A DNA stretch of 64,000 bases from positions 310,001 through 374,000 of the forward strand of contig NZ_CP136920.1 of NCBI RefSeq assembly GCF_033100135.1, given 5' to 3'. The translations under genes and the position numbers were made by a program. The notes beneath the pieces were generated by a model, which was not told the origin of the DNA, ran no database searches, and saw only the letters and a list, made by a program, of their open reading frames with translations. Within the stretch, counting starts at the first letter, position 1. Every line of letters begins with the position of its first letter. Of this stretch, positions 1 through 64,000 are shown piece by piece. This stretch comes from Rubellicoccus peritrichatus. GTDB taxonomy: Bacteria > Verrucomicrobiota > Verrucomicrobiia > Opitutales > Cerasicoccaceae.

Positions 1-1737
1 AGTGGACATTACTCCGTCGTCGCTATCTTCAGTTATAACATCCAATGCAGACCAATCTACAAGATTGCTTGAAGACTCAACCGAATAGACATCACCTTGC
101 TGCGTATTCCATTCTAAAGAGCTTTCCGTAAAGTCCGTAACCGCAAATCGAGAAGCCGGATCTGTTGGGTCGGTTCCCAGACTAAATTCAGTTTTATTAT
201 CAAAACCGTCAAAATCAGAATCATCATTTGCAGATGCGCCATTAGCGCTACCAAAAAAGGTAACAACCCACGAATCAGGTATCCCATCCGGCGCTCCAAA
301 AGGGCGACTGTCACTGCGAAAACCAGTCACCTCGACTTCGAAAAATGGAGAGAGATTTGTTCCATCAGAAAAGCGTCCTTCAAAACGGTCGAAAAAACCA
401 CCAGTATCCGCATCACCAAAAAATCCACTTGGAGTATAGGTCAGCACACCATTGCTCAAAGCGAAAACTCCATTATTGCTGGTTGCACTGTCCTGCTGCA
501 AGGTCAGGTTCGTTCCTGACTGCTGATCAAAGCCAATTAGGGTAACTTGATTCACGTCGGGATTACTCAAAGTACCTGTTGGAGAGGTTACCGCAATAAG
601 TGAACGATCAAAGCCGTATGGAGGCGTGTCCAACGGGTGAGCTTTTAGAATGGTGCTAATATCGTATGCATTCAAAGTTGCACCACGATCATCGCCACGC
701 GCCCGAAAATACATGATCGCTTCAGCCAGGAGAGTATCCGACTCAGAGCCATCTTCGCTACTATGGGCAAGACCGAGGACATGACCAATTTCATGGGTTA
801 AGACTTCTTCAAGTGTTTCCGGATCAGACAAGCTTGGTTTAGGATGATTCAATACAACATAGCCGTAGTTTATCCGGTTAAATGGATTGCCGTTTACTGT
901 ACCGCCACCTCCGGATTTTATTGTAAAACCAGCACCTCCAAAACCAAGTGTGCTGCTATTATCAGATATCCGTTGAAAATCATCATGCATTTGCACGCGA
1001 ATCACCAGACCATCTTCAGATTCAAAATCATCGGCAGATTGGGAGAAAACCTCTGTTCCCTGGTAATCGAACTGAAGGCTGCTGACAGCGGCCCAGGCAT
1101 CGAGCGCATTGTTCAGTGCAGTGATCGCCTGTGCTTCCGTGATATTATTCGGCAAGGTGGACACATCAGCAATAACGGGAATTGCTTCACCACGATCAGG
1201 TAGAGTAAACCGGCGAAAGCCGTTGCTGTCCAGCAAACCTGAACTGGTCACCGTAAATTGAACTGCAAAGGGTTCCCTTTCATAAGCAGCCAAATCAACC
1301 TCTGCAGTTAATGTGCTACAAGTCTCTCGTATCATATCGATATCAACGGTTTCAGGATCAGCAGCCCCGGTCGGACCATCCATAAAACGTAGAGTGGCAT
1401 TCTGCACAATCAGGAAAAGCAGGTATGTCTCTCCAGGAAGCAAAGATGGCAATCGCGAGTCAGCTTGAGCCATGTCGCCATAAACACCTCCAGAGGCATA
1501 GACCTCGAAATATGCAGGAAACTCACCCCGCAAGGGCTCGATTGTCCGAAAAATGAATCGTGTCTCAACTCTGCCATCATTCAAGAGCGGCTGGCTGACA
1601 ATAAGCTCAGCCAAAGCGGTCGCATCCGCTACCGTTGCTTGATCAACCGGAGTCGTTTCTGACATCGAGAATCCACTAACTGTAATTGATGTAACGAGAA
1701 TGAATATTGAACTTAGAAGAATCCGTTTAAATGTCAT
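1..1737 (-). CDS. Exported matrixin-like zinc metalloprotease (C-terminus beyond window)
   Basis: An open frame of 579 codons from ATG at 1737 to the left edge, so the C-terminus is missing. The N-terminus MTFKRILLSSIFILVTS is a signal peptide. Residues 315-325 read HEIGHVLGLAH, the HExxHxxGxxH zinc site of metzincins, and AIMYF at about 340-344 supplies the Met-turn (M342), as in matrixins (peptidase M10-like). A Ser/Gly-rich linker follows. Then comes a calcium-binding-like segment (NDDSDFDGFDN, GTDPTDP), and finally GDVYSVESSSNLVDW near the window edge, a tail common on exported verrucomicrobial proteins. The family hydrolyses proteins outside the cell; the substrate here is unknown. A long beta-rich stretch separates the protease domain from the tail. 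Metalloprotease call is firm; the exact family is less so. Confidence 0.82.
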   Translation of the reverse strand, partial: MTFKRILLSSIFILVTSITVSGFSMSETTPVDQATVADATALAELIVSQPLLNDGRVETRFIFRTIEPLRGEFPAYFEVYASGGVYGDMAQADSRLPSLLPGETYLLFLIVQNATLRFMDGPTGAADPETVDIDMIRETCSTLTAEVDLAAYEREPFAVQFTVTSSGLLDSNGFRRFTLPDRGEAIPVIADVSTLPNNITEAQAITALNNALDAWAAVSSLQFDYQGTEVFSQSADDFESEDGLVIRVQMHDDFQRISDNSSTLGFGGAGFTIKSGGGGTVNGNPFNRINYGYVVLNHPKPSLSDPETLEEVLTHEIGHVLGLAHSSEDGSESDTLLAEAIMYFRARGDDRGATLNAYDISTILKAHPLDTPPYGFDRSLIAVTSPTGTLSNPDVNQVTLIGFDQQSGTNLTLQQDSATSNNGVFALSNGVLTYTPSGFFGDADTGGFFDRFEGRFSDGTNLSPFFEVEVTGFRSDSRPFGAPDGIPDSWVVTFFGSANGASANDDSDFDGFDNKTEFSLGTDPTDPASRFAVTDFTESSLEWNTQQGDVYSVESSSNLVDWSALDVITEDSDDGVMST

Positions 1738-2076
1738 GTGTGGGAATATACTCTAGGGTAATATTTCTATAGAAATCCGTAGAGACTCCAAGTTGAAAGC
1801 ACCTTTTCTAGCAGCACTTACGACAGCTTTACATTTTTCTAACCAAAACTCCGCTAAAATGCCCTCACTACAGTGTGCATTTCGCCATCCGCAAAATCGA
1901 TGGCCAGTATATCAACTTTAGACAATCCTGCGTCTCGGGTAATCTCAAAACCTTGCTAATGCAAAGCTTCATCGAAAGGTTTATCAATGTCATGCGACAT
2001 AGCATCCCGTTATTGCTTTCGATGAAACAACAATCAAGATTAGCTCTATTACTCACACCTTAGATACAAAGCTAAA
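1738..2076. other. Intergenic region, 339 bases
   Basis: Lies between the divergent metalloprotease and deoxyribosyltransferase genes, so it should hold both promoters. Short open frames on both strands around 1868-2063 overlap each other head-on and show no recognisable protein, so I do not call them. The only clear structure is the inverted repeat listed at 1968-2026. Confidence 0.5.
1968..2026. repeat. Nested inverted repeat upstream of the deoxyribosyltransferase gene
   Basis: TTCATCGAAAG (1968-1978) pairs perfectly with CTTTCGATGAA (2016-2026). Inside the loop, ATGTC (1987-1991) and GACAT (1996-2000) form a second hairpin with an ATGC loop. The element ends about 50 bases before the ATG at 2077. 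It could be a leader structure, an operator or chance; nothing identifies it further. Confidence 0.4.
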
Positions 2077-2781
2077 ATGCCTCAGTCCAAAGAACATCCT
2101 CTGAATATTTATTTTGCCGGTGAATTGTTCACCCACAAAGATCTCGTCGGTAATGCAATTCTTGCTGAATCCATCGCAGAACTGAGCGATCAGCGCTACT
2201 GCAGTGTCTTACCACAGAATTTTGAGCAACGCGACAATTCCCCCCAACAAATCCGCGATCAGGATCTCTTGAACCTGATCGAAAGCGATCTGGCGCTGTT
2301 TTGCTTCGACGGGAGCGACCTTGACGCAGGAACTGTGGTGGAATTCATGGCAGCGAAATTTGCTGATATTCCTTCTGTCATTCTCAGAACTGACTACCGA
2401 TCAAAGAGTTCGGGAGATCAAGTGGACTTCCCCTGGAACCTCATGGCCAGCTTTTATCCAAGATGTGAGGTCGAGGTAGTCGACTCCATGGCCATCTACC
2501 AGAGCATTTTCAAGGAATTCCCCATGATTGACGCAGGAGACGTCATGATCGAGAAACGCAGCTCGGACGTCGCCCACACAATGGTCCGTGTTGTGTCCCA
2601 GGCAATCGTCGATGCCTTTGACCGTGTGCTTCAGCAGCCGATCAAGCTTCCGGCCAGCTCATCCGAAGCCGTTTACGACTGGCTGGCCCGCTTTGCCGGA
2701 TTCGAAGACGGAGACGAGCGGATTGCTGAGCGTTTAAAGCAAGCCTTAAAGCGCAAACAGGAAAGACGACTTCTCGCTTGA
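2077..2781 (+). CDS. Nucleoside 2-deoxyribosyltransferase-like protein
   Basis: 234 residues, cytoplasmic, no signal peptide. The N-terminus has the beta-strand plus loop IYFAGELFTHKD (about 11-22) typical of nucleoside 2-deoxyribosyltransferases (PF05014). SDLALFCFDGSDLDAGTVVEF (about 70-90) holds the conserved Asp and the probable nucleophile Glu89 in the D-x-GT-x-x-E arrangement. The family cleaves or exchanges the N-glycosidic bond of deoxynucleosides or nucleotides; some members act as nucleotide hydrolases. The C-terminal 60 residues are helical and basic, ending in ALKRKQERR, which is longer than the core family. Substrate cannot be read from the sequence. Confidence 0.72.
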   Translation: MPQSKEHPLNIYFAGELFTHKDLVGNAILAESIAELSDQRYCSVLPQNFEQRDNSPQQIRDQDLLNLIESDLALFCFDGSDLDAGTVVEFMAAKFADIPSVILRTDYRSKSSGDQVDFPWNLMASFYPRCEVEVVDSMAIYQSIFKEFPMIDAGDVMIEKRSSDVAHTMVRVVSQAIVDAFDRVLQQPIKLPASSSEAVYDWLARFAGFEDGDERIAERLKQALKRKQERRLLA

Positions 2782-2826
2782 CCAAAGCGCCTCTGAGGCA
2801 GATTCTTTTCGGCTTTTCCAAATTCT

Positions 2827-3621
2827 ATGAACCGTCCGCCGAAAAAAAAGAAGCAGCACGAAGGCGATTTGTCACGTGATCCACGCTTCGACCAGAAAGA
2901 TTTAGAAGAAGCCCCGGACCTGGCCAAACAGGACGATCGCAACCTCGTAGGCGTTGATGAGGCATTCAAGGACGCTGATGTCGAGGACAAGGTCTGGCTT
3001 TTCTGGCAGAAAAACGGTAAGTCCATGATCGCAGGCGGTGTCGTCGCCTTAATCGCAGTTCTCGCAGTTCAAGGCTATCGTGTTTACGAAAACAAAGCTC
3101 TGGAGGCAATGAAGGCCGAATATCAGGCAGCCGAAGGCGAAGAGGCAACCCTCCTCTCTTTTGGTGAGGCAAATGCATCCGCTACACTCGGCGCTTTTGC
3201 CCTACTTGAGTCTGCAGATGCCAAGTATGTTGAAGAAAATTACGCCGAAGCAGGAAAACTATATGCCCAGGCAAGCACAGGTTTAAGTGGAACAGCATTT
3301 GGCGCACGTGCGGAGCTCGGCCAGGCCATGGCTAGCATCAAGAGTGGTGATACCGCAGCTGGCTCATCCGAACTGACGCGCATTGCCGGAGATGCGACAC
3401 TGATTGGCTCAATTCGTGGTGAAGCTGCCTTCAACCTCGTCCTGCTCGCCCTTCAGAACAATGACTTTGAGGTCGCGAAACAGCGACTTGTTGAGCTTGA
3501 ATCCATTGAAGATGCACCAATCTGGGCCCAACAGGCTAAAATGATGCGCGAAAATGTCCCGGAGCTAGCTGATACGCCTGAAAAAGAGACACCTGCAGAT
3601 ACCGAAGCGACTGAGTCTTAA
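2827..3621 (+). CDS. YfgM-like membrane-anchored tetratricopeptide protein
   Basis: 264 residues. A Lys-rich, charged N-terminus of about 60 residues precedes a single membrane segment at about 66-85 (SMIAGGVVALIAVLAV). The rest is Ala-rich helical hairpins (AEAGKLYAQAS, AEAAFNLVLLAL-type) as in the tetratricopeptide-like domain of YfgM (PF09976), and the tail is acidic. YfgM-type proteins sit in the inner membrane with the TPR part in the periplasm and help periplasmic chaperones near the Sec translocon. It starts 45 bases after the preceding gene and is probably co-transcribed with it. Family assignment is by overall architecture, not by a signature motif. Confidence 0.62.
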   Translation: MNRPPKKKKQHEGDLSRDPRFDQKDLEEAPDLAKQDDRNLVGVDEAFKDADVEDKVWLFWQKNGKSMIAGGVVALIAVLAVQGYRVYENKALEAMKAEYQAAEGEEATLLSFGEANASATLGAFALLESADAKYVEENYAEAGKLYAQASTGLSGTAFGARAELGQAMASIKSGDTAAGSSELTRIAGDATLIGSIRGEAAFNLVLLALQNNDFEVAKQRLVELESIEDAPIWAQQAKMMRENVPELADTPEKETPADTEATES

Positions 3622-3741
3622 GCGGTAAGGTCTCATTAGGACCAGCCTTTTGCCTGGAATCCCTTCCGGTTAGGCACATCAAATATTAATTGTAATGCTG
3701 CGTGCTTGGCAGCGACAGAGTAGTTGACTTATCCTGTCGTT

Positions 3742-6435
3742 ATGCCTGCCAAAAAAGCCTCCGCCCGTTCATCCAAGAACCCTGAACGCATCCGCTTAAA
3801 AGAAGCGCACGAACGCAAACAGAACTGGCAACGCTGGGGGCCTTATCTTTCAGAGAGGCAGTGGGGAACAGTTCGAGAGGATTACTCTCCCGATGGTGAT
3901 GCCTGGAAATATCTGCCTCATGACCATGCCCGAAGCCGGGCATACCGCTGGGGTGAGGACGGATTACTTGGATTCACTGATCGCGAATGCCGACTTTGCT
4001 TTAGCCTGGCGCTCTGGAATGAGCGTGACCCCATCCTCAAGGAACGCCTTTACGGACTCTCCGGCCCTGAAGGAAATCATGGCGAAGATGTCAAGGAACT
4101 CTACTACTATCTGGACTCAACGCCGACCCACTCCTACGAAAAGACACTCTATAAATATCCCCAACGGGAGTATCCTTACGGATACTTAAAGGATGAAAAT
4201 GCTAAGCGCGGATTGAATGATCTAGAGTTCGAAGTTCTCGACAGTGGTGCCTTTGATGACAATCGCTACTGGGATGTATTTGCCGAATATGCCAAAGAAA
4301 GCCCAGACGATATTCTGATCAAAATCACAGTAGCCAATCGTGGTCCTGAAGAAGCCACGCTGCACCTGCTCCCAACCCTTTGGTTTCGCAATACATGGGT
4401 CTGGGGCTGCGACCATGATGGCTGCACATTGAAGCCGGACATTCGCGAAGAAACATCAGGCCATCTCACCACCCAGCACGAAAGCCTGGGCAAATTTCAC
4501 TGGTGGGGTGAGGAGGCCCCAGACACACTTTTCACAGAGAACGAAACTAACAGCAAACGCCTCTTTGGAACTGAGAACACAACCAATTGCGTCAAAGATG
4601 CGTTCCATGACTTTGTCGTGCATGGCAACAACGCAGCACTCAAGTCCGACGGGCATGGCACCAAGGCGGCCTATCATTACATTCTCTCGGTTCCTGCGGG
4701 CGGAGAGAAAACCGTGCGACTCCGCCTCAGTGCGGATAATCAGAAACCCAAGGCACCATTTGGCCCGGCATTTGATAAAACTTTTGAAAAACGCATCAAA
4801 GAAGCTACAGCGTTTTTTGAAGACATTACTGAGTCCAAACTCTGCAACAATGAAACGAAGGTGCTGCGCCAGGCCTATGCCGGCATGCTACAAAGCAAGC
4901 AGTTTTATCACTACTCTGTCCGAGACTGGTTAAAGGGTGATCCAAGTGAACCGACACCACCCGAAAGCCGTAAGGAGGGCCGCAACTCCACCTGGGGCCA
5001 TCTCTTTAATCGCGACATTATATCCATGCCGGATAAGTGGGAGTATCCCTGGTTTGCTGCCTGGGATCTGTCGTTTCACATGATTCCATTCGACAAAATT
5101 GATCCCGAATTTGCTAAGGATCAGTTGACACTATTTCTACGTGAATGGTACATGCACCCCAACGGCCAGATTCCGGCCTACGAGTGGAACTTTTCAGACG
5201 TGAACCCACCTGTTCATGCCTGGGCTTGCTGGCGACTTTATAAAATGACCGGAACGCGTGGCAACCGTGACATCCATTTCCTCGCCCAGAACTTTCATAA
5301 GCTCCTTCTTAACTTTAACTGGTGGGTTAACCGCAAAGATCCCGATGGCAATAATGTCTTCGCTGGTGGCTTCCTTGGGTTGGATAACATAGGGGCGTTT
5401 GACCGCTCAAAACCATTACCCGGTGGTGCACAACTGACTCAAGCCGATGGAACTGCCTGGATGGCTTTTTTCTGTGCAACCATGCTGAGCATTTCTCTTG
5501 AGCTCGCCGCCTACGACAATTCTTACGAGGGTGTGGCTTCCAAGTTTTTTGAACATTTTGTGTCCATCGGTGAAGCCGCTAATACGCTTGGTGGCAGCGG
5601 GCTATGGAATCATGAAGACGGTTTCTACTATGACATGCTCAGCGTTGATGGAAGAAAGATCCCAATGGAGATCCGCTCAATGGTTGGCATCCTTGCGATC
5701 TGCGCAGTGGAAGTTCTTCCAATTGATGTCATTGATAAACTACCCGCTTTCAAAAGCCGCATGCAATGGTATCTGAAGCACAATCGGATCTTCGAACAGG
5801 AGGCATCAAGCCTCGTTTTTGCCAGTGGCAACAGAGAGTGCGAGAACGGAAAAATGTTACTCGCCCTTCCGTCACGACATCGCCTTGAGCGCGTGCTACA
5901 ATATGTTTTTGATGAAAGCGAATTCCTCTCACAGTATGGTGTCCGCAGTCTATCGAAATATCATGAGGAGCATCCTTATGTACTTGAATTCAGGGGCGAG
6001 CGACATGAGGTAGGCTACGTCCCGGCCGAATCAAACAGCTTCATGTTTGGAGGTAACTCCAACTGGCGCGGCCCAATCTGGTTCCCGGTTAATTTCATTC
6101 TCCTGGAAGCCCTCGAGAAGTATCATCACTTCTACGGTGACAGCATTACGGTTGAATTACCCAAAGGCTCGGGCAATCACGTAACACTGGACAAGGCAGC
6201 TGATGAAATCGCACGACGCTTGATTTCGATTTTCATGCCGGATGAAAACGGCAACCGCCCCGTTCACGGACTCCACGCTCCGTGGTATCGTGATGACCAT
6301 TTTAAAGACCTGGTGCTCTTCTATGAATACTTCGATGGCGACACAGGGCGCGGTGTTGGCGCATCACACCAGACCGGTTGGACCGGGCTCGTAGCAAAGC
6401 TCCTTGAAGATCGCTGCAAGAGCTGTAAGCCGTGA
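3742..6435 (+). CDS. GH63/MGH1-like glucosidase family protein
   Basis: About 897 residues, cytoplasmic, no signal peptide. I place the start at the ATG at 3742 (MPAKKASAR); a TTG at 3724 would add six residues. The N-terminal half is a beta-sandwich. The C-terminal half is an (alpha/alpha)6-barrel with FAAWDLSFHMIPFDKIDP (probable general-acid Asp), YEWNFSDVNPPVHAWA and NSNWRGPIWFPVNFILLEAL, motifs of the GH63 and mannosylglycerate-hydrolase (MGH1-like) group. Known members remove glucose or act on glucosyl- or mannosylglycerate. The specific substrate is open: a compatible-solute role or glycan trimming would both fit. It stands alone between a TPR protein and a convergent minus-strand operon. 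Confidence 0.78.
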   Translation: MPAKKASARSSKNPERIRLKEAHERKQNWQRWGPYLSERQWGTVREDYSPDGDAWKYLPHDHARSRAYRWGEDGLLGFTDRECRLCFSLALWNERDPILKERLYGLSGPEGNHGEDVKELYYYLDSTPTHSYEKTLYKYPQREYPYGYLKDENAKRGLNDLEFEVLDSGAFDDNRYWDVFAEYAKESPDDILIKITVANRGPEEATLHLLPTLWFRNTWVWGCDHDGCTLKPDIREETSGHLTTQHESLGKFHWWGEEAPDTLFTENETNSKRLFGTENTTNCVKDAFHDFVVHGNNAALKSDGHGTKAAYHYILSVPAGGEKTVRLRLSADNQKPKAPFGPAFDKTFEKRIKEATAFFEDITESKLCNNETKVLRQAYAGMLQSKQFYHYSVRDWLKGDPSEPTPPESRKEGRNSTWGHLFNRDIISMPDKWEYPWFAAWDLSFHMIPFDKIDPEFAKDQLTLFLREWYMHPNGQIPAYEWNFSDVNPPVHAWACWRLYKMTGTRGNRDIHFLAQNFHKLLLNFNWWVNRKDPDGNNVFAGGFLGLDNIGAFDRSKPLPGGAQLTQADGTAWMAFFCATMLSISLELAAYDNSYEGVASKFFEHFVSIGEAANTLGGSGLWNHEDGFYYDMLSVDGRKIPMEIRSMVGILAICAVEVLPIDVIDKLPAFKSRMQWYLKHNRIFEQEASSLVFASGNRECENGKMLLALPSRHRLERVLQYVFDESEFLSQYGVRSLSKYHEEHPYVLEFRGERHEVGYVPAESNSFMFGGNSNWRGPIWFPVNFILLEALEKYHHFYGDSITVELPKGSGNHVTLDKAADEIARRLISIFMPDENGNRPVHGLHAPWYRDDHFKDLVLFYEYFDGDTGRGVGASHQTGWTGLVAKLLEDRCKSCKP

Positions 6436-6471
6436 TTATGATAATGCACTAAACCCAGACCTGACTCAATC

Positions 6472-7122
6472 TTAACAACTATCTCTTCTTAGTTTGCAAA
6501 CAAGGTCGGCACCAAGGACATTCTGAAAAGCAGCACGCAGCTCAGGATGCTTGGGCAGGTATTTCCTCAAGGATTCGAATGACCAGGAAACATAACGAGC
6601 AGGCGTCAATGCAACGACATCTGCCGATGCCTTTTTGCCCGTGAGATAACCCATCTCACCAACGAAGTGACCAGGAGACAATTGAGCCAACTCCTTGTCA
6701 TTGCGGCGAACAGACAACTCACCTTCGTATATCACAATAACCTGGTCGATCTCTTTACCATTGGAAGCAACCATGCTTTCGGGCTGGGTTTCCTTCCATT
6801 CCCCCAACTCCAATAGTCTTTTGAAATCCCGTTGAGACAGTTGATCAAAGACCAAACGATAGAGTTTCAATTCATCGCCCACCAGATGCACTGGTCGGCG
6901 TTCCATAATCAAGACAACAGACAGGACAAGATTGATGCTGATAAAGACAAAGTTCCAAATAATAACGTCCCATAAAGGAGTCGCCTGAAAGTAATAGTAA
7001 GGAATAAGAGAAGACCCCGCAATAATGGCAAAGATTCGCAACCATAAGATATCACGAACCAGGTATGAGATCAGGTAGAGAACATTCGCCATATTGGCAA
7101 GGTATGGGAGTAGTAGACTCAT
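6472..7122 (-). CDS. Popeye-like membrane protein with cyclic nucleotide-binding domain
   Basis: 216 residues. Three hydrophobic segments fill residues 1-70 (LANMANVLYLISYLV, LRIFAIIAGSSLI, IIWNFVFISINLVLSVVLI). A cyclic-nucleotide-binding fold follows, ending in FVGEMGYLTGKKASADV at the phosphate-binding cassette. The order of three membrane helices plus a cNMP fold resembles eukaryotic Popeye proteins and their bacterial relatives. The canonical cassette Arg (GEL..PRTA) is not obvious: the site reads GKKASA, so cAMP or cGMP binding is not assured. Its start overlaps the stop of the peroxiredoxin-like gene by four bases, so the two are translationally coupled. A role as a membrane sensor is inference. 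Confidence 0.7.
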   Translation of the reverse strand: MSLLLPYLANMANVLYLISYLVRDILWLRIFAIIAGSSLIPYYYFQATPLWDVIIWNFVFISINLVLSVVLIMERRPVHLVGDELKLYRLVFDQLSQRDFKRLLELGEWKETQPESMVASNGKEIDQVIVIYEGELSVRRNDKELAQLSPGHFVGEMGYLTGKKASADVVALTPARYVSWSFESLRKYLPKHPELRAAFQNVLGADLVCKLRRDSC

Positions 7123-7745
7123 AAGACTTCCTCGCTGTCTAAAGTGATGAGTTTGACTGCCGCATCGAAAACATCGGATACATCCATAAAGTCACCAACT
7201 GCTTTCTCCCGATGAATTAGCTGCACGCGCTTCTCTGAATCAACAATTAATAAGCCACCCTGCTGCATGGGATCACCTTCAACCGTCTTCTGCCAATGCC
7301 CATGGCCAAATGCACGCAATGCATTCTTAATAGACCAGGGGCTGATAGTCGATGCAATCGAATGCTTCAAAGACAACATGCGGTGAAGCTCGAGCGTCGG
7401 ATCTGTCAGCGTTTGAACGGGCTCTTCAGCAAGACCATAGCGATCAACAAAACCTTTGAGATGCTCAACCGTGCCATTGCCAATCAAAGCGATGCATATG
7501 CCCAGACGCTCAAACTCGGCAAAGCGTGGTTTCCAGGCAGTAATATGCTCACTACAGGCAATACAGCCAAAGTGGCGAAGAAAAACAAACACGCTGGGTT
7601 GCCCTCCCAGCAGGGATCCAAATCGAACCGATTCGTTACGTTCATTCAAAAGAGAAAGCGCCTGTGCAGCCTCAGGCAGTGTCTCGTTAACAGCTAGTAG
7701 CCTCATGGTGTCGAAGCTTTTAGGGAAGACTGACTTCCAGTGCAA
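7119..7745 (-). CDS. Peroxiredoxin-like protein (AhpC/TSA-2 family)
   Basis: 208 residues from a TTG at 7745, which is preceded by GGAG nine bases upstream. An ATG at 7706 (MRLLAVNE) is an alternative and leaves the domain complete. The thioredoxin fold shows SVFVFLRHFGCIACSEH with Cys61 and Cys64, a CxxC at the peroxiredoxin peroxidatic position, then ICIALIGNGT and GLLIVDSEKRVQLIHR. This matches the AhpC/TSA-2 (PF13911) group, the PRXL2-like branch with a CxxC. Such proteins are thiol reductases or peroxidases, and the electron donor is unknown. It lies three bases after the beta-helix gene and overlaps the Popeye-like gene, forming a three-gene unit. Confidence 0.75.
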   Translation of the reverse strand: MHWKSVFPKSFDTMRLLAVNETLPEAAQALSLLNERNESVRFGSLLGGQPSVFVFLRHFGCIACSEHITAWKPRFAEFERLGICIALIGNGTVEHLKGFVDRYGLAEEPVQTLTDPTLELHRMLSLKHSIASTISPWSIKNALRAFGHGHWQKTVEGDPMQQGGLLIVDSEKRVQLIHREKAVGDFMDVSDVFDAAVKLITLDSEEVL

Positions 7746-7748
7746 TTG

Positions 7749-8849
7749 CTATTGCTCCGGCCAATGAATCTCTTTTGCCAATTCAACCAAGAGTTTCATC
7801 TGCGGATTATCCTCGGCCAGCTCTCGGGCTTTCGCATATGCTTCAGGTCCATCCGGAATCTCGACAAGGTTAACCACTTCGACCCTGTCCTTGGGTAAGC
7901 TGTTCTTTGCATTCTCCCATCTAAGATTTCCCAGCGCGTAAGAATCGATGAGTCGGTGCTTTTTGCCCTTAAAAGCAAAACCAGTTCCACGACCAAAAGC
8001 AGAAATACAACGCGTATAACTCGTAACGGTTTCATGGACGTCTGCCACACCACCCGCACTGGAGCCATTCCAGGCAAAAAGGCAGTCGCGAAACTCCGCT
8101 TCTGATTTCCCATGGGCACTAGCTCCTTCATCGCCACAGAGAATGGCAGAGCAGTTTTCCAGCACAATGCCCTCGCAATGACCATGCAGCCCAAATCCGT
8201 CATTACTTGCACCACGGACATTGAGATTTCTAATCCGAACGTATTTGGCATTATCCAGCATAACTCCCTTTTCTGCACCTGGAAGGTAAGTTCCAGTAAA
8301 TGGTGGCTCCATTCCATCCGGAAAGCGTATTAAAAGCGCACCATCTTCGCCCTTCTTCACGAGAAAATCCTCTGCGCCATAGCCTGCAAAAGGAGTGCTT
8401 TTAGACATCACAATCGGAACACCACGATAAAAAGCAATAGCCCACTGACTTTTCATAGCTTTTCTGTCCACATTGACAGACCAAAAATCGCCTTCCTTCT
8501 TCCAGGGTCCATCGGATATATCACTGCCAAGATCAATGATTGCACCGTTGCCTTCAATCGTGATTGGAGCCTCAGCAGTGCCTTTGATTTTGAGCCTCAT
8601 CCGCTCCCGATAAGGCTTCTCCGTTTTCATGATGGAAAGCGTATCGCCAGGTCTCAACAATGATAGAGCCTTGGAAAATGTTTTGACCGGACCATCAGGG
8701 GCTCTCGCTTTCCCTGAAACACCCAACCAACTATTATCCCCGGTTTCATGATTCACATAGACCACTTTCCCCAAACACATGAGCGGCAAAACCAGAAACA
8801 TCGCTGAAAGAAAGAGTGATTGTCTGCGAGAAACAGTGAATTTAATCAT
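7749..8849 (-). CDS. Exported right-handed beta-helix protein
   Basis: About 366 residues from ATG at 8849; TTG and GTG lie just upstream. The signal peptide is SLFLSAMFLVLPLMCLG. The mature start VVYVNHETGDNSWLG with PVKTFSKALSLLRPGDTLSI is the opening of DUF1565/parallel beta-helix proteins. Repeating turns follow (RIRNLNVRGASNDGFGL, GIVLENCSAILCG, EFRDCLFAWNGSS, SYTRCISAF). The fold occurs in polysaccharide lyases and in surface proteins; no lyase catalytic triad is evident. The C-terminus (PEAYAKARELAEDNPQ) leaves the helix. It is the first gene of the unit reading down to 6472. Confidence 0.75.
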   Translation of the reverse strand: MIKFTVSRRQSLFLSAMFLVLPLMCLGKVVYVNHETGDNSWLGVSGKARAPDGPVKTFSKALSLLRPGDTLSIMKTEKPYRERMRLKIKGTAEAPITIEGNGAIIDLGSDISDGPWKKEGDFWSVNVDRKAMKSQWAIAFYRGVPIVMSKSTPFAGYGAEDFLVKKGEDGALLIRFPDGMEPPFTGTYLPGAEKGVMLDNAKYVRIRNLNVRGASNDGFGLHGHCEGIVLENCSAILCGDEGASAHGKSEAEFRDCLFAWNGSSAGGVADVHETVTSYTRCISAFGRGTGFAFKGKKHRLIDSYALGNLRWENAKNSLPKDRVEVVNLVEIPDGPEAYAKARELAEDNPQMKLLVELAKEIHWPEQ

Positions 8850-8912
8850 AACCACCAATTGACTAAGTCAACCAAGGAAGGCAGTCAACTACAGACCATA
8901 AACAACCCCCCG

Positions 8913-8975
8913 TTGGCCATCGCCCACGTTCCATTGGACGTGGACAACGCGCTATTGGACATCGACATTAGCTCT
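8913..8975. repeat. Three imperfect 21-base tandem repeats
   Basis: Units begin TTGGCCATCG (8913), TTGGACGTGG (8934) and TTGGACATCG (8955), exactly 21 bases apart. Within them CCACGT (8924-8929) and ACGTGG (8938-8943) form an inverted repeat. Read on the plus strand the units give heptads such as LDVDNAL and LDIDISS, but no credible gene surrounds them. They lie in the 281-base gap between the beta-helix gene and the 9131 operon. Confidence 0.45.
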
Positions 8976-9087
8976 ATTCAGAGCGCCATCACAATCGCGT
9001 AACAAACCGCAGGCACAAATCAAGAGGCCTTCAAAACTTCTCGAAAAGTCTGGTGAAGCGATAAGGAATCCTTTTTGATGCGTTTAA

Positions 9088-9113
9088 CGTGACAACGTCA
9101 CGCTTATTATAAT
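9088..9113 (+). promoter_or_regulatory. Promoter with palindromic operator for the 9131-17144 operon
   Basis: A perfect -10 box TATAAT lies at 9108-9113, and the ATG follows at 9131, which leaves a very short leader without a Shine-Dalgarno site. The perfect inverted repeat CGTGAC-aac-GTCACG (9088-9102) sits where the spacer and -35 box would be, and no good -35 is present (TAACGT at 9085-9090). That layout suits a repressor or activator site bound by a dimer. It is the only strong promoter I see for the six-gene block. Confidence 0.6.
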
Positions 9114-9130
9114 CAAATAGCCATACAATT

Positions 9131-10447
9131 ATGAGTAACGATATCCTTAGCCAACTCCGCGCAGATACTGATCAATCCCTCAATCGCCTCGAGGCAGAAA
9201 CCGGCCTACAGTCGATGGAGACAAAAATCGCCGCCCTTGAGCAGCAGATGGAGGAAGCCGCCCAGATAAAAGACGAAGACGAGCGACAGCTTCGGATGAA
9301 GGTCCTTCAAGCCGATTTCGAAGAAATGCGTTCCGAATTACGTAAGGAAGAGGAGGACCTCTCCCAGGCAGTTTTCGGCCTCAACGCAATCATGAACGAA
9401 ATGGGGTCTGAATACGAGGACCTCATGCAGCTGAGTGATGACGAAAAAGCAGTCATCCAAAAAGCCAAAGACGCCGTAGCCGCTGCTGAAGCTGAAATCG
9501 CAGAAGTCAAAGCCACACCAGGCTGGAAATTCGCCATCACCTTTAGCTCACGTGAAACCAAACTGGCCGAAGCTGAAAAAGCGCTAGAAATCGCCAGGAA
9601 AGGTGTGGAGACTGCCGATATACAGGCCAAAAAGATGGCACGCGACCGCCTGATGAAGGCATCCTTTGAAGAGAGTCTCCAGCAGTTCATGTATAAGGTC
9701 GATAAAACGATCAAGATCATGGAGGACCGCAGGACCGAGATCCAGAAGCAGCTGGAACAGGTCGCCCATCGAAAAGCCGAGTCTTTCCGCATCAAAGAAG
9801 AAGCGGCCAAAATTCTTGAAGACCTAGACCAGAAGTTAAACGAGGAAGAAGCCAAATTAAAGAATCGCGAGAACGAGCTAGATACTTTGGTCAATGGTTC
9901 GGCCGAATACGTCAGCGTCGAACAAGCGATTTCAAGCCTAAGGGCAGAAGTCGAAGGCTTGCGCGGCCGTCGCAATCAGGCCCTGGTGTTGTTCCAGTCA
10001 AAAGAGCGTTTCGCTGCCGAACTCGATGTCCACGAAAAGAGTCAGATGAAGCTGCGTGACAATCAGGACGCCTGGATCACACTGCTACGCTCTGATACGG
10101 AAGAGCGTTTGACCACCTTCCGCAGTCGCCTCGAAGCCATGAAGGCAATGAGCGATCAGGAAGCCGCAGAAAAGCTCGATACTTTGGGAACTTCCCTGGA
10201 CAAGAGCAACGTCGACTTCATGGCGCAGGTTGGAAGTGCATCTGACCGTCGCCGGATGAAGATGGTCGAAAGCCAACCGGAACGTATCAAACGGATAGAA
10301 GAAGCCCGTGCCGCGCAGGCAGAAGCACAGGCACAAATCCGCGAACGCGAGAAGTCAGCTCTGGAAGAGTTCCGCAAACGTTACGGACTCGACCCACTTG
10401 ATTCGTCTTTCTTCAGCTATTCCGACAAGGAAACGGAAAGCAACTAA
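9131..10447 (+). CDS. Long coiled-coil protein, first gene of an unassigned AAA+ module
   Basis: 438 residues, soluble, no signal peptide or membrane segment. Residues about 15-120 and 180-410 are dense heptad-type helix rich in Glu, Lys, Ala and Gln (EEEDLSQAV, AEAEKALEIARK, KILEDLDQKLNEEEAKLKNRE). A short non-coiled break at about 133-146 contains ATPGWKFAITFSS, and a distinct tail ends in FFSYSDKETESN. It resembles PspA/Snf7-type or TelA-type coiled coils only in composition; I see no motif that ties it to either. Composition alone cannot show function. It sits upstream of an AAA+ ATPase and two membrane proteins on the same strand, so a substrate or scaffold role is a reasonable guess. 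Confidence 0.7.
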   Translation: MSNDILSQLRADTDQSLNRLEAETGLQSMETKIAALEQQMEEAAQIKDEDERQLRMKVLQADFEEMRSELRKEEEDLSQAVFGLNAIMNEMGSEYEDLMQLSDDEKAVIQKAKDAVAAAEAEIAEVKATPGWKFAITFSSRETKLAEAEKALEIARKGVETADIQAKKMARDRLMKASFEESLQQFMYKVDKTIKIMEDRRTEIQKQLEQVAHRKAESFRIKEEAAKILEDLDQKLNEEEAKLKNRENELDTLVNGSAEYVSVEQAISSLRAEVEGLRGRRNQALVLFQSKERFAAELDVHEKSQMKLRDNQDAWITLLRSDTEERLTTFRSRLEAMKAMSDQEAAEKLDTLGTSLDKSNVDFMAQVGSASDRRRMKMVESQPERIKRIEEARAAQAEAQAQIREREKSALEEFRKRYGLDPLDSSFFSYSDKETESN

Positions 10448-10516
10448 CGTCAGCCTCCGGACGTTTGTCTTACACAGTGATTGTAATACACAGGCAACCG
10501 GTTCAGGCTTAACTTT

Positions 10517-10600
10517 AACAGGAAGATCGGGGAGAACGGAATGACAGATCCGAAGCTTAACCCATGCGATACTTTCCGCTCCTCCCGATCTTTCTGTTTT
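10517..10600 (+). promoter_or_regulatory. Long imperfect stem-loop between the first two genes of the module
   Basis: The arm at 10517-10541 (AACAGGAAGATCGGGGAG, then CGGAA) pairs with 10574-10598 (TTCCG, then CTCCTCCCGATCTTTCTGTT), with one mismatch and small bulges. Only four T residues follow. It could be a weak terminator, an attenuator or an RNA-processing element that lowers expression of downstream genes relative to the coiled-coil gene. It lies in a 206-base gap in an otherwise tightly packed operon. Confidence 0.5.
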
Positions 10601-10653
10601 ATACACAAAATATTTGGCGCAGCTAAAGAAGAAGAATACATTCCAATAGTCTA

Positions 10654-11772
10654 ATGACTTTGACTGAACAGCAAGCCGCCTCAGGCGACTATGTCGAGCT
10701 TCCTCACAAGGACGCCTACGCAACTTATTTCAACCAGCTTGTTCGCGTCTTCACCGTACTTGAAGCCTGGGTGGAGGAGGAACTCGGCACACTGAGTCCC
10801 GAGGTGACTGCCCTGCACATGAACCTCCAGCGCATTCACCAAAGCACTGAGCTTTTACGCCTGAAGTATCTTTATGAGCCGACTCACTCACTGCGATTAG
10901 ACCTCAATGAATCTGGTTTTCCACACTTCAACGAGTTGCAACGGATGGTGGGAGATTTCATCAATGCTGAAGAATATTTGCGCGAGCTTCCTCCAGAACT
11001 TCTGGCGATTGAGCAAACTCTCGACGAGCTCTTTGATACCAACGAACAGCCACAGCGTGGCTTGCAATTACTAGGACGCCGTCATTATTTAGAGCGACTA
11101 TTGAAAGCCGACTTCATGGGACCATTCCGTTTTGGTGGAGTCCGGACTTTGGAAACGGGAAAAAAACACCGTTCATGCGTTGCCGCCTGGAGCTGCTACA
11201 GCAGCCGGGACAATCTCCCCTATCTGCATCTGATGCATTTTGACCAGGACATCTGGAAACCCGAACTGGAACAGGACTCGGTTGATTACAATCGATTAAA
11301 AACATTCGTCGAACAACAAAGTGGCCATATCCCACCACTTGCCGTTCTTGCTACCGCCATCGATGAAGAATTTGAGTGGATCCATCCCAAGATCATCCGA
11401 CGCGTTTCACTTGGGCCGATCATTCTCCCGGTTTTCAGCTTTGACGATGGGCCACTTGCCACCTTGTTGCGAACCGCCGGCAAGCCGAGTGATTTCATTG
11501 TCCAGCTTGAGTCCGAGGTCATTGTTTCAAGCAAACAGGTCGTTCAGGAGAAAGGAGGACTCTTTCGCGAGGAAAGAGTCCGTGAGATATTTTCCATCGA
11601 TGAAAACAGCCTCGAATGCTTTGACCGCAAGCTTTCGGACATTCATCGCTTTCTCTTCATGCCGCACCGCATCTGGCAGGCCGTTGAAGAAAAGCCCCAC
11701 TTCCTTCCATCAAAATTCAAACGAAGCCAACGACTGGCTTTTGATGAGTTAAATCAGGTTCATATTTTGTAA
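10654..11772 (+). CDS. Unrecognised soluble protein of the AAA+ module
   Basis: 372 residues with no signal peptide or membrane segment. I do not recognise the family. The first half is mainly helical (VFTVLEAWVEEELGTLSPEV, LQRIHQSTELLRLKYLY). The second half is more beta-rich and holds a basic patch GKKHRSCVAAWSCYSS, then LPYLHLMHFDQD and RRVSLGPIILPVFSFD. No nucleotide-binding or catalytic motif is visible. The stop is two bases from the start of the AAA+ gene, so expression is coupled to it. An adaptor or subunit of the ATPase complex is the natural inference, untested. Confidence 0.7.
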   Translation: MTLTEQQAASGDYVELPHKDAYATYFNQLVRVFTVLEAWVEEELGTLSPEVTALHMNLQRIHQSTELLRLKYLYEPTHSLRLDLNESGFPHFNELQRMVGDFINAEEYLRELPPELLAIEQTLDELFDTNEQPQRGLQLLGRRHYLERLLKADFMGPFRFGGVRTLETGKKHRSCVAAWSCYSSRDNLPYLHLMHFDQDIWKPELEQDSVDYNRLKTFVEQQSGHIPPLAVLATAIDEEFEWIHPKIIRRVSLGPIILPVFSFDDGPLATLLRTAGKPSDFIVQLESEVIVSSKQVVQEKGGLFREERVREIFSIDENSLECFDRKLSDIHRFLFMPHRIWQAVEEKPHFLPSKFKRSQRLAFDELNQVHIL

Positions 11773-11774
11773 TT

Positions 11775-13733
11775 ATGCCAAGTAAAAGCGACTCTACCTT
11801 TCCCATCACGCAAAAGGATTTACGGGAGCATCTGGATCATGCCAATCAGATGTTACTCAAGATCCAGGATAAACCTGCGACCAAGCCGGAACAACCATCC
11901 GCATCAAAAGGGAACTGGCGCCCATCCACCGACTACTCAAGCTCAGGGCTTGTCACAGTTGAACTTCACAAACTGGCCAAAGTGGTCAGCCAGGATGCCC
12001 TGATTCTAACGCCGGAAGCCAATGCCGTCATCGCTGCATTTCGTGATGGTGCCTGTCTTGGCATGCACCTGGGGCGTGCCTATGGCGAAGCGGCAGGACT
12101 CGAACGTCTGATCCAACTCAATCGCTCTGGACGGATGTCTGCTGCCCAGCAGGCCGAGTTTTATGAAAAGCATCACACCGCAGCTGCAGTCACCCTTTTC
12201 GGCTTTGCAGCCTATATTAACTGGAAGCTTTCAAGTCTGTCCGATGAAAAAATTGCCAGCCGTCAGATCACACTTGCTGAGCAACCGTCAGTTGATCTGG
12301 CCAATCCTTTAAAGGCACTCGAACGAGCGATCTTTGACTTTGGTCTTCTTTCCAAAGACCCTCAGATTCGCGACAGTCTCGACTGGTATCGTTATGCTCA
12401 AGTTTTTGCCGACGCCCTGATCAGTGAATTACAAACACGGGTAGGCTCGCTCAATCACACCGCATTTTTCACTGATAACAGTTATCGCCTGGAGAACACC
12501 ACCCTTCTGATCAGTGGCTTTGAAAACATAGCCAATCCATCGGCAACCTCGGTCGAATTCAATCGAGTCGAGTTCAAAGACATCGTAGGTAACCGGGAAG
12601 CAAAACATGTGGCGATGCGAACGGCGCAGCGTTTGCTTTGTTATGACCTCACAGCAAAAAAGAACCCGTTCCGTGACATAGGAGGCTTACCGCTTGTGCG
12701 CATGGGCTATGGCAAGCCAGGCACGGGTAAGAGTCTACAGATCGCAGCCATCGCAACCCTGCTTCACGATTATTGTGACTGGCTGGAAATCCCGTTCCTC
12801 TTCTGGCCCTTACCCGATAATATCGTTTCAACTTTCCAGGGAGGCAGTGCCGAACGCGGAGTCGAATACATGCGTCGCCTTCAGGATGATGACAAAATTC
12901 TCTACGCAGCAATCGATGATGCAGAAAACAATTTTGAGGAGCGAACCCGACAAGGCGTATCCTCTGGTGTCAGGGAAATCATTGGCGTCTTCCTGCGTTA
13001 TACCGAAGGCGCTTATGCAATCACGCGTGGCAATGCGGTGATTGATTTCTACACCAATCTCCCTGAGCAGATCGACAAAGCCGTGCTCTCCCGCGTGCAA
13101 TCACGGTTTGCCATCGATGGAGCCGCCAGCCGCGAAGATTTTCTCGACCAGGATCACCTGTGGTGGCGTAAGATCAAAGAGGTTGACCCCAAAGTCATCG
13201 CGCAAAAAGACCCGGATGATTACGAATACCTTTCGGCTCAGGCCGAGCTCGGAAACCTTTCCGAACTCGAATCCAACAGTGAACCACAAATCCGAGATGA
13301 CCGCTTGCAGGAAGTCACCAATCGATTGCTCAACGATCTCGGAACCGGTCATCACGACTTCTTCGCCCGCTTCTTTACTGAAGTGCTAAAAGTCTACCCG
13401 ATCTTTTCATCACGTGATGTTCGCAACATCCAGCAAGCGGTAAATAATCGCCTGACTGACTTTGATCTACCGGAAAGCTGGCTGGAAACTCCGGAGACTT
13501 TCTTCCGCCAGTCTTATGATCGTAAGCTGGAGATGCTGAAAGAACTGATGCGTGGTAACATGAAGAGTCTAACCTTCCCGGATATCCGCTGGCGGGAAAC
13601 CGTGAAGTACTGCAATAACCTTTCACGTATTTTAAATCAGGATCGTGAGCGTCGTATCGCCGACATCATGAACGAGATGGATTGTCATGGTGAAGCCAAA
13701 CGCCGCTTCGTTTCAACCGAGCAGGGTTCGTAG
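11775..13733 (+). CDS. AAA+ ATPase with long N-terminal domain
   Basis: 652 residues, soluble. About 280 N-terminal residues of helical sequence of unknown family precede an AAA+ core that opens with VEFKDIVGNREAK. Walker A is GKPGTGKS (313-320, Lys319). Walker B is KILYAAIDDAEN (374-385, Asp381-Asp382, with Glu384 shifted from the usual DE). Sensor 1 is probably Asn428 in VIDFYTN, and Arg440 or Arg444 in LSRVQSRF is the probable arginine finger. AAA+ proteins of this class hydrolyse ATP as ring oligomers to remodel proteins or complexes. The C-terminal 200 residues are helical. No protease or helicase domain is fused. Neighbours are packed within five bases either side. Family beyond AAA+ is unknown to me. 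Confidence 0.85.
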   Translation: MPSKSDSTFPITQKDLREHLDHANQMLLKIQDKPATKPEQPSASKGNWRPSTDYSSSGLVTVELHKLAKVVSQDALILTPEANAVIAAFRDGACLGMHLGRAYGEAAGLERLIQLNRSGRMSAAQQAEFYEKHHTAAAVTLFGFAAYINWKLSSLSDEKIASRQITLAEQPSVDLANPLKALERAIFDFGLLSKDPQIRDSLDWYRYAQVFADALISELQTRVGSLNHTAFFTDNSYRLENTTLLISGFENIANPSATSVEFNRVEFKDIVGNREAKHVAMRTAQRLLCYDLTAKKNPFRDIGGLPLVRMGYGKPGTGKSLQIAAIATLLHDYCDWLEIPFLFWPLPDNIVSTFQGGSAERGVEYMRRLQDDDKILYAAIDDAENNFEERTRQGVSSGVREIIGVFLRYTEGAYAITRGNAVIDFYTNLPEQIDKAVLSRVQSRFAIDGAASREDFLDQDHLWWRKIKEVDPKVIAQKDPDDYEYLSAQAELGNLSELESNSEPQIRDDRLQEVTNRLLNDLGTGHHDFFARFFTEVLKVYPIFSSRDVRNIQQAVNNRLTDFDLPESWLETPETFFRQSYDRKLEMLKELMRGNMKSLTFPDIRWRETVKYCNNLSRILNQDRERRIADIMNEMDCHGEAKRRFVSTEQGS

Positions 13734-13738
13734 TCAGT

Positions 13739-15001
13739 ATGGAAATTCTACAGCAAAAAGGTTTCTTTGGGCACAGTCTCGTGCCAGTCACGACTCCCTT
13801 GCTGGTTGAGCGTTACAATGAATGCCTGCGTGCACTCGACAAGGAAGAGACATTGCTGGAACGTTTCTCCATCGATGGCGCAGGATGGAGCCCGCAGATT
13901 GCCAAAGAGAAAAACGACCCCAACTATCTCTGCCACGGCGAAGCCAACCTTTACGCTGTTTTGCTGACACCGAACCAAATGGGAAAGCCGGTCTACGTGC
14001 CGATGCATTCCTTCGATGCCGCAATTCTACAAACGGTTCATAACAACAACTCGCGGGCGATTAACAATCTGACCAGTCGCACAGGTATTATCCTGGATAT
14101 AGATCAAGGTATTGATGCATACGAATGTCCACTCGACTTACTGATGCTGGATACCTTCACCATTCGCGCATTCACACCGACTGCGATTATGCAGGGCGCA
14201 CGCGATCAAAAAGAACTCGTCGCCCGCTTCCGCAAAGAACCTGGCGCATGGCAGGATGCAACGCTGATTGATTCGTTGATTCAATCAGCCAAAGACCTTG
14301 GAGACTTGCGTCACAGTGCACTTCAAATCGCACCAACTCCTTTCAATGATGTTGGTAACTTCTACACGCGGGCAATGGGCGGTCTATATGTGCTTCGTGA
14401 TGCTCCCGATTCCCAGTGCAAAATCGTCATCATGGCGGGAGCTGACCACGAAGTTGACAGCCTCCCCAAACGAGACGTCTATTCCATACCGAAAGATTGG
14501 GAACCATTGATTGAGCGTTTGACCGCTCTGGATTTTCTCCAACCTTACGGCGCTGATCCGTCAGAAGCGACCGTCGCACGTCTCGAACAAACCCTCCACA
14601 TGATTATTGCCCAAGAGGCTTATGCCAATGGGCTTGAGGAAGATTTCGACGGGTTGAATCCTGCCAAACTCGCAAGCTGGAAACAGAGACTGCGTGGTGA
14701 ACTGAAACCCGCATACGGCGAGCTGAGTCAACTGGCCAAAGCAATACGCCGAGGCGAGAAGCATAATGACGATCTGGAATTTGATGCCTGGACCCATGTC
14801 CTCCAGCCGAACCCTCAGCTACCGGAAAGCACACGAAGTATCCTCTGGCACTTGCTGAGCAGAATCCAGCCTCACAATATCGAAATGACATACCGCCATC
14901 ATAAGTCTCTTTTTTACGAACGCTATCAGTCGTGGAGCAAACCACAAAGAATCTGGGCGTTGAACTTCCTCACCAACCAAGGGCTTCCCCATCATGAGTA
15001 A
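13739..15001 (+). CDS. Unrecognised soluble protein of the AAA+ module
   Basis: 420 residues without signal peptide or membrane segment; I cannot name the family with certainty. The N-terminal part has LCHGEANLYAVLL, PVYVPMHSFDAAIL and NNLTSRTGIILDIDQG, a mixed alpha/beta pattern. GLYVLRDAPDSQCKIVIMAGADHEVDS at about 215-240 adds two strands, and the C-terminal 170 residues are helical with conserved-looking His and Trp (WTHVLQPNPQL, WHLLSRIQPHNIEMTYRHH). No catalytic motif is evident. It starts five bases after the ATPase stop and its own end overlaps the next gene by eight bases, which implies strict co-expression. Confidence 0.7.
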   Translation: MEILQQKGFFGHSLVPVTTPLLVERYNECLRALDKEETLLERFSIDGAGWSPQIAKEKNDPNYLCHGEANLYAVLLTPNQMGKPVYVPMHSFDAAILQTVHNNNSRAINNLTSRTGIILDIDQGIDAYECPLDLLMLDTFTIRAFTPTAIMQGARDQKELVARFRKEPGAWQDATLIDSLIQSAKDLGDLRHSALQIAPTPFNDVGNFYTRAMGGLYVLRDAPDSQCKIVIMAGADHEVDSLPKRDVYSIPKDWEPLIERLTALDFLQPYGADPSEATVARLEQTLHMIIAQEAYANGLEEDFDGLNPAKLASWKQRLRGELKPAYGELSQLAKAIRRGEKHNDDLEFDAWTHVLQPNPQLPESTRSILWHLLSRIQPHNIEMTYRHHKSLFYERYQSWSKPQRIWALNFLTNQGLPHHE

Positions 15002-15545
15002 TCACACATCCTACATCGTTTTCTGGATGATCATGTTCGTCATCCTGGGAGCATTTTGGTACATCATCGATCGTCGCTACGGCGTGAAATGGTATCGTCT
15101 CTGGTATCGTCTGACTCACAAGGATCCACTCCCGGACAATATCGCTGTGGGCTTTGTCTACAATCGTCGCTCACGTCACAAGGCTGTGATGGCAGCCGTC
15201 CTCTCAACGCTTCAAACTTTTGTTGCACTCTATTCAGTTCAGTCGCTCAACCTGCTCGTAGAGCTCGTCCTGTGGCTCGTGGAAATTCCGATGACGATGA
15301 TCGGTTTTATGATCGGCCCGTTTGCTTTCAAACTCTGGGGACGCAAGGACGAGATGCTTGACGCAATTGATGATCTGGAACAAAAGCATTTGGGCGGTCG
15401 TGATATTGAGGATGACTCCACCAGGGACAAAGCGAAGGAAGTCAAAGTCAAACCAGCCGCAAAGAAAGAACCGGAACCAGCACCTGCTCCCAAAGAGGAA
15501 AAGCCGGACCCTAAGAAACTGTTTGATCGTTACACCAAGCGCTGA
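14994..15545 (+). CDS. Small membrane protein with charged cytoplasmic tail
   Basis: 183 residues. A first membrane helix (about 6-25, IVFWMIMFVILGAFWYII) and two further hydrophobic stretches (about 63-112, including LLVELVLWLVEIPMTMIGFMIGPFAF) are followed by about 70 residues rich in Lys, Glu, Pro and Ala (KKEPEPAPAPKEEKP). Loop residues RRYGVKWYRLWYRL are basic. No known family is evident. The start overlaps the preceding gene by eight bases, and the next gene begins four bases after the stop. It probably anchors the soluble parts of the module to the inner membrane. Confidence 0.72.
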   Translation: MSNHTSYIVFWMIMFVILGAFWYIIDRRYGVKWYRLWYRLTHKDPLPDNIAVGFVYNRRSRHKAVMAAVLSTLQTFVALYSVQSLNLLVELVLWLVEIPMTMIGFMIGPFAFKLWGRKDEMLDAIDDLEQKHLGGRDIEDDSTRDKAKEVKVKPAAKKEPEPAPAPKEEKPDPKKLFDRYTKR

Positions 15546-15548
15546 TTC

Positions 15549-17144
15549 ATGAAGCAGGTTCTGCCAACGATTCCCGAAACCAGTTTTGCCAGTAAGTGTT
15601 ACTGGCTGGGCAAACACACCTGGAATGGGCTTAAGCGATTTGTCCGCGAGCACATCGTTCTATTCACCAGCCTAGTGATTATCGCCATCGTCCTGCTATT
15701 TATTTCACGGCCTTATCTACAGCACTTGGCCATCACGATTCGCTTGTATTCCGCACCGTTATTTTTTGGCGCACTAGGAGTCATTCTGGCAAACTGGTTA
15801 TGGCTGAAATTAAATCGACTTGTCGGCTTACTGATCGGAGTGATCAGCATCGTATTCACGGTTACTTTTTTCTCTCCCTTTGAAGGACCACGTCAGTACC
15901 TTGCTTTATGGTGGCAATACACCTTTGACGATCATGTCACCATCGACACCTTACCCCTGACCGAGCATGAACGCATTCATCCGCGTAGTGCGGTCCATAC
16001 CCTGGCGCAGGAAGGCATCACGGAAGTGCAGGAAGTTTCTGATCCAAGTTTCGTCCGTGATGGGGACAGCTATAACTGGACCATGGCGATTGAACCTGCT
16101 TTCTTGGTTCCAAGGCTGACGGGCACCGTCAACGAAGTCATGAGTGTGCCGGCCGATCGCCCTGCTCTGAATTTCTCCGGAGAGAATCGCGACAGTGTTG
16201 TCTTCTCAACTGGCGAAGGCATGATTGGCCCGCGCAACAGTCAATTCGCAACCATCAAACGCTTCGGCCTCTGGCGTTACTTCAACTACGAACCAGCCAA
16301 TGTTCGTTACATACGTGACGACGCCGGGGCATGGGCCCAGGTTATATCGCTGATTCGCTGGAAAGGCTGGTTTCTTCCTCGTCCTACTTTCGGTGGTGTC
16401 ATGATTATCCGACAGAATGAAAACGCTGCGGATGGTCTTAAGACATTCCTGACCGGCGCCGGTGAATGGATCTCCCCCAAAGAGATCGCTGACGTCCCCT
16501 ACCTGCGTGGGCAAAACCTGATCCCCAAACAAGTCTCAACTTTTGTCGCTGAAAGCTTTCGTTTCACCCGTGGTTTCTTTGCCCCGATGCCTGGCTATCA
16601 TCTTGGCGACATTCGTGTACCCAATCTACCAGGCGACCAGAATGATCAACCATTTACCTGCTTTTTCGATTTCGGTGACCATGCCAAGTTGTATCATTAC
16701 TTCGCCCTCGAACCCTTTCAGGCCGACAAGCAGGGACTCAACACCAGCCTCTTTGTTCCAGCCGACGGAGTTGGTCCCACACTGGCTTATCGGCACTATG
16801 ATCGCGAAGAAGCATTGACCGGAGTCTCCGCAGTCGTCGCCAAAGTGATGGAAAGCAGGAAAAACTATGATTGGTCCCAGAACAGTGCGGCCGAACAACG
16901 TCCGGTCATTCGTGACATCAACGGAAAACGTCGCTTCTTCTGGCTAACCACAGTAGTCACCCATAAGGAGGGAGACGGCACCTCTGGCAGTCAATTCATC
17001 GCAGGAGCGGAGCCGGATATCACCCTGACCGATGCCAATTACAATACCGTCGTGTGGGTTAATGCACGGAAACCCGATGGCTGGACGGATGAACTCAAGG
17101 AAGAGCTATCCACTGTATGGGATGGCGAATCAAGCCAACCGTAA
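15549..17144 (+). CDS. Membrane protein with large extracytoplasmic domain, last gene of the AAA+ module
   Basis: 531 residues. Three membrane helices occupy about 36-56 (VLFTSLVIIAIVLLFI), 64-86 (YSAPLFFGALGVILANWLWL) and 90-110 (RLVGLLIGVISIVFTVTFF). A basic N-terminus (GLKRFVREH) suggests N-inside, so the remaining 420 residues would lie in the periplasm. That part is beta-rich with repeated aromatic motifs (FGLWRYFNYEP, CFFDFGDHAKLYHYF, RRFFWLTTVVTHKEG) and no family I recognise. It has no lipobox or protease motif. As the only exported mass in the operon it is the likely sensor or load-bearing part. Confidence 0.72.
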   Translation: MKQVLPTIPETSFASKCYWLGKHTWNGLKRFVREHIVLFTSLVIIAIVLLFISRPYLQHLAITIRLYSAPLFFGALGVILANWLWLKLNRLVGLLIGVISIVFTVTFFSPFEGPRQYLALWWQYTFDDHVTIDTLPLTEHERIHPRSAVHTLAQEGITEVQEVSDPSFVRDGDSYNWTMAIEPAFLVPRLTGTVNEVMSVPADRPALNFSGENRDSVVFSTGEGMIGPRNSQFATIKRFGLWRYFNYEPANVRYIRDDAGAWAQVISLIRWKGWFLPRPTFGGVMIIRQNENAADGLKTFLTGAGEWISPKEIADVPYLRGQNLIPKQVSTFVAESFRFTRGFFAPMPGYHLGDIRVPNLPGDQNDQPFTCFFDFGDHAKLYHYFALEPFQADKQGLNTSLFVPADGVGPTLAYRHYDREEALTGVSAVVAKVMESRKNYDWSQNSAAEQRPVIRDINGKRRFFWLTTVVTHKEGDGTSGSQFIAGAEPDITLTDANYNTVVWVNARKPDGWTDELKEELSTVWDGESSQP

Positions 17145-17178
17145 TGAAGCAATCGATAAGCATCTTAATGTGCGAGCT

Positions 17179-17904
17179 CTACCGGTTGGATTTCTGAACG
17201 AGGATAGTATTCTTGCGATATTCCCACTCATAGTCATATCGCCTACAGACTCGATCCAGAATTTTTGACAACTCCATATCGCCACTATTGTAACTCACAA
17301 GATCGGTCTTACCCTCGGACCCAAGAAATATAATGTTTATTCCCTTACCCTCGGGATCAGAAGCAACAGACCTACTGCTCAACTCACTGACGAATGTCTT
17401 CATGCTCACTTTATCGGCGCTCAATCCAGTAACAATCAGATCTGACAAAGGACCCTTATGCTCCTTTCGCTTTTCTACTTTTAATTTCAGTTGCAGCAGC
17501 TCCGCTTCCAGTTCTCTTTTCTCTTTGGCATCTCTCTTAAAACTTCCGTGCAGACTGGAAATATCACTATAGATCACGACCATATCATGAGAATAGACCC
17601 AGTCTGCGCCCGCTGCCTCCGTGCAGTAACCCAGTATCCGATTCAAACTTAGATTCCGCAAAGTAATAGAAAGCCCTCGGTCTTTCACGCCTTCCTCCGC
17701 AGAAACCGTAATCCCCCTCGCCTCAACCAACTCAATCAAGTTATTCAGACTTCCATCGATGATCCTTAAGGATGGAATGACTTCTCCACCTTTATCAACA
17801 GGAATCTGATATTCAGAAAGCTGCTGCTCAAGCGATTCAATACTACCGTGAGCATGCGAAATAAGGCAGGCGGTCAGAATTAGAATGGGAATAAAGTGTT
17901 TCAT
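17179..17904 (-). CDS. Exported protein with STN-like domains and coiled coil
   Basis: 241 residues. The signal peptide is MKHFIPILILTACLISHAHG. Residues about 45-110 (SLRIIDGSLNNLIELVEARGITVSAEEG, then LSLNRILGYCTEAAGADWVY) match the secretin/TonB short N-terminal (STN) pattern, in which a small alpha/beta unit ends in a strand like MVVIYS. A short charged helix (KEKRELEAELLQLKLKVEKRK) links to a second unit of the same type (MKTFVSELSSRS through WEYRKNTILVQ). STN domains normally precede secretin or TonB-receptor barrels, but none is fused here. It may be a free-standing periplasmic partner. It reads toward the AAA+ operon, with 34 bases between the two stops. Confidence 0.6.
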   Translation of the reverse strand: MKHFIPILILTACLISHAHGSIESLEQQLSEYQIPVDKGGEVIPSLRIIDGSLNNLIELVEARGITVSAEEGVKDRGLSITLRNLSLNRILGYCTEAAGADWVYSHDMVVIYSDISSLHGSFKRDAKEKRELEAELLQLKLKVEKRKEHKGPLSDLIVTGLSADKVSMKTFVSELSSRSVASDPEGKGINIIFLGSEGKTDLVSYNSGDMELSKILDRVCRRYDYEWEYRKNTILVQKSNR

Positions 17905-17982
17905 ATATTACATGTATATACTGACATAGAAAACACTCTGGCAGCATGTTTGCGATAACGAATCTAATCGCTTTTGATGGTT

Positions 17983-19500
17983 TCACTTCCGATCCTTAAA
18001 CGACGGATGTCTCTTTTTCGGTCTTGGAACTGGAGGCATCTTCAGGGGTTTGCCTTTCAAGAAATCGAGCACCAGCTTTGCTGCCAGCTGTCCGCTACCA
18101 TGAGCTCCGTGGACTGAATAGGCATTCGTCCGATAAGCAGTTGCTTCGCCAGCCCAGTGCAGTGGACCATCGGGCGTTGCCAGGGCTCGGCGAATTTCCT
18201 TCACCTCTTTGTGCGTTGCCCCTGTGTATTTGATAAACGAGGTCCCACCGCGAACCAGTGGCTCATTACCCCAGGCCATGACATGATACTGCTTCACATC
18301 CGCCAGCGTTAGTGACTGATTAAACATCCGCCCCAGCTGCTCAACGATCTCCGTGACCATGTCATCTGACTTATAGGACTGACCTGAGCCGCCTGGATTG
18401 ACCACTCGCCGATTGGTTGTTTTGCCCATCAGTTTGTCGAGCTCTTCAGCTTTATCACGTTCAATCAATGCGGTAATGATTGGTCGGTCCGCCTGATTAT
18501 AGAACGGGAAGAAAAAGCTGCGATAAGTTTCACTCGGTGATGTGATCAAACTGAGCTTCGGGTTTTCTGGCCAGACTCGTTTATTGAACTCTATCGCGAT
18601 TTTATTAACCGGTCCCATCCCAACGCTTTCCAGTGCCTTGCGCCGCTTGACAGAGAATTTCGGTTTGAACTCAACCCCACCCTCTTCGACCGCGGCCTTG
18701 AGCATGCCGATTGAAAAAGTGCAGATGCAGGACTTGCCTTCATAGACAACACCAGCGTCGGTTGTGACCTTAACCCGCTTGGCGAATCGCTCCACTTTTG
18801 CAATCTTTGCCTTCTTAATGATGTTTAAGCCCTGGGCGAGACCATCAACCAGCTTACCATAACCACCGACAACGTGATACTCCTCGGCTGAGCTTTCCTG
18901 ACCGTAGATGTCGTCCGTTTTTGTGCCGACGACCGATTGGTTCTCAAAGGTTCCATGCACGGTGCCTGTAAACATTAAATCCGCCACAGCATAGGCATCT
19001 TTAGAAGCCGATGTGTCTTTAGGACTGCCCAGGTCATCCTCGATAAACTTTCCAATCGGCTCGTCCTTTCCTTTTCTGAAAAGCTCTACTTCCTTGATAA
19101 CACCATGGCCATCTCGAAACGGCTTATCTTTGATCACATCAATCCCGTCCCTGAATCCCGATTCTCCATTCGCTCTCCATCTTTCGAGATAAACTTGAAC
19201 TGCCTTTTTGCAGAACGTGGCCTTGGGGTCAAACATGTCCGGCTTGTCGATATCAACCACGTCGAGATCATAACGACGAATCTCATGCCAGAAGAGCGGA
19301 ACCTCCTGCCCGGTCCGATGAATCAGCTCTGCCCCGATTTCCAAAGGAGCGTTGTCACCCCAGTCGATGGTCCGAACACGCCCGCCAATACGATTGGAAC
19401 CTTCAAGCACCAAGACTTTCAAGCCCTTCTCATTCAAGTCACGCGCCGCGGTCAAACCCGCCACACCTGCCCCTAACACAATACAATCGTAATCTGCCAT
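17983..19500 (-). CDS. Flavin-containing amine oxidase
   Basis: 505 residues. The N-terminal FAD Rossmann site is VLGAGVAGLTAARDL, with EGSNRIGGRVRT immediately after, as in monoamine/polyamine oxidases (PF01593). The C-terminal flavin site reads LHWAGEATAYRTNAYSVHGA, again typical. The family oxidises amines with oxygen to an imine and hydrogen peroxide. No signal peptide is present, so it is cytoplasmic. The C-terminus (PRPKKRHPSFKDRK) is basic and specific to this protein. A palindromic site lies 60-90 bases upstream. The nearest catalase is about 6 kb away, so any peroxide link is only a suggestion. Substrate is unknown. Confidence 0.85.
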   Translation of the reverse strand: MADYDCIVLGAGVAGLTAARDLNEKGLKVLVLEGSNRIGGRVRTIDWGDNAPLEIGAELIHRTGQEVPLFWHEIRRYDLDVVDIDKPDMFDPKATFCKKAVQVYLERWRANGESGFRDGIDVIKDKPFRDGHGVIKEVELFRKGKDEPIGKFIEDDLGSPKDTSASKDAYAVADLMFTGTVHGTFENQSVVGTKTDDIYGQESSAEEYHVVGGYGKLVDGLAQGLNIIKKAKIAKVERFAKRVKVTTDAGVVYEGKSCICTFSIGMLKAAVEEGGVEFKPKFSVKRRKALESVGMGPVNKIAIEFNKRVWPENPKLSLITSPSETYRSFFFPFYNQADRPIITALIERDKAEELDKLMGKTTNRRVVNPGGSGQSYKSDDMVTEIVEQLGRMFNQSLTLADVKQYHVMAWGNEPLVRGGTSFIKYTGATHKEVKEIRRALATPDGPLHWAGEATAYRTNAYSVHGAHGSGQLAAKLVLDFLKGKPLKMPPVPRPKKRHPSFKDRK

Positions 19501-19559
19501 GTTCCTCTCTCGATGTGATGATTAACGGATACGCAGAGTCCACTCAGAACTCATTTAAA

Positions 19560-19590
19560 TACAATACAAATAATTGGATATTGTACAATA
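19560..19590. promoter_or_regulatory. Operator-like palindromes upstream of the amine oxidase gene
   Basis: TACAATA (19560-19566) pairs with TATTGTA (19579-19585), and the latter is half of a perfect 12-base palindrome TATTGTACAATA (19579-19590), giving three regularly placed half-sites. They lie 60 to 90 bases upstream of the oxidase ATG at 19500. On the minus strand TTGACC ends 17 bases upstream of AATATC, a possible weak promoter that overlaps them. The binding protein is unknown. Confidence 0.5.
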
Positions 19591-19620
19591 AATGTTTTCG
19601 GTCAATCGATAACACCCAAC

Positions 19621-20208
19621 TCAAGAGTTTCCCCGATAGGTCATTGCATGACAGAGCGCGGCGGCGGCAGCGTCCGATTCATCGGAGGGCAGGTCTTTGG
19701 AAATCTTTAGTAGTTGGCGAACCATTCCGGAGACTTGCACTTTGCTTGCACGGCCAAATCCAACCACCGCTTGTTTGATACGAAGGGGCGCGTATTCGTG
19801 GATTTCGATGCCACGCATGGCGCCGGGAGCAATGGCAGCCCCGCGGGCAGCGCCAAGGATCTGCGCAGTCTGAAAATTCTGCACATAAATCGTTTGTTCA
19901 AGAACAATGCAATCCGGCTCATGCGTTTCGATGAGCTGGGTCATACTTTTGGCGATTTCACCAAGGCACTCATGCATTGAAAGCTTCGGCTTGAGCTTAA
20001 TGGTCCAACTGCCTTTCAACTGGGCTTTTTCTACTCCATGCGTCAGGTCGACAACTGCCAACCCGGTTCCACGTAAGCTCGGGTCAACCCCAAGGATGAC
20101 ACCACGGAAGTTCGCCGGCCCAGCCAGTTGCACAGGAACAGGAGAAGCCCCCGGTGTGGGTTTCCCGGTGAGCTTAGCGGTCCAAAGTGCGCGTGCAGAA
20201 CGAGCCAT
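19621..20208 (-). CDS. ruvC: Holliday junction endonuclease RuvC
   Basis: 195 residues. RuvC cleaves Holliday junctions symmetrically after RuvAB branch migration. The RNase H-like core starts GVDPSLRGTG (Asp42), followed by DCIVLEQ (Glu104) and SDESDAAAAALCH (Asp176, Asp179), the four acidic catalytic positions; YVQNFQTAQILGAARG is also typical. The N-terminus carries about 35 residues before the first strand, including several Pro, which is longer than the usual RuvC start; no later in-frame ATG allows a normal start. It is divergent from proS. ruvA and ruvB are not in this window. Confidence 0.9.
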   Translation of the reverse strand: MARSARALWTAKLTGKPTPGASPVPVQLAGPANFRGVILGVDPSLRGTGLAVVDLTHGVEKAQLKGSWTIKLKPKLSMHECLGEIAKSMTQLIETHEPDCIVLEQTIYVQNFQTAQILGAARGAAIAPGAMRGIEIHEYAPLRIKQAVVGFGRASKVQVSGMVRQLLKISKDLPSDESDAAAAALCHAMTYRGNS

Positions 20209-20394
20209 GAATTCCTATGCTTTAGAAACGATCGACGACGTCAACGGTTTGCGATGCATATCATCGATACTTCACGGGGTCATGAAAGCGCATAACAAAG
20301 TTCCGGCGACGTCATTCGGTGGCCAAAACGGAACTCCCTTTCGAAAAGGGTTGAGTTCCCGGCCAATTCACATCTCATCTGAGAGCTTTTTCTC

Positions 20395-21906
20395 ATGGCT
20401 AAACAGAAGACAGCGATTTCGCCCACCCGCGTGGAAGATTACCCAGAGTGGTATCAGCAAGTGATCAAGGCTGCCGACATGGCAGAAAACTCGCCCGTAC
20501 GCGGCTGTATGGTCATCAAACCGTGGGGTTATGAGCTTTGGGAAAACATTCAACGGGTTCTGGATGATGCCTTCAAGGCCACTGGACACCACAACGCCTA
20601 TTTCCCGCTCTTTATCCCCAAAAGTTATCTTGAGCGAGAGGCCAAGCATGTCGAAGGCTTCGCCAAGGAATGCGCCGTCGTTACCCATCACCGCCTGGAG
20701 GATGATGGCAAGGGCGGGCTCAAGCCAGCGGGTGAGCTGGAAGAGCCTCTCGTCGTCCGCCCCACCTCCGAGACGATTATCGGTGAAGTCTACAGTAAAT
20801 GGGTGCAGAGCTACCGTGACTTGCCACTGCTGATCAACCAATGGGCCAATGTCGTTCGCTGGGAAATGCGCACACGGCTCTTTCTGCGGACTGCGGAGTT
20901 CCTCTGGCAGGAGGGACACACGGTCCATGCCAGTTCCGAAGAAGCCATGGAAGAGACACGCAAGATGCTCGATGTCTATGCGGACTTTGCCGAGAACTGG
21001 ATGGCCATGCCAGTTATCAAAGGCGAGAAAACCGAAGGCGAACGCTTTCCCGGTGCCAACCACACGTATTGCATCGAAGCCATGATGCAAGACCGCAAGG
21101 CCCTTCAGGCCGGCACCAGCCACTTCCTCGGGCAGAATTTTGCCAAAGGCTTTAATATTCAGTTCCAGAGCGAATCCGGTGACCGTGAGTACGCCTGGAC
21201 GACATCATGGGGGGTATCCACCCGCCTGATCGGCGGACTCATCATGACGCACTCGGATGATGACGGCCTCGTGCTGCCTCCACGACTGGCTCCCAGCCAT
21301 ATCGCAATCCTGCCCGTGCTGCGCGGTGAAGGTGATGCCGAAGTCCTCGCCTTCTGCGAAAAGCTCAAAGCCGAACTGGAATCAAAAGCTTTCGCTGGAC
21401 GTGTTATTCGGGTTGAACTCGATAAGCGCGATCTCCGCGGCGGTGAAAAGCGCTGGGGCTGGGTCAAAAAAGGCATTCCATTCATTGCGGAAGTCGGACC
21501 CAAAGATCTCGCAAAGGAGAGTGTATTCCTCCAGCGACGTGATACAGGGGAAAAAGCCGCAGTCAAAGCAACGGAATTTGTCGAAACCATTGGCGAGCGT
21601 CTACAGGAAATCCAGGACAACCTCCTCAGCCGAGCCAAAGCGCACCGAGAAGAGAACACCCGCAAAATCGACACAAAGGAAGAGTTCGAAGCCTTCTTCA
21701 CTGCCAAGAATAAGAACAAGCCTGAGATTCACGGTGGCTTCGCGCTCTGTCACTGGGCTGGCACAGCTGAAGAAGAAGATCGCATAGCAAAAGACTACAA
21801 GGTCACCATCCGTTGTATCCCATTGGACGACACCGAGGGTCCTGGCACTTGCCCGTTCACAGGCAAAGAAAGTCCACAAAGGGTTGTCTTCGCGAAGGCT
21901 TACTGA
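20395..21906 (+). CDS. proS: Prolyl-tRNA synthetase, archaeal/eukaryal type
   Basis: 503 residues. It charges tRNA-Pro with proline. The class II core shows FPLFIPKSYLEREAKHVEGFAKE, VVRPTSET, and RWEMRTRLFLRTAEFLWQEGHT (motif 2). Then come the anticodon-binding domain (PSHIAILPVLRG) and the C-terminal zinc-type domain with two Cys (CRSC-like, here GTCPFTGKESP). The end is FAKAY with a C-terminal Tyr, as in ProS type 3. It lacks the editing insertion of the longer bacterial form, so it belongs to the short archaeal-type branch found in some bacteria. Divergent from ruvC across 186 bases. Confidence 0.95.
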   Translation: MAKQKTAISPTRVEDYPEWYQQVIKAADMAENSPVRGCMVIKPWGYELWENIQRVLDDAFKATGHHNAYFPLFIPKSYLEREAKHVEGFAKECAVVTHHRLEDDGKGGLKPAGELEEPLVVRPTSETIIGEVYSKWVQSYRDLPLLINQWANVVRWEMRTRLFLRTAEFLWQEGHTVHASSEEAMEETRKMLDVYADFAENWMAMPVIKGEKTEGERFPGANHTYCIEAMMQDRKALQAGTSHFLGQNFAKGFNIQFQSESGDREYAWTTSWGVSTRLIGGLIMTHSDDDGLVLPPRLAPSHIAILPVLRGEGDAEVLAFCEKLKAELESKAFAGRVIRVELDKRDLRGGEKRWGWVKKGIPFIAEVGPKDLAKESVFLQRRDTGEKAAVKATEFVETIGERLQEIQDNLLSRAKAHREENTRKIDTKEEFEAFFTAKNKNKPEIHGGFALCHWAGTAEEEDRIAKDYKVTIRCIPLDDTEGPGTCPFTGKESPQRVVFAKAY

Positions 21907-21992
21907 GCGTTTCGCCAGGGCAGATGGAGAGAGCTTTCTTACCAAACAGGAAGAGGCCTTGCTCATGATCTTAATATTTATTAAAATTTTTC

Positions 21993-22022
21993 TTGACAAG
22001 CCATCTCGACTATATCTACATT
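21993..22022 (+). promoter_or_regulatory. Possible promoter upstream of the alginate lyase gene
   Basis: TTGACA (21993-21998) is a full -35 match; TACATT (22017-22022) is a weak -10 at an 18-base spacing. It would give a leader of about 190 bases that includes the hairpin at 22164-22184. Confidence 0.35.
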
Positions 22023-22163
22023 TCGTAAAAGCCTCTGCTGTTCAAATACCTCATTGAACTCCAATAAACATGGACAGACAGCATCTTTTGATTAATATTT
22101 ATAAATTAGTCAATCTCTAGCCCTATACCCCCCGAGGAGCAAATCCAACCCCACCTTCACTTT

Positions 22164-22184
22164 CCTTCGTCCTGCAGACGAAGG
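22164..22184 (+). promoter_or_regulatory. Hairpin in the alginate lyase leader
   Basis: CCTTCGTC (22164-22171) pairs perfectly with GACGAAGG (22177-22184) around a five-base loop. No T run follows, so it is not a standard terminator. It ends 37 bases before the start codon. Confidence 0.45.
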
Positions 22185-22221
22185 CGAATCGCAACGAACA
22201 ACCTCACCCCGTAGAAATGAC

Positions 22222-23493
22222 ATGAATCCATCATTATATACCCCGTTAAGATATACTGAATCCCATTGCTTCGAACTACACAGCCTATTCAAAACGCTAA
22301 CCATAGTACTTTTTGCGCTCGTTGCCACCGCACACGCAAATGCCAGCACCACTTTCATCCTCAACCCACTGGAAGACGCATACGTCCGGGATGGGGCTCA
22401 CGCAAACACCACGCATGGCACGACTGACTCAGACGAACTCATAGTCAAAATAGCGGCCACAGACTTTAACCGCCGGGGCTACCTCAGGTACGATCTGCGC
22501 GGCGTCAACGGAACCGTAACGGATGCAAAATTCCGACTGAAAGTCAGAGCTATTAATCCTGGAGTCAAAAACAACATCCGCCCTGTCACCGATAACACCT
22601 GGGACGAAGACACCTTGACCTGGAACAACAAGCCCGGCTTTGGAAATTCACTGGGAACAAAAACAATACCTGCTGCCGGACAATGGATAGAATGGGACGT
22701 AACAAGCCACATCAACAGCGAAGTCGCCAACGGTGCCTACTATGCTTCCTTTGCTATTCTACCCAGCACGCAGACCTACAATCTGCTCGCACGCTACCAC
22801 TCATCAGAAGCCAGTAACAGCGCAGATCGCCCCGAGCTGATTATCACCTTCAACCCTACTGATACTCCTCCCTACGACGTAAGCACATTCCAATCCGTGC
22901 TTGATACATCCAAACTTCAGGCACCGGAATCATCACCGGCTGCAGTCAACTATGGAGCCTTCGACGGCTTCGCCGACTCATTCTTTAAACTGACTAGCGG
23001 TCAATACATGCAGTTCGCAATGTCTGGTTATGCTCAACGCTGCGAACTCCGGCAACAGAACGAGTGGGTTGCTGAAACATCAACGACCAGGAGTATGGTT
23101 GGCGAATTAAAAATCCCCAGCCTGAGCAGCCCGCTGGAGCAGTTCACTTTCATGCAGGTTCATTCAAGCTCCTCAACTAATGGCCCATTGCTCAGACTCA
23201 ACTGGCGTGATGAACGAAGCGGACTCACAGATCATATCTGGGCAACACTCCGAACGAACTTCATTCCCAAGACTGCCACAGTTATTGATCTCGGACCAAG
23301 ACCAGCCGGCTTCTTCAAAGCGGAAATCCGGGTTCAGGACAGCAAGCTGACCGTCCTGATTGATGATGTCGTCAAGATCAACAATTATGATATTTCTTAT
23401 TGGGATGGCTTCAGCAATTACTTCAAAGCTGGCGCCTACATCAACAGCGAAGGAAGCGCATCTGTAGAATTCAAGAGCTTGGATTATTTTTAA
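22222..23493 (+). CDS. Exported PL7 alginate lyase with N-terminal DNRLRE-type carbohydrate-binding domain
   Basis: 423 residues. A signal peptide (LTIVLFALVATAHANA) precedes a DNRLRE/CBM96-like beta-sandwich at about 45-210 (DAYVRDG, RGYLRYDL, TWDEDTLTWNNKP, RPELIITF). A polysaccharide lyase family 7 domain fills the rest. Its three signatures are RCELRQ (R-x-E-x-R), QVH within FMQVHSS, and YFKAGAY near the C-terminus, which carry the Arg, Gln, His and Tyr of the active site. PL7 enzymes cut alginate by beta-elimination. The Ser/Thr of RSELR is Cys and the last Gln of YxKAGxYxQ is Ser, both acceptable variants. A terminator follows directly, so it is transcribed alone. Confidence 0.88.
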   Translation: MNPSLYTPLRYTESHCFELHSLFKTLTIVLFALVATAHANASTTFILNPLEDAYVRDGAHANTTHGTTDSDELIVKIAATDFNRRGYLRYDLRGVNGTVTDAKFRLKVRAINPGVKNNIRPVTDNTWDEDTLTWNNKPGFGNSLGTKTIPAAGQWIEWDVTSHINSEVANGAYYASFAILPSTQTYNLLARYHSSEASNSADRPELIITFNPTDTPPYDVSTFQSVLDTSKLQAPESSPAAVNYGAFDGFADSFFKLTSGQYMQFAMSGYAQRCELRQQNEWVAETSTTRSMVGELKIPSLSSPLEQFTFMQVHSSSSTNGPLLRLNWRDERSGLTDHIWATLRTNFIPKTATVIDLGPRPAGFFKAEIRVQDSKLTVLIDDVVKINNYDISYWDGFSNYFKAGAYINSEGSASVEFKSLDYF

Positions 23494-23514
23494 GGTTAAT
23501 ACACATCACGATAG

Positions 23515-23543
23515 CCGTGGCCCCAAAAGGGTCACGGTTTTTT
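23515..23543 (+). terminator. Intrinsic terminator after the alginate lyase gene
   Basis: CCGTGGCCC (23515-23523) pairs with GGGTCACGG (23529-23537), nine pairs with one G-T, followed by six T residues. Confidence 0.85.
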
Positions 23544-23663
23544 ATGTACATGCCACAAAGCGCTTATGCCCATCAACTCCGATTAAAGCGAACGAAAAAC
23601 TATAGCCTTTCAATGAGATTGAAATTCTCTTAGACAGCTAATGATTTAGACAGACCAGTGCCG

Positions 23664-23870
23664 ATGCCCAAACTCTACGTGATCATTGATACGAAAGGAA
23701 GCGGAAGACTTCTAGCCGTTTTTGATGACATAGCAAAAGCCACTAAGATCGTGGATAAGTACCCTGCGTATTACAAAATGGTCGAGGCACAACTGAATGA
23801 AATCAATCCAGAAACGCTCAAATGGGTTTGCGACGACAAACAGAAAACGTTTCTCAAAGAATTTAAGTAA
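23664..23870 (+). CDS. Small hypothetical protein
   Basis: 68 residues from ATG 23664; a GTG at 23658 would add two. It begins MPKLYVIIDTKGSGRLLAVFDD with alternating strand pattern, then two helices rich in Lys and Glu. No family recognised. It lies 27 bases before the polysaccharide deacetylase gene and may be co-transcribed. Basic and acidic residues balance, and codon use resembles neighbours, so I think it is real. Confidence 0.5.
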   Translation: MPKLYVIIDTKGSGRLLAVFDDIAKATKIVDKYPAYYKMVEAQLNEINPETLKWVCDDKQKTFLKEFK

Positions 23871-23896
23871 CACACACAATATCTAACATTACAGAC

Positions 23897-24658
23897 ATGC
23901 AGAAAGAAAACTTTAGCTGGCCTGACGGAAAGAAGGCCGCTGTCTCACTGACTTATGATGACGCACTCCCCGTACATCGAACATTAGTGGCAGATGTGCT
24001 GGAACGCAATGGATTGACCGGCACCTTTTACGCACCAATCCGGAGCCAGGACTTGATTACCAATCCTGAGGCCTGGCGGAAGGTTGCCTCCAAAGGCCAT
24101 GAGCTGGGAAATCATAGTATTTTTCATCCATGTCGCGACAGTGAACGACACAAATGGCTAAAAGAATGCTACGACTTAAAAAACTACACAGCAGACCAAC
24201 TGCACAATGAACTTGAAGTTGCAAACTTTGCGCTTCGTCTAATTGACGGCAAAGCAGTCCGCTCCTACGGCAACACCTGCTGCAACACAACCATCGGTAA
24301 AGGTGCAAATGAAGAGTCAATGGATGCCGTGCTGACACAGCTTTTCCCAGCAGCACGAGGCACACTCAATGACACTATTTTCAATCCACGGGAAACGTTT
24401 AATCCGATGCAAATCGGGCACTTCAGCGGCGACGCCAAAACCTTTATTCAAATCAAAACTGATATTGAAAAAGCGGTCGAGCAAGGCGGCTGGATCGTCT
24501 ACATGATACATGGCGTTGGTGAAGGCACGCATAGCCTATACATGGAAGAAGACGAGCATACTCAACTGATCGAATGGCTGGCGAAAAACAGAAATCACAT
24601 ATGGACGAAGCCATTTGCGGACATCGCTAATTATGTGATCAATGATGAGATGCCTTAG
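23897..24658 (+). CDS. Polysaccharide deacetylase (NodB/CE4 family)
   Basis: 253 residues, no signal peptide. The NodB motifs are present: AVSLTYDDALP (Asp pair, motif 1), GHELGNHSIFHP (metal-binding His pair, motif 2), and WIVYMIHGVG with the general-acid-like His near the end. NodB-family enzymes hydrolyse N- or O-acetyl groups from polysaccharides using a divalent metal. Cytoplasmic location is unusual for cell-wall substrates, so acetylated oligosaccharides or a small molecule are possible targets. It follows the alginate lyase gene but a terminator separates them. Confidence 0.8.
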   Translation: MQKENFSWPDGKKAAVSLTYDDALPVHRTLVADVLERNGLTGTFYAPIRSQDLITNPEAWRKVASKGHELGNHSIFHPCRDSERHKWLKECYDLKNYTADQLHNELEVANFALRLIDGKAVRSYGNTCCNTTIGKGANEESMDAVLTQLFPAARGTLNDTIFNPRETFNPMQIGHFSGDAKTFIQIKTDIEKAVEQGGWIVYMIHGVGEGTHSLYMEEDEHTQLIEWLAKNRNHIWTKPFADIANYVINDEMP

Positions 24659-24673
24659 TGAATCGGCTGTGAA

Positions 24674-25162
24674 TCAATTCCTCATTCGGTTCACAATACT
24701 TCCCACGGCCATCATTCCCCGGTCTCGCAGCCTGACAGAACCACCCGCCTCTTTCAAGCGCTCGACAATGTCCTTGTGACCAAACAGAGCTGCGAAAGAT
24801 AACGGTGTCTGTCCGGCTCCCTGATCTGCATTGGGGTCGGCCCCATTTTCCAGCAACACGTCAACGACCTCTTCATACCCCTTAAAACAGACACCAGCCA
24901 ATGGCGTTTGTCCTCGAAGGTTGCGTCGATCGACTTCGGCGCCATGTGCCACCAGAAGCTCCACGACTTTTGAATTGCCATGATAACTGGCAAGCATGAC
25001 AAGCGTATTGCCCTTGGCGTCCTGCAGATTAGCCGGCATGCCAGCATTCAACATTAACTCCAAAGCGTCATGGTCACCGGAACGCGCACAATCCAAAGCT
25101 CGTAATTGCAACTCGGTATACCGGCGCTCTTCATCTTCGGTAATAGTGATTTCTTCAATCAT
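24674..25162 (-). CDS. ankB: Ankyrin-repeat protein linked to catalase
   Basis: 162 residues, no signal peptide. Four ankyrin repeats run from about residue 20 to 145 (DALELMLNAGMPANLQDAKG, NSKVVELLVAHGAEVDRRNLRG, EEVVDVLLENGADPNADQGA, KDIVERLKEAGG). It starts 60 bases after the end of the catalase gene on the same strand, the katB-ankB arrangement known in Pseudomonas, where the ankyrin protein supports catalase activity. Gene symbol is by that context, not by alignment. Confidence 0.8.
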   Translation of the reverse strand: MIEEITITEDEERRYTELQLRALDCARSGDHDALELMLNAGMPANLQDAKGNTLVMLASYHGNSKVVELLVAHGAEVDRRNLRGQTPLAGVCFKGYEEVVDVLLENGADPNADQGAGQTPLSFAALFGHKDIVERLKEAGGSVRLRDRGMMAVGSIVNRMRN

Positions 25163-25222
25163 GATAAATAGGGTTTGGGCAGCAGCCCATATATAAAGCT
25201 GCCACCCGGTGATAATGATAAA

Positions 25223-26695
25223 CTAAACACCAACGGCTTCAGCTCCCGCTGGCTCCCACTGAAGCCCCAATGCTTCAGAAACCCCCAAAGCATATGCTGG
25301 GTCGGCTTTGTAGAAATGTTCCAATTGACGATGAACAATCATCATCGGAACACCTTCCATCGCGCTAGCGATATTGGAAAAAAGACGCGCCTGCTCATCG
25401 GCTGGCATCAGACGAAACAGACTGCCCGCCTGCGTATAATCGTCATTGCCTTCGCGATGATTGTAACGATCGGCATCACCGGAAATCTTCAACGGAGGCT
25501 CAGCAAATCGCTCATCCTGGGTTGGACCGCTAAAACTGTTTGGTTCGTAATAAGCATCCGACCCATTTGGGGCGTCAAAACGCATGGAACCATCCAAATG
25601 GTAGTGATTAACCGGATTCCTTGGTCGATTGATTGGCAACATTTCATAGTGTGTTCCAACCCGATAACGATGCGCATCGGCATAAGCAAAAATACGAGCC
25701 TGCAACATTTTATCCGGAGAGAAACCAATGCCCGGAACAATATTGGAAGGACTGAACGATGCCTGCTCAACTTCCGCAAAGTAGTTCTCGGGATTACGGT
25801 TCAACTCAAGAACACCAACCTCAATCAGTGGATAGTCTGCGTGCGGCCATACCTTGGTCAGGTCGAAAGGATTGATCGCATAAGTCTCAGCTTCCTCCTC
25901 CGGCATGATCTGCACACAGAAACGCCACTTGGGGAAATCACCACCTTCGATTGCTTCAAATAAATCACGCTGCGCACTCTCACGATCATTCGCGATGATG
26001 GAAGCACCTTCTTCATTCGTGTAGTTCTTAATGCCCTGCATCGACTTGAAATGAAACTTCACCCAGAAGCGCTGATTTTTGTGATTAATAAAACTGTAGG
26101 TATGACTGCCGTAGCCGTTGATAAATCGATAACCCTGAGGCAACCCACGATCCGAAAACAGAATCGTGATCTGATGCATGCTTTCGGGACTTAAAGACCA
26201 GAAATCCCACATCGCAGTATTGCTACGCAGATTGCTCTTCGGGTGACGTTTTTGAGTATGAATAAAATCGGGAAATTTAAGTGGATCACGGACGAAGAAA
26301 ACCGGAGTGTTGTTGCCCACCATATCCCAATTACCTTCATTCGTATAGAACTTCAGCGCAAAACCACGAACATCACGCTCGGCATCAGCTGCCCCGCGCT
26401 CACCAGCAACAGTCGAGAACCGGAGAAAACAGTCTGTCATTTGACCTACATCCGAAAAAATGTCTGCCTTGGTGTATTGGGAGATGTCGTGGGTTACGGT
26501 AAATGTTCCATGGGCCGCAGACCCCTTGGCATGAACGACGCGCTCCGGAACACGCTCTCGGTTCTGATGAGCGAGTTTTTCAATAAGTTGATAATCCTGA
26601 AGGAGCAAAGGACCCCGCTCACCGGCAGAGAGGGAGTTCTGATTGTCAGAAACCGGATTACCTCCGGTAGTTGTCAGTTGTTTGGCTTTTTGCAT
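25223..26695 (-). CDS. katA: Monofunctional heme catalase
   Basis: 490 residues. It converts hydrogen peroxide to water and oxygen. ERVVHAKG (51-58) carries the distal His55, [13 protein letters not shown] the distal Asn, and [12 protein letters not shown] the proximal heme-ligand Tyr. The size and short C-terminus place it in the small-subunit group (clade 3-like). No signal peptide, so cytoplasmic. It is divergent from an OxyR-type regulator and followed by the ankyrin gene. Regulation by OxyR is supported by the intergenic TATAAT and inverted repeat. Confidence 0.95.
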
Positions 26696-26721
26696 GTGTG
26701 TGATCTGGTTTAATTTTCGGG

Positions 26722-26782
26722 ATTATACATGAATTTTTAAAATTGATGAAATCGATATATCTTATACTTTTCATTGATTTCA
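26722..26782. promoter_or_regulatory. Divergent katA-oxyR promoter region with inverted repeat
   Basis: For katA (minus strand) a perfect -10, TATAAT, lies at 26727-26722, 27 to 32 bases upstream of its ATG. TGAAATC (26747-26753) and GATTTCA (26776-26782) form a seven-base inverted repeat that overlaps the weak katA -35 position and reaches just before the oxyR start. For oxyR, TATACT at 26763-26768 is a candidate -10. A LysR-type activator bound here would activate katA and limit its own gene. Confidence 0.6.
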
Positions 26783-26785
26783 CCT

Positions 26786-27691
26786 ATGGATCTAAAACAA
26801 CTTCGCTACTTTGTCACAGTTGCTCATGAGAGAAATTTCAGCCGCGCAGCAGAGCGCTGTCATGTGACCCAGCCAACGCTTAGCCAGGGTGTCCAGAGTC
26901 TTGAAGAGTTTCTTGGAGAACCACTTTTCATTCGGCACCCCCGCAATATCCAACTAACCAAGGCAGGAACAGAACTACTCGAGCGGGCTACTATAATCCT
27001 CAACGAAGCCGAGGGTATTGAAAATCTTTTTCAGCAACGAGGCGATCTGCAGCACGGCAGCGTCACCATAGGTATTATCCCAACCCTGGCCCCTTTTCTC
27101 CTGCCTCAAATCCTGGTGGAGTTTCGAAAAGCCCATCCTCATATATCGCTCCACATAAAAGAAGGACAAACATCAGTCCTGATTGCTGCAACTGTGGCGG
27201 GAGATGTTGATTTCTCGCTGACGAGTGATGTTGAAAAGTCCGTTCTCAACAAATGGTCTCTTTTTCTAAAGCCCTTATTCACCGAGCAGCTGATGCTCGC
27301 GATGAACAGTAACCACCCTCTGGCTTCGAAAGAAAACATATCTCCAAAGGACATTAAAAACGAATCACTGATCTTCCTGACCGAGGGACATTGCTTCCGC
27401 GAGCAATCGATAAAAGTCTGCCTGAAAAAATCACTCGAAACCGGCGATACCATTGAATGCGAGCAGCTCTCAACCATTCTTGCCCTGGTTCAATCTGAAT
27501 TGGGGTTGGCCATCATTCCACAAATGGCATGCCAACCCGGAAGCTGGAGAAAGCTTCGTTTTATCCCATTTAAAGCACCAACTCCGTCTCGACAGATCGC
27601 GCTTCTCAAAAAACGCGGACAGGCACTTAGCCCTGCAGCGGAAGCACTCTCCGCTTCCATTCTTAAAGCAACTCAAATGGGCAAAGCCTAA
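26786..27691 (+). CDS. oxyR: LysR-type peroxide sensor OxyR
   Basis: 301 residues from ATG 26786; a TTG at 26774 would add four. The N-terminal winged helix-turn-helix reads MDLKQLRYFVTVAHERNFSRAAERCHVTQPTLSQ. The effector domain holds Cys203 in EGHCFREQ and Cys212 in KVC, the same nine-residue spacing as Cys199 and Cys208 of Escherichia coli OxyR, which form a disulfide on oxidation by peroxide. Both neighbours (katA, divergent) and the cysteines support the call. Confidence 0.92.
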   Translation: MDLKQLRYFVTVAHERNFSRAAERCHVTQPTLSQGVQSLEEFLGEPLFIRHPRNIQLTKAGTELLERATIILNEAEGIENLFQQRGDLQHGSVTIGIIPTLAPFLLPQILVEFRKAHPHISLHIKEGQTSVLIAATVAGDVDFSLTSDVEKSVLNKWSLFLKPLFTEQLMLAMNSNHPLASKENISPKDIKNESLIFLTEGHCFREQSIKVCLKKSLETGDTIECEQLSTILALVQSELGLAIIPQMACQPGSWRKLRFIPFKAPTPSRQIALLKKRGQALSPAAEALSASILKATQMGKA

Positions 27692-27698
27692 ACAGAAT

Positions 27699-28025
27699 CT
27701 ATTGCTTACAATGGCGCTCCACTTCCCGTCCCATCCGACCGGTTAAAATCAGAAAAAACATCTTAAAATCGCCAATCAATGACCACCTTGGATAAGTAAA
27801 AGTCGCCGGGCGATTCTTCTCAATCAGCAAATGGCTGATCCAGGCAAATCCGTATCCAATCACTGGAACTAAAAACAAAAGCCAAAGGTTAATAAGAATG
27901 GCAATAATGATGACAGGGAAAATCAGAGCCGTGCCAACGAAGTGGGCAATCCGCGTCGCAGGCTTACTGTGTTCACGAACGTAATACGGCCAAAACTCTT
28001 CAAAGCTCTGATACTTCTGAGACAT
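27699..28025 (-). CDS. Mpo1-like (DUF962) membrane protein
   Basis: 108 residues. FEEFWPYYVREHSKPATRIAHFVGT, two membrane helices (about 29-63), then SHLLIEKNRPATFTYPRWSLIGDFKMF match the short DUF962/Mpo1-like family. In yeast Mpo1 is an iron-dependent dioxygenase for 2-hydroxy fatty acids; His residues in HSKP, RIAH and SHLLIEKN fit its metal site. It ends seven bases from the end of oxyR, convergent. Confidence 0.82.
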   Translation of the reverse strand: MSQKYQSFEEFWPYYVREHSKPATRIAHFVGTALIFPVIIIAILINLWLLFLVPVIGYGFAWISHLLIEKNRPATFTYPRWSLIGDFKMFFLILTGRMGREVERHCKQ

Positions 28026-28162
28026 AGTTTTCTTTTATGATAAAAACCTGAGGAATTGCAAGATCCAGTATGCCGACTGATGTAGTCTCCATGATTAATC
28101 CACAGGAGGTATATCTCGCCTTGCCAACATCGTATCATCTCTATTTATAGGACACAAAAGCC

Positions 28163-28618
28163 ATGCACTGCCCAAGAGACAATAACCCACTCACACCAAA
28201 GCAAACCAACGGCATCCAGTACTATGTATGTGAAGTATGCCATGGGATATTGATCACCAAAAAGGATCTCGACCAATTTAAGCACAGGACACCCAAACTG
28301 GAACTTCCGACAACGCCGAGAAGCAGTATCGACATTGTTGAAGGAGAAGCCGTCTCTCCCCTTGCTGGTGGCTCAATGGAAGTTATTGAATATCAGGGTG
28401 TGAAAATTGATGTTTGTCGCGCCACAGGCTATTTCTGGTTGGATGGCGGTGAACTCGATCTCATCATTCGAAAGCTATATATTAAGAAAGCGAAGAAGGC
28501 ATCTGATAGTGCCACTACTCCTGTTTCAGATGCTATCGGCGACGCAGCATTGGAAGGTGTCAGCCAGATAGTCATAGAAGGTATCGCAGCAATACTCTCA
28601 GGAATTATAGACTTATAA
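28163..28618 (+). CDS. TFIIB-type zinc ribbon protein
   Basis: 151 residues. MHCPRDNNPL and YYVCEVCHGI give a CPxC-like N-terminal ribbon (zf-TFIIB, PF13453). A second ribbon-like element, IDVCRATGYFWLDGGELDLI, has lost most of its Cys but keeps the fold sequence WLDxGELD. Then a basic helix (YIKKAKKASD) and a small C-terminal hydrophobic stretch (IAAILSGIIDL). Function of the family is unknown. It runs into the methyltransferase gene 16 bases on. Confidence 0.75.
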   Translation: MHCPRDNNPLTPKQTNGIQYYVCEVCHGILITKKDLDQFKHRTPKLELPTTPRSSIDIVEGEAVSPLAGGSMEVIEYQGVKIDVCRATGYFWLDGGELDLIIRKLYIKKAKKASDSATTPVSDAIGDAALEGVSQIVIEGIAAILSGIIDL

Positions 28619-28634
28619 CTATACAATTAAGCCA

Positions 28635-29396
28635 ATGAGCGATCCAACCAAAAGATTCTCCGACCGAGTCGATAACTACATAAAGTATCGACCATCATAT
28701 CCCGTAGAAATTCTTGAAGTCTTGCAGAGCGAATGTGGCTTGAATGCAAACTCGATAGTTGCCGACATCGGGTCTGGCACGGGAATTCTTACCAAACTGT
28801 TTCTCGAGAACGGCAATCATGTCTTCGCCGTAGAGCCAAACAACGAAATGCGCGAGGCTGCGGAACGCCAGCTAACTGCCTTCCCCAATCTGTCCAGCAT
28901 CGCAGGAGGCGCTGAAAACTCAAAGCTCGATGCGGATTCAGTGGACTTCATTATTTCCGGTCAGGCATTTCACTGGTTTGACAGAGAGAAAGCCAAAATT
29001 GAATTTTCCAGAATCCTGCGCCCAGATGGCTGCCTGGCTCTGATATGGAACGAAAGACGTGTCAATTCATCGCCTTTCCTTAGTGATTATGAAGCATTCC
29101 TGAAAAAGCATGCCACTGACTATGATGTCGTTAATCATGTCCATATCGGAGAGGATATTATTCGTGAATTCTTCAGTCCGGCATCCTTAAAGGTGAGCAG
29201 TTTCCCGAATCACCAGCATTTTGACTTCGAGGGCATCAAAGGCAGGTGCTTATCTTGTTCTTACATTCCGAATGCTGACTCACCAAATCATAATGCCATG
29301 CTGGAAGACTTGAAGCACATATACGACAAGCATCAGGAAAATGACATAGCGACATTCGAATACGATACGATTATGTATTACGGAAAATTCAAATGA
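28635..29396 (+). CDS. Class I SAM-dependent methyltransferase
   Basis: 253 residues. FSDRVDNYIKYRPSYP opens the protein, then the SAM site VADIGSGTGILTKLFLE (motif I), VEPNNEMREAA (motif II acidic residue) and VDFIISGQAFHWFD (post-motif II). This arrangement is that of the Methyltransf_11 group, with FHWFD common in the bacterial small-molecule branch. Substrate unknown. Probably co-transcribed with the zinc ribbon gene upstream. Confidence 0.85.
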   Translation: MSDPTKRFSDRVDNYIKYRPSYPVEILEVLQSECGLNANSIVADIGSGTGILTKLFLENGNHVFAVEPNNEMREAAERQLTAFPNLSSIAGGAENSKLDADSVDFIISGQAFHWFDREKAKIEFSRILRPDGCLALIWNERRVNSSPFLSDYEAFLKKHATDYDVVNHVHIGEDIIREFFSPASLKVSSFPNHQHFDFEGIKGRCLSCSYIPNADSPNHNAMLEDLKHIYDKHQENDIATFEYDTIMYYGKFK

Positions 29397-29462
29397 CATA
29401 TTAACAGGGCGCTACCCCGACATTCGGTTTGTCTGGAGACTGTGCCCTACCCCCGAATAATC

Positions 29463-30476
29463 TCAATCAACATTCAGTCCAGCGATGACATCAACATTTT
29501 GAGGGATTAGGCCTTGCTGGCGAAGCTCCTTAAGTTCATCAGCATCAGGAATAAGATTTTTGGTTCTCATAATCTTCACCGATTTTTCAACTAATTCAAA
29601 ATAGGCCTTCATGGTTGAATGAGTTTTTTCATTCGGCTGATCCATCAGCTGAATGAACTCTGCGACAACAGTTTCCTTGATTTTGTCCGGATCAGAAGGG
29701 GCAAACTCCAGAGGGAATGCATCAAAGAGATTTCCCCCAAATGCTTTCTCCATCATGCGTAAGTAACAGTCCGGCAAACGCTTGCTCATGAGCTCCGTAT
29801 CATTGAGCAGGGCAAGCGTCCTTCGCATGCCGTCACCCAAATCCTTATGGGCAATATGATACTGCGCCAGCAGCATATCAATGCGCCCATTCGGGCGAAT
29901 GGCAAAAAAGGGTGTCGCCGGAAATGCCAAAGGAAAAAGGAAATTCGGGTACAACTCAACCTTGAGATAATGACTGGATACGGCTGCAAAACGCTCCCAC
30001 GAATCAAGGTTCTCATAATCCAGCTCGCTGATTGGAGCCCAATCCAGTTTCGGTTTTTCGGGGAAGACGGTATCATTGGCTGCATCCAGATAGTAGTTCC
30101 CGAGCTGGATAGCGTTCTGGAAATAAATGCCGCGTAAAAAAATAAAAACCCGTCGCAAGGTAAGCCCCTTCATGACCAGATCCTGAAAGAAGGAATCGGC
30201 AACCATACGAGCAAGCACTCTCTCACGGATGTGCCTGCAAAAGCCAATCGGATACTGGCCCAGTTGGATGTCTCCATAAACTCCGGATTGCCCAGCCTTT
30301 CGGTCAGCCTCAACTTTTGGGGCGTACTCCTGATCCACTTCCTCACGAAAGCGTCTCAGGCGATCCACGATTTCATCGATCTGCGGTTCAATGTAACGCG
30401 CAGTGAGCTGCTTCTGATCACTGGTCGCGGTTAAATCATGCGCATAAGCATCGCCTATGATTTGTTGATGTACCAA
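29463..30476 (-). CDS. Hypothetical protein, helical, soluble
   Basis: 337 residues from a TTG at 30476, with a stop five codons upstream and no usable ATG for over 80 codons, so the start is uncertain. The sequence is helical and charged (IVDRLRRFREEVDQEYAPKVEADRK) with a hydrophobic middle (LYPNFLFPLAFPATPFFAIRPNGR). No signal peptide or recognised domain. No catalytic motif seen. It stands alone between the methyltransferase and a PEP-CTERM gene. Confidence 0.6.
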   Translation of the reverse strand: MVHQQIIGDAYAHDLTATSDQKQLTARYIEPQIDEIVDRLRRFREEVDQEYAPKVEADRKAGQSGVYGDIQLGQYPIGFCRHIRERVLARMVADSFFQDLVMKGLTLRRVFIFLRGIYFQNAIQLGNYYLDAANDTVFPEKPKLDWAPISELDYENLDSWERFAAVSSHYLKVELYPNFLFPLAFPATPFFAIRPNGRIDMLLAQYHIAHKDLGDGMRRTLALLNDTELMSKRLPDCYLRMMEKAFGGNLFDAFPLEFAPSDPDKIKETVVAEFIQLMDQPNEKTHSTMKAYFELVEKSVKIMRTKNLIPDADELKELRQQGLIPQNVDVIAGLNVD

Positions 30477-30542
30477 AACAATGCCCGCTTACATAAGCAC
30501 GTTTGCAATTCAAACCCAAACCCCGTGAAATGAGCTCGTTAA

Positions 30543-31109
30543 TCAATCCTTGGAGCGACGGAGCTTATGTCTGATGAAAGCTACGATCCCAGCAAGAATG
30601 CCTCCGGCCAGAGCTGCATCACGCGGCTCAGGAATAGCACCTCCTGCGCTAATAGTCGTATCAGCGATCGTTTCCCAGGCACCGCCTACAATGCTTCCAT
30701 TGGTAAAAGTTGAGTCTGGGAAATTAAATTCCAACCATGCGAAATGATTGTTACCATCACGCTGAAAGCCAAAGCCTGCATACTGAGTGCCATTACCGAG
30801 GAATTCAGCAAACCCTGCGGGGTCACCAAAAGATAGACCGCCGTTGATCGCTTCGCCTCCGGTTAGAGGAGTCAGCTCTCCAGCATTGAAGACGGAGCCT
30901 AGACTTAAAATATCAACGACACTGATTTGCTGAATATCGGCATTGATTTCGAAATCATCGGTCCCATTGCCATCAATATCAATGGAGGTAATTAGATTAT
31001 TAAGCGGCTGATTTGAAATAGGTGAAGCTTGAACAGCAGCATCGACAGCTGGCGTGGCGAGACTCGCAACAGCGGCGAGTGTTCCAAGAGATGATTTTAT
31101 AGTAGACAT
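30543..31109 (-). CDS. PEP-CTERM exported protein
   Basis: 188 residues from ATG 31109 (MSTIKSSLGTLAAVAS). A longer frame upstream to 31199 adds 30 residues with no signal character, so I prefer the shorter form. The signal peptide is followed by a beta-rich domain (SIDIDGNGTDDFEIN has an EF-hand-like Asp cluster). The tail is IPEPRDAALAGGIL, then a hydrophobic helix and RHKLRRS, the PEP-CTERM sorting signal recognised by exosortase. Role outside the cell unknown. Confidence 0.8.
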   Translation of the reverse strand: MSTIKSSLGTLAAVASLATPAVDAAVQASPISNQPLNNLITSIDIDGNGTDDFEINADIQQISVVDILSLGSVFNAGELTPLTGGEAINGGLSFGDPAGFAEFLGNGTQYAGFGFQRDGNNHFAWLEFNFPDSTFTNGSIVGGAWETIADTTISAGGAIPEPRDAALAGGILAGIVAFIRHKLRRSKD

Positions 31110-31280
31110 AATAGTGAGTGTTGAAAGCACATGAGCTATAAACCCCATGCATTTTGTCAATAATAATGCCCTATTTTTAAGATAAAAATGACTGAGCACG
31201 TGGAAAGCGTTTCTCTTAGCTCTGCCGGCTTAGAATTTCAGAGAATTGCCACATAGAAACAGATGAAGCCCAAAGACCAA

Positions 31281-32630
31281 TCACATCATGATAAAGACGG
31301 GTGTCTCCGTAACCTCCAACTTGATCGCATCAGAACCGAGTTGCTTCGCTGGCACTTCAGGTGCTTCTCCTTTGGCCAATGGAGAGCTGACGATTGATTT
31401 TGGCCGAGCAGGCAATCGATCAAGCGTAACCTCTTTACTCGCTTCACTATCCGTAGGAGACCACGCGATCCAGATGATTCCATCTTCAGCCTTTTCCGGT
31501 GTATACTCAAAGACATAGAGATCATCCTTTTTTTCAATCACTCGACTGAAGCGATATCCCCCGAGCGTATCATAGAGATGCTTAACCGCCCAGAAGGACA
31601 TCTTTGGCTTAAAATGCCTCGTCAATCCAGACGCACCATGAGTCCGTGCTTCATCCTTGTCGTTGAACCAGTAAAGGTAGGCTCGGTCGATATCGAGTTC
31701 CGAAAACAGCAAAAACGAACGGACAATCCATTGAGCTTGATTGAGGTCGGTTTCGCCCTCCCAACCATATTCCTTAAACCCTTTCACGCGCTTTTTCATC
31801 GCCTCCGGAGTGGCAGAATCCCAACCAAACTCGGTAATCCATATTTCCTTGTCGTCAGCGTTTTTGTTCCGCCATTCGATAGTTTCATCCAAAACCTTCA
31901 GATAATGAGTACGATCGCTTTCAGGATGCATTCGCTCCCATGGATGACGCCCCTCACCCTTAGGAAGCTCAGCATAGGTGTGAACACTAATGACATCATA
32001 AAGCTTCTTTATCTCGGGCGATGAAAAGTCTTCATTGAGGGACTTCGACCATCGATCCGCTTTGCCCGCCTTTGCCGTGCAGGTCAGGATTCTCATATCA
32101 GGATCAGCCCTGCGAATACCTTGCGCCATTCGCTTGAAGAGCGGCATGAAGACATCACTGTCAAAGACATCTCCAGGTTCATTACCTATTTCGATGGAAT
32201 TGACAAGCGACTGCCCGTCAACTCCTTTGTATTTTGCGAGTGCGTAGCCATACTCCTCAATCCAATCACCCTGCCCTTCCCAGAGTGCTTTGTAATCATC
32301 ATTCTTCTTGGCACCAAAGTGATTGAACTGTGCGCACAAATTTATTTCAAACCCCGCTTTGTTCCATGGACCATAGAGACGTTTCTCCCAGTTAAAACCT
32401 TCGATGTTTTTCGGATATGTAATTGGGTCTCCAGGCTGTTTCACATCCCATGGAATATTATGATAATTACGGACTAAATGGCAAACCTGACGATACAACT
32501 CAGGCTTGAATGAAACATGGGAATTGATTCCCATGAAATCCCGCATCAAAGGTTTCTCTTTTTCTTCCGCTTGAGCGGACAAGTAAGCCAGGGAAAGCAC
32601 AAAGGTGGATAACAGAATCAAATTTTTCAT
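31281..32630 (-). CDS. Exported clan GH-A glycoside hydrolase
   Basis: 449 residues with signal peptide (LILLSTFVLSLAYLSAQA). The (beta/alpha)8 barrel shows IEIGNEPGD, with Asn150-Glu151 as acid/base, and WITEFGWDS, with Glu267 as nucleophile, the strand 4 and strand 7 glutamates of clan GH-A. YLYWFNDKDEARTHGASGL and a C-terminal beta domain follow, as in GH39- or GH5-like beta-glycosidases. The precise family and substrate are not fixed by motifs alone. Secreted or periplasmic, fitting a polysaccharide degrader. Transcribed alone. Confidence 0.82.
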   Translation of the reverse strand: MKNLILLSTFVLSLAYLSAQAEEKEKPLMRDFMGINSHVSFKPELYRQVCHLVRNYHNIPWDVKQPGDPITYPKNIEGFNWEKRLYGPWNKAGFEINLCAQFNHFGAKKNDDYKALWEGQGDWIEEYGYALAKYKGVDGQSLVNSIEIGNEPGDVFDSDVFMPLFKRMAQGIRRADPDMRILTCTAKAGKADRWSKSLNEDFSSPEIKKLYDVISVHTYAELPKGEGRHPWERMHPESDRTHYLKVLDETIEWRNKNADDKEIWITEFGWDSATPEAMKKRVKGFKEYGWEGETDLNQAQWIVRSFLLFSELDIDRAYLYWFNDKDEARTHGASGLTRHFKPKMSFWAVKHLYDTLGGYRFSRVIEKKDDLYVFEYTPEKAEDGIIWIAWSPTDSEASKEVTLDRLPARPKSIVSSPLAKGEAPEVPAKQLGSDAIKLEVTETPVFIMM

Positions 32631-32795
32631 AATTGGAGACTCGAATACTTAGAACTATGCTGTAGAGCTTGAAAGCGACAACCGACCGACATATTCAACC
32701 ATTTGAATTGATCTGGGTTGAACGTGTAGTTACGAAGCAAACAGTGAAGGCATTTTCGCTTCTACTTCTGCACCATTGCCAGTATTAAAGACCAT

Positions 32796-34190
32796 ATGTT
32801 TAAGAAAATCGCCATCACCATAGGAGTCATTATCGCACTCACAATAACCGCATGCTGGACTTTCATCGTCCTTCTGGAAGGGCGCGCCGAAGAGGAACTC
32901 GAAGCAGCTCAACAACGCCTACGCAGTATGGGTGCCCCAATGACGATAGAGGCAATACTCCCACCACCAATCGCAGAAGAAGACAATGCAGCGATCTTGT
33001 ACCGGGAAGCTACCCAATATGAAGAAAAGCATCGTAATGCACTATCCAAAGCAGAAGACATCATCTGGGAGCTCCAAGAGGGAAATGATGATGAATATAT
33101 AGAGATTTACGAAATGGACGATGCATCTCTTGAGCAAATCCGTGAGATTTTCAAAACGCCGGAAGTAATTGAATATCTATCCTTCTTTGAAAATACCGCA
33201 AAGAGACCCCACTCGAGGAGAGATTATAGCAGTTACGATAAAAACAAACCTGCTGAATTCCTAATGCCGACAGTTGGTACACACATGGATGGTATTCGAT
33301 TTCTTGATAAAAGAAGCAGCCTCCGTTTTCTTGATGGAGAAAGAAAAGCGGCCGTAGCTGATTTGGAAACAATGGGGATGATTGTCCAACATGCTTCGGA
33401 AGATAAGCTACTCATTTCACAGCTCACTGCAGTCGCATCAGCCGGTATGCTCCTTCGCAATATAGCTTTGGCCGATAGGCATAGCCTTCTTTCCAATAGC
33501 GAAATCGATTCTATCAAAGACTATATTTCAAACATCCAACACTACGATGACATAATTGAATCCTATGACACGGAGCGACTCCTTCTTAGCGAACCTATAA
33601 TTGAATTAGTAAAGAGTGGAAACACTACGCACCTGCAGCACGTAGTTCCAGACAAAATGTTACAACTCATGAGAATTGTAACTCCACTCATTCGCTGGCA
33701 TCTAATCCGTGATCATGCATATTATCTGAATGCGACAACAGAAATTCGAAAAATGTATCAACAGCCTTACCATAAGGTTGCCCACAAAATATCGGCATTC
33801 GAAAAGCGACTGAAAATTGAGACAAAGGAAGAACATTTTCTTTTTTCCTCTGTTCTTACGGTAATGGAAAAGATTCGACAAAATGCCCTCATAAGCGACA
33901 CGACCGTGCAACTAACGATGATTGGATTATCCCTGACTCAATATCACAACGACCATGGTATTTACCCGGAAACGTTGGACCAGCTACTGCCTGATTATTT
34001 ACGTGAGCTACCAATTGACCCATTCTCCGGAAACAGATTCATCTATCGACGTGAAGGCGACGGTTACCTCCTTTACAGCATAGGGCTCAATATGTTTGAT
34101 GATGGAGGAACCCCAAATCATGAAGGGCTGGCTGATGAAAATGAAGGCGACCTCGTCTGGAAGGGCCGAGGAAGCCTAGTGACCGAATGA
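32796..34190 (+). CDS. Membrane-anchored protein with GspG-like C-terminal domain
   Basis: 464 residues. One N-terminal membrane helix (IAITIGVIIALTITACWTFIVLL), then about 370 helical residues including charged Glu-rich stretches. The end reads YHNDHGIYPETLDQLLPDYLRELPIDPFSGNRFIYRREGDGYLLYSIG, the pattern found after pilin or GspG-type N-termini in planctomycetes and verrucomicrobia. The middle has no known domain. The short spacing of aromatic motifs suggests an exported fold. Whether it joins a pseudopilus or is a stand-alone surface protein is open. Confidence 0.72.
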   Translation: MFKKIAITIGVIIALTITACWTFIVLLEGRAEEELEAAQQRLRSMGAPMTIEAILPPPIAEEDNAAILYREATQYEEKHRNALSKAEDIIWELQEGNDDEYIEIYEMDDASLEQIREIFKTPEVIEYLSFFENTAKRPHSRRDYSSYDKNKPAEFLMPTVGTHMDGIRFLDKRSSLRFLDGERKAAVADLETMGMIVQHASEDKLLISQLTAVASAGMLLRNIALADRHSLLSNSEIDSIKDYISNIQHYDDIIESYDTERLLLSEPIIELVKSGNTTHLQHVVPDKMLQLMRIVTPLIRWHLIRDHAYYLNATTEIRKMYQQPYHKVAHKISAFEKRLKIETKEEHFLFSSVLTVMEKIRQNALISDTTVQLTMIGLSLTQYHNDHGIYPETLDQLLPDYLRELPIDPFSGNRFIYRREGDGYLLYSIGLNMFDDGGTPNHEGLADENEGDLVWKGRGSLVTE

Positions 34191-34376
34191 CCTAAGCAAG
34201 CGCTAAGAAAAGCATCGCGTCACACGATCTCCACCGAGATATCTCAATCAGGCAACATTCGTAACAGAAGCTTTGCAATCACTGCCGCTTCGGCAATTGA
34301 CCTCGGGCTGACATTGCTGGTGCAATAGTTATGTAGGCTTTCTGTATACTACTCGCAGGAGGCAGTGGAGATTGGG

Positions 34377-35945
34377 ATGCGAATGAAAAAACGACCATAT
34401 AAACTGCTTGCTGTAGTTTTATTGTGCGCGTGCATGTCAATTGCCAGTGCACAAGAGGCACCTGAAATCTCGAATCAAACGCAAAGAGCAGCGGTACGAT
34501 ATACCGAGCATCCTGAAGGACCGCGAGCCCAGCCATCATCAAGACAAGTTGCTCCAGCCAGTATTCATGATTTGCGAACGCCGGCCAGCTCCCAGGCAAC
34601 AACCAACCATTTTGAAGGCGAACATGACTATCCGAACAACGAAGGCTTGATCACAGAAACTTTTCCAGAGGTTGATAACTACATCAGTACACTTGATCCA
34701 TTTTTTCGTGACTCAAATCTCACTTTAAACATACGTTCCGCTTACTTTCGAACAGAGAACGAAGCGAGCACACCACTCGCTCAAGCCTGGGCTCTTGGTG
34801 GCAGTTTCATTTATGAGTCAGGCTGGTTTAGAGACTTCCTCCATCTTGGCGCAGGTTATTATACTTCAAACGGCCTTTACAAACCAACAGGCGAAGGGAC
34901 TACCCTGCTTCTCAAAGATGAACCTGATAGAACGCAGCATAATATCAACGTGCTCGGTCAGATGTATGTGGAATTTAAGCACGACATATACCGCCTCAAG
35001 CTCTACCGTCAAAAGCTGGATACACCGTTCATTAACGAGCACTTTGACCGGATGATTCCACAACTTTTCGAAGCGTACATCCTGGGCACCAAAAACCTGC
35101 AGCCAGAGAAAAAAGGGCAAGGTTACAAAAGGAATCCCGATTTCCCGATCAACTTCATGGCCGGATATGTTTCCGAAGAACTGAATCGAGGCAGCACCAC
35201 ATTTGTCCCCCTGTCCTCAGTTGCGACCAAAAACACAACTAATGTCGACCGCGGTGTCATTATTGGAGGATTGGAAATCTCTCCGGCAAACGGAGTCAGC
35301 ACAAGTATTTGGGAATACTATGGTCTTGATATGTTCAATACCATCTACACTGAAGCAGAGGGACAATTTAATATAGACGAAGATGGAGCACTTGAGGGCA
35401 AGTTTGCCGTCCAGTTTATCGATCAACGATCAGTAGGCGATGCCATCGTTGGCAAATGGAGCAGCCAGGTCATCGGCTTACTTGCAGGAGTAAGCTATGA
35501 GGGGTTCGCGGCCAGCCTACGTTACAATTACAATTTCGGCGGAGTGGGAATAGCCCTCAACGGAGCCGCAAATTCATTTGGAATCCAAAGTCCCTGGGGA
35601 CGCTTTCCATCGTTTAATAAATCCACCGTGCTTGATCGAAACACGGCAGATACTGCCATCTATGGCATATGGGCATCTTACAATTTCAATGCGCTCTCCA
35701 GTCAACTGGAAGGACTGGAATTTTCTACGAGCTATACTTACGCCAGCATAGAAGCTTCATCTCTTAGAGCAGACGAATCCAACGGCGAGTTTGACATTAC
35801 TCTCAAATACACGATCCCGGCGCTGAAAGGCCTCTTCTTTGAAGCTCGCGGGTCATGGGTCAGTTTTAATGACAGGCCCGGAAGCTATGTCCCCGCTATC
35901 AATGACTATCGCCTTTACCTCAACTATACCATTCCACTGCTTTAG
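34377..35945 (+). CDS. OprD-like outer-membrane porin
   Basis: 522 residues from ATG 34377, which has GGAG six bases upstream; a GTG at 34365 is the alternative. Signal peptide with AVVLLCACMSIASAQ. The N-terminal linker is Ser/Thr/Pro-rich; from about residue 105 alternating aromatic strands (LTLNIRSAYFR, WALGGSFIYES, FSTSYTYASI) run to a C-terminus of LYLNYTIPLL. The lengths and the FFRDSNLTLNIRS-type start are those of the OprD family (PF03573), channels for basic amino acids, peptides or small acids. Substrate unknown. Confidence 0.75.
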   Translation: MRMKKRPYKLLAVVLLCACMSIASAQEAPEISNQTQRAAVRYTEHPEGPRAQPSSRQVAPASIHDLRTPASSQATTNHFEGEHDYPNNEGLITETFPEVDNYISTLDPFFRDSNLTLNIRSAYFRTENEASTPLAQAWALGGSFIYESGWFRDFLHLGAGYYTSNGLYKPTGEGTTLLLKDEPDRTQHNINVLGQMYVEFKHDIYRLKLYRQKLDTPFINEHFDRMIPQLFEAYILGTKNLQPEKKGQGYKRNPDFPINFMAGYVSEELNRGSTTFVPLSSVATKNTTNVDRGVIIGGLEISPANGVSTSIWEYYGLDMFNTIYTEAEGQFNIDEDGALEGKFAVQFIDQRSVGDAIVGKWSSQVIGLLAGVSYEGFAASLRYNYNFGGVGIALNGAANSFGIQSPWGRFPSFNKSTVLDRNTADTAIYGIWASYNFNALSSQLEGLEFSTSYTYASIEASSLRADESNGEFDITLKYTIPALKGLFFEARGSWVSFNDRPGSYVPAINDYRLYLNYTIPLL

Positions 35946-35976
35946 AGTTTCTTACCGCCAAACACCAGTCATAGCG

Positions 35977-36008
35977 AGAGCCCTCCCGCGAGCCATTGGG
36001 AGGGCTCT
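35977..36008 (+). terminator. Strong hairpin after the porin gene
   Basis: AGAGCCCTCCC (35977-35987) pairs with GGGAGGGCTCT (35998-36008), eleven pairs and a ten-base loop. Only a short AT-rich stretch follows, so termination may be less efficient than with a full T run. Confidence 0.6.
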
Positions 36009-36077
36009 CTAATTGATAAAGCCTTGCTGCATGAGCTGAGCTCCACAAACTCCTGCAAGTAAAAGAAAAAACTTCAA

Positions 36078-37196
36078 ATGCAGGAAGCAGACATAATCGT
36101 TGTTGGAGTTGGGGCCATGGGCAGCTCGGCCCTTTACCATCTATCAAAATCTGGCGCCAATATCATTGGCCTGGAACGTTTTAAACCCGGGCATGACCGA
36201 GGTAGCTCTCACGGAGAATGTCGAATGATCCGAAAGGCTTACTTTGAGCATCCGAACTACATCCCCCTCTTAAATCGTGCCTACGAATTATGGGATGACC
36301 TCAATTCCCAAGTCCCCCAACCCCTCTTTCACCGAACCGGCCTCATCATCTATGGCCCTCCCGAAAGTCCACTTATCGAGGGAATTGACCAAGCCGCCAG
36401 CGAACATGATTTACCTATTGAAAAAATCAACGCAGCAGGTGGACAAGATCGGTTTCCCCATTTGCGCGTTCCGGCAGGAATGACTGGACGCTATGAAGCA
36501 GATGGCGGTTATCTCGAAGTCGAAAACACCATCAGAGCCTATGCCGAGTTGGCTGAAGAAAATGGAGTTACCCTCATCAATAACTGCGAACTCCTCGATT
36601 GGAAAACCATCAAAGACAAGGTACAGCTCGAAACCAGCCAGGGCACTTTCCAGGCGAAAAAGATGATTGTCGCCGGAGGTGCCTGGAATGCAGGCATTCT
36701 GAAACTGCCAAAGATACCCTTCAAGGTTCATCGCGTTATGCAATTCTGGTTCGCATCCAATTCTGACTATACGGCACAAAACGGATTTCCCAGCTTTGCC
36801 TTTTACCTGCCTGAAGGCTTTTACTACGGATTCCCTGGCCTTAATAACGTGATTAAAGTTGCACAGCATGCACCTGGCGCCTTCATGGAAGATCCCGATC
36901 AACTGAACCCAATGCCATTGCCCGAAGAAGTGGCTGCGATCAAAAAAGCAGTTAAAACACTCCTGCCAGACTTACCATCGACTCCAGTTCGACACTCGGC
37001 CTGCATGTATACCATGACACCGGATCAACATTTCCTGATAGATCATCACCCGGAAACAGATAATATTATTATCGCTGGAGGATTCTCCGGACATGGATTT
37101 AAATTCTCTCCGGTTATCGGTGAAATCCTGAGTGAATTATCACTCACCGGACAAACCCGTCATTCGATTGATTTTCTGCGCTGGCGCTGGTCTTGA
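36078..37196 (+). CDS. Sarcosine/N-methyl-L-tryptophan oxidase family flavoprotein
   Basis: 372 residues. DIIVVGVGAMGSSALYHL is the FAD Rossmann motif, then RGSSHGECRMIRKAYFEHPNY, a signature of monomeric sarcosine and SolA-type oxidases. ACMYTMTPDQHFLIDHHP carries Cys309, at the place where these enzymes bind FAD covalently, and FSGHGFKFSPVIGEIL closes the flavin site. The enzyme oxidises N-methyl amino acids to formaldehyde and peroxide. Soluble, cytoplasmic. Whether it is SoxA- or SolA-like cannot be settled by motif. Confidence 0.87.
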   Translation: MQEADIIVVGVGAMGSSALYHLSKSGANIIGLERFKPGHDRGSSHGECRMIRKAYFEHPNYIPLLNRAYELWDDLNSQVPQPLFHRTGLIIYGPPESPLIEGIDQAASEHDLPIEKINAAGGQDRFPHLRVPAGMTGRYEADGGYLEVENTIRAYAELAEENGVTLINNCELLDWKTIKDKVQLETSQGTFQAKKMIVAGGAWNAGILKLPKIPFKVHRVMQFWFASNSDYTAQNGFPSFAFYLPEGFYYGFPGLNNVIKVAQHAPGAFMEDPDQLNPMPLPEEVAAIKKAVKTLLPDLPSTPVRHSACMYTMTPDQHFLIDHHPETDNIIIAGGFSGHGFKFSPVIGEILSELSLTGQTRHSIDFLRWRWS

Positions 37197-37210
37197 AAAG
37201 CAGGTTTCGC

Positions 37211-38761
37211 TCAGGCAATTTCAGCATCAATTGCTCGTTCTTTCTCGATCTCGATCTCTTGAGGTTTCTTACCAATATCCTCGAGATTTAAACCCTTTGT
37301 CTCAATGGCGAATATGAAGGTCACAACAGCCCCAAGGACAAAAATGCCCACTAAACCATAAAGTAATATTGAGGTGCCGATGACTTTGAGCAAAACAGGA
37401 AACAGGAAAGCTGTCAGCACTGCACCAATCTTCGCGAAGGATGCAGCAAAACCCGCCCCCATCCCGCGAACGTGGGTTGGAAAAACTTCACCTGCCAGTA
37501 AATAGGTCATGGCATTCGGGCCAAGATTGGTCATGAAAAAGAAAAGTGTAAAACCAACCATAAGCAGCGGCATATTATTACTGCCATCAGCCCGAACAGA
37601 AAGAGCTGCCAGTAACAGGCCAATTGCACAGCCTATAAAGCCCAATATTTGTAATTTGATACGCCCCACTTTATCGACCAAAAGAATTGCCCCAATGATC
37701 CCAATAAAGAAGAAGATATCCATAATGGCTGATCCTTCGGCCGCGAGCATATCATTATTGATTACATCAAGCAAACCATGCTCAGTAGCTTTTGCCCCAA
37801 TCATCGCAGCCAGAATCGTTGGTGTAAAAATACCAATACCGTAGGTGCCAAGATCCTGCAAAAACCAGGGAACTGAAGCCAAAATCGTAGCCTTCCGATT
37901 ATCCTTATTGAAAAGAGCAGCGTAGTTCGATTTAGGCTTCTTATGTTCATGCCCCTTATGTGGACTATGAAGATGTATCCTCTTAGGATATATCGGATGG
38001 CGCTTGAGGAGTCTCGCGGTTGTTTTCTCCGCTTTCTCGATATGCCCTTTCGAAACCTGCCAATGGGCACTCTCAGTGACAAAGAAGCGACCGATAATCA
38101 CGAATATCGCAGGAATAATTGCAGTTGCGTACATCCATCTCCAGGCTTCGACCTCCTGCACTTCGCGCAAAATCAATATTCCAATGCCCGTTCCAAAGAA
38201 CGCACCCACAGCCTGAAAGGCAAACGCTCCCAAAACCAGGCGCCCACGCATCTTGGTCGGAATACTCTCAGAGATAACAAGATGCGCAGTTGGATAGTCA
38301 CACCCGAGAGCAACACCGGCCCCGAAAAGAAAAATAACAAGTAGAACAAAATTCGGGCTGAAAGTCAGTGCAGTCAGAAAAACGGTAAAAATGATCATCT
38401 CGATGATGAACATCTTTTTGCGCCCGAAGAAATCCGCCAAACCACCCAAGGCACTGGCCCCAACCAGAATGCCGGCTAGGGTGGCAGCAGTCACGAAACC
38501 CATATCGGTGGGTTTCAATTTAAATTCCAGTGAAATAAGCGGAAGCGCAACCCCTGTCATGAAAACAAGCATCCCTTCGAAAAACTTGCCTGCGCATGCC
38601 AGAGCAAAGATACGCCATTGCATGGATGTCATTGGAACCAACGAAGTCGCCGTCCCATCCGGCCAAACGGGAGCCTCATCAATGTACTCCTGAACCGTCT
38701 TGCGTTTCAGCCCGGTCACCATTGAAGCATTTGCATCGTCACTGTATTCTTCTGCTGACAT
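37211..38761 (-). CDS. MFS transporter, sugar/organic-acid porter type
   Basis: About 516 residues from ATG 38761 (MSAEEYSDD); a GTG at 38809 would add 16. Twelve membrane helices are evident from the hydrophobicity. The loop GGLADFFGRKKMFII and the later RGRLVLGAFAF fit the GX3(D/E)(R/K)XG[R/K][R/K] pattern of the major facilitator superfamily. The MTSMQWRIFALACAGKFFEGM start and the long acidic N-terminal tail resemble metabolite:H+ symporters (MhpT/sugar-type). The central loop is His-rich (HLHSPHKGHEHKKPK), which could bind metal. Substrate unknown. Confidence 0.85.
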   Translation of the reverse strand: MSAEEYSDDANASMVTGLKRKTVQEYIDEAPVWPDGTATSLVPMTSMQWRIFALACAGKFFEGMLVFMTGVALPLISLEFKLKPTDMGFVTAATLAGILVGASALGGLADFFGRKKMFIIEMIIFTVFLTALTFSPNFVLLVIFLFGAGVALGCDYPTAHLVISESIPTKMRGRLVLGAFAFQAVGAFFGTGIGILILREVQEVEAWRWMYATAIIPAIFVIIGRFFVTESAHWQVSKGHIEKAEKTTARLLKRHPIYPKRIHLHSPHKGHEHKKPKSNYAALFNKDNRKATILASVPWFLQDLGTYGIGIFTPTILAAMIGAKATEHGLLDVINNDMLAAEGSAIMDIFFFIGIIGAILLVDKVGRIKLQILGFIGCAIGLLLAALSVRADGSNNMPLLMVGFTLFFFMTNLGPNAMTYLLAGEVFPTHVRGMGAGFAASFAKIGAVLTAFLFPVLLKVIGTSILLYGLVGIFVLGAVVTFIFAIETKGLNLEDIGKKPQEIEIEKERAIDAEIA

Positions 38762-38888
38762 AGTATAAGGCCATGGACAGGCCTGAGTAGTAGAAGCCCA
38801 TTCAATCACTTTGATAAAGAGCTACCGTCAAATGCTTTCTCCTTTTGTTACGGCCTTTTCACAAAGCCACGCGAAGAGAAAACCGCCT

Positions 38889-39977
38889 CTAGATCCACTT
38901 CTGTTTCCTAAACCATATCAGGAATGAAAAGAAAATAACAGCCATGAAGAGAAGACAGGCGGGATAGCCATAGTGCCAATAAAGCTCCGGCATATTCCAC
39001 CAGCTCACCTCGTGATTGAAATTCATCCCATAAACACCAGCGATAAAAGTAAGCGGCAGGAAGAGTGTGGCGATTATAGTAAGGACTTTCATCACTCTGT
39101 TGATTTTGTGCTCCTGCTCGGCATGGTAGAATTCCTGCATGTTTTGCATCACCAATCGTGAATGCTCAACACGCTCGGCAGCTCGACGTGCGTAATCAGC
39201 CAGATCGCGAAAGTAATAATGATCGCCATCGCTAATAATCGGATGGTCAAGCAGATCCAAACGGTTTGCGTTATCCCGCATTGGCAAGACAATACGCAAC
39301 ATCATCAGAATCGCCCGCTTCTTACGGTAAATAGTCTCAATCGTGACATCCTCGGATTCTTCCAGCATCGCCTCCTCAATCTCCACAATATCCGCCTCCA
39401 GAGCATCAAGGATGTTCATGAGGAAATCATTTTTCACATCCGACAGGGAAAAGAGCAAATAGGCCGCACCACTTTTCCTGAGCTTTGAGGGTGAATTCTG
39501 TAAACGCTTCTCAACAGTGGCAAATAGTGGTTCATCACCCTCCTGAACCGAAAGCAGAAAGCCATTGCCGACAAAGTAAGATATCTGCTCAACAAAAATT
39601 GATTTATGATCGTCAGAGAGCATAGCGGCACGGGAGACAAGAAAGAGATTGTCTCCAAACTCCTCAAATTTCGGACGCGCATCCGCACTGAGCACATCTT
39701 CGATGGCCAGTCCATGCATACCAAGCCGCTCGCAAATCGTTTTTATTTTTGCACCATCATGGATACCAGTAATATGGATCCATGTCATTGCACGCTTACC
39801 CACTTCATCGAGGGCTTCCTCCGGACTGCACTTATCCTTCCGCACAATTGAATCCACTCCGTAGCTAATGACACGAATATCACACTCGCCCTGGTGACCA
39901 TCCGAAATCTTCACCAATTCACCTGGAGGCAGACCTTTACCACGATGGTAGAGCTTTTCGCGTGTGACGACTTTCAT
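38889..39977 (-). CDS. corA: Magnesium/cobalt transporter CorA
   Basis: 362 residues. The cytosolic alpha/beta and long-helix domain is followed by two membrane helices, the first ending in the selectivity motif YGMN (GMN 317-319) and the second ending in a basic tail (FRKQKWI). CorA forms a pentamer that takes up Mg2+ and Co2+. It is oriented as the MFS gene beside it, with 127 bases between. Confidence 0.95.
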   Translation of the reverse strand: MKVVTREKLYHRGKGLPPGELVKISDGHQGECDIRVISYGVDSIVRKDKCSPEEALDEVGKRAMTWIHITGIHDGAKIKTICERLGMHGLAIEDVLSADARPKFEEFGDNLFLVSRAAMLSDDHKSIFVEQISYFVGNGFLLSVQEGDEPLFATVEKRLQNSPSKLRKSGAAYLLFSLSDVKNDFLMNILDALEADIVEIEEAMLEESEDVTIETIYRKKRAILMMLRIVLPMRDNANRLDLLDHPIISDGDHYYFRDLADYARRAAERVEHSRLVMQNMQEFYHAEQEHKINRVMKVLTIIATLFLPLTFIAGVYGMNFNHEVSWWNMPELYWHYGYPACLLFMAVIFFSFLIWFRKQKWI

Positions 39978-40097
39978 ATGCTTACCATCAGGTTAAGCGG
40001 GAAAAGTCGGAAATTTTCAAAGCAAATTCACAGGATATTGCAAAAATGTAACCAGCTCTTCGCGTAAAGCGACTGCTTTAGCCAACACCACTCGGCT

Positions 40098-43000
40098 TCA
40101 ATCCGGCTGAACAATTTCAACGTCAAAAAACACTGGGGCATCCACACCACCCTCCCAACTGTAGGAAAGCTCAGTCTCTCCTGAGCCAGCAGTAAAGCGA
40201 CCGTTTGGCACATTGTTCCAATTGAGGAAATCATAACTGTAACGCACTTGGTAAGTTACCCCTGGAACAACCGGCCAAGCCAGAGATACATTTCCTGACG
40301 GCATTTCCGGCTGCTCCGGTCGGGCAATAAAACCACGATCCGGATCAAGACGATCCAATGTCCCATCACTGTTGACATCCCGCACCGCGGCTACCGGAAG
40401 GGCCAGAAACTCATTAGGATCCAGATTATTGTCGCCATTTCCAACTGGGGCCTGTGCACCAAGCAGACCTGCATCTGCCGTCTGATAGGCCACGGCTGCA
40501 ATATAAACAGTTTGAGGAAGCGAACCAAAGACTTCAACCAGATCGATGACCCCCTCAAGGCGACCACCACCAGTGGAAGCACGCCAGACTTCCGTCGCTC
40601 CTGTCGTATTAAACCAAGCTGCATAGCTGTTGACGGACTCAGCCGCCAGAAAAGGCTTACCATCCGGCTGGGCGGATAAACCAGCCTTGTCCCACACCTG
40701 AGCTACAGATGCAGATGGTTCAAGGGTATCGGTCACAAAAATAAAATGATCATTGTCGCCACCGGTGGGTGTCCATGTCGCCACATAAAGGAGCGTCCCA
40801 CGCAGAGCTGTAAACAAACGCATCCCAGGATCCAATAGAAGATAGCCGCTCGGCTCACTTGATTCCCCAAGACTAAACGAAGGCGGCGCAACATGAGTCC
40901 TGACTGAAACAACAGAACTCGGCATTGAGAAACCACCGGCATTGCCTGCCGTAACAGCATAGTTAAAGTTCGTATCGGGTGCCAATCCCGTGTCTGTATA
41001 TCCCGGAGTCCCAAGCTGAGCGATTTCCACACCACCTCTCAATAAGCGATACTCCGTCGCCCCGGCAGATCCATCCCAACTCAGTTCAATAGACGTCGCC
41101 GAAAGAGCGACTGCACTCAACCCTGTCGGGACGTCAGGAGCGGCAGGCGCGGGCGGTGTTGTTGCAGAAACGCCATCAGTCAATGTTGAATCTCCCTGAC
41201 TGTTGTAAGCCTGAATCGCATATTGATACGTGGTGTCACCAGACAGCCCAGTGTCGCTGTATGCCGTTCCACTAACCGAGGCAATCTCAACGCTATCACG
41301 GAATATACGATATCCTTGAGCGAATTCTGCGGCAGTCCAACTCAGATCAATTGTTGAACTTGACCTGGCCATCGCGGTCAGATTGGTGGGACTTCCCGGA
41401 GAGTCTGTCACTGCTCCATCATCTTCAACAAACACATGTTGAATTTCAGACTTATGAACATTGCCCTTCGTATCAGTTGCTTCGACATAGTAATCCAAGA
41501 GCTTGTCGCGGAAAGCTGGCAAAACAGCATTTGTTATCTTTGCATAATAGTAATCAGCCAGCTCAGGTGGTTCGATAAAGTAGTTGATCTGTCCATTATT
41601 TGCTGCCGCATTTAAAGCAGATTGAGTTGCAGGTAATTCACGTTGTGTCATGGGTACGGTAATCCAATCACCGACATCACTCCCTCCTCCATAAGTCTCA
41701 TTCTGATTATTTGAAAGAGGATTGATTCCATCCGCATCGACACGAATCTTGAGATTCACAGAAGTAAGCCCTGAGACATCATAAGCGTGCGTCCAGATGT
41801 AAAACTCTGAAGGCATCTTTTTAAGATAACTCGTATCACCGCCTGGAATACTGTTGAACCAGCCAAAAGTGTAAGCCCCGGGATTGTAAGGGAAGCGCTG
41901 CGGCTTAAGAACACTTGGCGAAGTCCGATCATTGGCACGACGCTCTTCAGTCATCCATGATTGAAGGCGTTGAATGGCCCGCGTCGTTGCCAAGGCAGGC
42001 TTAACCTCATCATCGTTTCCAAGCCCTCCATAATAATTGAAGCCGGAGTCCAATCCTGTGAGGTAGATATGCCAGGCCAGCTCCACATCATTGGGAGAAG
42101 TGTAAGTGCCATCCCAATCATAAGGCGCCTGAATCTTCCATGCCTCAACACTGCCACCTTCATCACGAAGAATCTGCTCTGCTGTCTCGACCCAGTTTGC
42201 ACCTGTAATCACAGGAGCCCAACTCCAGAACTTAAGTGCAAAACCGGGCGTTTCCATATCAACGACGGTTCCCGGGTAACGTAATTCGGGAGAAGCAGCA
42301 ACAGGAGGCTCAATCCATTTCAAAAAGTAAGGCGAACCGTAATCACTTTCGGGAAAGATCCAGGCACCATCTTCAATATGAGCTACGGGAGCACTCGCCC
42401 CATGAGCATCAACAAAATCCTGAGGCGATGTAGGGTTGTATCCAGCGCTGGCAGATTCACCAAACAACTGAGGTGTTGCCTCGAACCACGAACTGGAACC
42501 GCCGCCCCAGGCATTGTCACCATCTGTCGCAGGCATGACGAGAACCGGGCGGCTGGAGTCATTGGCAAAAGGTGAAATAAACTGTCCAATCTTACCAGTG
42601 CCTTCATTGGCATAACCATAACGATAACTAAGGACATCATCAGACGGAACCATCACAATAGTTGATTCCTCACCGGTTTCCGGATTGACGTATTTGGACT
42701 TATGCAACTGGTAGGCGTAAGGTGCAACATTCCAGGCGGCATTTCCGGGATTAGGTTCACTATACCACCAACCATTATCTGGTGATGGTCCCAGCAAATC
42801 TGAACGATTCGGAGGACTGGAAAAAATTCCGTATTGATTATTATCCAGGTCAAACTGATCAAAGTAAGTTGGGCAAGTCCGGCTAAGGTGATGACTCGCT
42901 ACGATAACCCACTCGTAACCTTCTTCGACAAGCACATCAACAATGTGGCGGGAGAACGCCATCTCTGTTGGGAAAAATCCCTTTGAGTGATCGGAGAGAT

Positions 43001-43595
43001 CCGAACTTCCACCCCAGGCTTTCCACCAGGCTTGTTTAAATATCTGGATCTCCTTGCGCAGTACTGCCTTCGGTAGAAGCGGGCCCAAAGAGTGATGATA
43101 AGTAAAACCGACAAGATCAATTCGCGGAGCACCAGCCGTAGTTGTCCACTGGCGTGCTTCCCGGTTGCCTCCATTCCAGTTGTTACCATAACCCAGTTGG
43201 CCAAGCGCTCCCAGTTGTCTGACATTATCTATCAGCGATCCGGAATAGCTCATGGCAAAACCACCACGTTGATCGATGTTTGCAACAGAATTGCGCGGCC
43301 CGCTTTGATATGCGTTGCGCCGGTCATCAAGCCCAAAGATATCTCCAAGATTATTCTCCGGATGCTGTGCATTTGATCCGGTATAGGAACGGTTGTTTTT
43401 CAATACAATTGAGTCCCATACATATTCCACGCGATTATTCTGATCACCATTCGTGTTCCATTCCGGCCAGTAAGTAGGCTGGTGATTATGCCAGAAGCGA
43501 CTGACATAAACGTTACTATTGGCACAGACTCCATGAACGCCGAGCAGGACAAAGCTCATTACCTGGAAAATGTAAAAGTGAAGCGAACGGGGCAT
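40098..43595 (-). CDS. Exported GH57-like glycoside hydrolase with two fibronectin III domains
   Basis: 1165 residues. Signal peptide to about 25. FWHNHQPTYWPEW (the HNHQP of GH57) opens the catalytic part. FFPTEMAFSRHI carries the likely nucleophile Glu, and MPATDGDNAWGGG a likely acid Asp. Two Fn3 repeats follow at about 745-825 (PTNLTAMARSSSTIDLSW, TTYQYAIQAYN) and 828-905 (PTGLSAVALSATSIELSW). Then come an unassigned region and an EF-hand-like loop VNSDGTLDRLDPDRGF. The end has GVTYQVRYSYDFLNW. GH57 enzymes are alpha-glucan hydrolases or transferases, but the N-terminal domain is divergent, so the substrate is unsure. Confidence 0.8.
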   Translation of the reverse strand: MPRSLHFYIFQVMSFVLLGVHGVCANSNVYVSRFWHNHQPTYWPEWNTNGDQNNRVEYVWDSIVLKNNRSYTGSNAQHPENNLGDIFGLDDRRNAYQSGPRNSVANIDQRGGFAMSYSGSLIDNVRQLGALGQLGYGNNWNGGNREARQWTTTAGAPRIDLVGFTYHHSLGPLLPKAVLRKEIQIFKQAWWKAWGGSSDLSDHSKGFFPTEMAFSRHIVDVLVEEGYEWVIVASHHLSRTCPTYFDQFDLDNNQYGIFSSPPNRSDLLGPSPDNGWWYSEPNPGNAAWNVAPYAYQLHKSKYVNPETGEESTIVMVPSDDVLSYRYGYANEGTGKIGQFISPFANDSSRPVLVMPATDGDNAWGGGSSSWFEATPQLFGESASAGYNPTSPQDFVDAHGASAPVAHIEDGAWIFPESDYGSPYFLKWIEPPVAASPELRYPGTVVDMETPGFALKFWSWAPVITGANWVETAEQILRDEGGSVEAWKIQAPYDWDGTYTSPNDVELAWHIYLTGLDSGFNYYGGLGNDDEVKPALATTRAIQRLQSWMTEERRANDRTSPSVLKPQRFPYNPGAYTFGWFNSIPGGDTSYLKKMPSEFYIWTHAYDVSGLTSVNLKIRVDADGINPLSNNQNETYGGGSDVGDWITVPMTQRELPATQSALNAAANNGQINYFIEPPELADYYYAKITNAVLPAFRDKLLDYYVEATDTKGNVHKSEIQHVFVEDDGAVTDSPGSPTNLTAMARSSSTIDLSWTAAEFAQGYRIFRDSVEIASVSGTAYSDTGLSGDTTYQYAIQAYNSQGDSTLTDGVSATTPPAPAAPDVPTGLSAVALSATSIELSWDGSAGATEYRLLRGGVEIAQLGTPGYTDTGLAPDTNFNYAVTAGNAGGFSMPSSVVSVRTHVAPPSFSLGESSEPSGYLLLDPGMRLFTALRGTLLYVATWTPTGGDNDHFIFVTDTLEPSASVAQVWDKAGLSAQPDGKPFLAAESVNSYAAWFNTTGATEVWRASTGGGRLEGVIDLVEVFGSLPQTVYIAAVAYQTADAGLLGAQAPVGNGDNNLDPNEFLALPVAAVRDVNSDGTLDRLDPDRGFIARPEQPEMPSGNVSLAWPVVPGVTYQVRYSYDFLNWNNVPNGRFTAGSGETELSYSWEGGVDAPVFFDVEIVQPD

Positions 43596-43684
43596 CTCCT
43601 ATAATAAAGGCGATGCTTGTCGATTCAGCAAAAAGAAGCCTGCTTTACGGTTGAGCAGCAGAAAAACAATCCAGCGCATCTATG

Positions 43685-44554
43685 TCACAAGCTGGGCATA
43701 AAGACAGAGGCCCGTCCAAGCACCAGATCAGTTTCGGGATGACGAATCTCACACGCAGCCCAATTATCCAAACCACCAAAACTTCTTTGTTGATTGAGAT
43801 AATTCCGGGCAAAACGCCGGGCTTCATCACGGTAATTCACCAATCCCGAATCTTTCATTGACCAGCGAAAGATCAAGGTATCTTCAGCCAATTCAAAATC
43901 CACACTCTCATAATAGAGGTAACACCATTTCTTGAAATCACTCAGGAATTCAGATTCCGAAAAACTGCTCTCAGCATCCTCCTGCAATACCTCACTGCGA
44001 TTGCGAGACAGTGGAATCAACTCAAGCTTTCCCTGATAATAATCCTGAAACCATGCCTCAAGATTGGTATGACTTGCCGGAATGGTTACATTGATATCCG
44101 CGATAACACCTGAGATCAGTTCAGGATTGGATAGAGACTCGACTCGAATCGTTGAGCCTCGAACGAGATCGATGTGGCCAAAACTTTGTCCATTGAAAAT
44201 AATTTCGATGTGATTCTCGGTTTCCAAAATCAACTCCTTCGGCCAGTAACGTGACTTTGAGGCAAGCTCTGAAAAAGTAACCTTGGGCGGAGGCGGAGGC
44301 TCCGCCGGCTCCTCCACCATTGGCTCAACCTCCGGAATAACTTCGACAACCTCCACTGGAGGCTTTGGAGGTTCAACTGGCATTTTCTCCTGAATTCCAA
44401 TGAGTTGTCTTACAGTGGCAGCCGACTCAGAATCATCGTCACTGATTGCCCAATAGACAACTCCAATAATCGTGAGTGTGAGCGAAACGAACAATAGGCA
44501 CACAACAAGCACTGCTTGTTGTTCCGGCCGTAATCTCGTTCTCTTTTCTGACAT
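43685..44554 (-). CDS. Membrane-anchored hypothetical protein with Pro/Glu linker
   Basis: 289 residues. One membrane helix (about 15-36, VLVVCLLFVSLTLTIIGVVYW), then a Pro/Glu/Val-rich stretch (about 57-90) resembling linkers of TonB- or ExbD-like proteins. A C-terminal mixed domain (FSELASKSRYWPKELILETENH) follows. No TonB C-terminal box is visible. It ends 90 bases upstream of the GH57 gene on the same strand. Confidence 0.55.
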   Translation of the reverse strand: MSEKRTRLRPEQQAVLVVCLLFVSLTLTIIGVVYWAISDDDSESAATVRQLIGIQEKMPVEPPKPPVEVVEVIPEVEPMVEEPAEPPPPPKVTFSELASKSRYWPKELILETENHIEIIFNGQSFGHIDLVRGSTIRVESLSNPELISGVIADINVTIPASHTNLEAWFQDYYQGKLELIPLSRNRSEVLQEDAESSFSESEFLSDFKKWCYLYYESVDFELAEDTLIFRWSMKDSGLVNYRDEARRFARNYLNQQRSFGGLDNWAACEIRHPETDLVLGRASVFMPSL

Positions 44555-44668
44555 ACTGAATCAGTCATAATGACCAGCCCCACGTTCAGATCAAAAAGAA
44601 AATCAGACAAACAAGCGATTCCCTATCAAAAGCAACGCATTATACGTTTACTATAATACGGGAAACAG

Positions 44669-45301
44669 CTATCCGACATATTCCGTCGACCATTTTTCAG
44701 GGCCTATGATTTGAGCCAGCACCTTAGTCCCCGCATCGGCGCTATTTAAGCTACAAACATGTGGCCTGTCCCCTGAATAAGTGACAATCCAACCCTCCGC
44801 GGGCGAAGGACAATCAATACGGCATGCAATCACAATATTATCGGGCAAAAGGTGGCGCATAACAAACCCCTTCCCGCTCAACACCTGCAAGACCACGTCA
44901 ACACCAGCACCGTCATCAGTTCGATGAATATGAAAGCGATCAAAGCCCTTATAATTTGCACGCGCCTGCGCCGACCAAAGTGCCGGGTAATGAGAATCAT
45001 CTGGTAACATATGTGTCTCCAACGCTCCACCATTATCAACATGAGGCTCACGCCCAGCTTCCCGAATGGATTCCAAAATCCGATCACGTGTTAGCAAAAA
45101 ATAAGTTTTAAGCGCCTCAGTATCTTCATCATTCAACTCTGCCTGAGATAACAGATCACGTATTCTTTCAGGTGTGTCCGACAGATCCAAAGGCCATATC
45201 TTTGCGCCGACCTGCGAAAGTATCTTATTAATCTCGGGCAAGGTCGTCAGGACCTCAACCATTTCACTGTGAGTCAAAATGAGCGGTGGGGCAATCTGCA
45301 T
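44669..45301 (-). CDS. Hypothetical soluble protein
   Basis: 210 residues without signal peptide. The N-terminal half is helical (LTTLPEINKILSQVGAKIWPLDL); the second half has strand-like runs (GVDVVLQVLSG, VIACRIDCPSPAEGWIVTYSGD). Five His residues lie between about 100 and 140 (HVDNGGALETHMLPDDSH, FHIHRT), which might bind a metal. No family recognised. It is upstream of the Pro-linker gene in the same direction. Confidence 0.6.
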   Translation of the reverse strand: MQIAPPLILTHSEMVEVLTTLPEINKILSQVGAKIWPLDLSDTPERIRDLLSQAELNDEDTEALKTYFLLTRDRILESIREAGREPHVDNGGALETHMLPDDSHYPALWSAQARANYKGFDRFHIHRTDDGAGVDVVLQVLSGKGFVMRHLLPDNIVIACRIDCPSPAEGWIVTYSGDRPHVCSLNSADAGTKVLAQIIGPEKWSTEYVG

Positions 45302-45423
45302 TCATCTAAAAACATATACATTGCGCAGAACAATGCAACTCTATGTCCAAGAAAGAATTGTTTTGATTCTGGTAACTTAATTAACAGCAAATGACATCTG
45401 CAATCCGAAGCAATATGATACGC

Positions 45424-47079
45424 TCAAGGATTCGCTGGTGGCCCATCACCCGGAGCGTCCGGATCAAAGGTTCCCGTGTAGAGCCATTGCCAACTCCATA
45501 CGCCTGGAGTCACCTCGTAATAAAAGAATCCATCAAGGTCACGACCACTGTACATCCATCCTTTAGACGGAGGACCATAATGGTAGAACCAGATATCATA
45601 CTGATGTTCAGATCCTTCCCAAACGTACATCCAGCCAAGCTCGAAGTGATAAATCCAAGGATAGCCTCCAGCCCAGAAAAAGCCTAACCAGTGAGAATAA
45701 AGATGTGAGCCCGACTGTATGGTGTCTACATTAAAAATATTTCCTGGTGTTACTCTAATTGTAATCGGTTGAATCAATTCGCCAAACTCGTTAGTGACAG
45801 TTATCGTAATTGGAAAGTCTCCAAATTCATACGGAAAGCCTTTAACAAGAACAGAACCAGCCTGATTAAACTCTATTTCCATGCCAGCTGGGAGCTCGCC
45901 TTGATAGTCGAAACTAGTAGCCGCAAATTCAGGAATACTGAAATTCAACCTTTTATAGTCATGCTCATAACCTTTAAAATAAAGAACATCAAGCAAATCG
46001 GTTGCAAGTGGGGCGCTTGGCAAAACTGTAACTTCAAGTGGTAATTCACTTGTGCCAAAACTATTGGAAGCAACAACCTTGAAGATATAAGTTCCTGCTT
46101 CTGGCCATGGTCCTAAGATTTTAACTCCATACTCAGTCTCTACAATTTCCAATTCATGACCTAGTCCTACGACAGAGTAAGAAGCTTTTTCAAGATCGAC
46201 ATCATAGCTATTCGATCGTGGATGGCTAAAATGATAATCGGATACTTCAATATATTCATATTCGACTGCACTTGATGACTGCCTGATATAATCTGGAAAA
46301 TAATCAAGGTAGATGTCTGGCGCCTTGGATAAAACCCTGATTTTCATTTCAGCTTGAGATGACTCAAACGAAGTGCTGGTGGTGATCTTAATACTATATT
46401 CTCCCGGCTCAGATGCCTTACCTGTAGAATATAGATAATGGGTAAGATTTGGCCCAGCCCAGTCGTACTGGATAGGATTTTCAGCAAAAGTCCCAAACCA
46501 CATTCCTGGAGGGACATTGGTCAAATTCCACGTTATGGGCAAATCCACCACAGACCACTCTCTGTGCTCAGATCCGGGATGGTTTAAAGAGGATGGACTA
46601 ATCCATCCTTCCCAGCCAAACAGTGAATCAATCAAACGTTCCCCTTCATACATTGTAATCCAATCCGAATTATCGTCTCCCTTAAGTCCGTTTGCTTTTA
46701 ATCCGTATGCTCGAACTGATATTACAAAAGTCTCCGTATCTGATATCGCCCCTGCAGACAAAGTTGCAGTAACTATGTATTCTCCAACTTGCTGCAATTG
46801 CCCCACCAATCGCACCCTATTTTTGTCTAGATCAGTTGCACTAATACCAACAGGCAAACCAGTAATGTTCCAAGTCAAGTTAGAGGAAGCTGAACTACCA
46901 GTCACTCGTGCCTGTATGTCCCAGTAATGAGAATAATTGGACTGCGCCAAATCTCCTCCTAGTGGTAAAACGAGATCTCTCTTATCAAAGACGTCTATGG
47001 AAGTTACAGCACCTAAGAGGCATCCAGACAATAACCCACATAGCACAATGCATGTCTTAAACAGATGGCGAATATTCAT
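45424..47079 (-). CDS. Exported protein with four Ig-like (He_PIG-type) domains and an aromatic C-terminal domain
   Basis: 551 residues. N-terminal signal peptide (TCIVLCGLLSGCLLGAV). Four repeats of about 90 residues share a G-E-Y/T-x-I-x-V strand pattern (VGEYIVTATLS, PGEYSIKITTST, AGTYIFKVVASNSFG, FGDFPITITVTNEFG), the putative Ig (He_PIG) fold. The last 95 residues are rich in Trp, Tyr and Gly (GFFWAGGYPWIYHFELGWMY, KGWMYSG, WSWQWLYTG). This WIYH/GWMY domain recurs at the end of exported proteins in this group of bacteria and may attach or fold the protein outside the cell. Adhesion or glycan binding is inference. Confidence 0.75.
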   Translation of the reverse strand: MNIRHLFKTCIVLCGLLSGCLLGAVTSIDVFDKRDLVLPLGGDLAQSNYSHYWDIQARVTGSSASSNLTWNITGLPVGISATDLDKNRVRLVGQLQQVGEYIVTATLSAGAISDTETFVISVRAYGLKANGLKGDDNSDWITMYEGERLIDSLFGWEGWISPSSLNHPGSEHREWSVVDLPITWNLTNVPPGMWFGTFAENPIQYDWAGPNLTHYLYSTGKASEPGEYSIKITTSTSFESSQAEMKIRVLSKAPDIYLDYFPDYIRQSSSAVEYEYIEVSDYHFSHPRSNSYDVDLEKASYSVVGLGHELEIVETEYGVKILGPWPEAGTYIFKVVASNSFGTSELPLEVTVLPSAPLATDLLDVLYFKGYEHDYKRLNFSIPEFAATSFDYQGELPAGMEIEFNQAGSVLVKGFPYEFGDFPITITVTNEFGELIQPITIRVTPGNIFNVDTIQSGSHLYSHWLGFFWAGGYPWIYHFELGWMYVWEGSEHQYDIWFYHYGPPSKGWMYSGRDLDGFFYYEVTPGVWSWQWLYTGTFDPDAPGDGPPANP

Positions 47080-47656
47080 AAAACAAAAAATGGCTCTGAT
47101 CCTTATTGATCAAAAGACGTGAAATATTTCCGCGATCATCCCATCTGTCAAGACGCTTTGATACGGAAAGTTTTACTAATCACAGGAAGCAGAGCAGCTT
47201 CAGGGCTAAGAGACGGGCTTAGCGCGAGAACTGGATGTCGTTGCTGAAGGAGGTAATGACACCTTTCCAATCACTTCTGAGACATCATTAGTTTCAGCGG
47301 ACAATGCATTTAAATCTGATCATGCCCAGGCAATTGCAAATGACGGGCAATCAGTACGTCTTGATACTTAATTCGATTCCAAAGAAACCTCAGTCGAGAT
47401 TGATGACATTTCAATGGGATGGACTGACTTCTCGGTTGAAAGTGATGAGTTTTCGTTTGATGCAGCTGACATATCATCTAGAAGCAACTGTGATTCATTT
47501 TGGGGCAAATCACGCGTCAGTCAGAGCTACGCACGCGCAAGTCAGAGCATATTTGTCGGCCGAGAAAATGGCGAAAAATGCCTAATCCGAATCTACTTTT
47601 CTTCGAAATCCTCCCGTTGACAATTTCGCCGGAGACGGTTTCATTGTTTGGTTCTT
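47080..47656. other. Gene-poor stretch of 577 bases upstream of leuC
   Basis: Separates the Ig-like gene from leuC. It contains the broken reading frame at 47210-47620 described separately; otherwise no gene, hairpin or strong promoter was seen. Confidence 0.5.
47210..47620 (+). pseudogene. Possible degraded reading frame with one internal stop
   Basis: A plus-strand frame is open from 47210 to a TGA at 47618-47620 except for TAA at 47369-47371. The translation on both sides is acidic and protein-like (ELDVVAEGGNDTFPIT before the stop; SVEIDDISMGWTDFSVES after it). No family recognised and no good start is seen, so it may be a remnant gene or chance. Confidence 0.25.
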
Positions 47657-49081
47657 ATGGGAAAAAGCCTTTTTCAGAAAGTTTGGGACGATCACGCTAT
47701 TCGCACCCTGCCTAACGGGCAGACGCAGTTGTTTATTGGGACACACCTCATTCACGAGGTGACCAGCCCGCAGGCCTTTGGCATGTTACGTGATCTCGGT
47801 CTCGGCGTTCGCTACCCGAAGCGCACCTTCGCAACAGTTGACCACATCGTGCCAACCAACGAGATCAACGAGCCCTACAGTGACCCGCTCGCCCAGGCCA
47901 TGATCGAGGAGCTCCGCAAGAACACGGCCGAGCATGATATCACCTTTTTCGACACCAATACCGGGAAACAGGGTATTGTTCACGTAGTGGGCCCCGAACA
48001 GGGAATCACCCAGCCGGGAACCACCATCGCCTGTGGCGACAGTCATACCGCGACCCACGGAGCTTTCGGAGCCATCGCCTTCGGGATCGGCACCAGTCAG
48101 GTTCGCGAAGTGCTTGCCACGCAGACACTTGCCCTGGGCAAACTAAAGGTCCGCCGGATTGAAGTGAACGGCGAACTGCGCCCCGGTGTTTACGCCAAGG
48201 ACGTCGTTTTGCACATCATCCGCCTCCTGGGGGTCAATGGCGGCCTCGGCTATGCCTACGAATACGGCGGCAATGTCTTTGACAACTTCACGATGGAAGA
48301 GCGGATGACCGTCTGCAACATGTCAATCGAAGGCGGCGCACGTTGCGGCTACGTCAATCCCGATGAAACCACTTTCGAATACCTGAAAGGCCGCCCCTAC
48401 TCGCCTCAGGGCGAAGCATGGGATGCTGCGGTAGAAAAATGGCGCAGCTATGCCAGTGATGCCGATGCGGAATACGACGACGTCTTCCATATCCACGCCG
48501 AGGACATCAAGCCGACCGTAACCTGGGGCATCAATCCCGGGCAGGCCATTTTCATCGATGAAAACCTGCCCCTTTTGAACGAACTGGACTCAGCGGATCA
48601 AGGCACAGCCAATGAAGCCTACGAATACATGAAGCTGAAGGAGGGTGAAGCGATCAAAGGGACCAAGATCGATGTTGCCTTTATCGGCTCCTGCACCAAC
48701 GGCCGCCTGAGTGACCTCGAAGAAGTGGCCCAATTCGTCAAAGGGCGTAAAGTCTCTGAAAACGTCAAGGCGATAGTCGTCCCCGGTTCCCAGATTACCG
48801 CTCAGATCGCGATCGAAAAGGGCCTGGACAAGGTTTTCAGCGAAGCAGGTTTCGAGTGGCGGGAAGCCGGGTGCTCCATGTGCCTGGCCATGAATCCCGA
48901 TAAATTGATCGGAGATCAACTCTGCGCCAGCTCGTCAAACCGCAACTTCAAAGGCCGTCAAGGCAGCCCAACCGGGCGCACCCTGCTCATGAGCCCTGTC
49001 ATGGTCGCCGCAGCAGCCATTACCGGAGAAGTCTGTGATGCCCGTGAAGTGTTTGGCGTGACCGAACCTGCTCTGGCTTAG
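47657..49081 (+). CDS. leuC: 3-isopropylmalate dehydratase, large subunit
   Basis: 474 residues from ATG 47657. LeuC with LeuD isomerises 2-isopropylmalate to 3-isopropylmalate in leucine synthesis. The three [4Fe-4S] ligands are Cys346 (GSCTNGR), Cys406 and Cys409 ([11 protein letters not shown]). [12 protein letters not shown] and the N-terminus TLFDKVWDDH-like ([10 protein letters not shown]) are typical. A strong terminator follows, so it is transcribed separately from leuD. Confidence 0.96.
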
Positions 49082-49114
49082 GCTTCAGGATCAGAATTAG
49101 AATTTGCCACAGAG

Positions 49115-49146
49115 AACACTGAGAGTACGACTTTCAGTGTTTTTTT
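49115..49146 (+). terminator. Intrinsic terminator after leuC
   Basis: AACACTGA (49115-49122) pairs with TCAGTGTT (49134-49141), followed by a run of T residues to 49146. Confidence 0.8.
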
Positions 49147-49272
49147 GTGCCTTTTGTTGCAAAAACATACCTAATGGAGAAGAATTAATGGGCTTAATCC
49201 TTGGAGGAGACACCCTAAGCTGCAGATGAAGTAATCTTCATCGTAGCCTAAAATGATTGCCCTGGGAATAAA

Positions 49273-49983
49273 ATGCTCCTAGATATCTCCTCCTATCAGA
49301 TGAGACACTCACTTACTACACTCAAGGCCCTCTCGTTGGGATCTCTCTTTTGCCTAAGCAATGCGCAAGCTGCATTGGTCGGCTATTGGAATATGGACTC
49401 CAATCTTGTAGCTGGCAAACTACCAGCCAATGCAGGCAGCCAGGCGGGAACCATCACTTCAAATTATGAAGAATTCGCCGTCGGTTTTGAGGCTGGCATT
49501 GATGCGGACATAACAGGGACGACAGAGAATATCATTGGGGTATCCTCTCCCAATCGCTCTGTTGGGTTTTATCACCTGGGAGTCGCTTTTGCAGATGGTG
49601 CCTTCGTCATGAACAATTTCGACTTCACAGGCCTGAGTGACGGTTCCATCTCTTTTGCCGTGCGCGGAGAAAACTTTTTTACTTGGGACACGAATCTCGA
49701 TGTCGATTACCGCGTGAACAACGGTAGCTGGGTCGACATTGCCGAAGGTCTTGTCTATTCCCCAGGCTTTAATGTGGCCAACATCGATTTTGGAGCAGCA
49801 TTGGACGGAGTAAGCGATGTTGACCTTCGCATCCGCACCACCTCATGGCTCAGTATTTCCGGCTTTCTGGATATTGATAATATTCAGGTCAATGCGGTGC
49901 CGGAACCAGCGGCCTACGCCGCATTGTTCGGCCTTACTGGTCTCGCTTTAGCAGTCTATCGCAAGCGCTCAAAGCAGGCTTAA
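49273..49983 (+). CDS. PEP-CTERM exported protein
   Basis: 236 residues from ATG 49273; the ATG at 49300 (MRHSLTTLKALSLG) gives a cleaner signal peptide. The middle is beta-rich (VGYWNMDSNLVAG, DVDLRIRTTSWLSISGFLDIDNIQV), as in jelly-roll sugar-binding folds. The tail is VPEPAAYAALFGLTGLALAVYRKRS, a standard PEP-CTERM signal. The last four bases overlap the convergent DUF1223 gene. Confidence 0.82.
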   Translation: MLLDISSYQMRHSLTTLKALSLGSLFCLSNAQAALVGYWNMDSNLVAGKLPANAGSQAGTITSNYEEFAVGFEAGIDADITGTTENIIGVSSPNRSVGFYHLGVAFADGAFVMNNFDFTGLSDGSISFAVRGENFFTWDTNLDVDYRVNNGSWVDIAEGLVYSPGFNVANIDFGAALDGVSDVDLRIRTTSWLSISGFLDIDNIQVNAVPEPAAYAALFGLTGLALAVYRKRSKQA

Positions 49984-50738
49984 CCCTTGGCCGAGCTGGC
50001 AGCTTCGGACAACCAACCACCTGTGGCCTGAATTGGCTTCTGCGATCCTTTACGGCTCACCCAAATGGCAAGGGCCTGGCGTTCGCTGTCATTGATAGCA
50101 CCTTGCGGAATAGTAAGTTCCCATTTCCCGTCCGAACTCTGCCCCGTCTGGTGCTCCAGCACGGTAAAGCTCTGATTCAACAAGCGCCCTCTGTTCTCTC
50201 CGCGGGCCACCTTTGTTTCCAAATCAATCCCAAGGACCGCAATATTCAGGACCAAAGGCCCTTTTGCATGGCCAGAAAAGTCAGCCGTAAGCTGATTGCC
50301 TTTCAAAGTCGCAGTCAGCCTGCCATCCGCTTTTGTTGAAGGCAGCTTGAGTCCTTTGCGTTGAAAGAAGCCCCGCCATTCCTTGCCATCAACAACAAAT
50401 CCGGGTGTATAGACCGAATTAATGGCATCAGTCCTGCGATACGCATATTGGCGCTCGGTGTTCTCACTATTGGCATATGGATCCTTCCAGCCCAGACGAT
50501 CCCAATAATCAACATGCCAGACGACCGGAACCACGCCTGTCCATAGCCGTGAGTCGCCCTCCAGCTGATTAATCCAACGCTCAGCTGGAGGGCAACTACT
50601 ACAACCCTGGGAAGTGAAAAGCTCCACCAGGGCCACCTGCTGCTCTCCTGAATCAAAAGTAACGGGCTCAGCGGCCCTTATTGGCAAATTTGAGGCGATC
50701 AGGATCACCGTTAAAATCGAAAAGGCTTTCAGTTTCAT
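49980..50738 (-). CDS. Exported DUF1223 thioredoxin-like protein
   Basis: 252 residues. Signal peptide MKLKAFSILTVILIASNLPIRA. FTSQGCSSCPPAERWINQL (Cys46, Cys49) is the CxxC of the DUF1223 family, followed by VVWHVDYWDRLGWKDPYA and RRTDAINSVYTPGFVVDG. The fold is thioredoxin-like; biochemical role not known. It sits between leuC and leuD on the opposite strand. Confidence 0.85.
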   Translation of the reverse strand: MKLKAFSILTVILIASNLPIRAAEPVTFDSGEQQVALVELFTSQGCSSCPPAERWINQLEGDSRLWTGVVPVVWHVDYWDRLGWKDPYANSENTERQYAYRRTDAINSVYTPGFVVDGKEWRGFFQRKGLKLPSTKADGRLTATLKGNQLTADFSGHAKGPLVLNIAVLGIDLETKVARGENRGRLLNQSFTVLEHQTGQSSDGKWELTIPQGAINDSERQALAIWVSRKGSQKPIQATGGWLSEAASSAKG

Positions 50739-50912
50739 ATGCCATATTTGGTCGGACTCTATTGCCTATACTGACAAAGCTTCAGCTGATCCCCCTGACA
50801 TTCACCGAATATTTACAAGCCGCAAAGGTCCTTTCACGACTCATAATAATCGCTTAGCGTCATACGCGTTTTGGTTTGCCTAATAGAGCAAGCCTCCAAT
50901 GATTACCCGGCT

Positions 50913-51512
50913 ATGGCATTGGAAAAAATCACTCAGGTAAGCGGCAGGGCAGTCCCCGTGCCCGGCGATGATGTGGATACAGATCGTATTATCCCAGCGC
51001 GTTTCATGAAGTGCGTCACCTTCGACGGACTTGGGCAGTATGCTTTTTATGATGAACGGTTTGACGCTGATGGTAACCCCAAACAGCACCCATTGAACAT
51101 GGACGAATTCCAGGACGCATCGATCATGCTGGTTGGTTCGAATTTTGGATGCGGAAGCTCACGTGAGCACGCCCCACAGGCTCTTCACAAATATGGTGTC
51201 CGCGCAATCATCGGGCTCAGCTTTGCCGAGATCTTTTTTGGTAATGCCACCACACTCGGCATCCCCTGCGTCGAAGTCAGCCAAAAGGTTCTCCACACAT
51301 TAACCCAGGAAGTAGAGTCCAACCCAACTCTTGAGGTTACAATCGACGTCGAGAACAAGAAAATCACCGTAGATGAGAACACTTTCCCTGCCGAAATAGC
51401 AGAAAGTGCCCGCGAAGGACTAATCGAAGGTCAATGGGACCCGATTTCCCTGCTGCTCAACGATCCCGAAGACATAGACGCAGTCGCAAAAAAGCTCCAC
51501 TACGTGGGGTGA
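50913..51512 (+). CDS. leuD: 3-isopropylmalate dehydratase, small subunit
   Basis: 199 residues from ATG 50913 (MALEKITQVSGR); an upstream frame to 50871 adds 14 residues not seen in LeuD. Motifs GDDVDTDRIIPARFMK and GSNFGCGSSREHAPQAL are the swivelling domain of aconitase-like small subunits. Works with LeuC. Two unrelated genes separate it from leuC. Confidence 0.95.
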   Translation: MALEKITQVSGRAVPVPGDDVDTDRIIPARFMKCVTFDGLGQYAFYDERFDADGNPKQHPLNMDEFQDASIMLVGSNFGCGSSREHAPQALHKYGVRAIIGLSFAEIFFGNATTLGIPCVEVSQKVLHTLTQEVESNPTLEVTIDVENKKITVDENTFPAEIAESAREGLIEGQWDPISLLLNDPEDIDAVAKKLHYVG

Positions 51513-51526
51513 AGTTATAGCGCAAT

Positions 51527-51550
51527 CAAAGAAGCACTTTGTGCTCTTTG
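51527..51550 (+). terminator. Terminator-like hairpin after leuD
   Basis: CAAAGAAGCAC (51527-51537) pairs with GTGCTCTTTG (51541-51550) with one bulged A, followed by a weak T tract (GTTTATG). Confidence 0.5.
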
Positions 51551-51579
51551 GTTTATGTCAGACAAATTGAATACTGCGC

Positions 51580-54072
51580 ATGGACGGCCCGCAGCTTAAC
51601 TCCCTGTCGATAGATCCGGAAGGTAAACCGTTATCCTTTCGAGTCTTACTACCACCTAAGCTCGATGGTCGTAACACAATACCAACTAAGATTGAAGCCG
51701 CGATAGGCGGAGAAAATCTTCCGCTTGAGCGACTCTCGAAAACGGAACCTTACTGGCTCGATCCACCACACTTTCTCGCAGCCATGCTATTGGAGAACTG
51801 GTGCCAGGGAAAGCTGGCCAGTATTCTGATGCTGACGCAGGATCAGCTCAGGCAACTCCTCCAACCCCTGGAAGGGCGACCTGCTATTTTCTCTGTTCGT
51901 GATCCCAAGAAACCGCTGCCCTGGCAGGACGGAAAGCTTCCTGGTGTGCACGAATATCTCGTCACACCAAAGAAAGAAGAGCCCAAACCGAAGGCAGCTC
52001 CCAAAAAGAAGAAAACTGAAAGCATAGCTTCGCGATCACGCGATATGGATCTCTCACCCATGGAGGTCGATGGTTCAACCCATTTCATCGCGATCACCCT
52101 GCCCTCTCGTGAAAGTTCATCTTATCAGGAAGCACTTGATCTGGTTAAGGACGGCGGCTTTCGACTTGAACCCTCAAACCGCAAATGGTGGTTACGCGAC
52201 CAGCACAAAACATTACAATTTCTCTCAGAACATTGGGATCATTTAGAGAATCGCTATCGCGCAAGATTCACAAAAAACTTCCAACAACGCACCGCCAAGA
52301 TTCGTCGCGCTGGCATTGCTTTCAAAGCAGAAGAAAAGCATGACGGCTTCGATGTCGAACTGAGACTCGAATCACCCGGCATTGCCAATGAACGTTTCTC
52401 GGAAGCCATCGCCAAAGGGCAGGCTTACCTCACGGAAGGAGATAATGTCATCCTGGTCGAAAGTGCGAAGTTGAATCGCTTTGCCGAAGCCACTCGAAAA
52501 ATCAGTGGTGACGAACAAGCGGCACCAACACCAAAGTTTCAACGACGCTTAGCTCATGCGGAGCTTGCCTCTGCAACCGAAGCCCTCGAACCGCTTGACC
52601 TTGCCGAACAAGCACCGGAAGAATGGCAACGTCGCAGCTCGGCCCTTCGCGATCTATCCGGGCTCGAATCAGCGCCGATCCCTAAGGAGCTAGCCGAACG
52701 TCTTCGTCCTTATCAACGTATTGGCGCCTCATGGCTCTGGCATCTTTACCGTAACGGCCTTGGTGGTATCCTTGCGGATGAAATGGGTTTGGGGAAAACA
52801 GTTCAAGCCTTGGCTGTGATGGCTAGTATCCAATCAAGCAGTAAGGAGAAGCAACCTTGCCTCATCGTTTGCCCGGCCGGACTGGTTGAAAACTGGCGAC
52901 GTGAAGCCATGGCCTTTACGCCCTGGCTCAAGACTTTCGTCCACCACGGAACAAAGCGACTAGACAGTTATGAACAAGCCGCCGACTATGATCTGATAAT
53001 CACGTCTTACGGAACTCTGACTCGCGATGCAGCTTTGTTTCACAAAGTTGCATTTACTGGCGCATTTGGCGATGAAGCACAGCATGTTAAAAACCGGCAA
53101 ACGCGAAATGCAAAAGCTCTGCGAGGTCTGAATGCAAAGCGTCGATTTTTGCTAACTGGCACACCGGTAGAAAACAGTCTTGATGATTTGCGCTCACTCT
53201 TTGAATTCATCTTGCCGGGTTACCTTAAAAAGCCTTTGCCAAACCTCAGCCGTGACGAACGCGACTGGCAAAACAAACGTCTCCGCGAACGTGCAGCGCC
53301 TTATATTCTAAGACGTTCCAAGAAAAGCGTCGCCCCTGAGCTCCCGGATAAAATCGAGCAAACCATCTACTGCGAGCTTGGTCCAAAGCAGCAGAACTTC
53401 TACCGCAACGTCGAGCAAACCGCACGCCGCGAAGTCTTTGAGCTGGAAATGGCAAAGGCATCAGAAGGTCGTCTCCGTATTGCCGCCTTCAAGGAGTTAC
53501 TGCGCTTACGACAGGCCTGCATTGACCCTCGTCTGATCGATGAAAAAGAAGATGCCGCGCACTCAGCAAAGCTCGGAGCCTTCAGGGAAATCATGGAAGA
53601 AGCATTGGACGGCGGACATCGCATACTTGTCTTTTCCCAGTTCACCTCCGCCCTGGCACTCCTGAAAAAGGAACTCCAGACACAGGAACTTCCTTTCCTT
53701 TATCTTGATGGTAAGACCAAAAATCGGGCCGCCCTTTGCCAGCAGTTTAACGAAGATGATGAAATCCCGGTCTTTCTGATTTCACTAAAGGCAGGTGGGG
53801 TTGGACTAAACCTGACGGGTGCTGACACCGTCATTCATTATGACCCATGGTGGAATCCGGCAGTCGAAGCCCAGGCAACAGACCGCGCCCATCGTATTGG
53901 CCAAACACGCGTTGTCACAAGCTACAAACTCATTTGTTCCGAGACAGTTGAGGAACGCGTCCTTGCCTTGCAACAATCCAAATCTGCCCTCCTTCGCGAT
54001 GTGTTTGAAGCCAGTGATGTTGCCAACGCCAAGATCGGACTGGACGACCTGAAGTCGCTGCTGGGGGAGTAA
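51580..54072 (+). CDS. SNF2-family ATPase/DNA translocase
   Basis: 830 residues. N-terminal 380 residues are a divergent, charged region. The Snf2 core has ADEMGLGKT (motif I, Lys406), TSYGTLTRD (motif Ia), DEAQH (motif II at 498-501, DEAQ not DEAH), FLLTGTPVENSLDDLRS (motif III), HRILVFSQFTSAL (motif IV), LISLKAGGVGLNLTGADTVIHYDPWWNP (motif V) and ATDRAHRIGQTR (motif VI). Such proteins use ATP to move along duplex DNA and displace bound protein; bacterial members include RapA and HepA. No nuclease or zinc domain is fused. Confidence 0.92.
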   Translation: MDGPQLNSLSIDPEGKPLSFRVLLPPKLDGRNTIPTKIEAAIGGENLPLERLSKTEPYWLDPPHFLAAMLLENWCQGKLASILMLTQDQLRQLLQPLEGRPAIFSVRDPKKPLPWQDGKLPGVHEYLVTPKKEEPKPKAAPKKKKTESIASRSRDMDLSPMEVDGSTHFIAITLPSRESSSYQEALDLVKDGGFRLEPSNRKWWLRDQHKTLQFLSEHWDHLENRYRARFTKNFQQRTAKIRRAGIAFKAEEKHDGFDVELRLESPGIANERFSEAIAKGQAYLTEGDNVILVESAKLNRFAEATRKISGDEQAAPTPKFQRRLAHAELASATEALEPLDLAEQAPEEWQRRSSALRDLSGLESAPIPKELAERLRPYQRIGASWLWHLYRNGLGGILADEMGLGKTVQALAVMASIQSSSKEKQPCLIVCPAGLVENWRREAMAFTPWLKTFVHHGTKRLDSYEQAADYDLIITSYGTLTRDAALFHKVAFTGAFGDEAQHVKNRQTRNAKALRGLNAKRRFLLTGTPVENSLDDLRSLFEFILPGYLKKPLPNLSRDERDWQNKRLRERAAPYILRRSKKSVAPELPDKIEQTIYCELGPKQQNFYRNVEQTARREVFELEMAKASEGRLRIAAFKELLRLRQACIDPRLIDEKEDAAHSAKLGAFREIMEEALDGGHRILVFSQFTSALALLKKELQTQELPFLYLDGKTKNRAALCQQFNEDDEIPVFLISLKAGGVGLNLTGADTVIHYDPWWNPAVEAQATDRAHRIGQTRVVTSYKLICSETVEERVLALQQSKSALLRDVFEASDVANAKIGLDDLKSLLGE

Positions 54073-54192
54073 GAGAAACGACTGGCAATATGGCCAGGAT
54101 CACAACATGAAAGCCATGTAATCACTTAAAGAGATGGCTCAGCTTGAAAAGATCCATGTGATGAAAGAACTCTAACATGGCCTTAACTAACT

Positions 54193-54220
54193 CGAAAAAA
54201 CTATTTTCGTTTCCGAAAAT
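54193..54220 (-). terminator. Intrinsic terminator for the small membrane protein gene
   Basis: On the minus strand ATTTTCG (54220-54214) pairs with CGAAAAT (54209-54203) around a GAAA loop, followed by AG and six T (54200-54195). It overlaps the stop codon of the 54201-54398 gene. Confidence 0.75.
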
Positions 54221-54398
54221 ATGAATTCAGGCTAAATACTAAAAACAAGCCTAAAGACATAAGAGAAAAACGAAGAATAATATTCCATAGGTACAAGCTC
54301 TTCCCTTCAACCATTTCAAAAATGACATGTAAGGCAATATAAACAAATGCCAGGAACACAGAGTCACGTAAAATCCCGACAGTAACTGATACTCTCAT
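54201..54398 (-). CDS. Small membrane protein, two helices
   Basis: 65 residues: SVFLAFVYIALHVIFEMVE and LWNIILRFSLMSLGLFLVFSL are membrane helices, with a basic C-terminus YFRKRK. No known family. The terminator that overlaps its stop codon is good evidence that the gene is real and separately transcribed. It sits between the Snf2 gene and the RND efflux pair. Confidence 0.6.
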   Translation of the reverse strand: MRVSVTVGILRDSVFLAFVYIALHVIFEMVEGKSLYLWNIILRFSLMSLGLFLVFSLNSYFRKRK

Positions 54399-54488
54399 GT
54401 CGTTAATACTCCTATTTCATAGCCTCCTCTGCAGTTTAGCAAAGGTAAAAAATTGGAACGCTGATCAAATCCAGAATAAGTCTCTTCC

Positions 54489-57400
54489 CTATTCTTTGAC
54501 CTTACGCGAAAAGAAACCGATTCGCTCCAGATACTTATCCTGGAATGCTTCAAAATAAAGGTAGATCACGGGAATCACATATAAGGTTAGGAGCTGGGAC
54601 ACAATCAAGCCACCAACAATAACCAGGCCAAGTGGAACGCGAGTGTTTCCGACATCATTGATTCCCATTGCGATCGGCAATGCGCCGAAGATTGCTGCAA
54701 GCGTCGTCATAAGGATGGGGCGGAAACGTTCGATACAGCCTTGCTGCACCGCCTCAAGTGGAGTGCGTCCTTCGGCCTGACGTTGAATCGCAAAGTCCAC
54801 CATCATGATGCCATTTTTGACCACAATACCCATCAGCATAAAAAGGCCGACGAACGCATAGAGGGAGAATTCTGAATCGAAAAGCAGAAGCGTCATCAAG
54901 CCACCAACAGTTGCAACTGGCAGGGCAGACAGAACCGTAATCGGATGCATGTAGCTCTCATACAAAATAGCAAGGATTACATACATGACAAACACAGCAA
55001 CGATAACCAGAAGGCCCGCACTCTCCTCAATCAAAGTAAAAGCCTGAGCCGTCCCCTGCAATTCCTTGATCAACCCTGCTGGAATGATAGATGCTGCAGC
55101 TGCTTCCAAAGCCTTCGTGGCATCACCGATGGCGTATCCATCTGCCAGGTCGAAGTAAATCGTTCCTGATGCCAGACTGTTAATATGACTGACAGAAAGC
55201 GGGCCAACAGTTTCTTTCCAGCTTGCTACCGTTCTCAGCGGAATCAATGAGCCGTCAATGTTTGAGGTAAGATAAAGTTGATCCAGATTCGCTGGCTTAG
55301 CTCGCTCATCTGCCTTTGCTTCAACGATGACATCGTATTGCTCAACCCCTTCCTTGATTTTATATACGTAATTCTCGGAGTAAGCATCCATCAAGAGCTG
55401 CTCGATTTCTTCCGCGGTAACACCGAGCGAGTAGGCCAGGTCACGATTGATATCCAACTCAAGTTGCCTGTTATCAAGGTAGAGGTCAGAGGAGACACCA
55501 ACAAAACCAGGCATGGATTCCAGCTTTGCCTGAAGCTTGGGGACGGATTCATAAATCTGGTTAGGGTCCAAACCCGAAACAGAGTAGGCGTAGTTGCCTT
55601 GATTGGTACTGATTGCACCCGTGCTGATCTTGAGCGCAGGCTGCGGAGAAATCAGCGGTACCACACCCGGAACAGTTGTACGAATTTTATCATTCAAACG
55701 ATCACTGACTTCCTGAATCGGCGGGCGCTCATTTACTGGTTTCAAAACCGCAAGTGCTGCAAGCATATTTGGATTGAACATTGCCGTCAGTCCGGTCGCA
55801 GAAAGTGAATTCTCAATTGCCGGATCGTTGGCTAAAATATCATTAACCGCATTTTGGAAGGATTGAATGCGATGGGGCGAAGTGCTTTCTTCGGTCAGCA
55901 TAACTCCGAAGAGCAAACCACTGTCGCCAAGTGGAAGAAATGTTTTAGGGACCTTAACAAATCCCCAACCGACACCGACAAGACATATCACCCAAACAAC
56001 AATCCCGAGGAACTTATACTTCAAAAACCAACCCAATGTTTTTGCATAAAAATTCAACGTCGGTGTTTCAATTTTCTTGGACATTCGCTGCAGCCAGGAC
56101 TGCTCCTTTACTTTACCTGAGAAAAGGCGTGCGCAAAGCATCGGAGTCAGTGTTAGCGAAATCATACCTGAGGCCAGAATCGCAACCATCAGAGTCAGTG
56201 AAAACTCCCGGAAAATCCGACCGATCTGTCCACTCATGAAGAGCAATGGGATAAACACTGCAGCCAGCGAAAGAGTCATGGAAAGAATAGTAAAACTGAT
56301 CTCCTTCGCACCGTCCAAGGTCGCCCGATAGGCGGTCTTCCCCATTTCCTGATGGCGCACCATGTTTTCCAGAAAGACAATGGCGTCATCAACCAGAAAG
56401 CCAATGGCCAAAGTCAACGCCAGGAGCGATAAGTGATCCAGACTGAAACCCAGCAGCTTCATCACCATAAAGGTGACGAGGAGCGAGGTTGGCAAAGCCA
56501 CCATCGGAATCACGGTATCTTTGGCCCGGCCAAGAAAGACGAAAATAACAACAACGACCAGAACGAAGGCGATCAACAAAGTCGTTCTAACATCAATTAC
56601 AGAATCAACAACAAGGTAGGATTCATCATAAATCTTAAGGACTTCAATGGATTGCGGAAGCTCCTCTCGCAACTCATCAATCAAGTCATCAATTCTCTTG
56701 GCAACATCGACGAGATTTGAAGTCGCAGTATGCTGAACTGAGATTCCAACGAATGGCTCGGAACTGTCGCGCCCAGGAATATTAAATACGTTAACAAAAT
56801 AAAGTTCATCAACGCTCTCCTTTGCCTCCGCAACATCTTTGACGTAAACCGGAGCATCATCGACATAAGAAATAATCAGATTTCCATAATCCTCGGCAGT
56901 CATCAACTGACCCGTCGGCCTTAGGATGATCGTATTGTTGTCTCCATAGAGTTGACCAGTGCTCATAAGCACGCTGCCCGATTCCACGGCATCCGCGACA
57001 TCAGAGACTGTTAGATTAAAGTTATACAAGCGCGCAGGGTCCACTTCGATACGAACGGCACGCTGCTCTCCGAAAAGAGTAACATTGGAAACACCTTTCA
57101 GCATGTTCACACGCTGAGCAACCTGTGTGCTGGCGTAATCATACAACTCACTCTCCGGCATCGTACTACTAGCCAACCCAAGAATATAAAAGAAAACCTG
57201 ATTAGGATTTGTCTCCTTGTATGACGGAGGCGTCGGTATGTTCTCAGGCAAATACGGTTGAGCTCGTGTCAAAGCAGACTGCACCTGAGCGGATGCAGCA
57301 TCCATATCTTCACCCAAACCAAACTGCAGCAGAATACTGGAGTTACCCTGCGTGCTGTTCGATGTAATGAGTTGCAAACCGGGGATCTGAGTAAACTGCT

Positions 57401-57608
57401 GCTCGAGCGGCGAAGTGATATTATCGGCAATCACATCCGGTGCCATTCCGGGAAACTCGGAAGTCACCTGAATAACCGGATACTGAACATTTGGAAGATT
57501 CGCCAACGGCAAGGTCCGATAGCTGAATATTCCAAAAGCAATGACCGACAAGGTCAAAACAACCGTCATGACCGGGCGATTGATAAACGGATCAGAAAGG
57601 CTGCGCAT
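54489..57608 (-). CDS. RND multidrug efflux permease (AcrB/MexB type)
   Basis: 1039 residues. Twelve membrane segments and two large periplasmic loops. The N-terminus (FINRPVMTVVLTLSVIAFGIFSYRTLPLANLPNVQYPVIQVT) is that of the HAE1 RND family, and ALTLAIGFLVDDAIVFLEN contains the Asp of the proton-relay helix (TM4). The periplasmic porter domain has IRIEVDPARL. It pumps drugs, dyes or bile-like compounds out using the proton gradient. The adaptor gene ends eight bases upstream. No TolC-like channel gene is in the window. Confidence 0.94.
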   Translation of the reverse strand: MRSLSDPFINRPVMTVVLTLSVIAFGIFSYRTLPLANLPNVQYPVIQVTSEFPGMAPDVIADNITSPLEQQFTQIPGLQLITSNSTQGNSSILLQFGLGEDMDAASAQVQSALTRAQPYLPENIPTPPSYKETNPNQVFFYILGLASSTMPESELYDYASTQVAQRVNMLKGVSNVTLFGEQRAVRIEVDPARLYNFNLTVSDVADAVESGSVLMSTGQLYGDNNTIILRPTGQLMTAEDYGNLIISYVDDAPVYVKDVAEAKESVDELYFVNVFNIPGRDSSEPFVGISVQHTATSNLVDVAKRIDDLIDELREELPQSIEVLKIYDESYLVVDSVIDVRTTLLIAFVLVVVVIFVFLGRAKDTVIPMVALPTSLLVTFMVMKLLGFSLDHLSLLALTLAIGFLVDDAIVFLENMVRHQEMGKTAYRATLDGAKEISFTILSMTLSLAAVFIPLLFMSGQIGRIFREFSLTLMVAILASGMISLTLTPMLCARLFSGKVKEQSWLQRMSKKIETPTLNFYAKTLGWFLKYKFLGIVVWVICLVGVGWGFVKVPKTFLPLGDSGLLFGVMLTEESTSPHRIQSFQNAVNDILANDPAIENSLSATGLTAMFNPNMLAALAVLKPVNERPPIQEVSDRLNDKIRTTVPGVVPLISPQPALKISTGAISTNQGNYAYSVSGLDPNQIYESVPKLQAKLESMPGFVGVSSDLYLDNRQLELDINRDLAYSLGVTAEEIEQLLMDAYSENYVYKIKEGVEQYDVIVEAKADERAKPANLDQLYLTSNIDGSLIPLRTVASWKETVGPLSVSHINSLASGTIYFDLADGYAIGDATKALEAAAASIIPAGLIKELQGTAQAFTLIEESAGLLVIVAVFVMYVILAILYESYMHPITVLSALPVATVGGLMTLLLFDSEFSLYAFVGLFMLMGIVVKNGIMMVDFAIQRQAEGRTPLEAVQQGCIERFRPILMTTLAAIFGALPIAMGINDVGNTRVPLGLVIVGGLIVSQLLTLYVIPVIYLYFEAFQDKYLERIGFFSRKVKE

Positions 57609-57615
57609 GGTCAGT

Positions 57616-58851
57616 CTAGTTCGACTTTTTATCTGAATCCGTTGAAGATGAAGCAGAGCTCTTGGATGAAGAACTTGCCTGGCTGGATGTATTCGTTGTC
57701 TCGGATGGCGGTTTCACGATGGTGACCTTGCTCTTGGGCTTAAGCATGATCTGGCCGGAAAGCACAACACGTTCTCCCTTCTTAAGGCCGGATTTGACAA
57801 TGACATTCGACCCCAACCGTTCACCAAGCTTAATGAAACGGTGCTCGACCGTATTGTCCTTATTGACGACGAATATAGAGTAACCACGTTGTCCTAACTG
57901 GATGCATTCTTCCGGAATGACTGTCGCATTCTTTTCCGTCCGCAAAATAATCCTCACATTAATAGACTCACCCGGCCAAAAGCGTTGGTCCTCATTCTTC
58001 ATGATCCCACGAAGCCGAGCGACGCCAGCATTGCGTTGTATCGTATTCCCAACGACCTCAAGTTTCGCAGTTCGTTTAACCTTTGCATTGGTCATCAGAC
58101 TTACCTCCAACTCAAGTGGCTTAGGGCTCGCCGCCTTGATCGCCTTCTGCAACTCGGGTAGATCTCGTTCAGATATAACAAAATCAACATAAAGTGGATC
58201 AATACGACGGATCGAAGTTAAATCCGTTTGGTTATCAGCAAAAAGGACATTACCTGCATTGACTTCGTAAATATCGATCAAGCCATCAATCGGCGAACGA
58301 ATCGAACAAAAGTCCAGATTGATACGAGCAGCTACCACGGCAGCTTCATTCATTTGCACCATCCCCAGACTTTCCTCGACAGCTGCCTGAAGGGCATCAA
58401 AGTCCTGTTGTGAAATTAAATTCTGTCCCAATAATGGACGATTGCGGTTGACCGCCAACTGATTGATTTCCAATGAGGCTATACTCTCCCGAAGATTGCC
58501 TTCAGCCTCTTCCAGGACAGCTTTGTAAGGGCGTTGATCAATCGTGAAGAGAAGATCACCCGCCTTAACCTCCGTACCTTGCTCAAAATGAATCGCCATA
58601 AGCTGGCCATCCACTTGAGTCATCACTTCGACCTCCTCAAAGGCTGTCGTGTAACCAATCGCGGTTAAATAGATCGGTACGTCTTTGCTAACCGCCGTCG
58701 CAATAGTGACAGATGGAGGCACTGCTGCCTTTTTCTTATCAGCTTTTTCGCACCCTCCGCATAGCAACAGTAGAGCCAGCAATATCCCGTAGATACCAGT
58801 CCTCAAAAATTGATGATAAAACTTAAAAGAAACTGGCTGTCGATTCCCCAT
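57616..58851 (-). CDS. RND periplasmic adaptor (AcrA/MexA type), probable lipoprotein
   Basis: 411 residues. N-terminal hydrophobic stretch LLALLLLCGGC looks like a lipobox ending at Cys34. VEVMTQVDGQLMAIHFEQGTEVKAGDLLFTID is the lipoyl-type barrel, two alpha hairpins follow, then INLDFCSIRSPIDGLI and a membrane-proximal beta-barrel. The C-terminus is Ser-rich (SSQASSSSKSSASSSTDSDKK). It couples the permease to an outer-membrane channel. The permease gene starts directly after it. Confidence 0.93.
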   Translation of the reverse strand: MGNRQPVSFKFYHQFLRTGIYGILLALLLLCGGCEKADKKKAAVPPSVTIATAVSKDVPIYLTAIGYTTAFEEVEVMTQVDGQLMAIHFEQGTEVKAGDLLFTIDQRPYKAVLEEAEGNLRESIASLEINQLAVNRNRPLLGQNLISQQDFDALQAAVEESLGMVQMNEAAVVAARINLDFCSIRSPIDGLIDIYEVNAGNVLFADNQTDLTSIRRIDPLYVDFVISERDLPELQKAIKAASPKPLELEVSLMTNAKVKRTAKLEVVGNTIQRNAGVARLRGIMKNEDQRFWPGESINVRIILRTEKNATVIPEECIQLGQRGYSIFVVNKDNTVEHRFIKLGERLGSNVIVKSGLKKGERVVLSGQIMLKPKSKVTIVKPPSETTNTSSQASSSSKSSASSSTDSDKKSN

Positions 58852-58919
58852 ATTCGCAATACCGTCAAGAGCATCTTGGATGCATCCGCTTTAAGATAGC
58901 TGTAGAAAAATCATAGTTC

Positions 58920-58955
58920 CGAGACTGAGGCGACAAAAATTAAACCTCAGTCTCG
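58920..58955 (-). terminator. Hairpin between the DUF481 and adaptor genes
   Basis: CGAGACTGAGG (58920-58930) pairs perfectly with CCTCAGTCTCG (58945-58955), eleven pairs. On the minus strand a T-rich stretch (GATTTTTC) follows about eight bases later, so it could terminate transcription of the DUF481 gene or lower read-through into the efflux genes. Confidence 0.6.
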
Positions 58956-58975
58956 AAGTCGACTTCAGCTGGTGC

Positions 58976-60004
58976 TCAGAAAGGGAAACCAAGCTGCAAA
59001 GTGGTCGTCTGCTCGTCCTTGGAAGAACCCGGTCCGACCGTTCCATCGTAAGTATAGTTGTAAACGATGGAAGCAACAATCCACTTATTAAGATTGGCGT
59101 TGAGCGCGATTTGCCCTCCCCACTGGATGTCGTCGATACCACTGGGAGAGATACGCACATAAGCATCCTGTGCCAGATTGAAAGTCTCACTGAAGACGTA
59201 GGTCAGATTTTCCTTAAAAGTACCAAATCCGAGCCACTTCTCGTCAGAGCCAACAACATCATTGTATTGAGCAGCAATACCGGGAGCGACTGAAAGTTTG
59301 AAGGTTTCCTCGTCGTAGATTTTATAACCGATGCTAACGTTCTCCGTCACTTGATGGCGAATCTGCTTAACCGCATCTCTCAAATAAGTAGTGTCTGACT
59401 GAAGAAACCAGCGTTCACTAAAATCATACCGATAAGCAAAACCAGTCCCGTATTTATCAGTTGTCTTATCATTAACGCCAGCGGAGTCAGTGTTGGCGTT
59501 ATAATTATAGTAGGCATCCCAACCATAGTGATGCTTCCCGGAGTCCTTCTTCATCTCGATGCTGGTATTGAATTGCGTCGACTTGCTATCCGACTCTGTC
59601 ATGGCCAAGCCAACGTTATATTTACCCGTCCAACCTGGAGGGACAACCTTCTCGATATAGGAACGGGCCACCTCAAGAGACTCATTGAACATCGACTCCG
59701 CTTCAGCGTCTTCTGCGATTTGTTCTTCTGTCGGCTCGGGCGCAGATGGTCCAGGGGCAGCTGTTGCCGCAACTGCAGGCGCTGGTGTTGCATCAGCAAC
59801 TTTTTCAGAGGGTACAACAGTGGCCTCATCAGCCGAAACCGTCACCTCTCCCAATAGATCGCTCTTGAAAACAATTTTTCCGTCTTCCTGGCTAATCACT
59901 TTACCGGAGATGCGGTCGCCATTATTAAATTGAAGGACCTCTGCCGTTAGGAAAGCAGGGAACAAAGCCAATAACAATATGTTAGTTCTGAGTAGTCTGA
60001 TCAT
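58976..60004 (-). CDS. DUF481 outer-membrane protein
   Basis: 342 residues. Signal peptide LLLALFPAFLTA. EVLQFNNGDRISGKVISQEDGKIVFKSDLLGEVTV is the small N-terminal domain common before DUF481 (YdiY-like). An Ala/Pro linker (ATPAPAVAATAAPG) follows. The C-terminal 180 residues are alternating aromatic strands (SVAPGIAAQYNDVVG, IVASIVYNYTYDGTVGP) ending in Phe. It is probably a small outer-membrane barrel. Function of the family is not known. Confidence 0.78.
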   Translation of the reverse strand: MIRLLRTNILLLALFPAFLTAEVLQFNNGDRISGKVISQEDGKIVFKSDLLGEVTVSADEATVVPSEKVADATPAPAVAATAAPGPSAPEPTEEQIAEDAEAESMFNESLEVARSYIEKVVPPGWTGKYNVGLAMTESDSKSTQFNTSIEMKKDSGKHHYGWDAYYNYNANTDSAGVNDKTTDKYGTGFAYRYDFSERWFLQSDTTYLRDAVKQIRHQVTENVSIGYKIYDEETFKLSVAPGIAAQYNDVVGSDEKWLGFGTFKENLTYVFSETFNLAQDAYVRISPSGIDDIQWGGQIALNANLNKWIVASIVYNYTYDGTVGPGSSKDEQTTTLQLGFPF

Positions 60005-60308
60005 AGCTGAAGGGAGGCTTACGGTCTAAAACTCGAATTTCAACGACTATTTATCTAAAATCACTCCATTGATTGAAAAGATGATCTGTAAATCAGAATA
60101 GTAAATTGTTTGAGCGTCTAATGCGTTGTTTTTGCACCCCTGAGCAAATAGTTAGCCAATCGATAGCATATCTGGGTATTCTTTTTTACGACTTTACCTG
60201 TGGTTGAATGCCATCAAATAAAGCGGAAGTCTCAAAAATGGAAGATCATGAAAGATTTTGCTCGATTTTGACAAAGAAACAAACAATATAACTTTAAATA
60301 GCAATTTT
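60005..60308. other. Intergenic region upstream of rhaA, 304 bases
   Basis: AT-rich, divergent between the DUF481 and rhaA genes. TTGACA at 60268-60273 is a possible -35 for rhaA, but no good -10 is at standard spacing. No clear operator or other gene seen. Confidence 0.45.
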
Positions 60309-61553
60309 ATGGACTACTCCGCAGCTAAAGAACGATATGCCTCATTTGGCGTTGATACAGAAGAAGCCCTGAAAAAACTTTCAGCGACCCCAATCTCCCT
60401 ACATTGCTGGCAGGGAGACGATGTTGGAGGATTCGAATCACCCGATAGCTCACTGGGTGGTGGCTTGGCCGTAACCGGCAATTATCCCGGAAAAGCGAGA
60501 AGCATAGATGAACTACGACTCGACCTTGAGAAAGTGCTGAGCTTGATTCCCGGCAATCATCGCCTCAACCTACATGCAATTTATGGTGACTTTAGTAGAG
60601 GCAAAGTCGACCGCGACGCGATTTCCATTGAACAATTCCAGGGCTGGATAGACTGGTGTTCGGCAAATAATCTGGGCCTCGACTTCAATCCAAGCTGCTT
60701 TGGACACGAAAAGGCGGAAGACGGCCTTACACTTTCAAGCCCTGATGCTGGCATTCGCGACTTCTGGATCGCACATTGCCAGGCCAGTCGCAAGATAGGT
60801 GCAGAAATGGGCAAGCAGCTTGGCAGCCCATGTGTGACAAACGTCTGGATCCCAGACGGGATGAAAGACTTGCCAGCAGATCGCCTGGGACCACGCGAAA
60901 GACTGGCGGCCTCCCTGGATAAAGTTTTTGAAGAATCACTCGATCCTGCCCACAATCTCGACGCCGTCGAAAGCAAACTCTTTGGTATTGGCTCAGAAAG
61001 CTACGTTGTTGGTTCTCACGAATTTTATATGGGTTACGCAACAACGCGTCAGAAGGTGCTTTGCCTCGATGCCGGTCATTTTCACCCAACGGAATCAGTC
61101 GCTGATAAGATTTCAAGTGCCCTACTCTACGTTCCCGAGTTACTTCTGCACGTCTCACGCGGTGTCCGCTGGGACAGCGACCATGTAGTGATTCTCGATG
61201 ACCCAACCAAGGCGATTTTCGAAGAATTGGTCCGCTGCGATGCTCTTTCACGCACACACATCGGCTTGGACTTCTTTGACGCGAGTATCAACCGGATTGC
61301 GGCTTGGGCAATAGGAACACGTTCGGCCCAAAAAGGACTTCTGATGGCGCTGCTGCAACCAATGAGCAAAATCATTGAAGCAGAAGCTACGGGTAACTAT
61401 ACCGAACGCCTGGCTCTTCTGGAAATCTCCCGAACGCTGCCTTGGGGCTCAGTTTGGGAAGAATTCTGCAGCAGAAACCAAACACCCGGCGAAGGTGAAT
61501 GGTTTGCGGAAGTCAAAGCTTACGAAGACACGGTATTGGCTAAACGGAGCTAA
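60309..61553 (+). CDS. rhaA: L-rhamnose isomerase
   Basis: 414 residues from ATG 60309 ([16 protein letters not shown]), close to the 419 of Escherichia coli RhaA, whose start it matches. An upstream TTG would add 17. [24 protein letters not shown]-like ([10 protein letters not shown]), [30 protein letters not shown] and [13 protein letters not shown] are the family blocks holding the metal and substrate residues. The enzyme converts L-rhamnose to L-rhamnulose. No rhaB or rhaD lies nearby in the window, so rhamnose genes are split. Confidence 0.95.
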
Positions 61554-61613
61554 TCAGTTCAGTTTAAAAGCAAGCCTCACTGAGATGCATTACGCAACCT
61601 CGTGACACTGCTC

Positions 61614-62540
61614 CTAAGCCACTGGCTCAGCTTCTTCAACAGCTTCAGGAGTCTTTTTGGCCAGTAGAGCAATCAGCTTCTTCATCGCCGGCGTCAACAC
61701 ACGACCCTTGCGATGAATGATTGCCAATGGCCGTGTTAACTCGGAACCTTCAATCGGGATTGAGGTGAGAAGCCTTTGCTTCACTTCCTGCGTCACTGTG
61801 CTGGAAGGCACAATTGCAACTCCAGCATCGATTTCCACAGCGCGTTTTACCGTTTCGATATTATCAAACTCCATCACCGGATTAACGTCCAGCTTCGCCT
61901 CGCGAAAGACATGATCTGTAGCCTTCCGTGTCGGTATATCCTGATCAAAAGCAATAAACTTGTGCTCTGAAATATCCTGAAGGGAAACCATTTGGTTTTG
62001 AGCAAGTGGATGATCCGGCGCACAAATGGCCACAAGCTGATCCTCAAGAAACGGGATGACTTCCAACTGCCGCATCTTGTTTGGATAAGCGACAAGTCCA
62101 AGATCCACAGCGTTATGCAACACATCCTCATAAACCAGATTTGAACGGCGATACTCCACCCTGACGTTAACCGTCGGATAATCCTGGAGAAAAGTTTTCA
62201 CATACGGCGGCAACTCATGCAGCCCGATGCTATAAATAGTCGATATATGAATCGTTCCACTGATGACTTTCTTCATCTCTTGGAGTTCACTCACCAACTT
62301 GTCATACATGTGAAGCAGCTCTTTAGCTGAGTCATAAAGCTTGGAGCCCTCACGAGTAAGCCGGAACTGCTTTTGGCTCCGATCAACGATCAAAACATTG
62401 AAATGTTTCTCCATCGCCCGCAGTTGTTGACTGACCGCAGACTGGGTGATGCCATTTAGCTTTGCTGCCCGAGAAAAACTCTGGCTTTCCACTAAATCGG
62501 AAAAGATCTTAAAGTTTTCAACATGCATAGTTAATGCCAT
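61614..62540 (-). CDS. LysR-type transcriptional regulator
   Basis: About 308 residues from ATG 62540, which has AAGG seven bases upstream; ATG 62528 (MHVENFKIF) is an alternative. HTH: VENFKIFSDLVESQSFSRAAKLNGITQSAVSQQLRAMEKHF. The effector domain is of the ordinary LysR type (GTIHISTIYSIGLHELPPYV, IVPSSTVTQEV). No regulatory Cys pair. It is divergent from the YggS gene and convergent with rhaA. Inducer and targets unknown. Confidence 0.87.
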   Translation of the reverse strand: MALTMHVENFKIFSDLVESQSFSRAAKLNGITQSAVSQQLRAMEKHFNVLIVDRSQKQFRLTREGSKLYDSAKELLHMYDKLVSELQEMKKVISGTIHISTIYSIGLHELPPYVKTFLQDYPTVNVRVEYRRSNLVYEDVLHNAVDLGLVAYPNKMRQLEVIPFLEDQLVAICAPDHPLAQNQMVSLQDISEHKFIAFDQDIPTRKATDHVFREAKLDVNPVMEFDNIETVKRAVEIDAGVAIVPSSTVTQEVKQRLLTSIPIEGSELTRPLAIIHRKGRVLTPAMKKLIALLAKKTPEAVEEAEPVA

Positions 62541-62588
62541 AAACAAACCTTATCAGAAATCAAGTATAAATTTAGAAAATCTAATCAT

Positions 62589-63287
62589 ATGGCGACCACA
62601 CAACCACTAGAAGCAAATCTTAACTCAATCCGAAGCCGAATCAGCAATGCTTGTGAACTGGCCAAGCGCAGCACGGATGAAGTCCAGATTCTGCCAGTGA
62701 CTAAAACACACTCTGCTGCAATTGTTGAGCTGGCTAAAAACGCAGGATTCAACTCAGTCGGTGAAAATAGAGTCCAGGAGGCTGCAGAAAAGAAACAGAG
62801 CGCTTTAGTTGATATTCGTTGGGAGCTTATTGGCCATCTGCAGTCAAATAAATGCCGCCAAGCCGTTGAAATCTTTGATCGGATACATTCGGTCGACTCA
62901 TTAAAGTTAGTCAAGCGGTTGGATACAGCAGCAGCGGAGCTAGGAAAAAAACTACCTATCCTGCTTCAGTTCAATACTGGTGAAGATCCAGCCAAGTACG
63001 GTGCAAAAGTCGATCAAGCTGATGTGATGATGGAAGCATGCCTCAATGCAACCCATCTTAAGCTCCAGGGATTCATGACGATCGCCCCATTAGACGACAA
63101 CCGAGATGTCGCACTCAACACATTCGTGAAACTACGTGAACTACGAGACCATTGTTCGCAAAAATTCAGTCATGAAATGCCAGAACTATCAATGGGAATG
63201 AGCGGAGACCTTGAACAAGCCATTGCTGCAGGCTCTACCTTAATTCGCGTCGGGTCAGCACTGTTTGGCAGTCGTCCACCACTATAA
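62589..63287 (+). CDS. YggS/PLPBP-family pyridoxal phosphate homeostasis protein
   Basis: 232 residues. Lys39 in ILPVTKTHSA binds PLP; VGENRVQEA, RWELIGHLQSNK, IHSVDSLKL, LSMGMSGDLEQAIAAGSTLIRVGSALFG are the family blocks (PF01168). The protein is a single-domain PLP binder that helps keep PLP and amino acid levels balanced; it has no clear enzyme activity. Transcribed away from the LysR gene. Confidence 0.94.
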   Translation: MATTQPLEANLNSIRSRISNACELAKRSTDEVQILPVTKTHSAAIVELAKNAGFNSVGENRVQEAAEKKQSALVDIRWELIGHLQSNKCRQAVEIFDRIHSVDSLKLVKRLDTAAAELGKKLPILLQFNTGEDPAKYGAKVDQADVMMEACLNATHLKLQGFMTIAPLDDNRDVALNTFVKLRELRDHCSQKFSHEMPELSMGMSGDLEQAIAAGSTLIRVGSALFGSRPPL

Positions 63288-63325
63288 AAAATAGAGCGCC
63301 CGGTACACTTTAGCACCGGGCGCTC
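63286..63325 (-). terminator. Strong terminator shared by convergent genes
   Basis: GAGCGCCCGGT (63294-63304) pairs perfectly with ACCGGGCGCTC (63315-63325). A-rich sequence at 63286-63291 becomes a T run on the minus strand, so it terminates the PEGA lipoprotein gene and probably also the YggS gene from the other side. Confidence 0.85.
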
Positions 63326-63344
63326 AGAGAATAACAAACAACAA

Positions 63345-63851
63345 CTAATTTGAATAAAATTCGATAACCTGATCGACCATATACTTGTGTTCAACAGGTC
63401 CAATCTGACCAGCTTCACGCTTTTGATCAACCTCAGCAATGATCGTTGCCATTTCCTCGTAGGCATCAGGCCCACGTGATGGTGGTAATACGGCTGGAAC
63501 CAAATTGATTTCAACTGGATTGGGATCCAAGTCGTAGTAAAGACCGGCATCGTCCATCAAACCAAAGCGAACATATCCTTGCCCAGCTTCGTTCTTTACT
63601 GGTGCAATGGTAGCATCGATTGTCTTATAGCCTTCTTTCTTGAGAATGACCCGATGAGGAATCTTGCGACTCAGTTCAATCTCAGTAGGCGTCCTGCCGA
63701 TATCTTCGCCGTCCAACATGACGGTAGCACCAGCCGGGAAGGTCTTAACTGCAACTTCTTGGGTTGCGCCTTTATCGAAAGTTTCACAACCAACCAATCC
63801 AAAGACGAGCGGGAGTAAGCACAGCGAAAAACGAGGTAAAGATTTGATCAT
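63345..63851 (-). CDS. PEGA-domain lipoprotein
   Basis: 168 residues. Signal peptide with lipobox LVGC (Cys22). VKTFPAGATVMLDGEDIGRTPTEI is a PEGA repeat, then PHRVILKKEGYKTIDATI. The C-terminal 60 residues are helical (PDAYEEMATIIAEVDQKREAG). PEGA domains occur on bacterial surface lipoproteins. Outer-membrane or inner-membrane attachment cannot be told from the sequence. The 149 bases to the right edge hold no gene. Confidence 0.85.
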   Translation of the reverse strand: MIKSLPRFSLCLLPLVFGLVGCETFDKGATQEVAVKTFPAGATVMLDGEDIGRTPTEIELSRKIPHRVILKKEGYKTIDATIAPVKNEAGQGYVRFGLMDDAGLYYDLDPNPVEINLVPAVLPPSRGPDAYEEMATIIAEVDQKREAGQIGPVEHKYMVDQVIEFYSN

Positions 63852-64000
63852 TTGACTGTAAATTAGAGCTTAACGAAATGACCTTCATAACTGATGGTCA
63901 AGGGCTAATATCACTTGAGCAAACAAAATGCACGCCCATGAGCTGCTTAACTGAGCCAGATTAGATCAGTAATTATCGATATATCTGGTTTTAAAAACCG

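Follow-up and report, generated by a model that had tools for sequence, protein, structure and literature searches.

A chromosomal six-gene module encoding an AAA protein, a coiled-coil protein and two membrane proteins is retained or lost as a unit across many marine bacteria

Six adjacent genes (g1 to g6) in a 64,000-nucleotide stretch of Rubellicoccus peritrichatus DNA, hereafter the window, belong to a real cell system that is inherited chromosomally and is retained or lost as a unit across many marine bacteria. The six genes almost certainly constitute one dedicated module, as the original prediction had proposed, since their order is conserved, they occur in the same genomes and they are all retained after the operon has been broken up. 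Common to all its versions are the ATPase g3 and the coiled-coil protein g1.

Organization, conservation and versions of the module

The arrangement first read from the sequence, namely six co-directional genes with gaps of 2, 5, -8 and 3 nt between g2 and g6, was recovered identically when the open reading frames and the distances between them were recomputed (Table 1). In order from g1 to g6 the gaps are 206, 2, 5, -8 and 3 nt, and all six reading frames begin with ATG. The module has a GC content of 0.507 (0.483 for the window) and a GC3 resembling that of the neighbouring genes, so we found no compositional signature of recent transfer and rejected such an origin.

Table 1. Genes of the module and their positions in the window
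Gene	Coordinates	Strand	Product
g1	9131..10447	+	438 aa, soluble all-helical coiled-coil protein
g2	10654..11772	+	372 aa, soluble, without family
g3	11775..13733	+	652 aa, predicted classic-clade AAA ATPase
g4	13739..15001	+	420 aa, DUF6638 protein
g5	14994..15545	+	183 aa, small membrane protein
g6	15549..17144	+	531 aa, membrane protein

Comparison of 68 flavobacterial loci, each at least 15 kb long, revealed the same six families in the same order and on the same strand in 67 of them, which excludes chance; the neighbours of the ATPase homologues are not scattered, and none of the six parts could be assigned to another known system. About one third of the sampled Flavobacteriaceae genomes carry this strictly co-inherited six-protein ATPase module: g4 and g6 are found in an identical set of 47 of the 149 genomes, and g1 in those 47 and one more. 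In genome G513 the operon lies in three distant parts, g1-g2-g3 at 1.83 Mb, g4-g5 at 2.58 Mb and g6 at 2.68 Mb, and all six genes have been kept. Within the phylum of the window itself, DUF6638 (the family of g4) was detected in 1 of 388 genomes and g6 in 1 of 289. Shared descent within one clade may account in part for the same-genome pattern, G513 excepted.

Other versions of the module also exist. Vibrio and rhizobial records contain g1 to g4 (the proteobacterial type), with g5 and g6 missing, and a Lloydbacteria genome contains g1-g3-g5-g6, DUF6638 being absent when searched for genome-wide. Because both are present in all three types, g1 and g3 form the constant pair, the only one common to every version found, and g2 is present in the six-gene and proteobacterial types. 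In Sinorhizobium the gene immediately after g4 encodes a DUF2333 membrane protein, and in Shinella a similar one, so that a membrane partner may recur; the g6 profile gave no match in either of these loci. No membrane partner was found in the Vibrio and Rhizobium loci examined, which, together with the absence of g5 and g6 from the proteobacterial type, suggests that membrane coupling may not be essential.

The g3 ATPase and the coiled-coil protein g1

Judged by its motifs, g3 is a threading-type, classic-clade AAA protein. It had been put forward as an AAA+ ATPase on the strength of its Walker, sensor and finger residues, and in agreement with this it matches PF00004 (AAA) at 32.9 bits, above the Pfam cut-off of 21.2. 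The protein possesses a Walker A motif (GKPGTGKS), a pore loop (S-T-F-Q-G-G-S), a Walker B motif (I-D-D), a sensor-1 asparagine (N428) and two arginine fingers (R440 and R444), and profile comparison aligns it with the Cdc48, proteasomal and Vps4 ATPases. Across 85 members of the g3 family the Walker A lysine, the sensor-1 asparagine and both arginine fingers are invariant, and the pore-loop aromatic is phenylalanine in 80 and tyrosine in 5. The Walker B reads I-D-D in all 85 sequences and the canonical D-E is absent; D-E is the usual Walker B of classic AAA proteins, not a strict requirement for membership. Because every member has aspartate in place of the usual catalytic glutamate, hydrolysis cannot be taken for granted, nor can the threading that depends on it; the invariant D-D also poses the biochemical question of how such AAA proteins hydrolyse ATP.

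The AAA domain, aromatic pore loop, two arginine fingers and sensor 1 are shared with the classic AAA proteins Vps4, Cdc48/p97 and Rpt, but g3 differs from these in its D-D Walker B, in an N-terminal region of ~260 residues that has no Pfam match, and in having a single AAA domain; PF00004 was the only Pfam match at E<=1, with no MIT, Vps4 C-terminal or protease domain. FtsH/Msp1-type AAA proteins have an N-terminal transmembrane (TM) segment, to which FtsH adds a protease domain. In contrast, the window g3 has the AAA domain alone, and most of the flavobacterial homologues listed have no predicted TM segment (one, L086, has a single mid-protein hydrophobic segment).

The predicted model of g1, which is poor (pTM 0.46), contains a long helical hairpin (residues 179-252/258-351). 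Vipp1 chains were among its structural matches (Z 11.0, 134 residues, 3.0 A), tied with many unrelated coiled coils, among them those of SMC proteins, chemoreceptors and PI3K. None of 15 g1 homologues matched PspA_IM30 in Pfam, which led us to reject g1 as a PspA/ESCRT-III member by sequence, and a search of its own genome with PF04012 returned three PspA-family loci elsewhere, g1 not among them. The TelA toxic-anion-resistance proteins are, like g1, soluble and coiled-coil, but neither g1 nor its homologues have a TelA match in Pfam. PspA-AAA neighbourhoods in other bacteria are described in part of the text of Ravi et al. 2024 (PMC11237479). By analogy with those PspA/Vipp1 (ESCRT-III superfamily) proteins and their AAA partners, the module sets a helical coiled-coil protein beside an AAA ATPase and membrane proteins; however, g1 is missed by the PspA family model, and its partners are unlike the operons in that part of the text.

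The remaining soluble and membrane proteins

Since g1, g2, g5 and g6 match no Pfam family above its curated cut-off, four of the six proteins lie outside any family recognised here. The original prediction had left these four and g4 unplaced, which holds for the four and not for g4, a full-length member of Pfam DUF6638 (PF20343; E 1.4e-46, 159.7 bits against a cut-off of 27, profile positions 4-395 of 439). This family carries no function, and no paper naming it was found in the literature searched. A profile search gave no PDB match for g2, and the possibility that g2 and g4 are duplicates was rejected (hhalign probability 0.4%).

Hydropathy bears out the description of g5 as a small membrane protein with a charged tail and of g6 as a membrane protein: 2-3 TM segments precede the tail of g5, and three N-terminal TM segments precede ~420 residues in g6. 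The tail of g5, probably on the cytosolic side, ends in the basic motif KKLFDRYTKR, and K-S-A-R-[DE]-R-L-K-D-K is the tail motif of most flavobacterial homologues. The large domain of g6, presumably periplasmic, is beta-rich and highly conserved, and its model (pLDDT 73.8) has no Foldseek match at E<=0.001, the best VIA Z being 5.1 over 62 residues. Distant solo relatives of g6 (22-27% identity) are present in haloarchaeal plasmids, and a Patescibacteria genome encodes one without other module genes nearby, indicating that g6 can function without the ATPase. Transporter and secretion families gave no match to the window proteins. Individual g5, g6 or g1 homologues had weak Pfam matches (MFS_1, DUF4199, CofC and others; E ~1e-5 to 1e-2), which the window proteins lack and which were for that reason discarded as hydrophobic or coiled-coil noise.

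Proposed mechanism, alternatives and further observations

We tentatively favour, as a reading that is quite possible, an AAA ring of g3 that remodels g1 and is tied through g5 and g6 to the membrane and periplasm in envelope upkeep. The classic-AAA motifs suggest that g3 would assemble as a ring, whose aromatic pore loop would pull on or remodel coiled-coil g1 at the inner face of the membrane, with g2 and the DUF6638 protein g4 serving as putative cytosolic adaptors. The charged cytosolic tail of g5 and the membrane segments and large periplasmic domain of g6 would anchor the g3/g1 pair at the inner membrane and link it with the periplasm, envelope upkeep being the most likely purpose; we infer the physical complex, the role of g1 as substrate, the direction of coupling and the envelope role. 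It is possible, if doubtful, that the module represents an entirely new kind of trans-envelope machine, unmatched by any known AAA system, in which a ring with a D-D Walker B drives a coiled-coil partner outside PspA/ESCRT-III and g5 and g6 provide the link to a new periplasmic domain. No study of the six-gene module was found in the literature searched. If the module does remodel a coiled-coil membrane scaffold, its parts, which have no recognisable sequence kinship to PspA/ESCRT-III, would make up an energy-driven envelope system.

The threading-type pore loop, the two membrane partners in the operon and the similarity of the g3 profile to Cdc48 and proteasomal ATPases are also consistent with a membrane-protein dislocase or quality-control system, in which g3 and the adaptors g2 and g4 would extract or unfold membrane proteins, g5 and g6 would form the receptor, and g1 would be a scaffold rather than the substrate. 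We consider this unlikely: unlike FtsH, g3 has no protease domain and mostly no predicted TM segment in its homologues, and its constant partner is g1, not g5 and g6. A bacterial ESCRT-III/Vps4 analogue, with g1 forming a polymeric, PspA/Vipp1-like scaffold on the membrane, g3 disassembling it as Vps4 does and the conserved basic tail of g5 acting as docking motif, would accommodate the helical hairpin and Vipp1 match of g1, the reach of the g3 profile to Vps4 and the PspA-AAA neighbourhoods of other bacteria in the part of PMC11237479 cited above. We judge it improbable, given that PspA_IM30 is missing from the g1 homologues, the PspA-family loci of the genome lie elsewhere, the Vipp1 match is level with those to the unrelated coiled coils noted above, and g3 has no listed MIT or Vps4 C-terminal domain.

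Alternatively, g3 could be an ATPase that assembles a transport or surface complex made of g5 and g6, with g1 as a chaperone-like spacer. The strong conservation of g6 and its solo relatives point in this direction, but g5 and g6 are missing from the proteobacterial type and no window protein matched a transporter or secretion family, which leaves the idea with a low probability. An anti-phage defence system is highly improbable: its sporadic occurrence in the phylum of the window would fit, whereas the absence of a nuclease or toxin and the fixed gene order across the 47 Flavobacteriaceae genomes would not. In line with the earlier view that a defence role had no support, none of the six proteins had a PADLOC match below E 0.35 and no phage or toxin link emerged; g3 had no match in phage records and none confirmed in viral contigs, on which grounds a phage or viral origin was rejected.

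The g1-g2 gap contains a 16-bp stem (10517-10532/10583-10598) that folds better than 200 of 200 shuffles (z -3.5). Because its arms recur as inverted pairs elsewhere around the genome, a dispersed palindromic repeat is the likelier identity of the stem, and an intrinsic terminator, which would have made g1 a separately and highly made protein, was set aside. The corresponding gaps are mixed: in 32 of 67 flavobacterial loci (the window counted in) the hairpin-plus-T signal falls below -10 kcal/mol. In S. meliloti, SMc02733 contains a ChvI-bound fragment (PMC3687685) and shmR is SMc02726 (PMC8343143); by counting genes from shmR along the corresponding locus (L006), SMc02733 may be the g1 homologue.

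Gene layout at the locus

All six plus-strand open reading frames described in the original prediction are present at the coordinates given there, with gaps from g1 to g6 of 206, 2, 5, −8 and 3 nt, and since both neighbouring genes lie on the opposite strand the six form an isolated unit. No obvious Shine-Dalgarno motif was seen in the sequences inspected upstream of the six ATG codons. A sigma-70-like sequence (10 of 12 positions) lies directly 5' of the g1 ATG; because the whole region holds 4 such matches versus 6.4 in shuffled sequences, this promoter candidate is weak. The arms of a palindrome between g1 and g2 (16-bp stem) recur as inverted pairs at several other sites (e.g., genome positions 465303/465473, 1376269/1376375 and 4765039/4765210), and the element is probably a dispersed REP- or MITE-like repeat. 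The Popeye-domain protein encoded nearby (POPDC1-3 match, E 1.9e-17, plus a cNMP-binding match) is a bacterial member of a family known best from animals.

Features of the locus (window positions)
Feature	Position	Strand	Remark
Popeye-domain protein gene	6472-7122	-	
Flanking gene, g1 side	7749-8858	-	opposite direction to module
Sigma-70-like match	9084-9113		
Module, g1-g6	9131-17144	+	
Palindromic element	10517-10598		
Flanking gene, g6 side	17179-17904	-	opposite direction to module

Conservation and distribution of the module

The six genes almost certainly constitute a dedicated module. Searched by alignment, GTDB genomes yielded at least 547 stretches encoding relatives, the best 80 of which were almost all from Flavobacteriaceae or other Bacteroidota (41-44% identity) and included one Candidatus Lloydbacteria genome (39%). 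All six genes kept one strand and the same order in 67 of 68 flavobacterial loci of at least 15 kb, the exception having g1-g4 only within the stretch examined. Gap sizes differ and many loci carry unrelated small genes between the members (at varying places in L024, L016, L012, L088 and other flavobacterial loci, with module order unchanged), so order is maintained even though the operon is often loosened.

Across 149 Flavobacteriaceae genomes the module is present all-or-none: DUF6638 (g4) occurs in 47, g6 in exactly those 47, and g1 in the same set and in one further, small genome, G573. Common ancestry accounts for part of this pattern; another genome of the family, G513, is informative beyond descent because it retains all six genes despite their separation into g1-g2-g3 at 1.83 Mb, g4-g5 at 2.58 Mb and g6 at 2.68 Mb. 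DUF6638 was found in 4 of 296 genomes sampled from Bacteroidota at large. Within the window's phylum, DUF6638 (1/388 genomes) and g6 (1/289) were detected in the window's genome alone, and g3 in none of nine other genomes sampled from its family. In the g3 tree the window sits next to Flavobacteriaceae (98/86), Lloydbacteria branches outside them, and the proteobacterial type is remote; long branches make this placement unsure. Old lateral transfer and repeated loss both fit; nothing in the module's sequence composition points to a recent transfer.

Three module types were distinguished: g1-g6 (Flavobacteriaceae and the window), g1-g4 without g5/g6 (Vibrio, Rhizobiaceae) and g1-g3-g5-g6 (Lloydbacteria, where g2 and g4 are absent from the 20 kb locus and DUF6638 from the whole genome searched). 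For the second type, tblastn against plasmid records detected g3 and g4 relatives together in a single set of ten (4 Vibrio, 6 Rhizobiaceae). In the four loci that were read, from Vibrio, Sinorhizobium, Rhizobium and Shinella, the order was g1-g2-g3-g4, which a profile search confirmed. In Sinorhizobium a DUF2333 membrane protein, a family appearing in one paper only as uncharacterised (PMC5256989), lies directly 3' of g4, and Shinella has a similar membrane protein. One compared record, CP090106.1, labelled Sinorhizobium meliloti pSymB, appears to be a chromosome under the wrong label, given its length of 3.7 Mb and the presence of cho genes and a gene for anthranilate synthase. Mainly because g1 and g3 are the sole pair common to all three types, the coiled-coil protein g1 is a candidate partner or substrate of the ATPase.

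Protein families and sequence features

When the six proteins were scanned against Pfam, NCBIfam, PADLOC and PHROGs, g3 matched AAA (PF00004) and g4 matched DUF6638 (PF20343, E 1.4e-46), a family named in no paper found by literature search. Nothing exceeded curated cut-offs for g1, g2, g5 or g6, whose homologues, scanned singly, gave weak, inconsistent matches and no family. Profile searches of the PDB yielded no relative of g2, g4 or g6.

Over 85 g3 sequences the Walker A P-G-T-G-K, sensor-1 N428 and Arg fingers R440 and R444 are invariant. Walker B reads I-D-D in 85/85 instead of D-E, a replacement of the catalytic E that may slow hydrolysis. At the place of pore loop 1 all 85 have an S-x-[FY]-Q-G-x-S loop (F in 80, Y in 5); in AAA proteins, an aromatic residue here fits substrate threading.

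The g6 protein has three hydrophobic segments (about 35-53, 62-86 and 91-109), and because positive residues occur both N-terminally and in the stretch linking segments 2 and 3, the positive-inside rule would place its ~420-residue domain outside. The predicted structure (pLDDT 73.8, pTM 0.77) makes this domain beta-rich, with no confident match to a known fold on structure comparison. Distant solo relatives occur on haloarchaeal plasmids (L094, L095, L096, L097), where the annotation calls some of them ABC transporter permease and names no module genes next to any. Another such relative lies in a Patescibacteria genome without other module genes nearby. In g5, TM segments precede a charged tail whose terminal basic motif, kept in flavobacteria as K-S-A-R-[DE]-R-L-K-D-K, is a candidate docking site.

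Mechanism and alternatives

We tentatively propose, at somewhat less than even confidence, that the g3 ring would remodel g1 at the inner membrane face, with g2 and g4 serving as adaptors and g5/g6 anchoring the machine and coupling it to the periplasm. The engine is of a known kind, a classic AAA, and its conserved six-protein setting is undescribed; there is a real chance that the module is a new machine.

The rival readings are ESCRT-III/Vps4-like disassembly of a scaffold, a membrane dislocase, an assembly ATPase and defence. The g3 profile recovers Vps4 from the PDB together with Cdc48, proteasomal Rpt and Pch2 ATPases, the alignment being confined to the AAA domain. PspA/Snf7 loci with AAA ATPases figure in the part of a PSP survey consulted (PMC11237479); the gene sets described there differ from g1-g6. 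The g1 profile gives only weak PDB matches, and its AlphaFold2 model (19 sequences) is all-helical with a long hairpin (179-252/258-351) and a pTM of only 0.46. Its structural matches are many and tied (Z about 11-13: HP0958, IpaB, dynein stalk, SMC, chemoreceptors, PI3K p85, Vipp1), and for these reasons the model does no more than allow that the fold may resemble PspA/Vipp1. Judged on sequence, g1 is not a PspA; the window's genome carries three PspA-family loci elsewhere, apart from g1.
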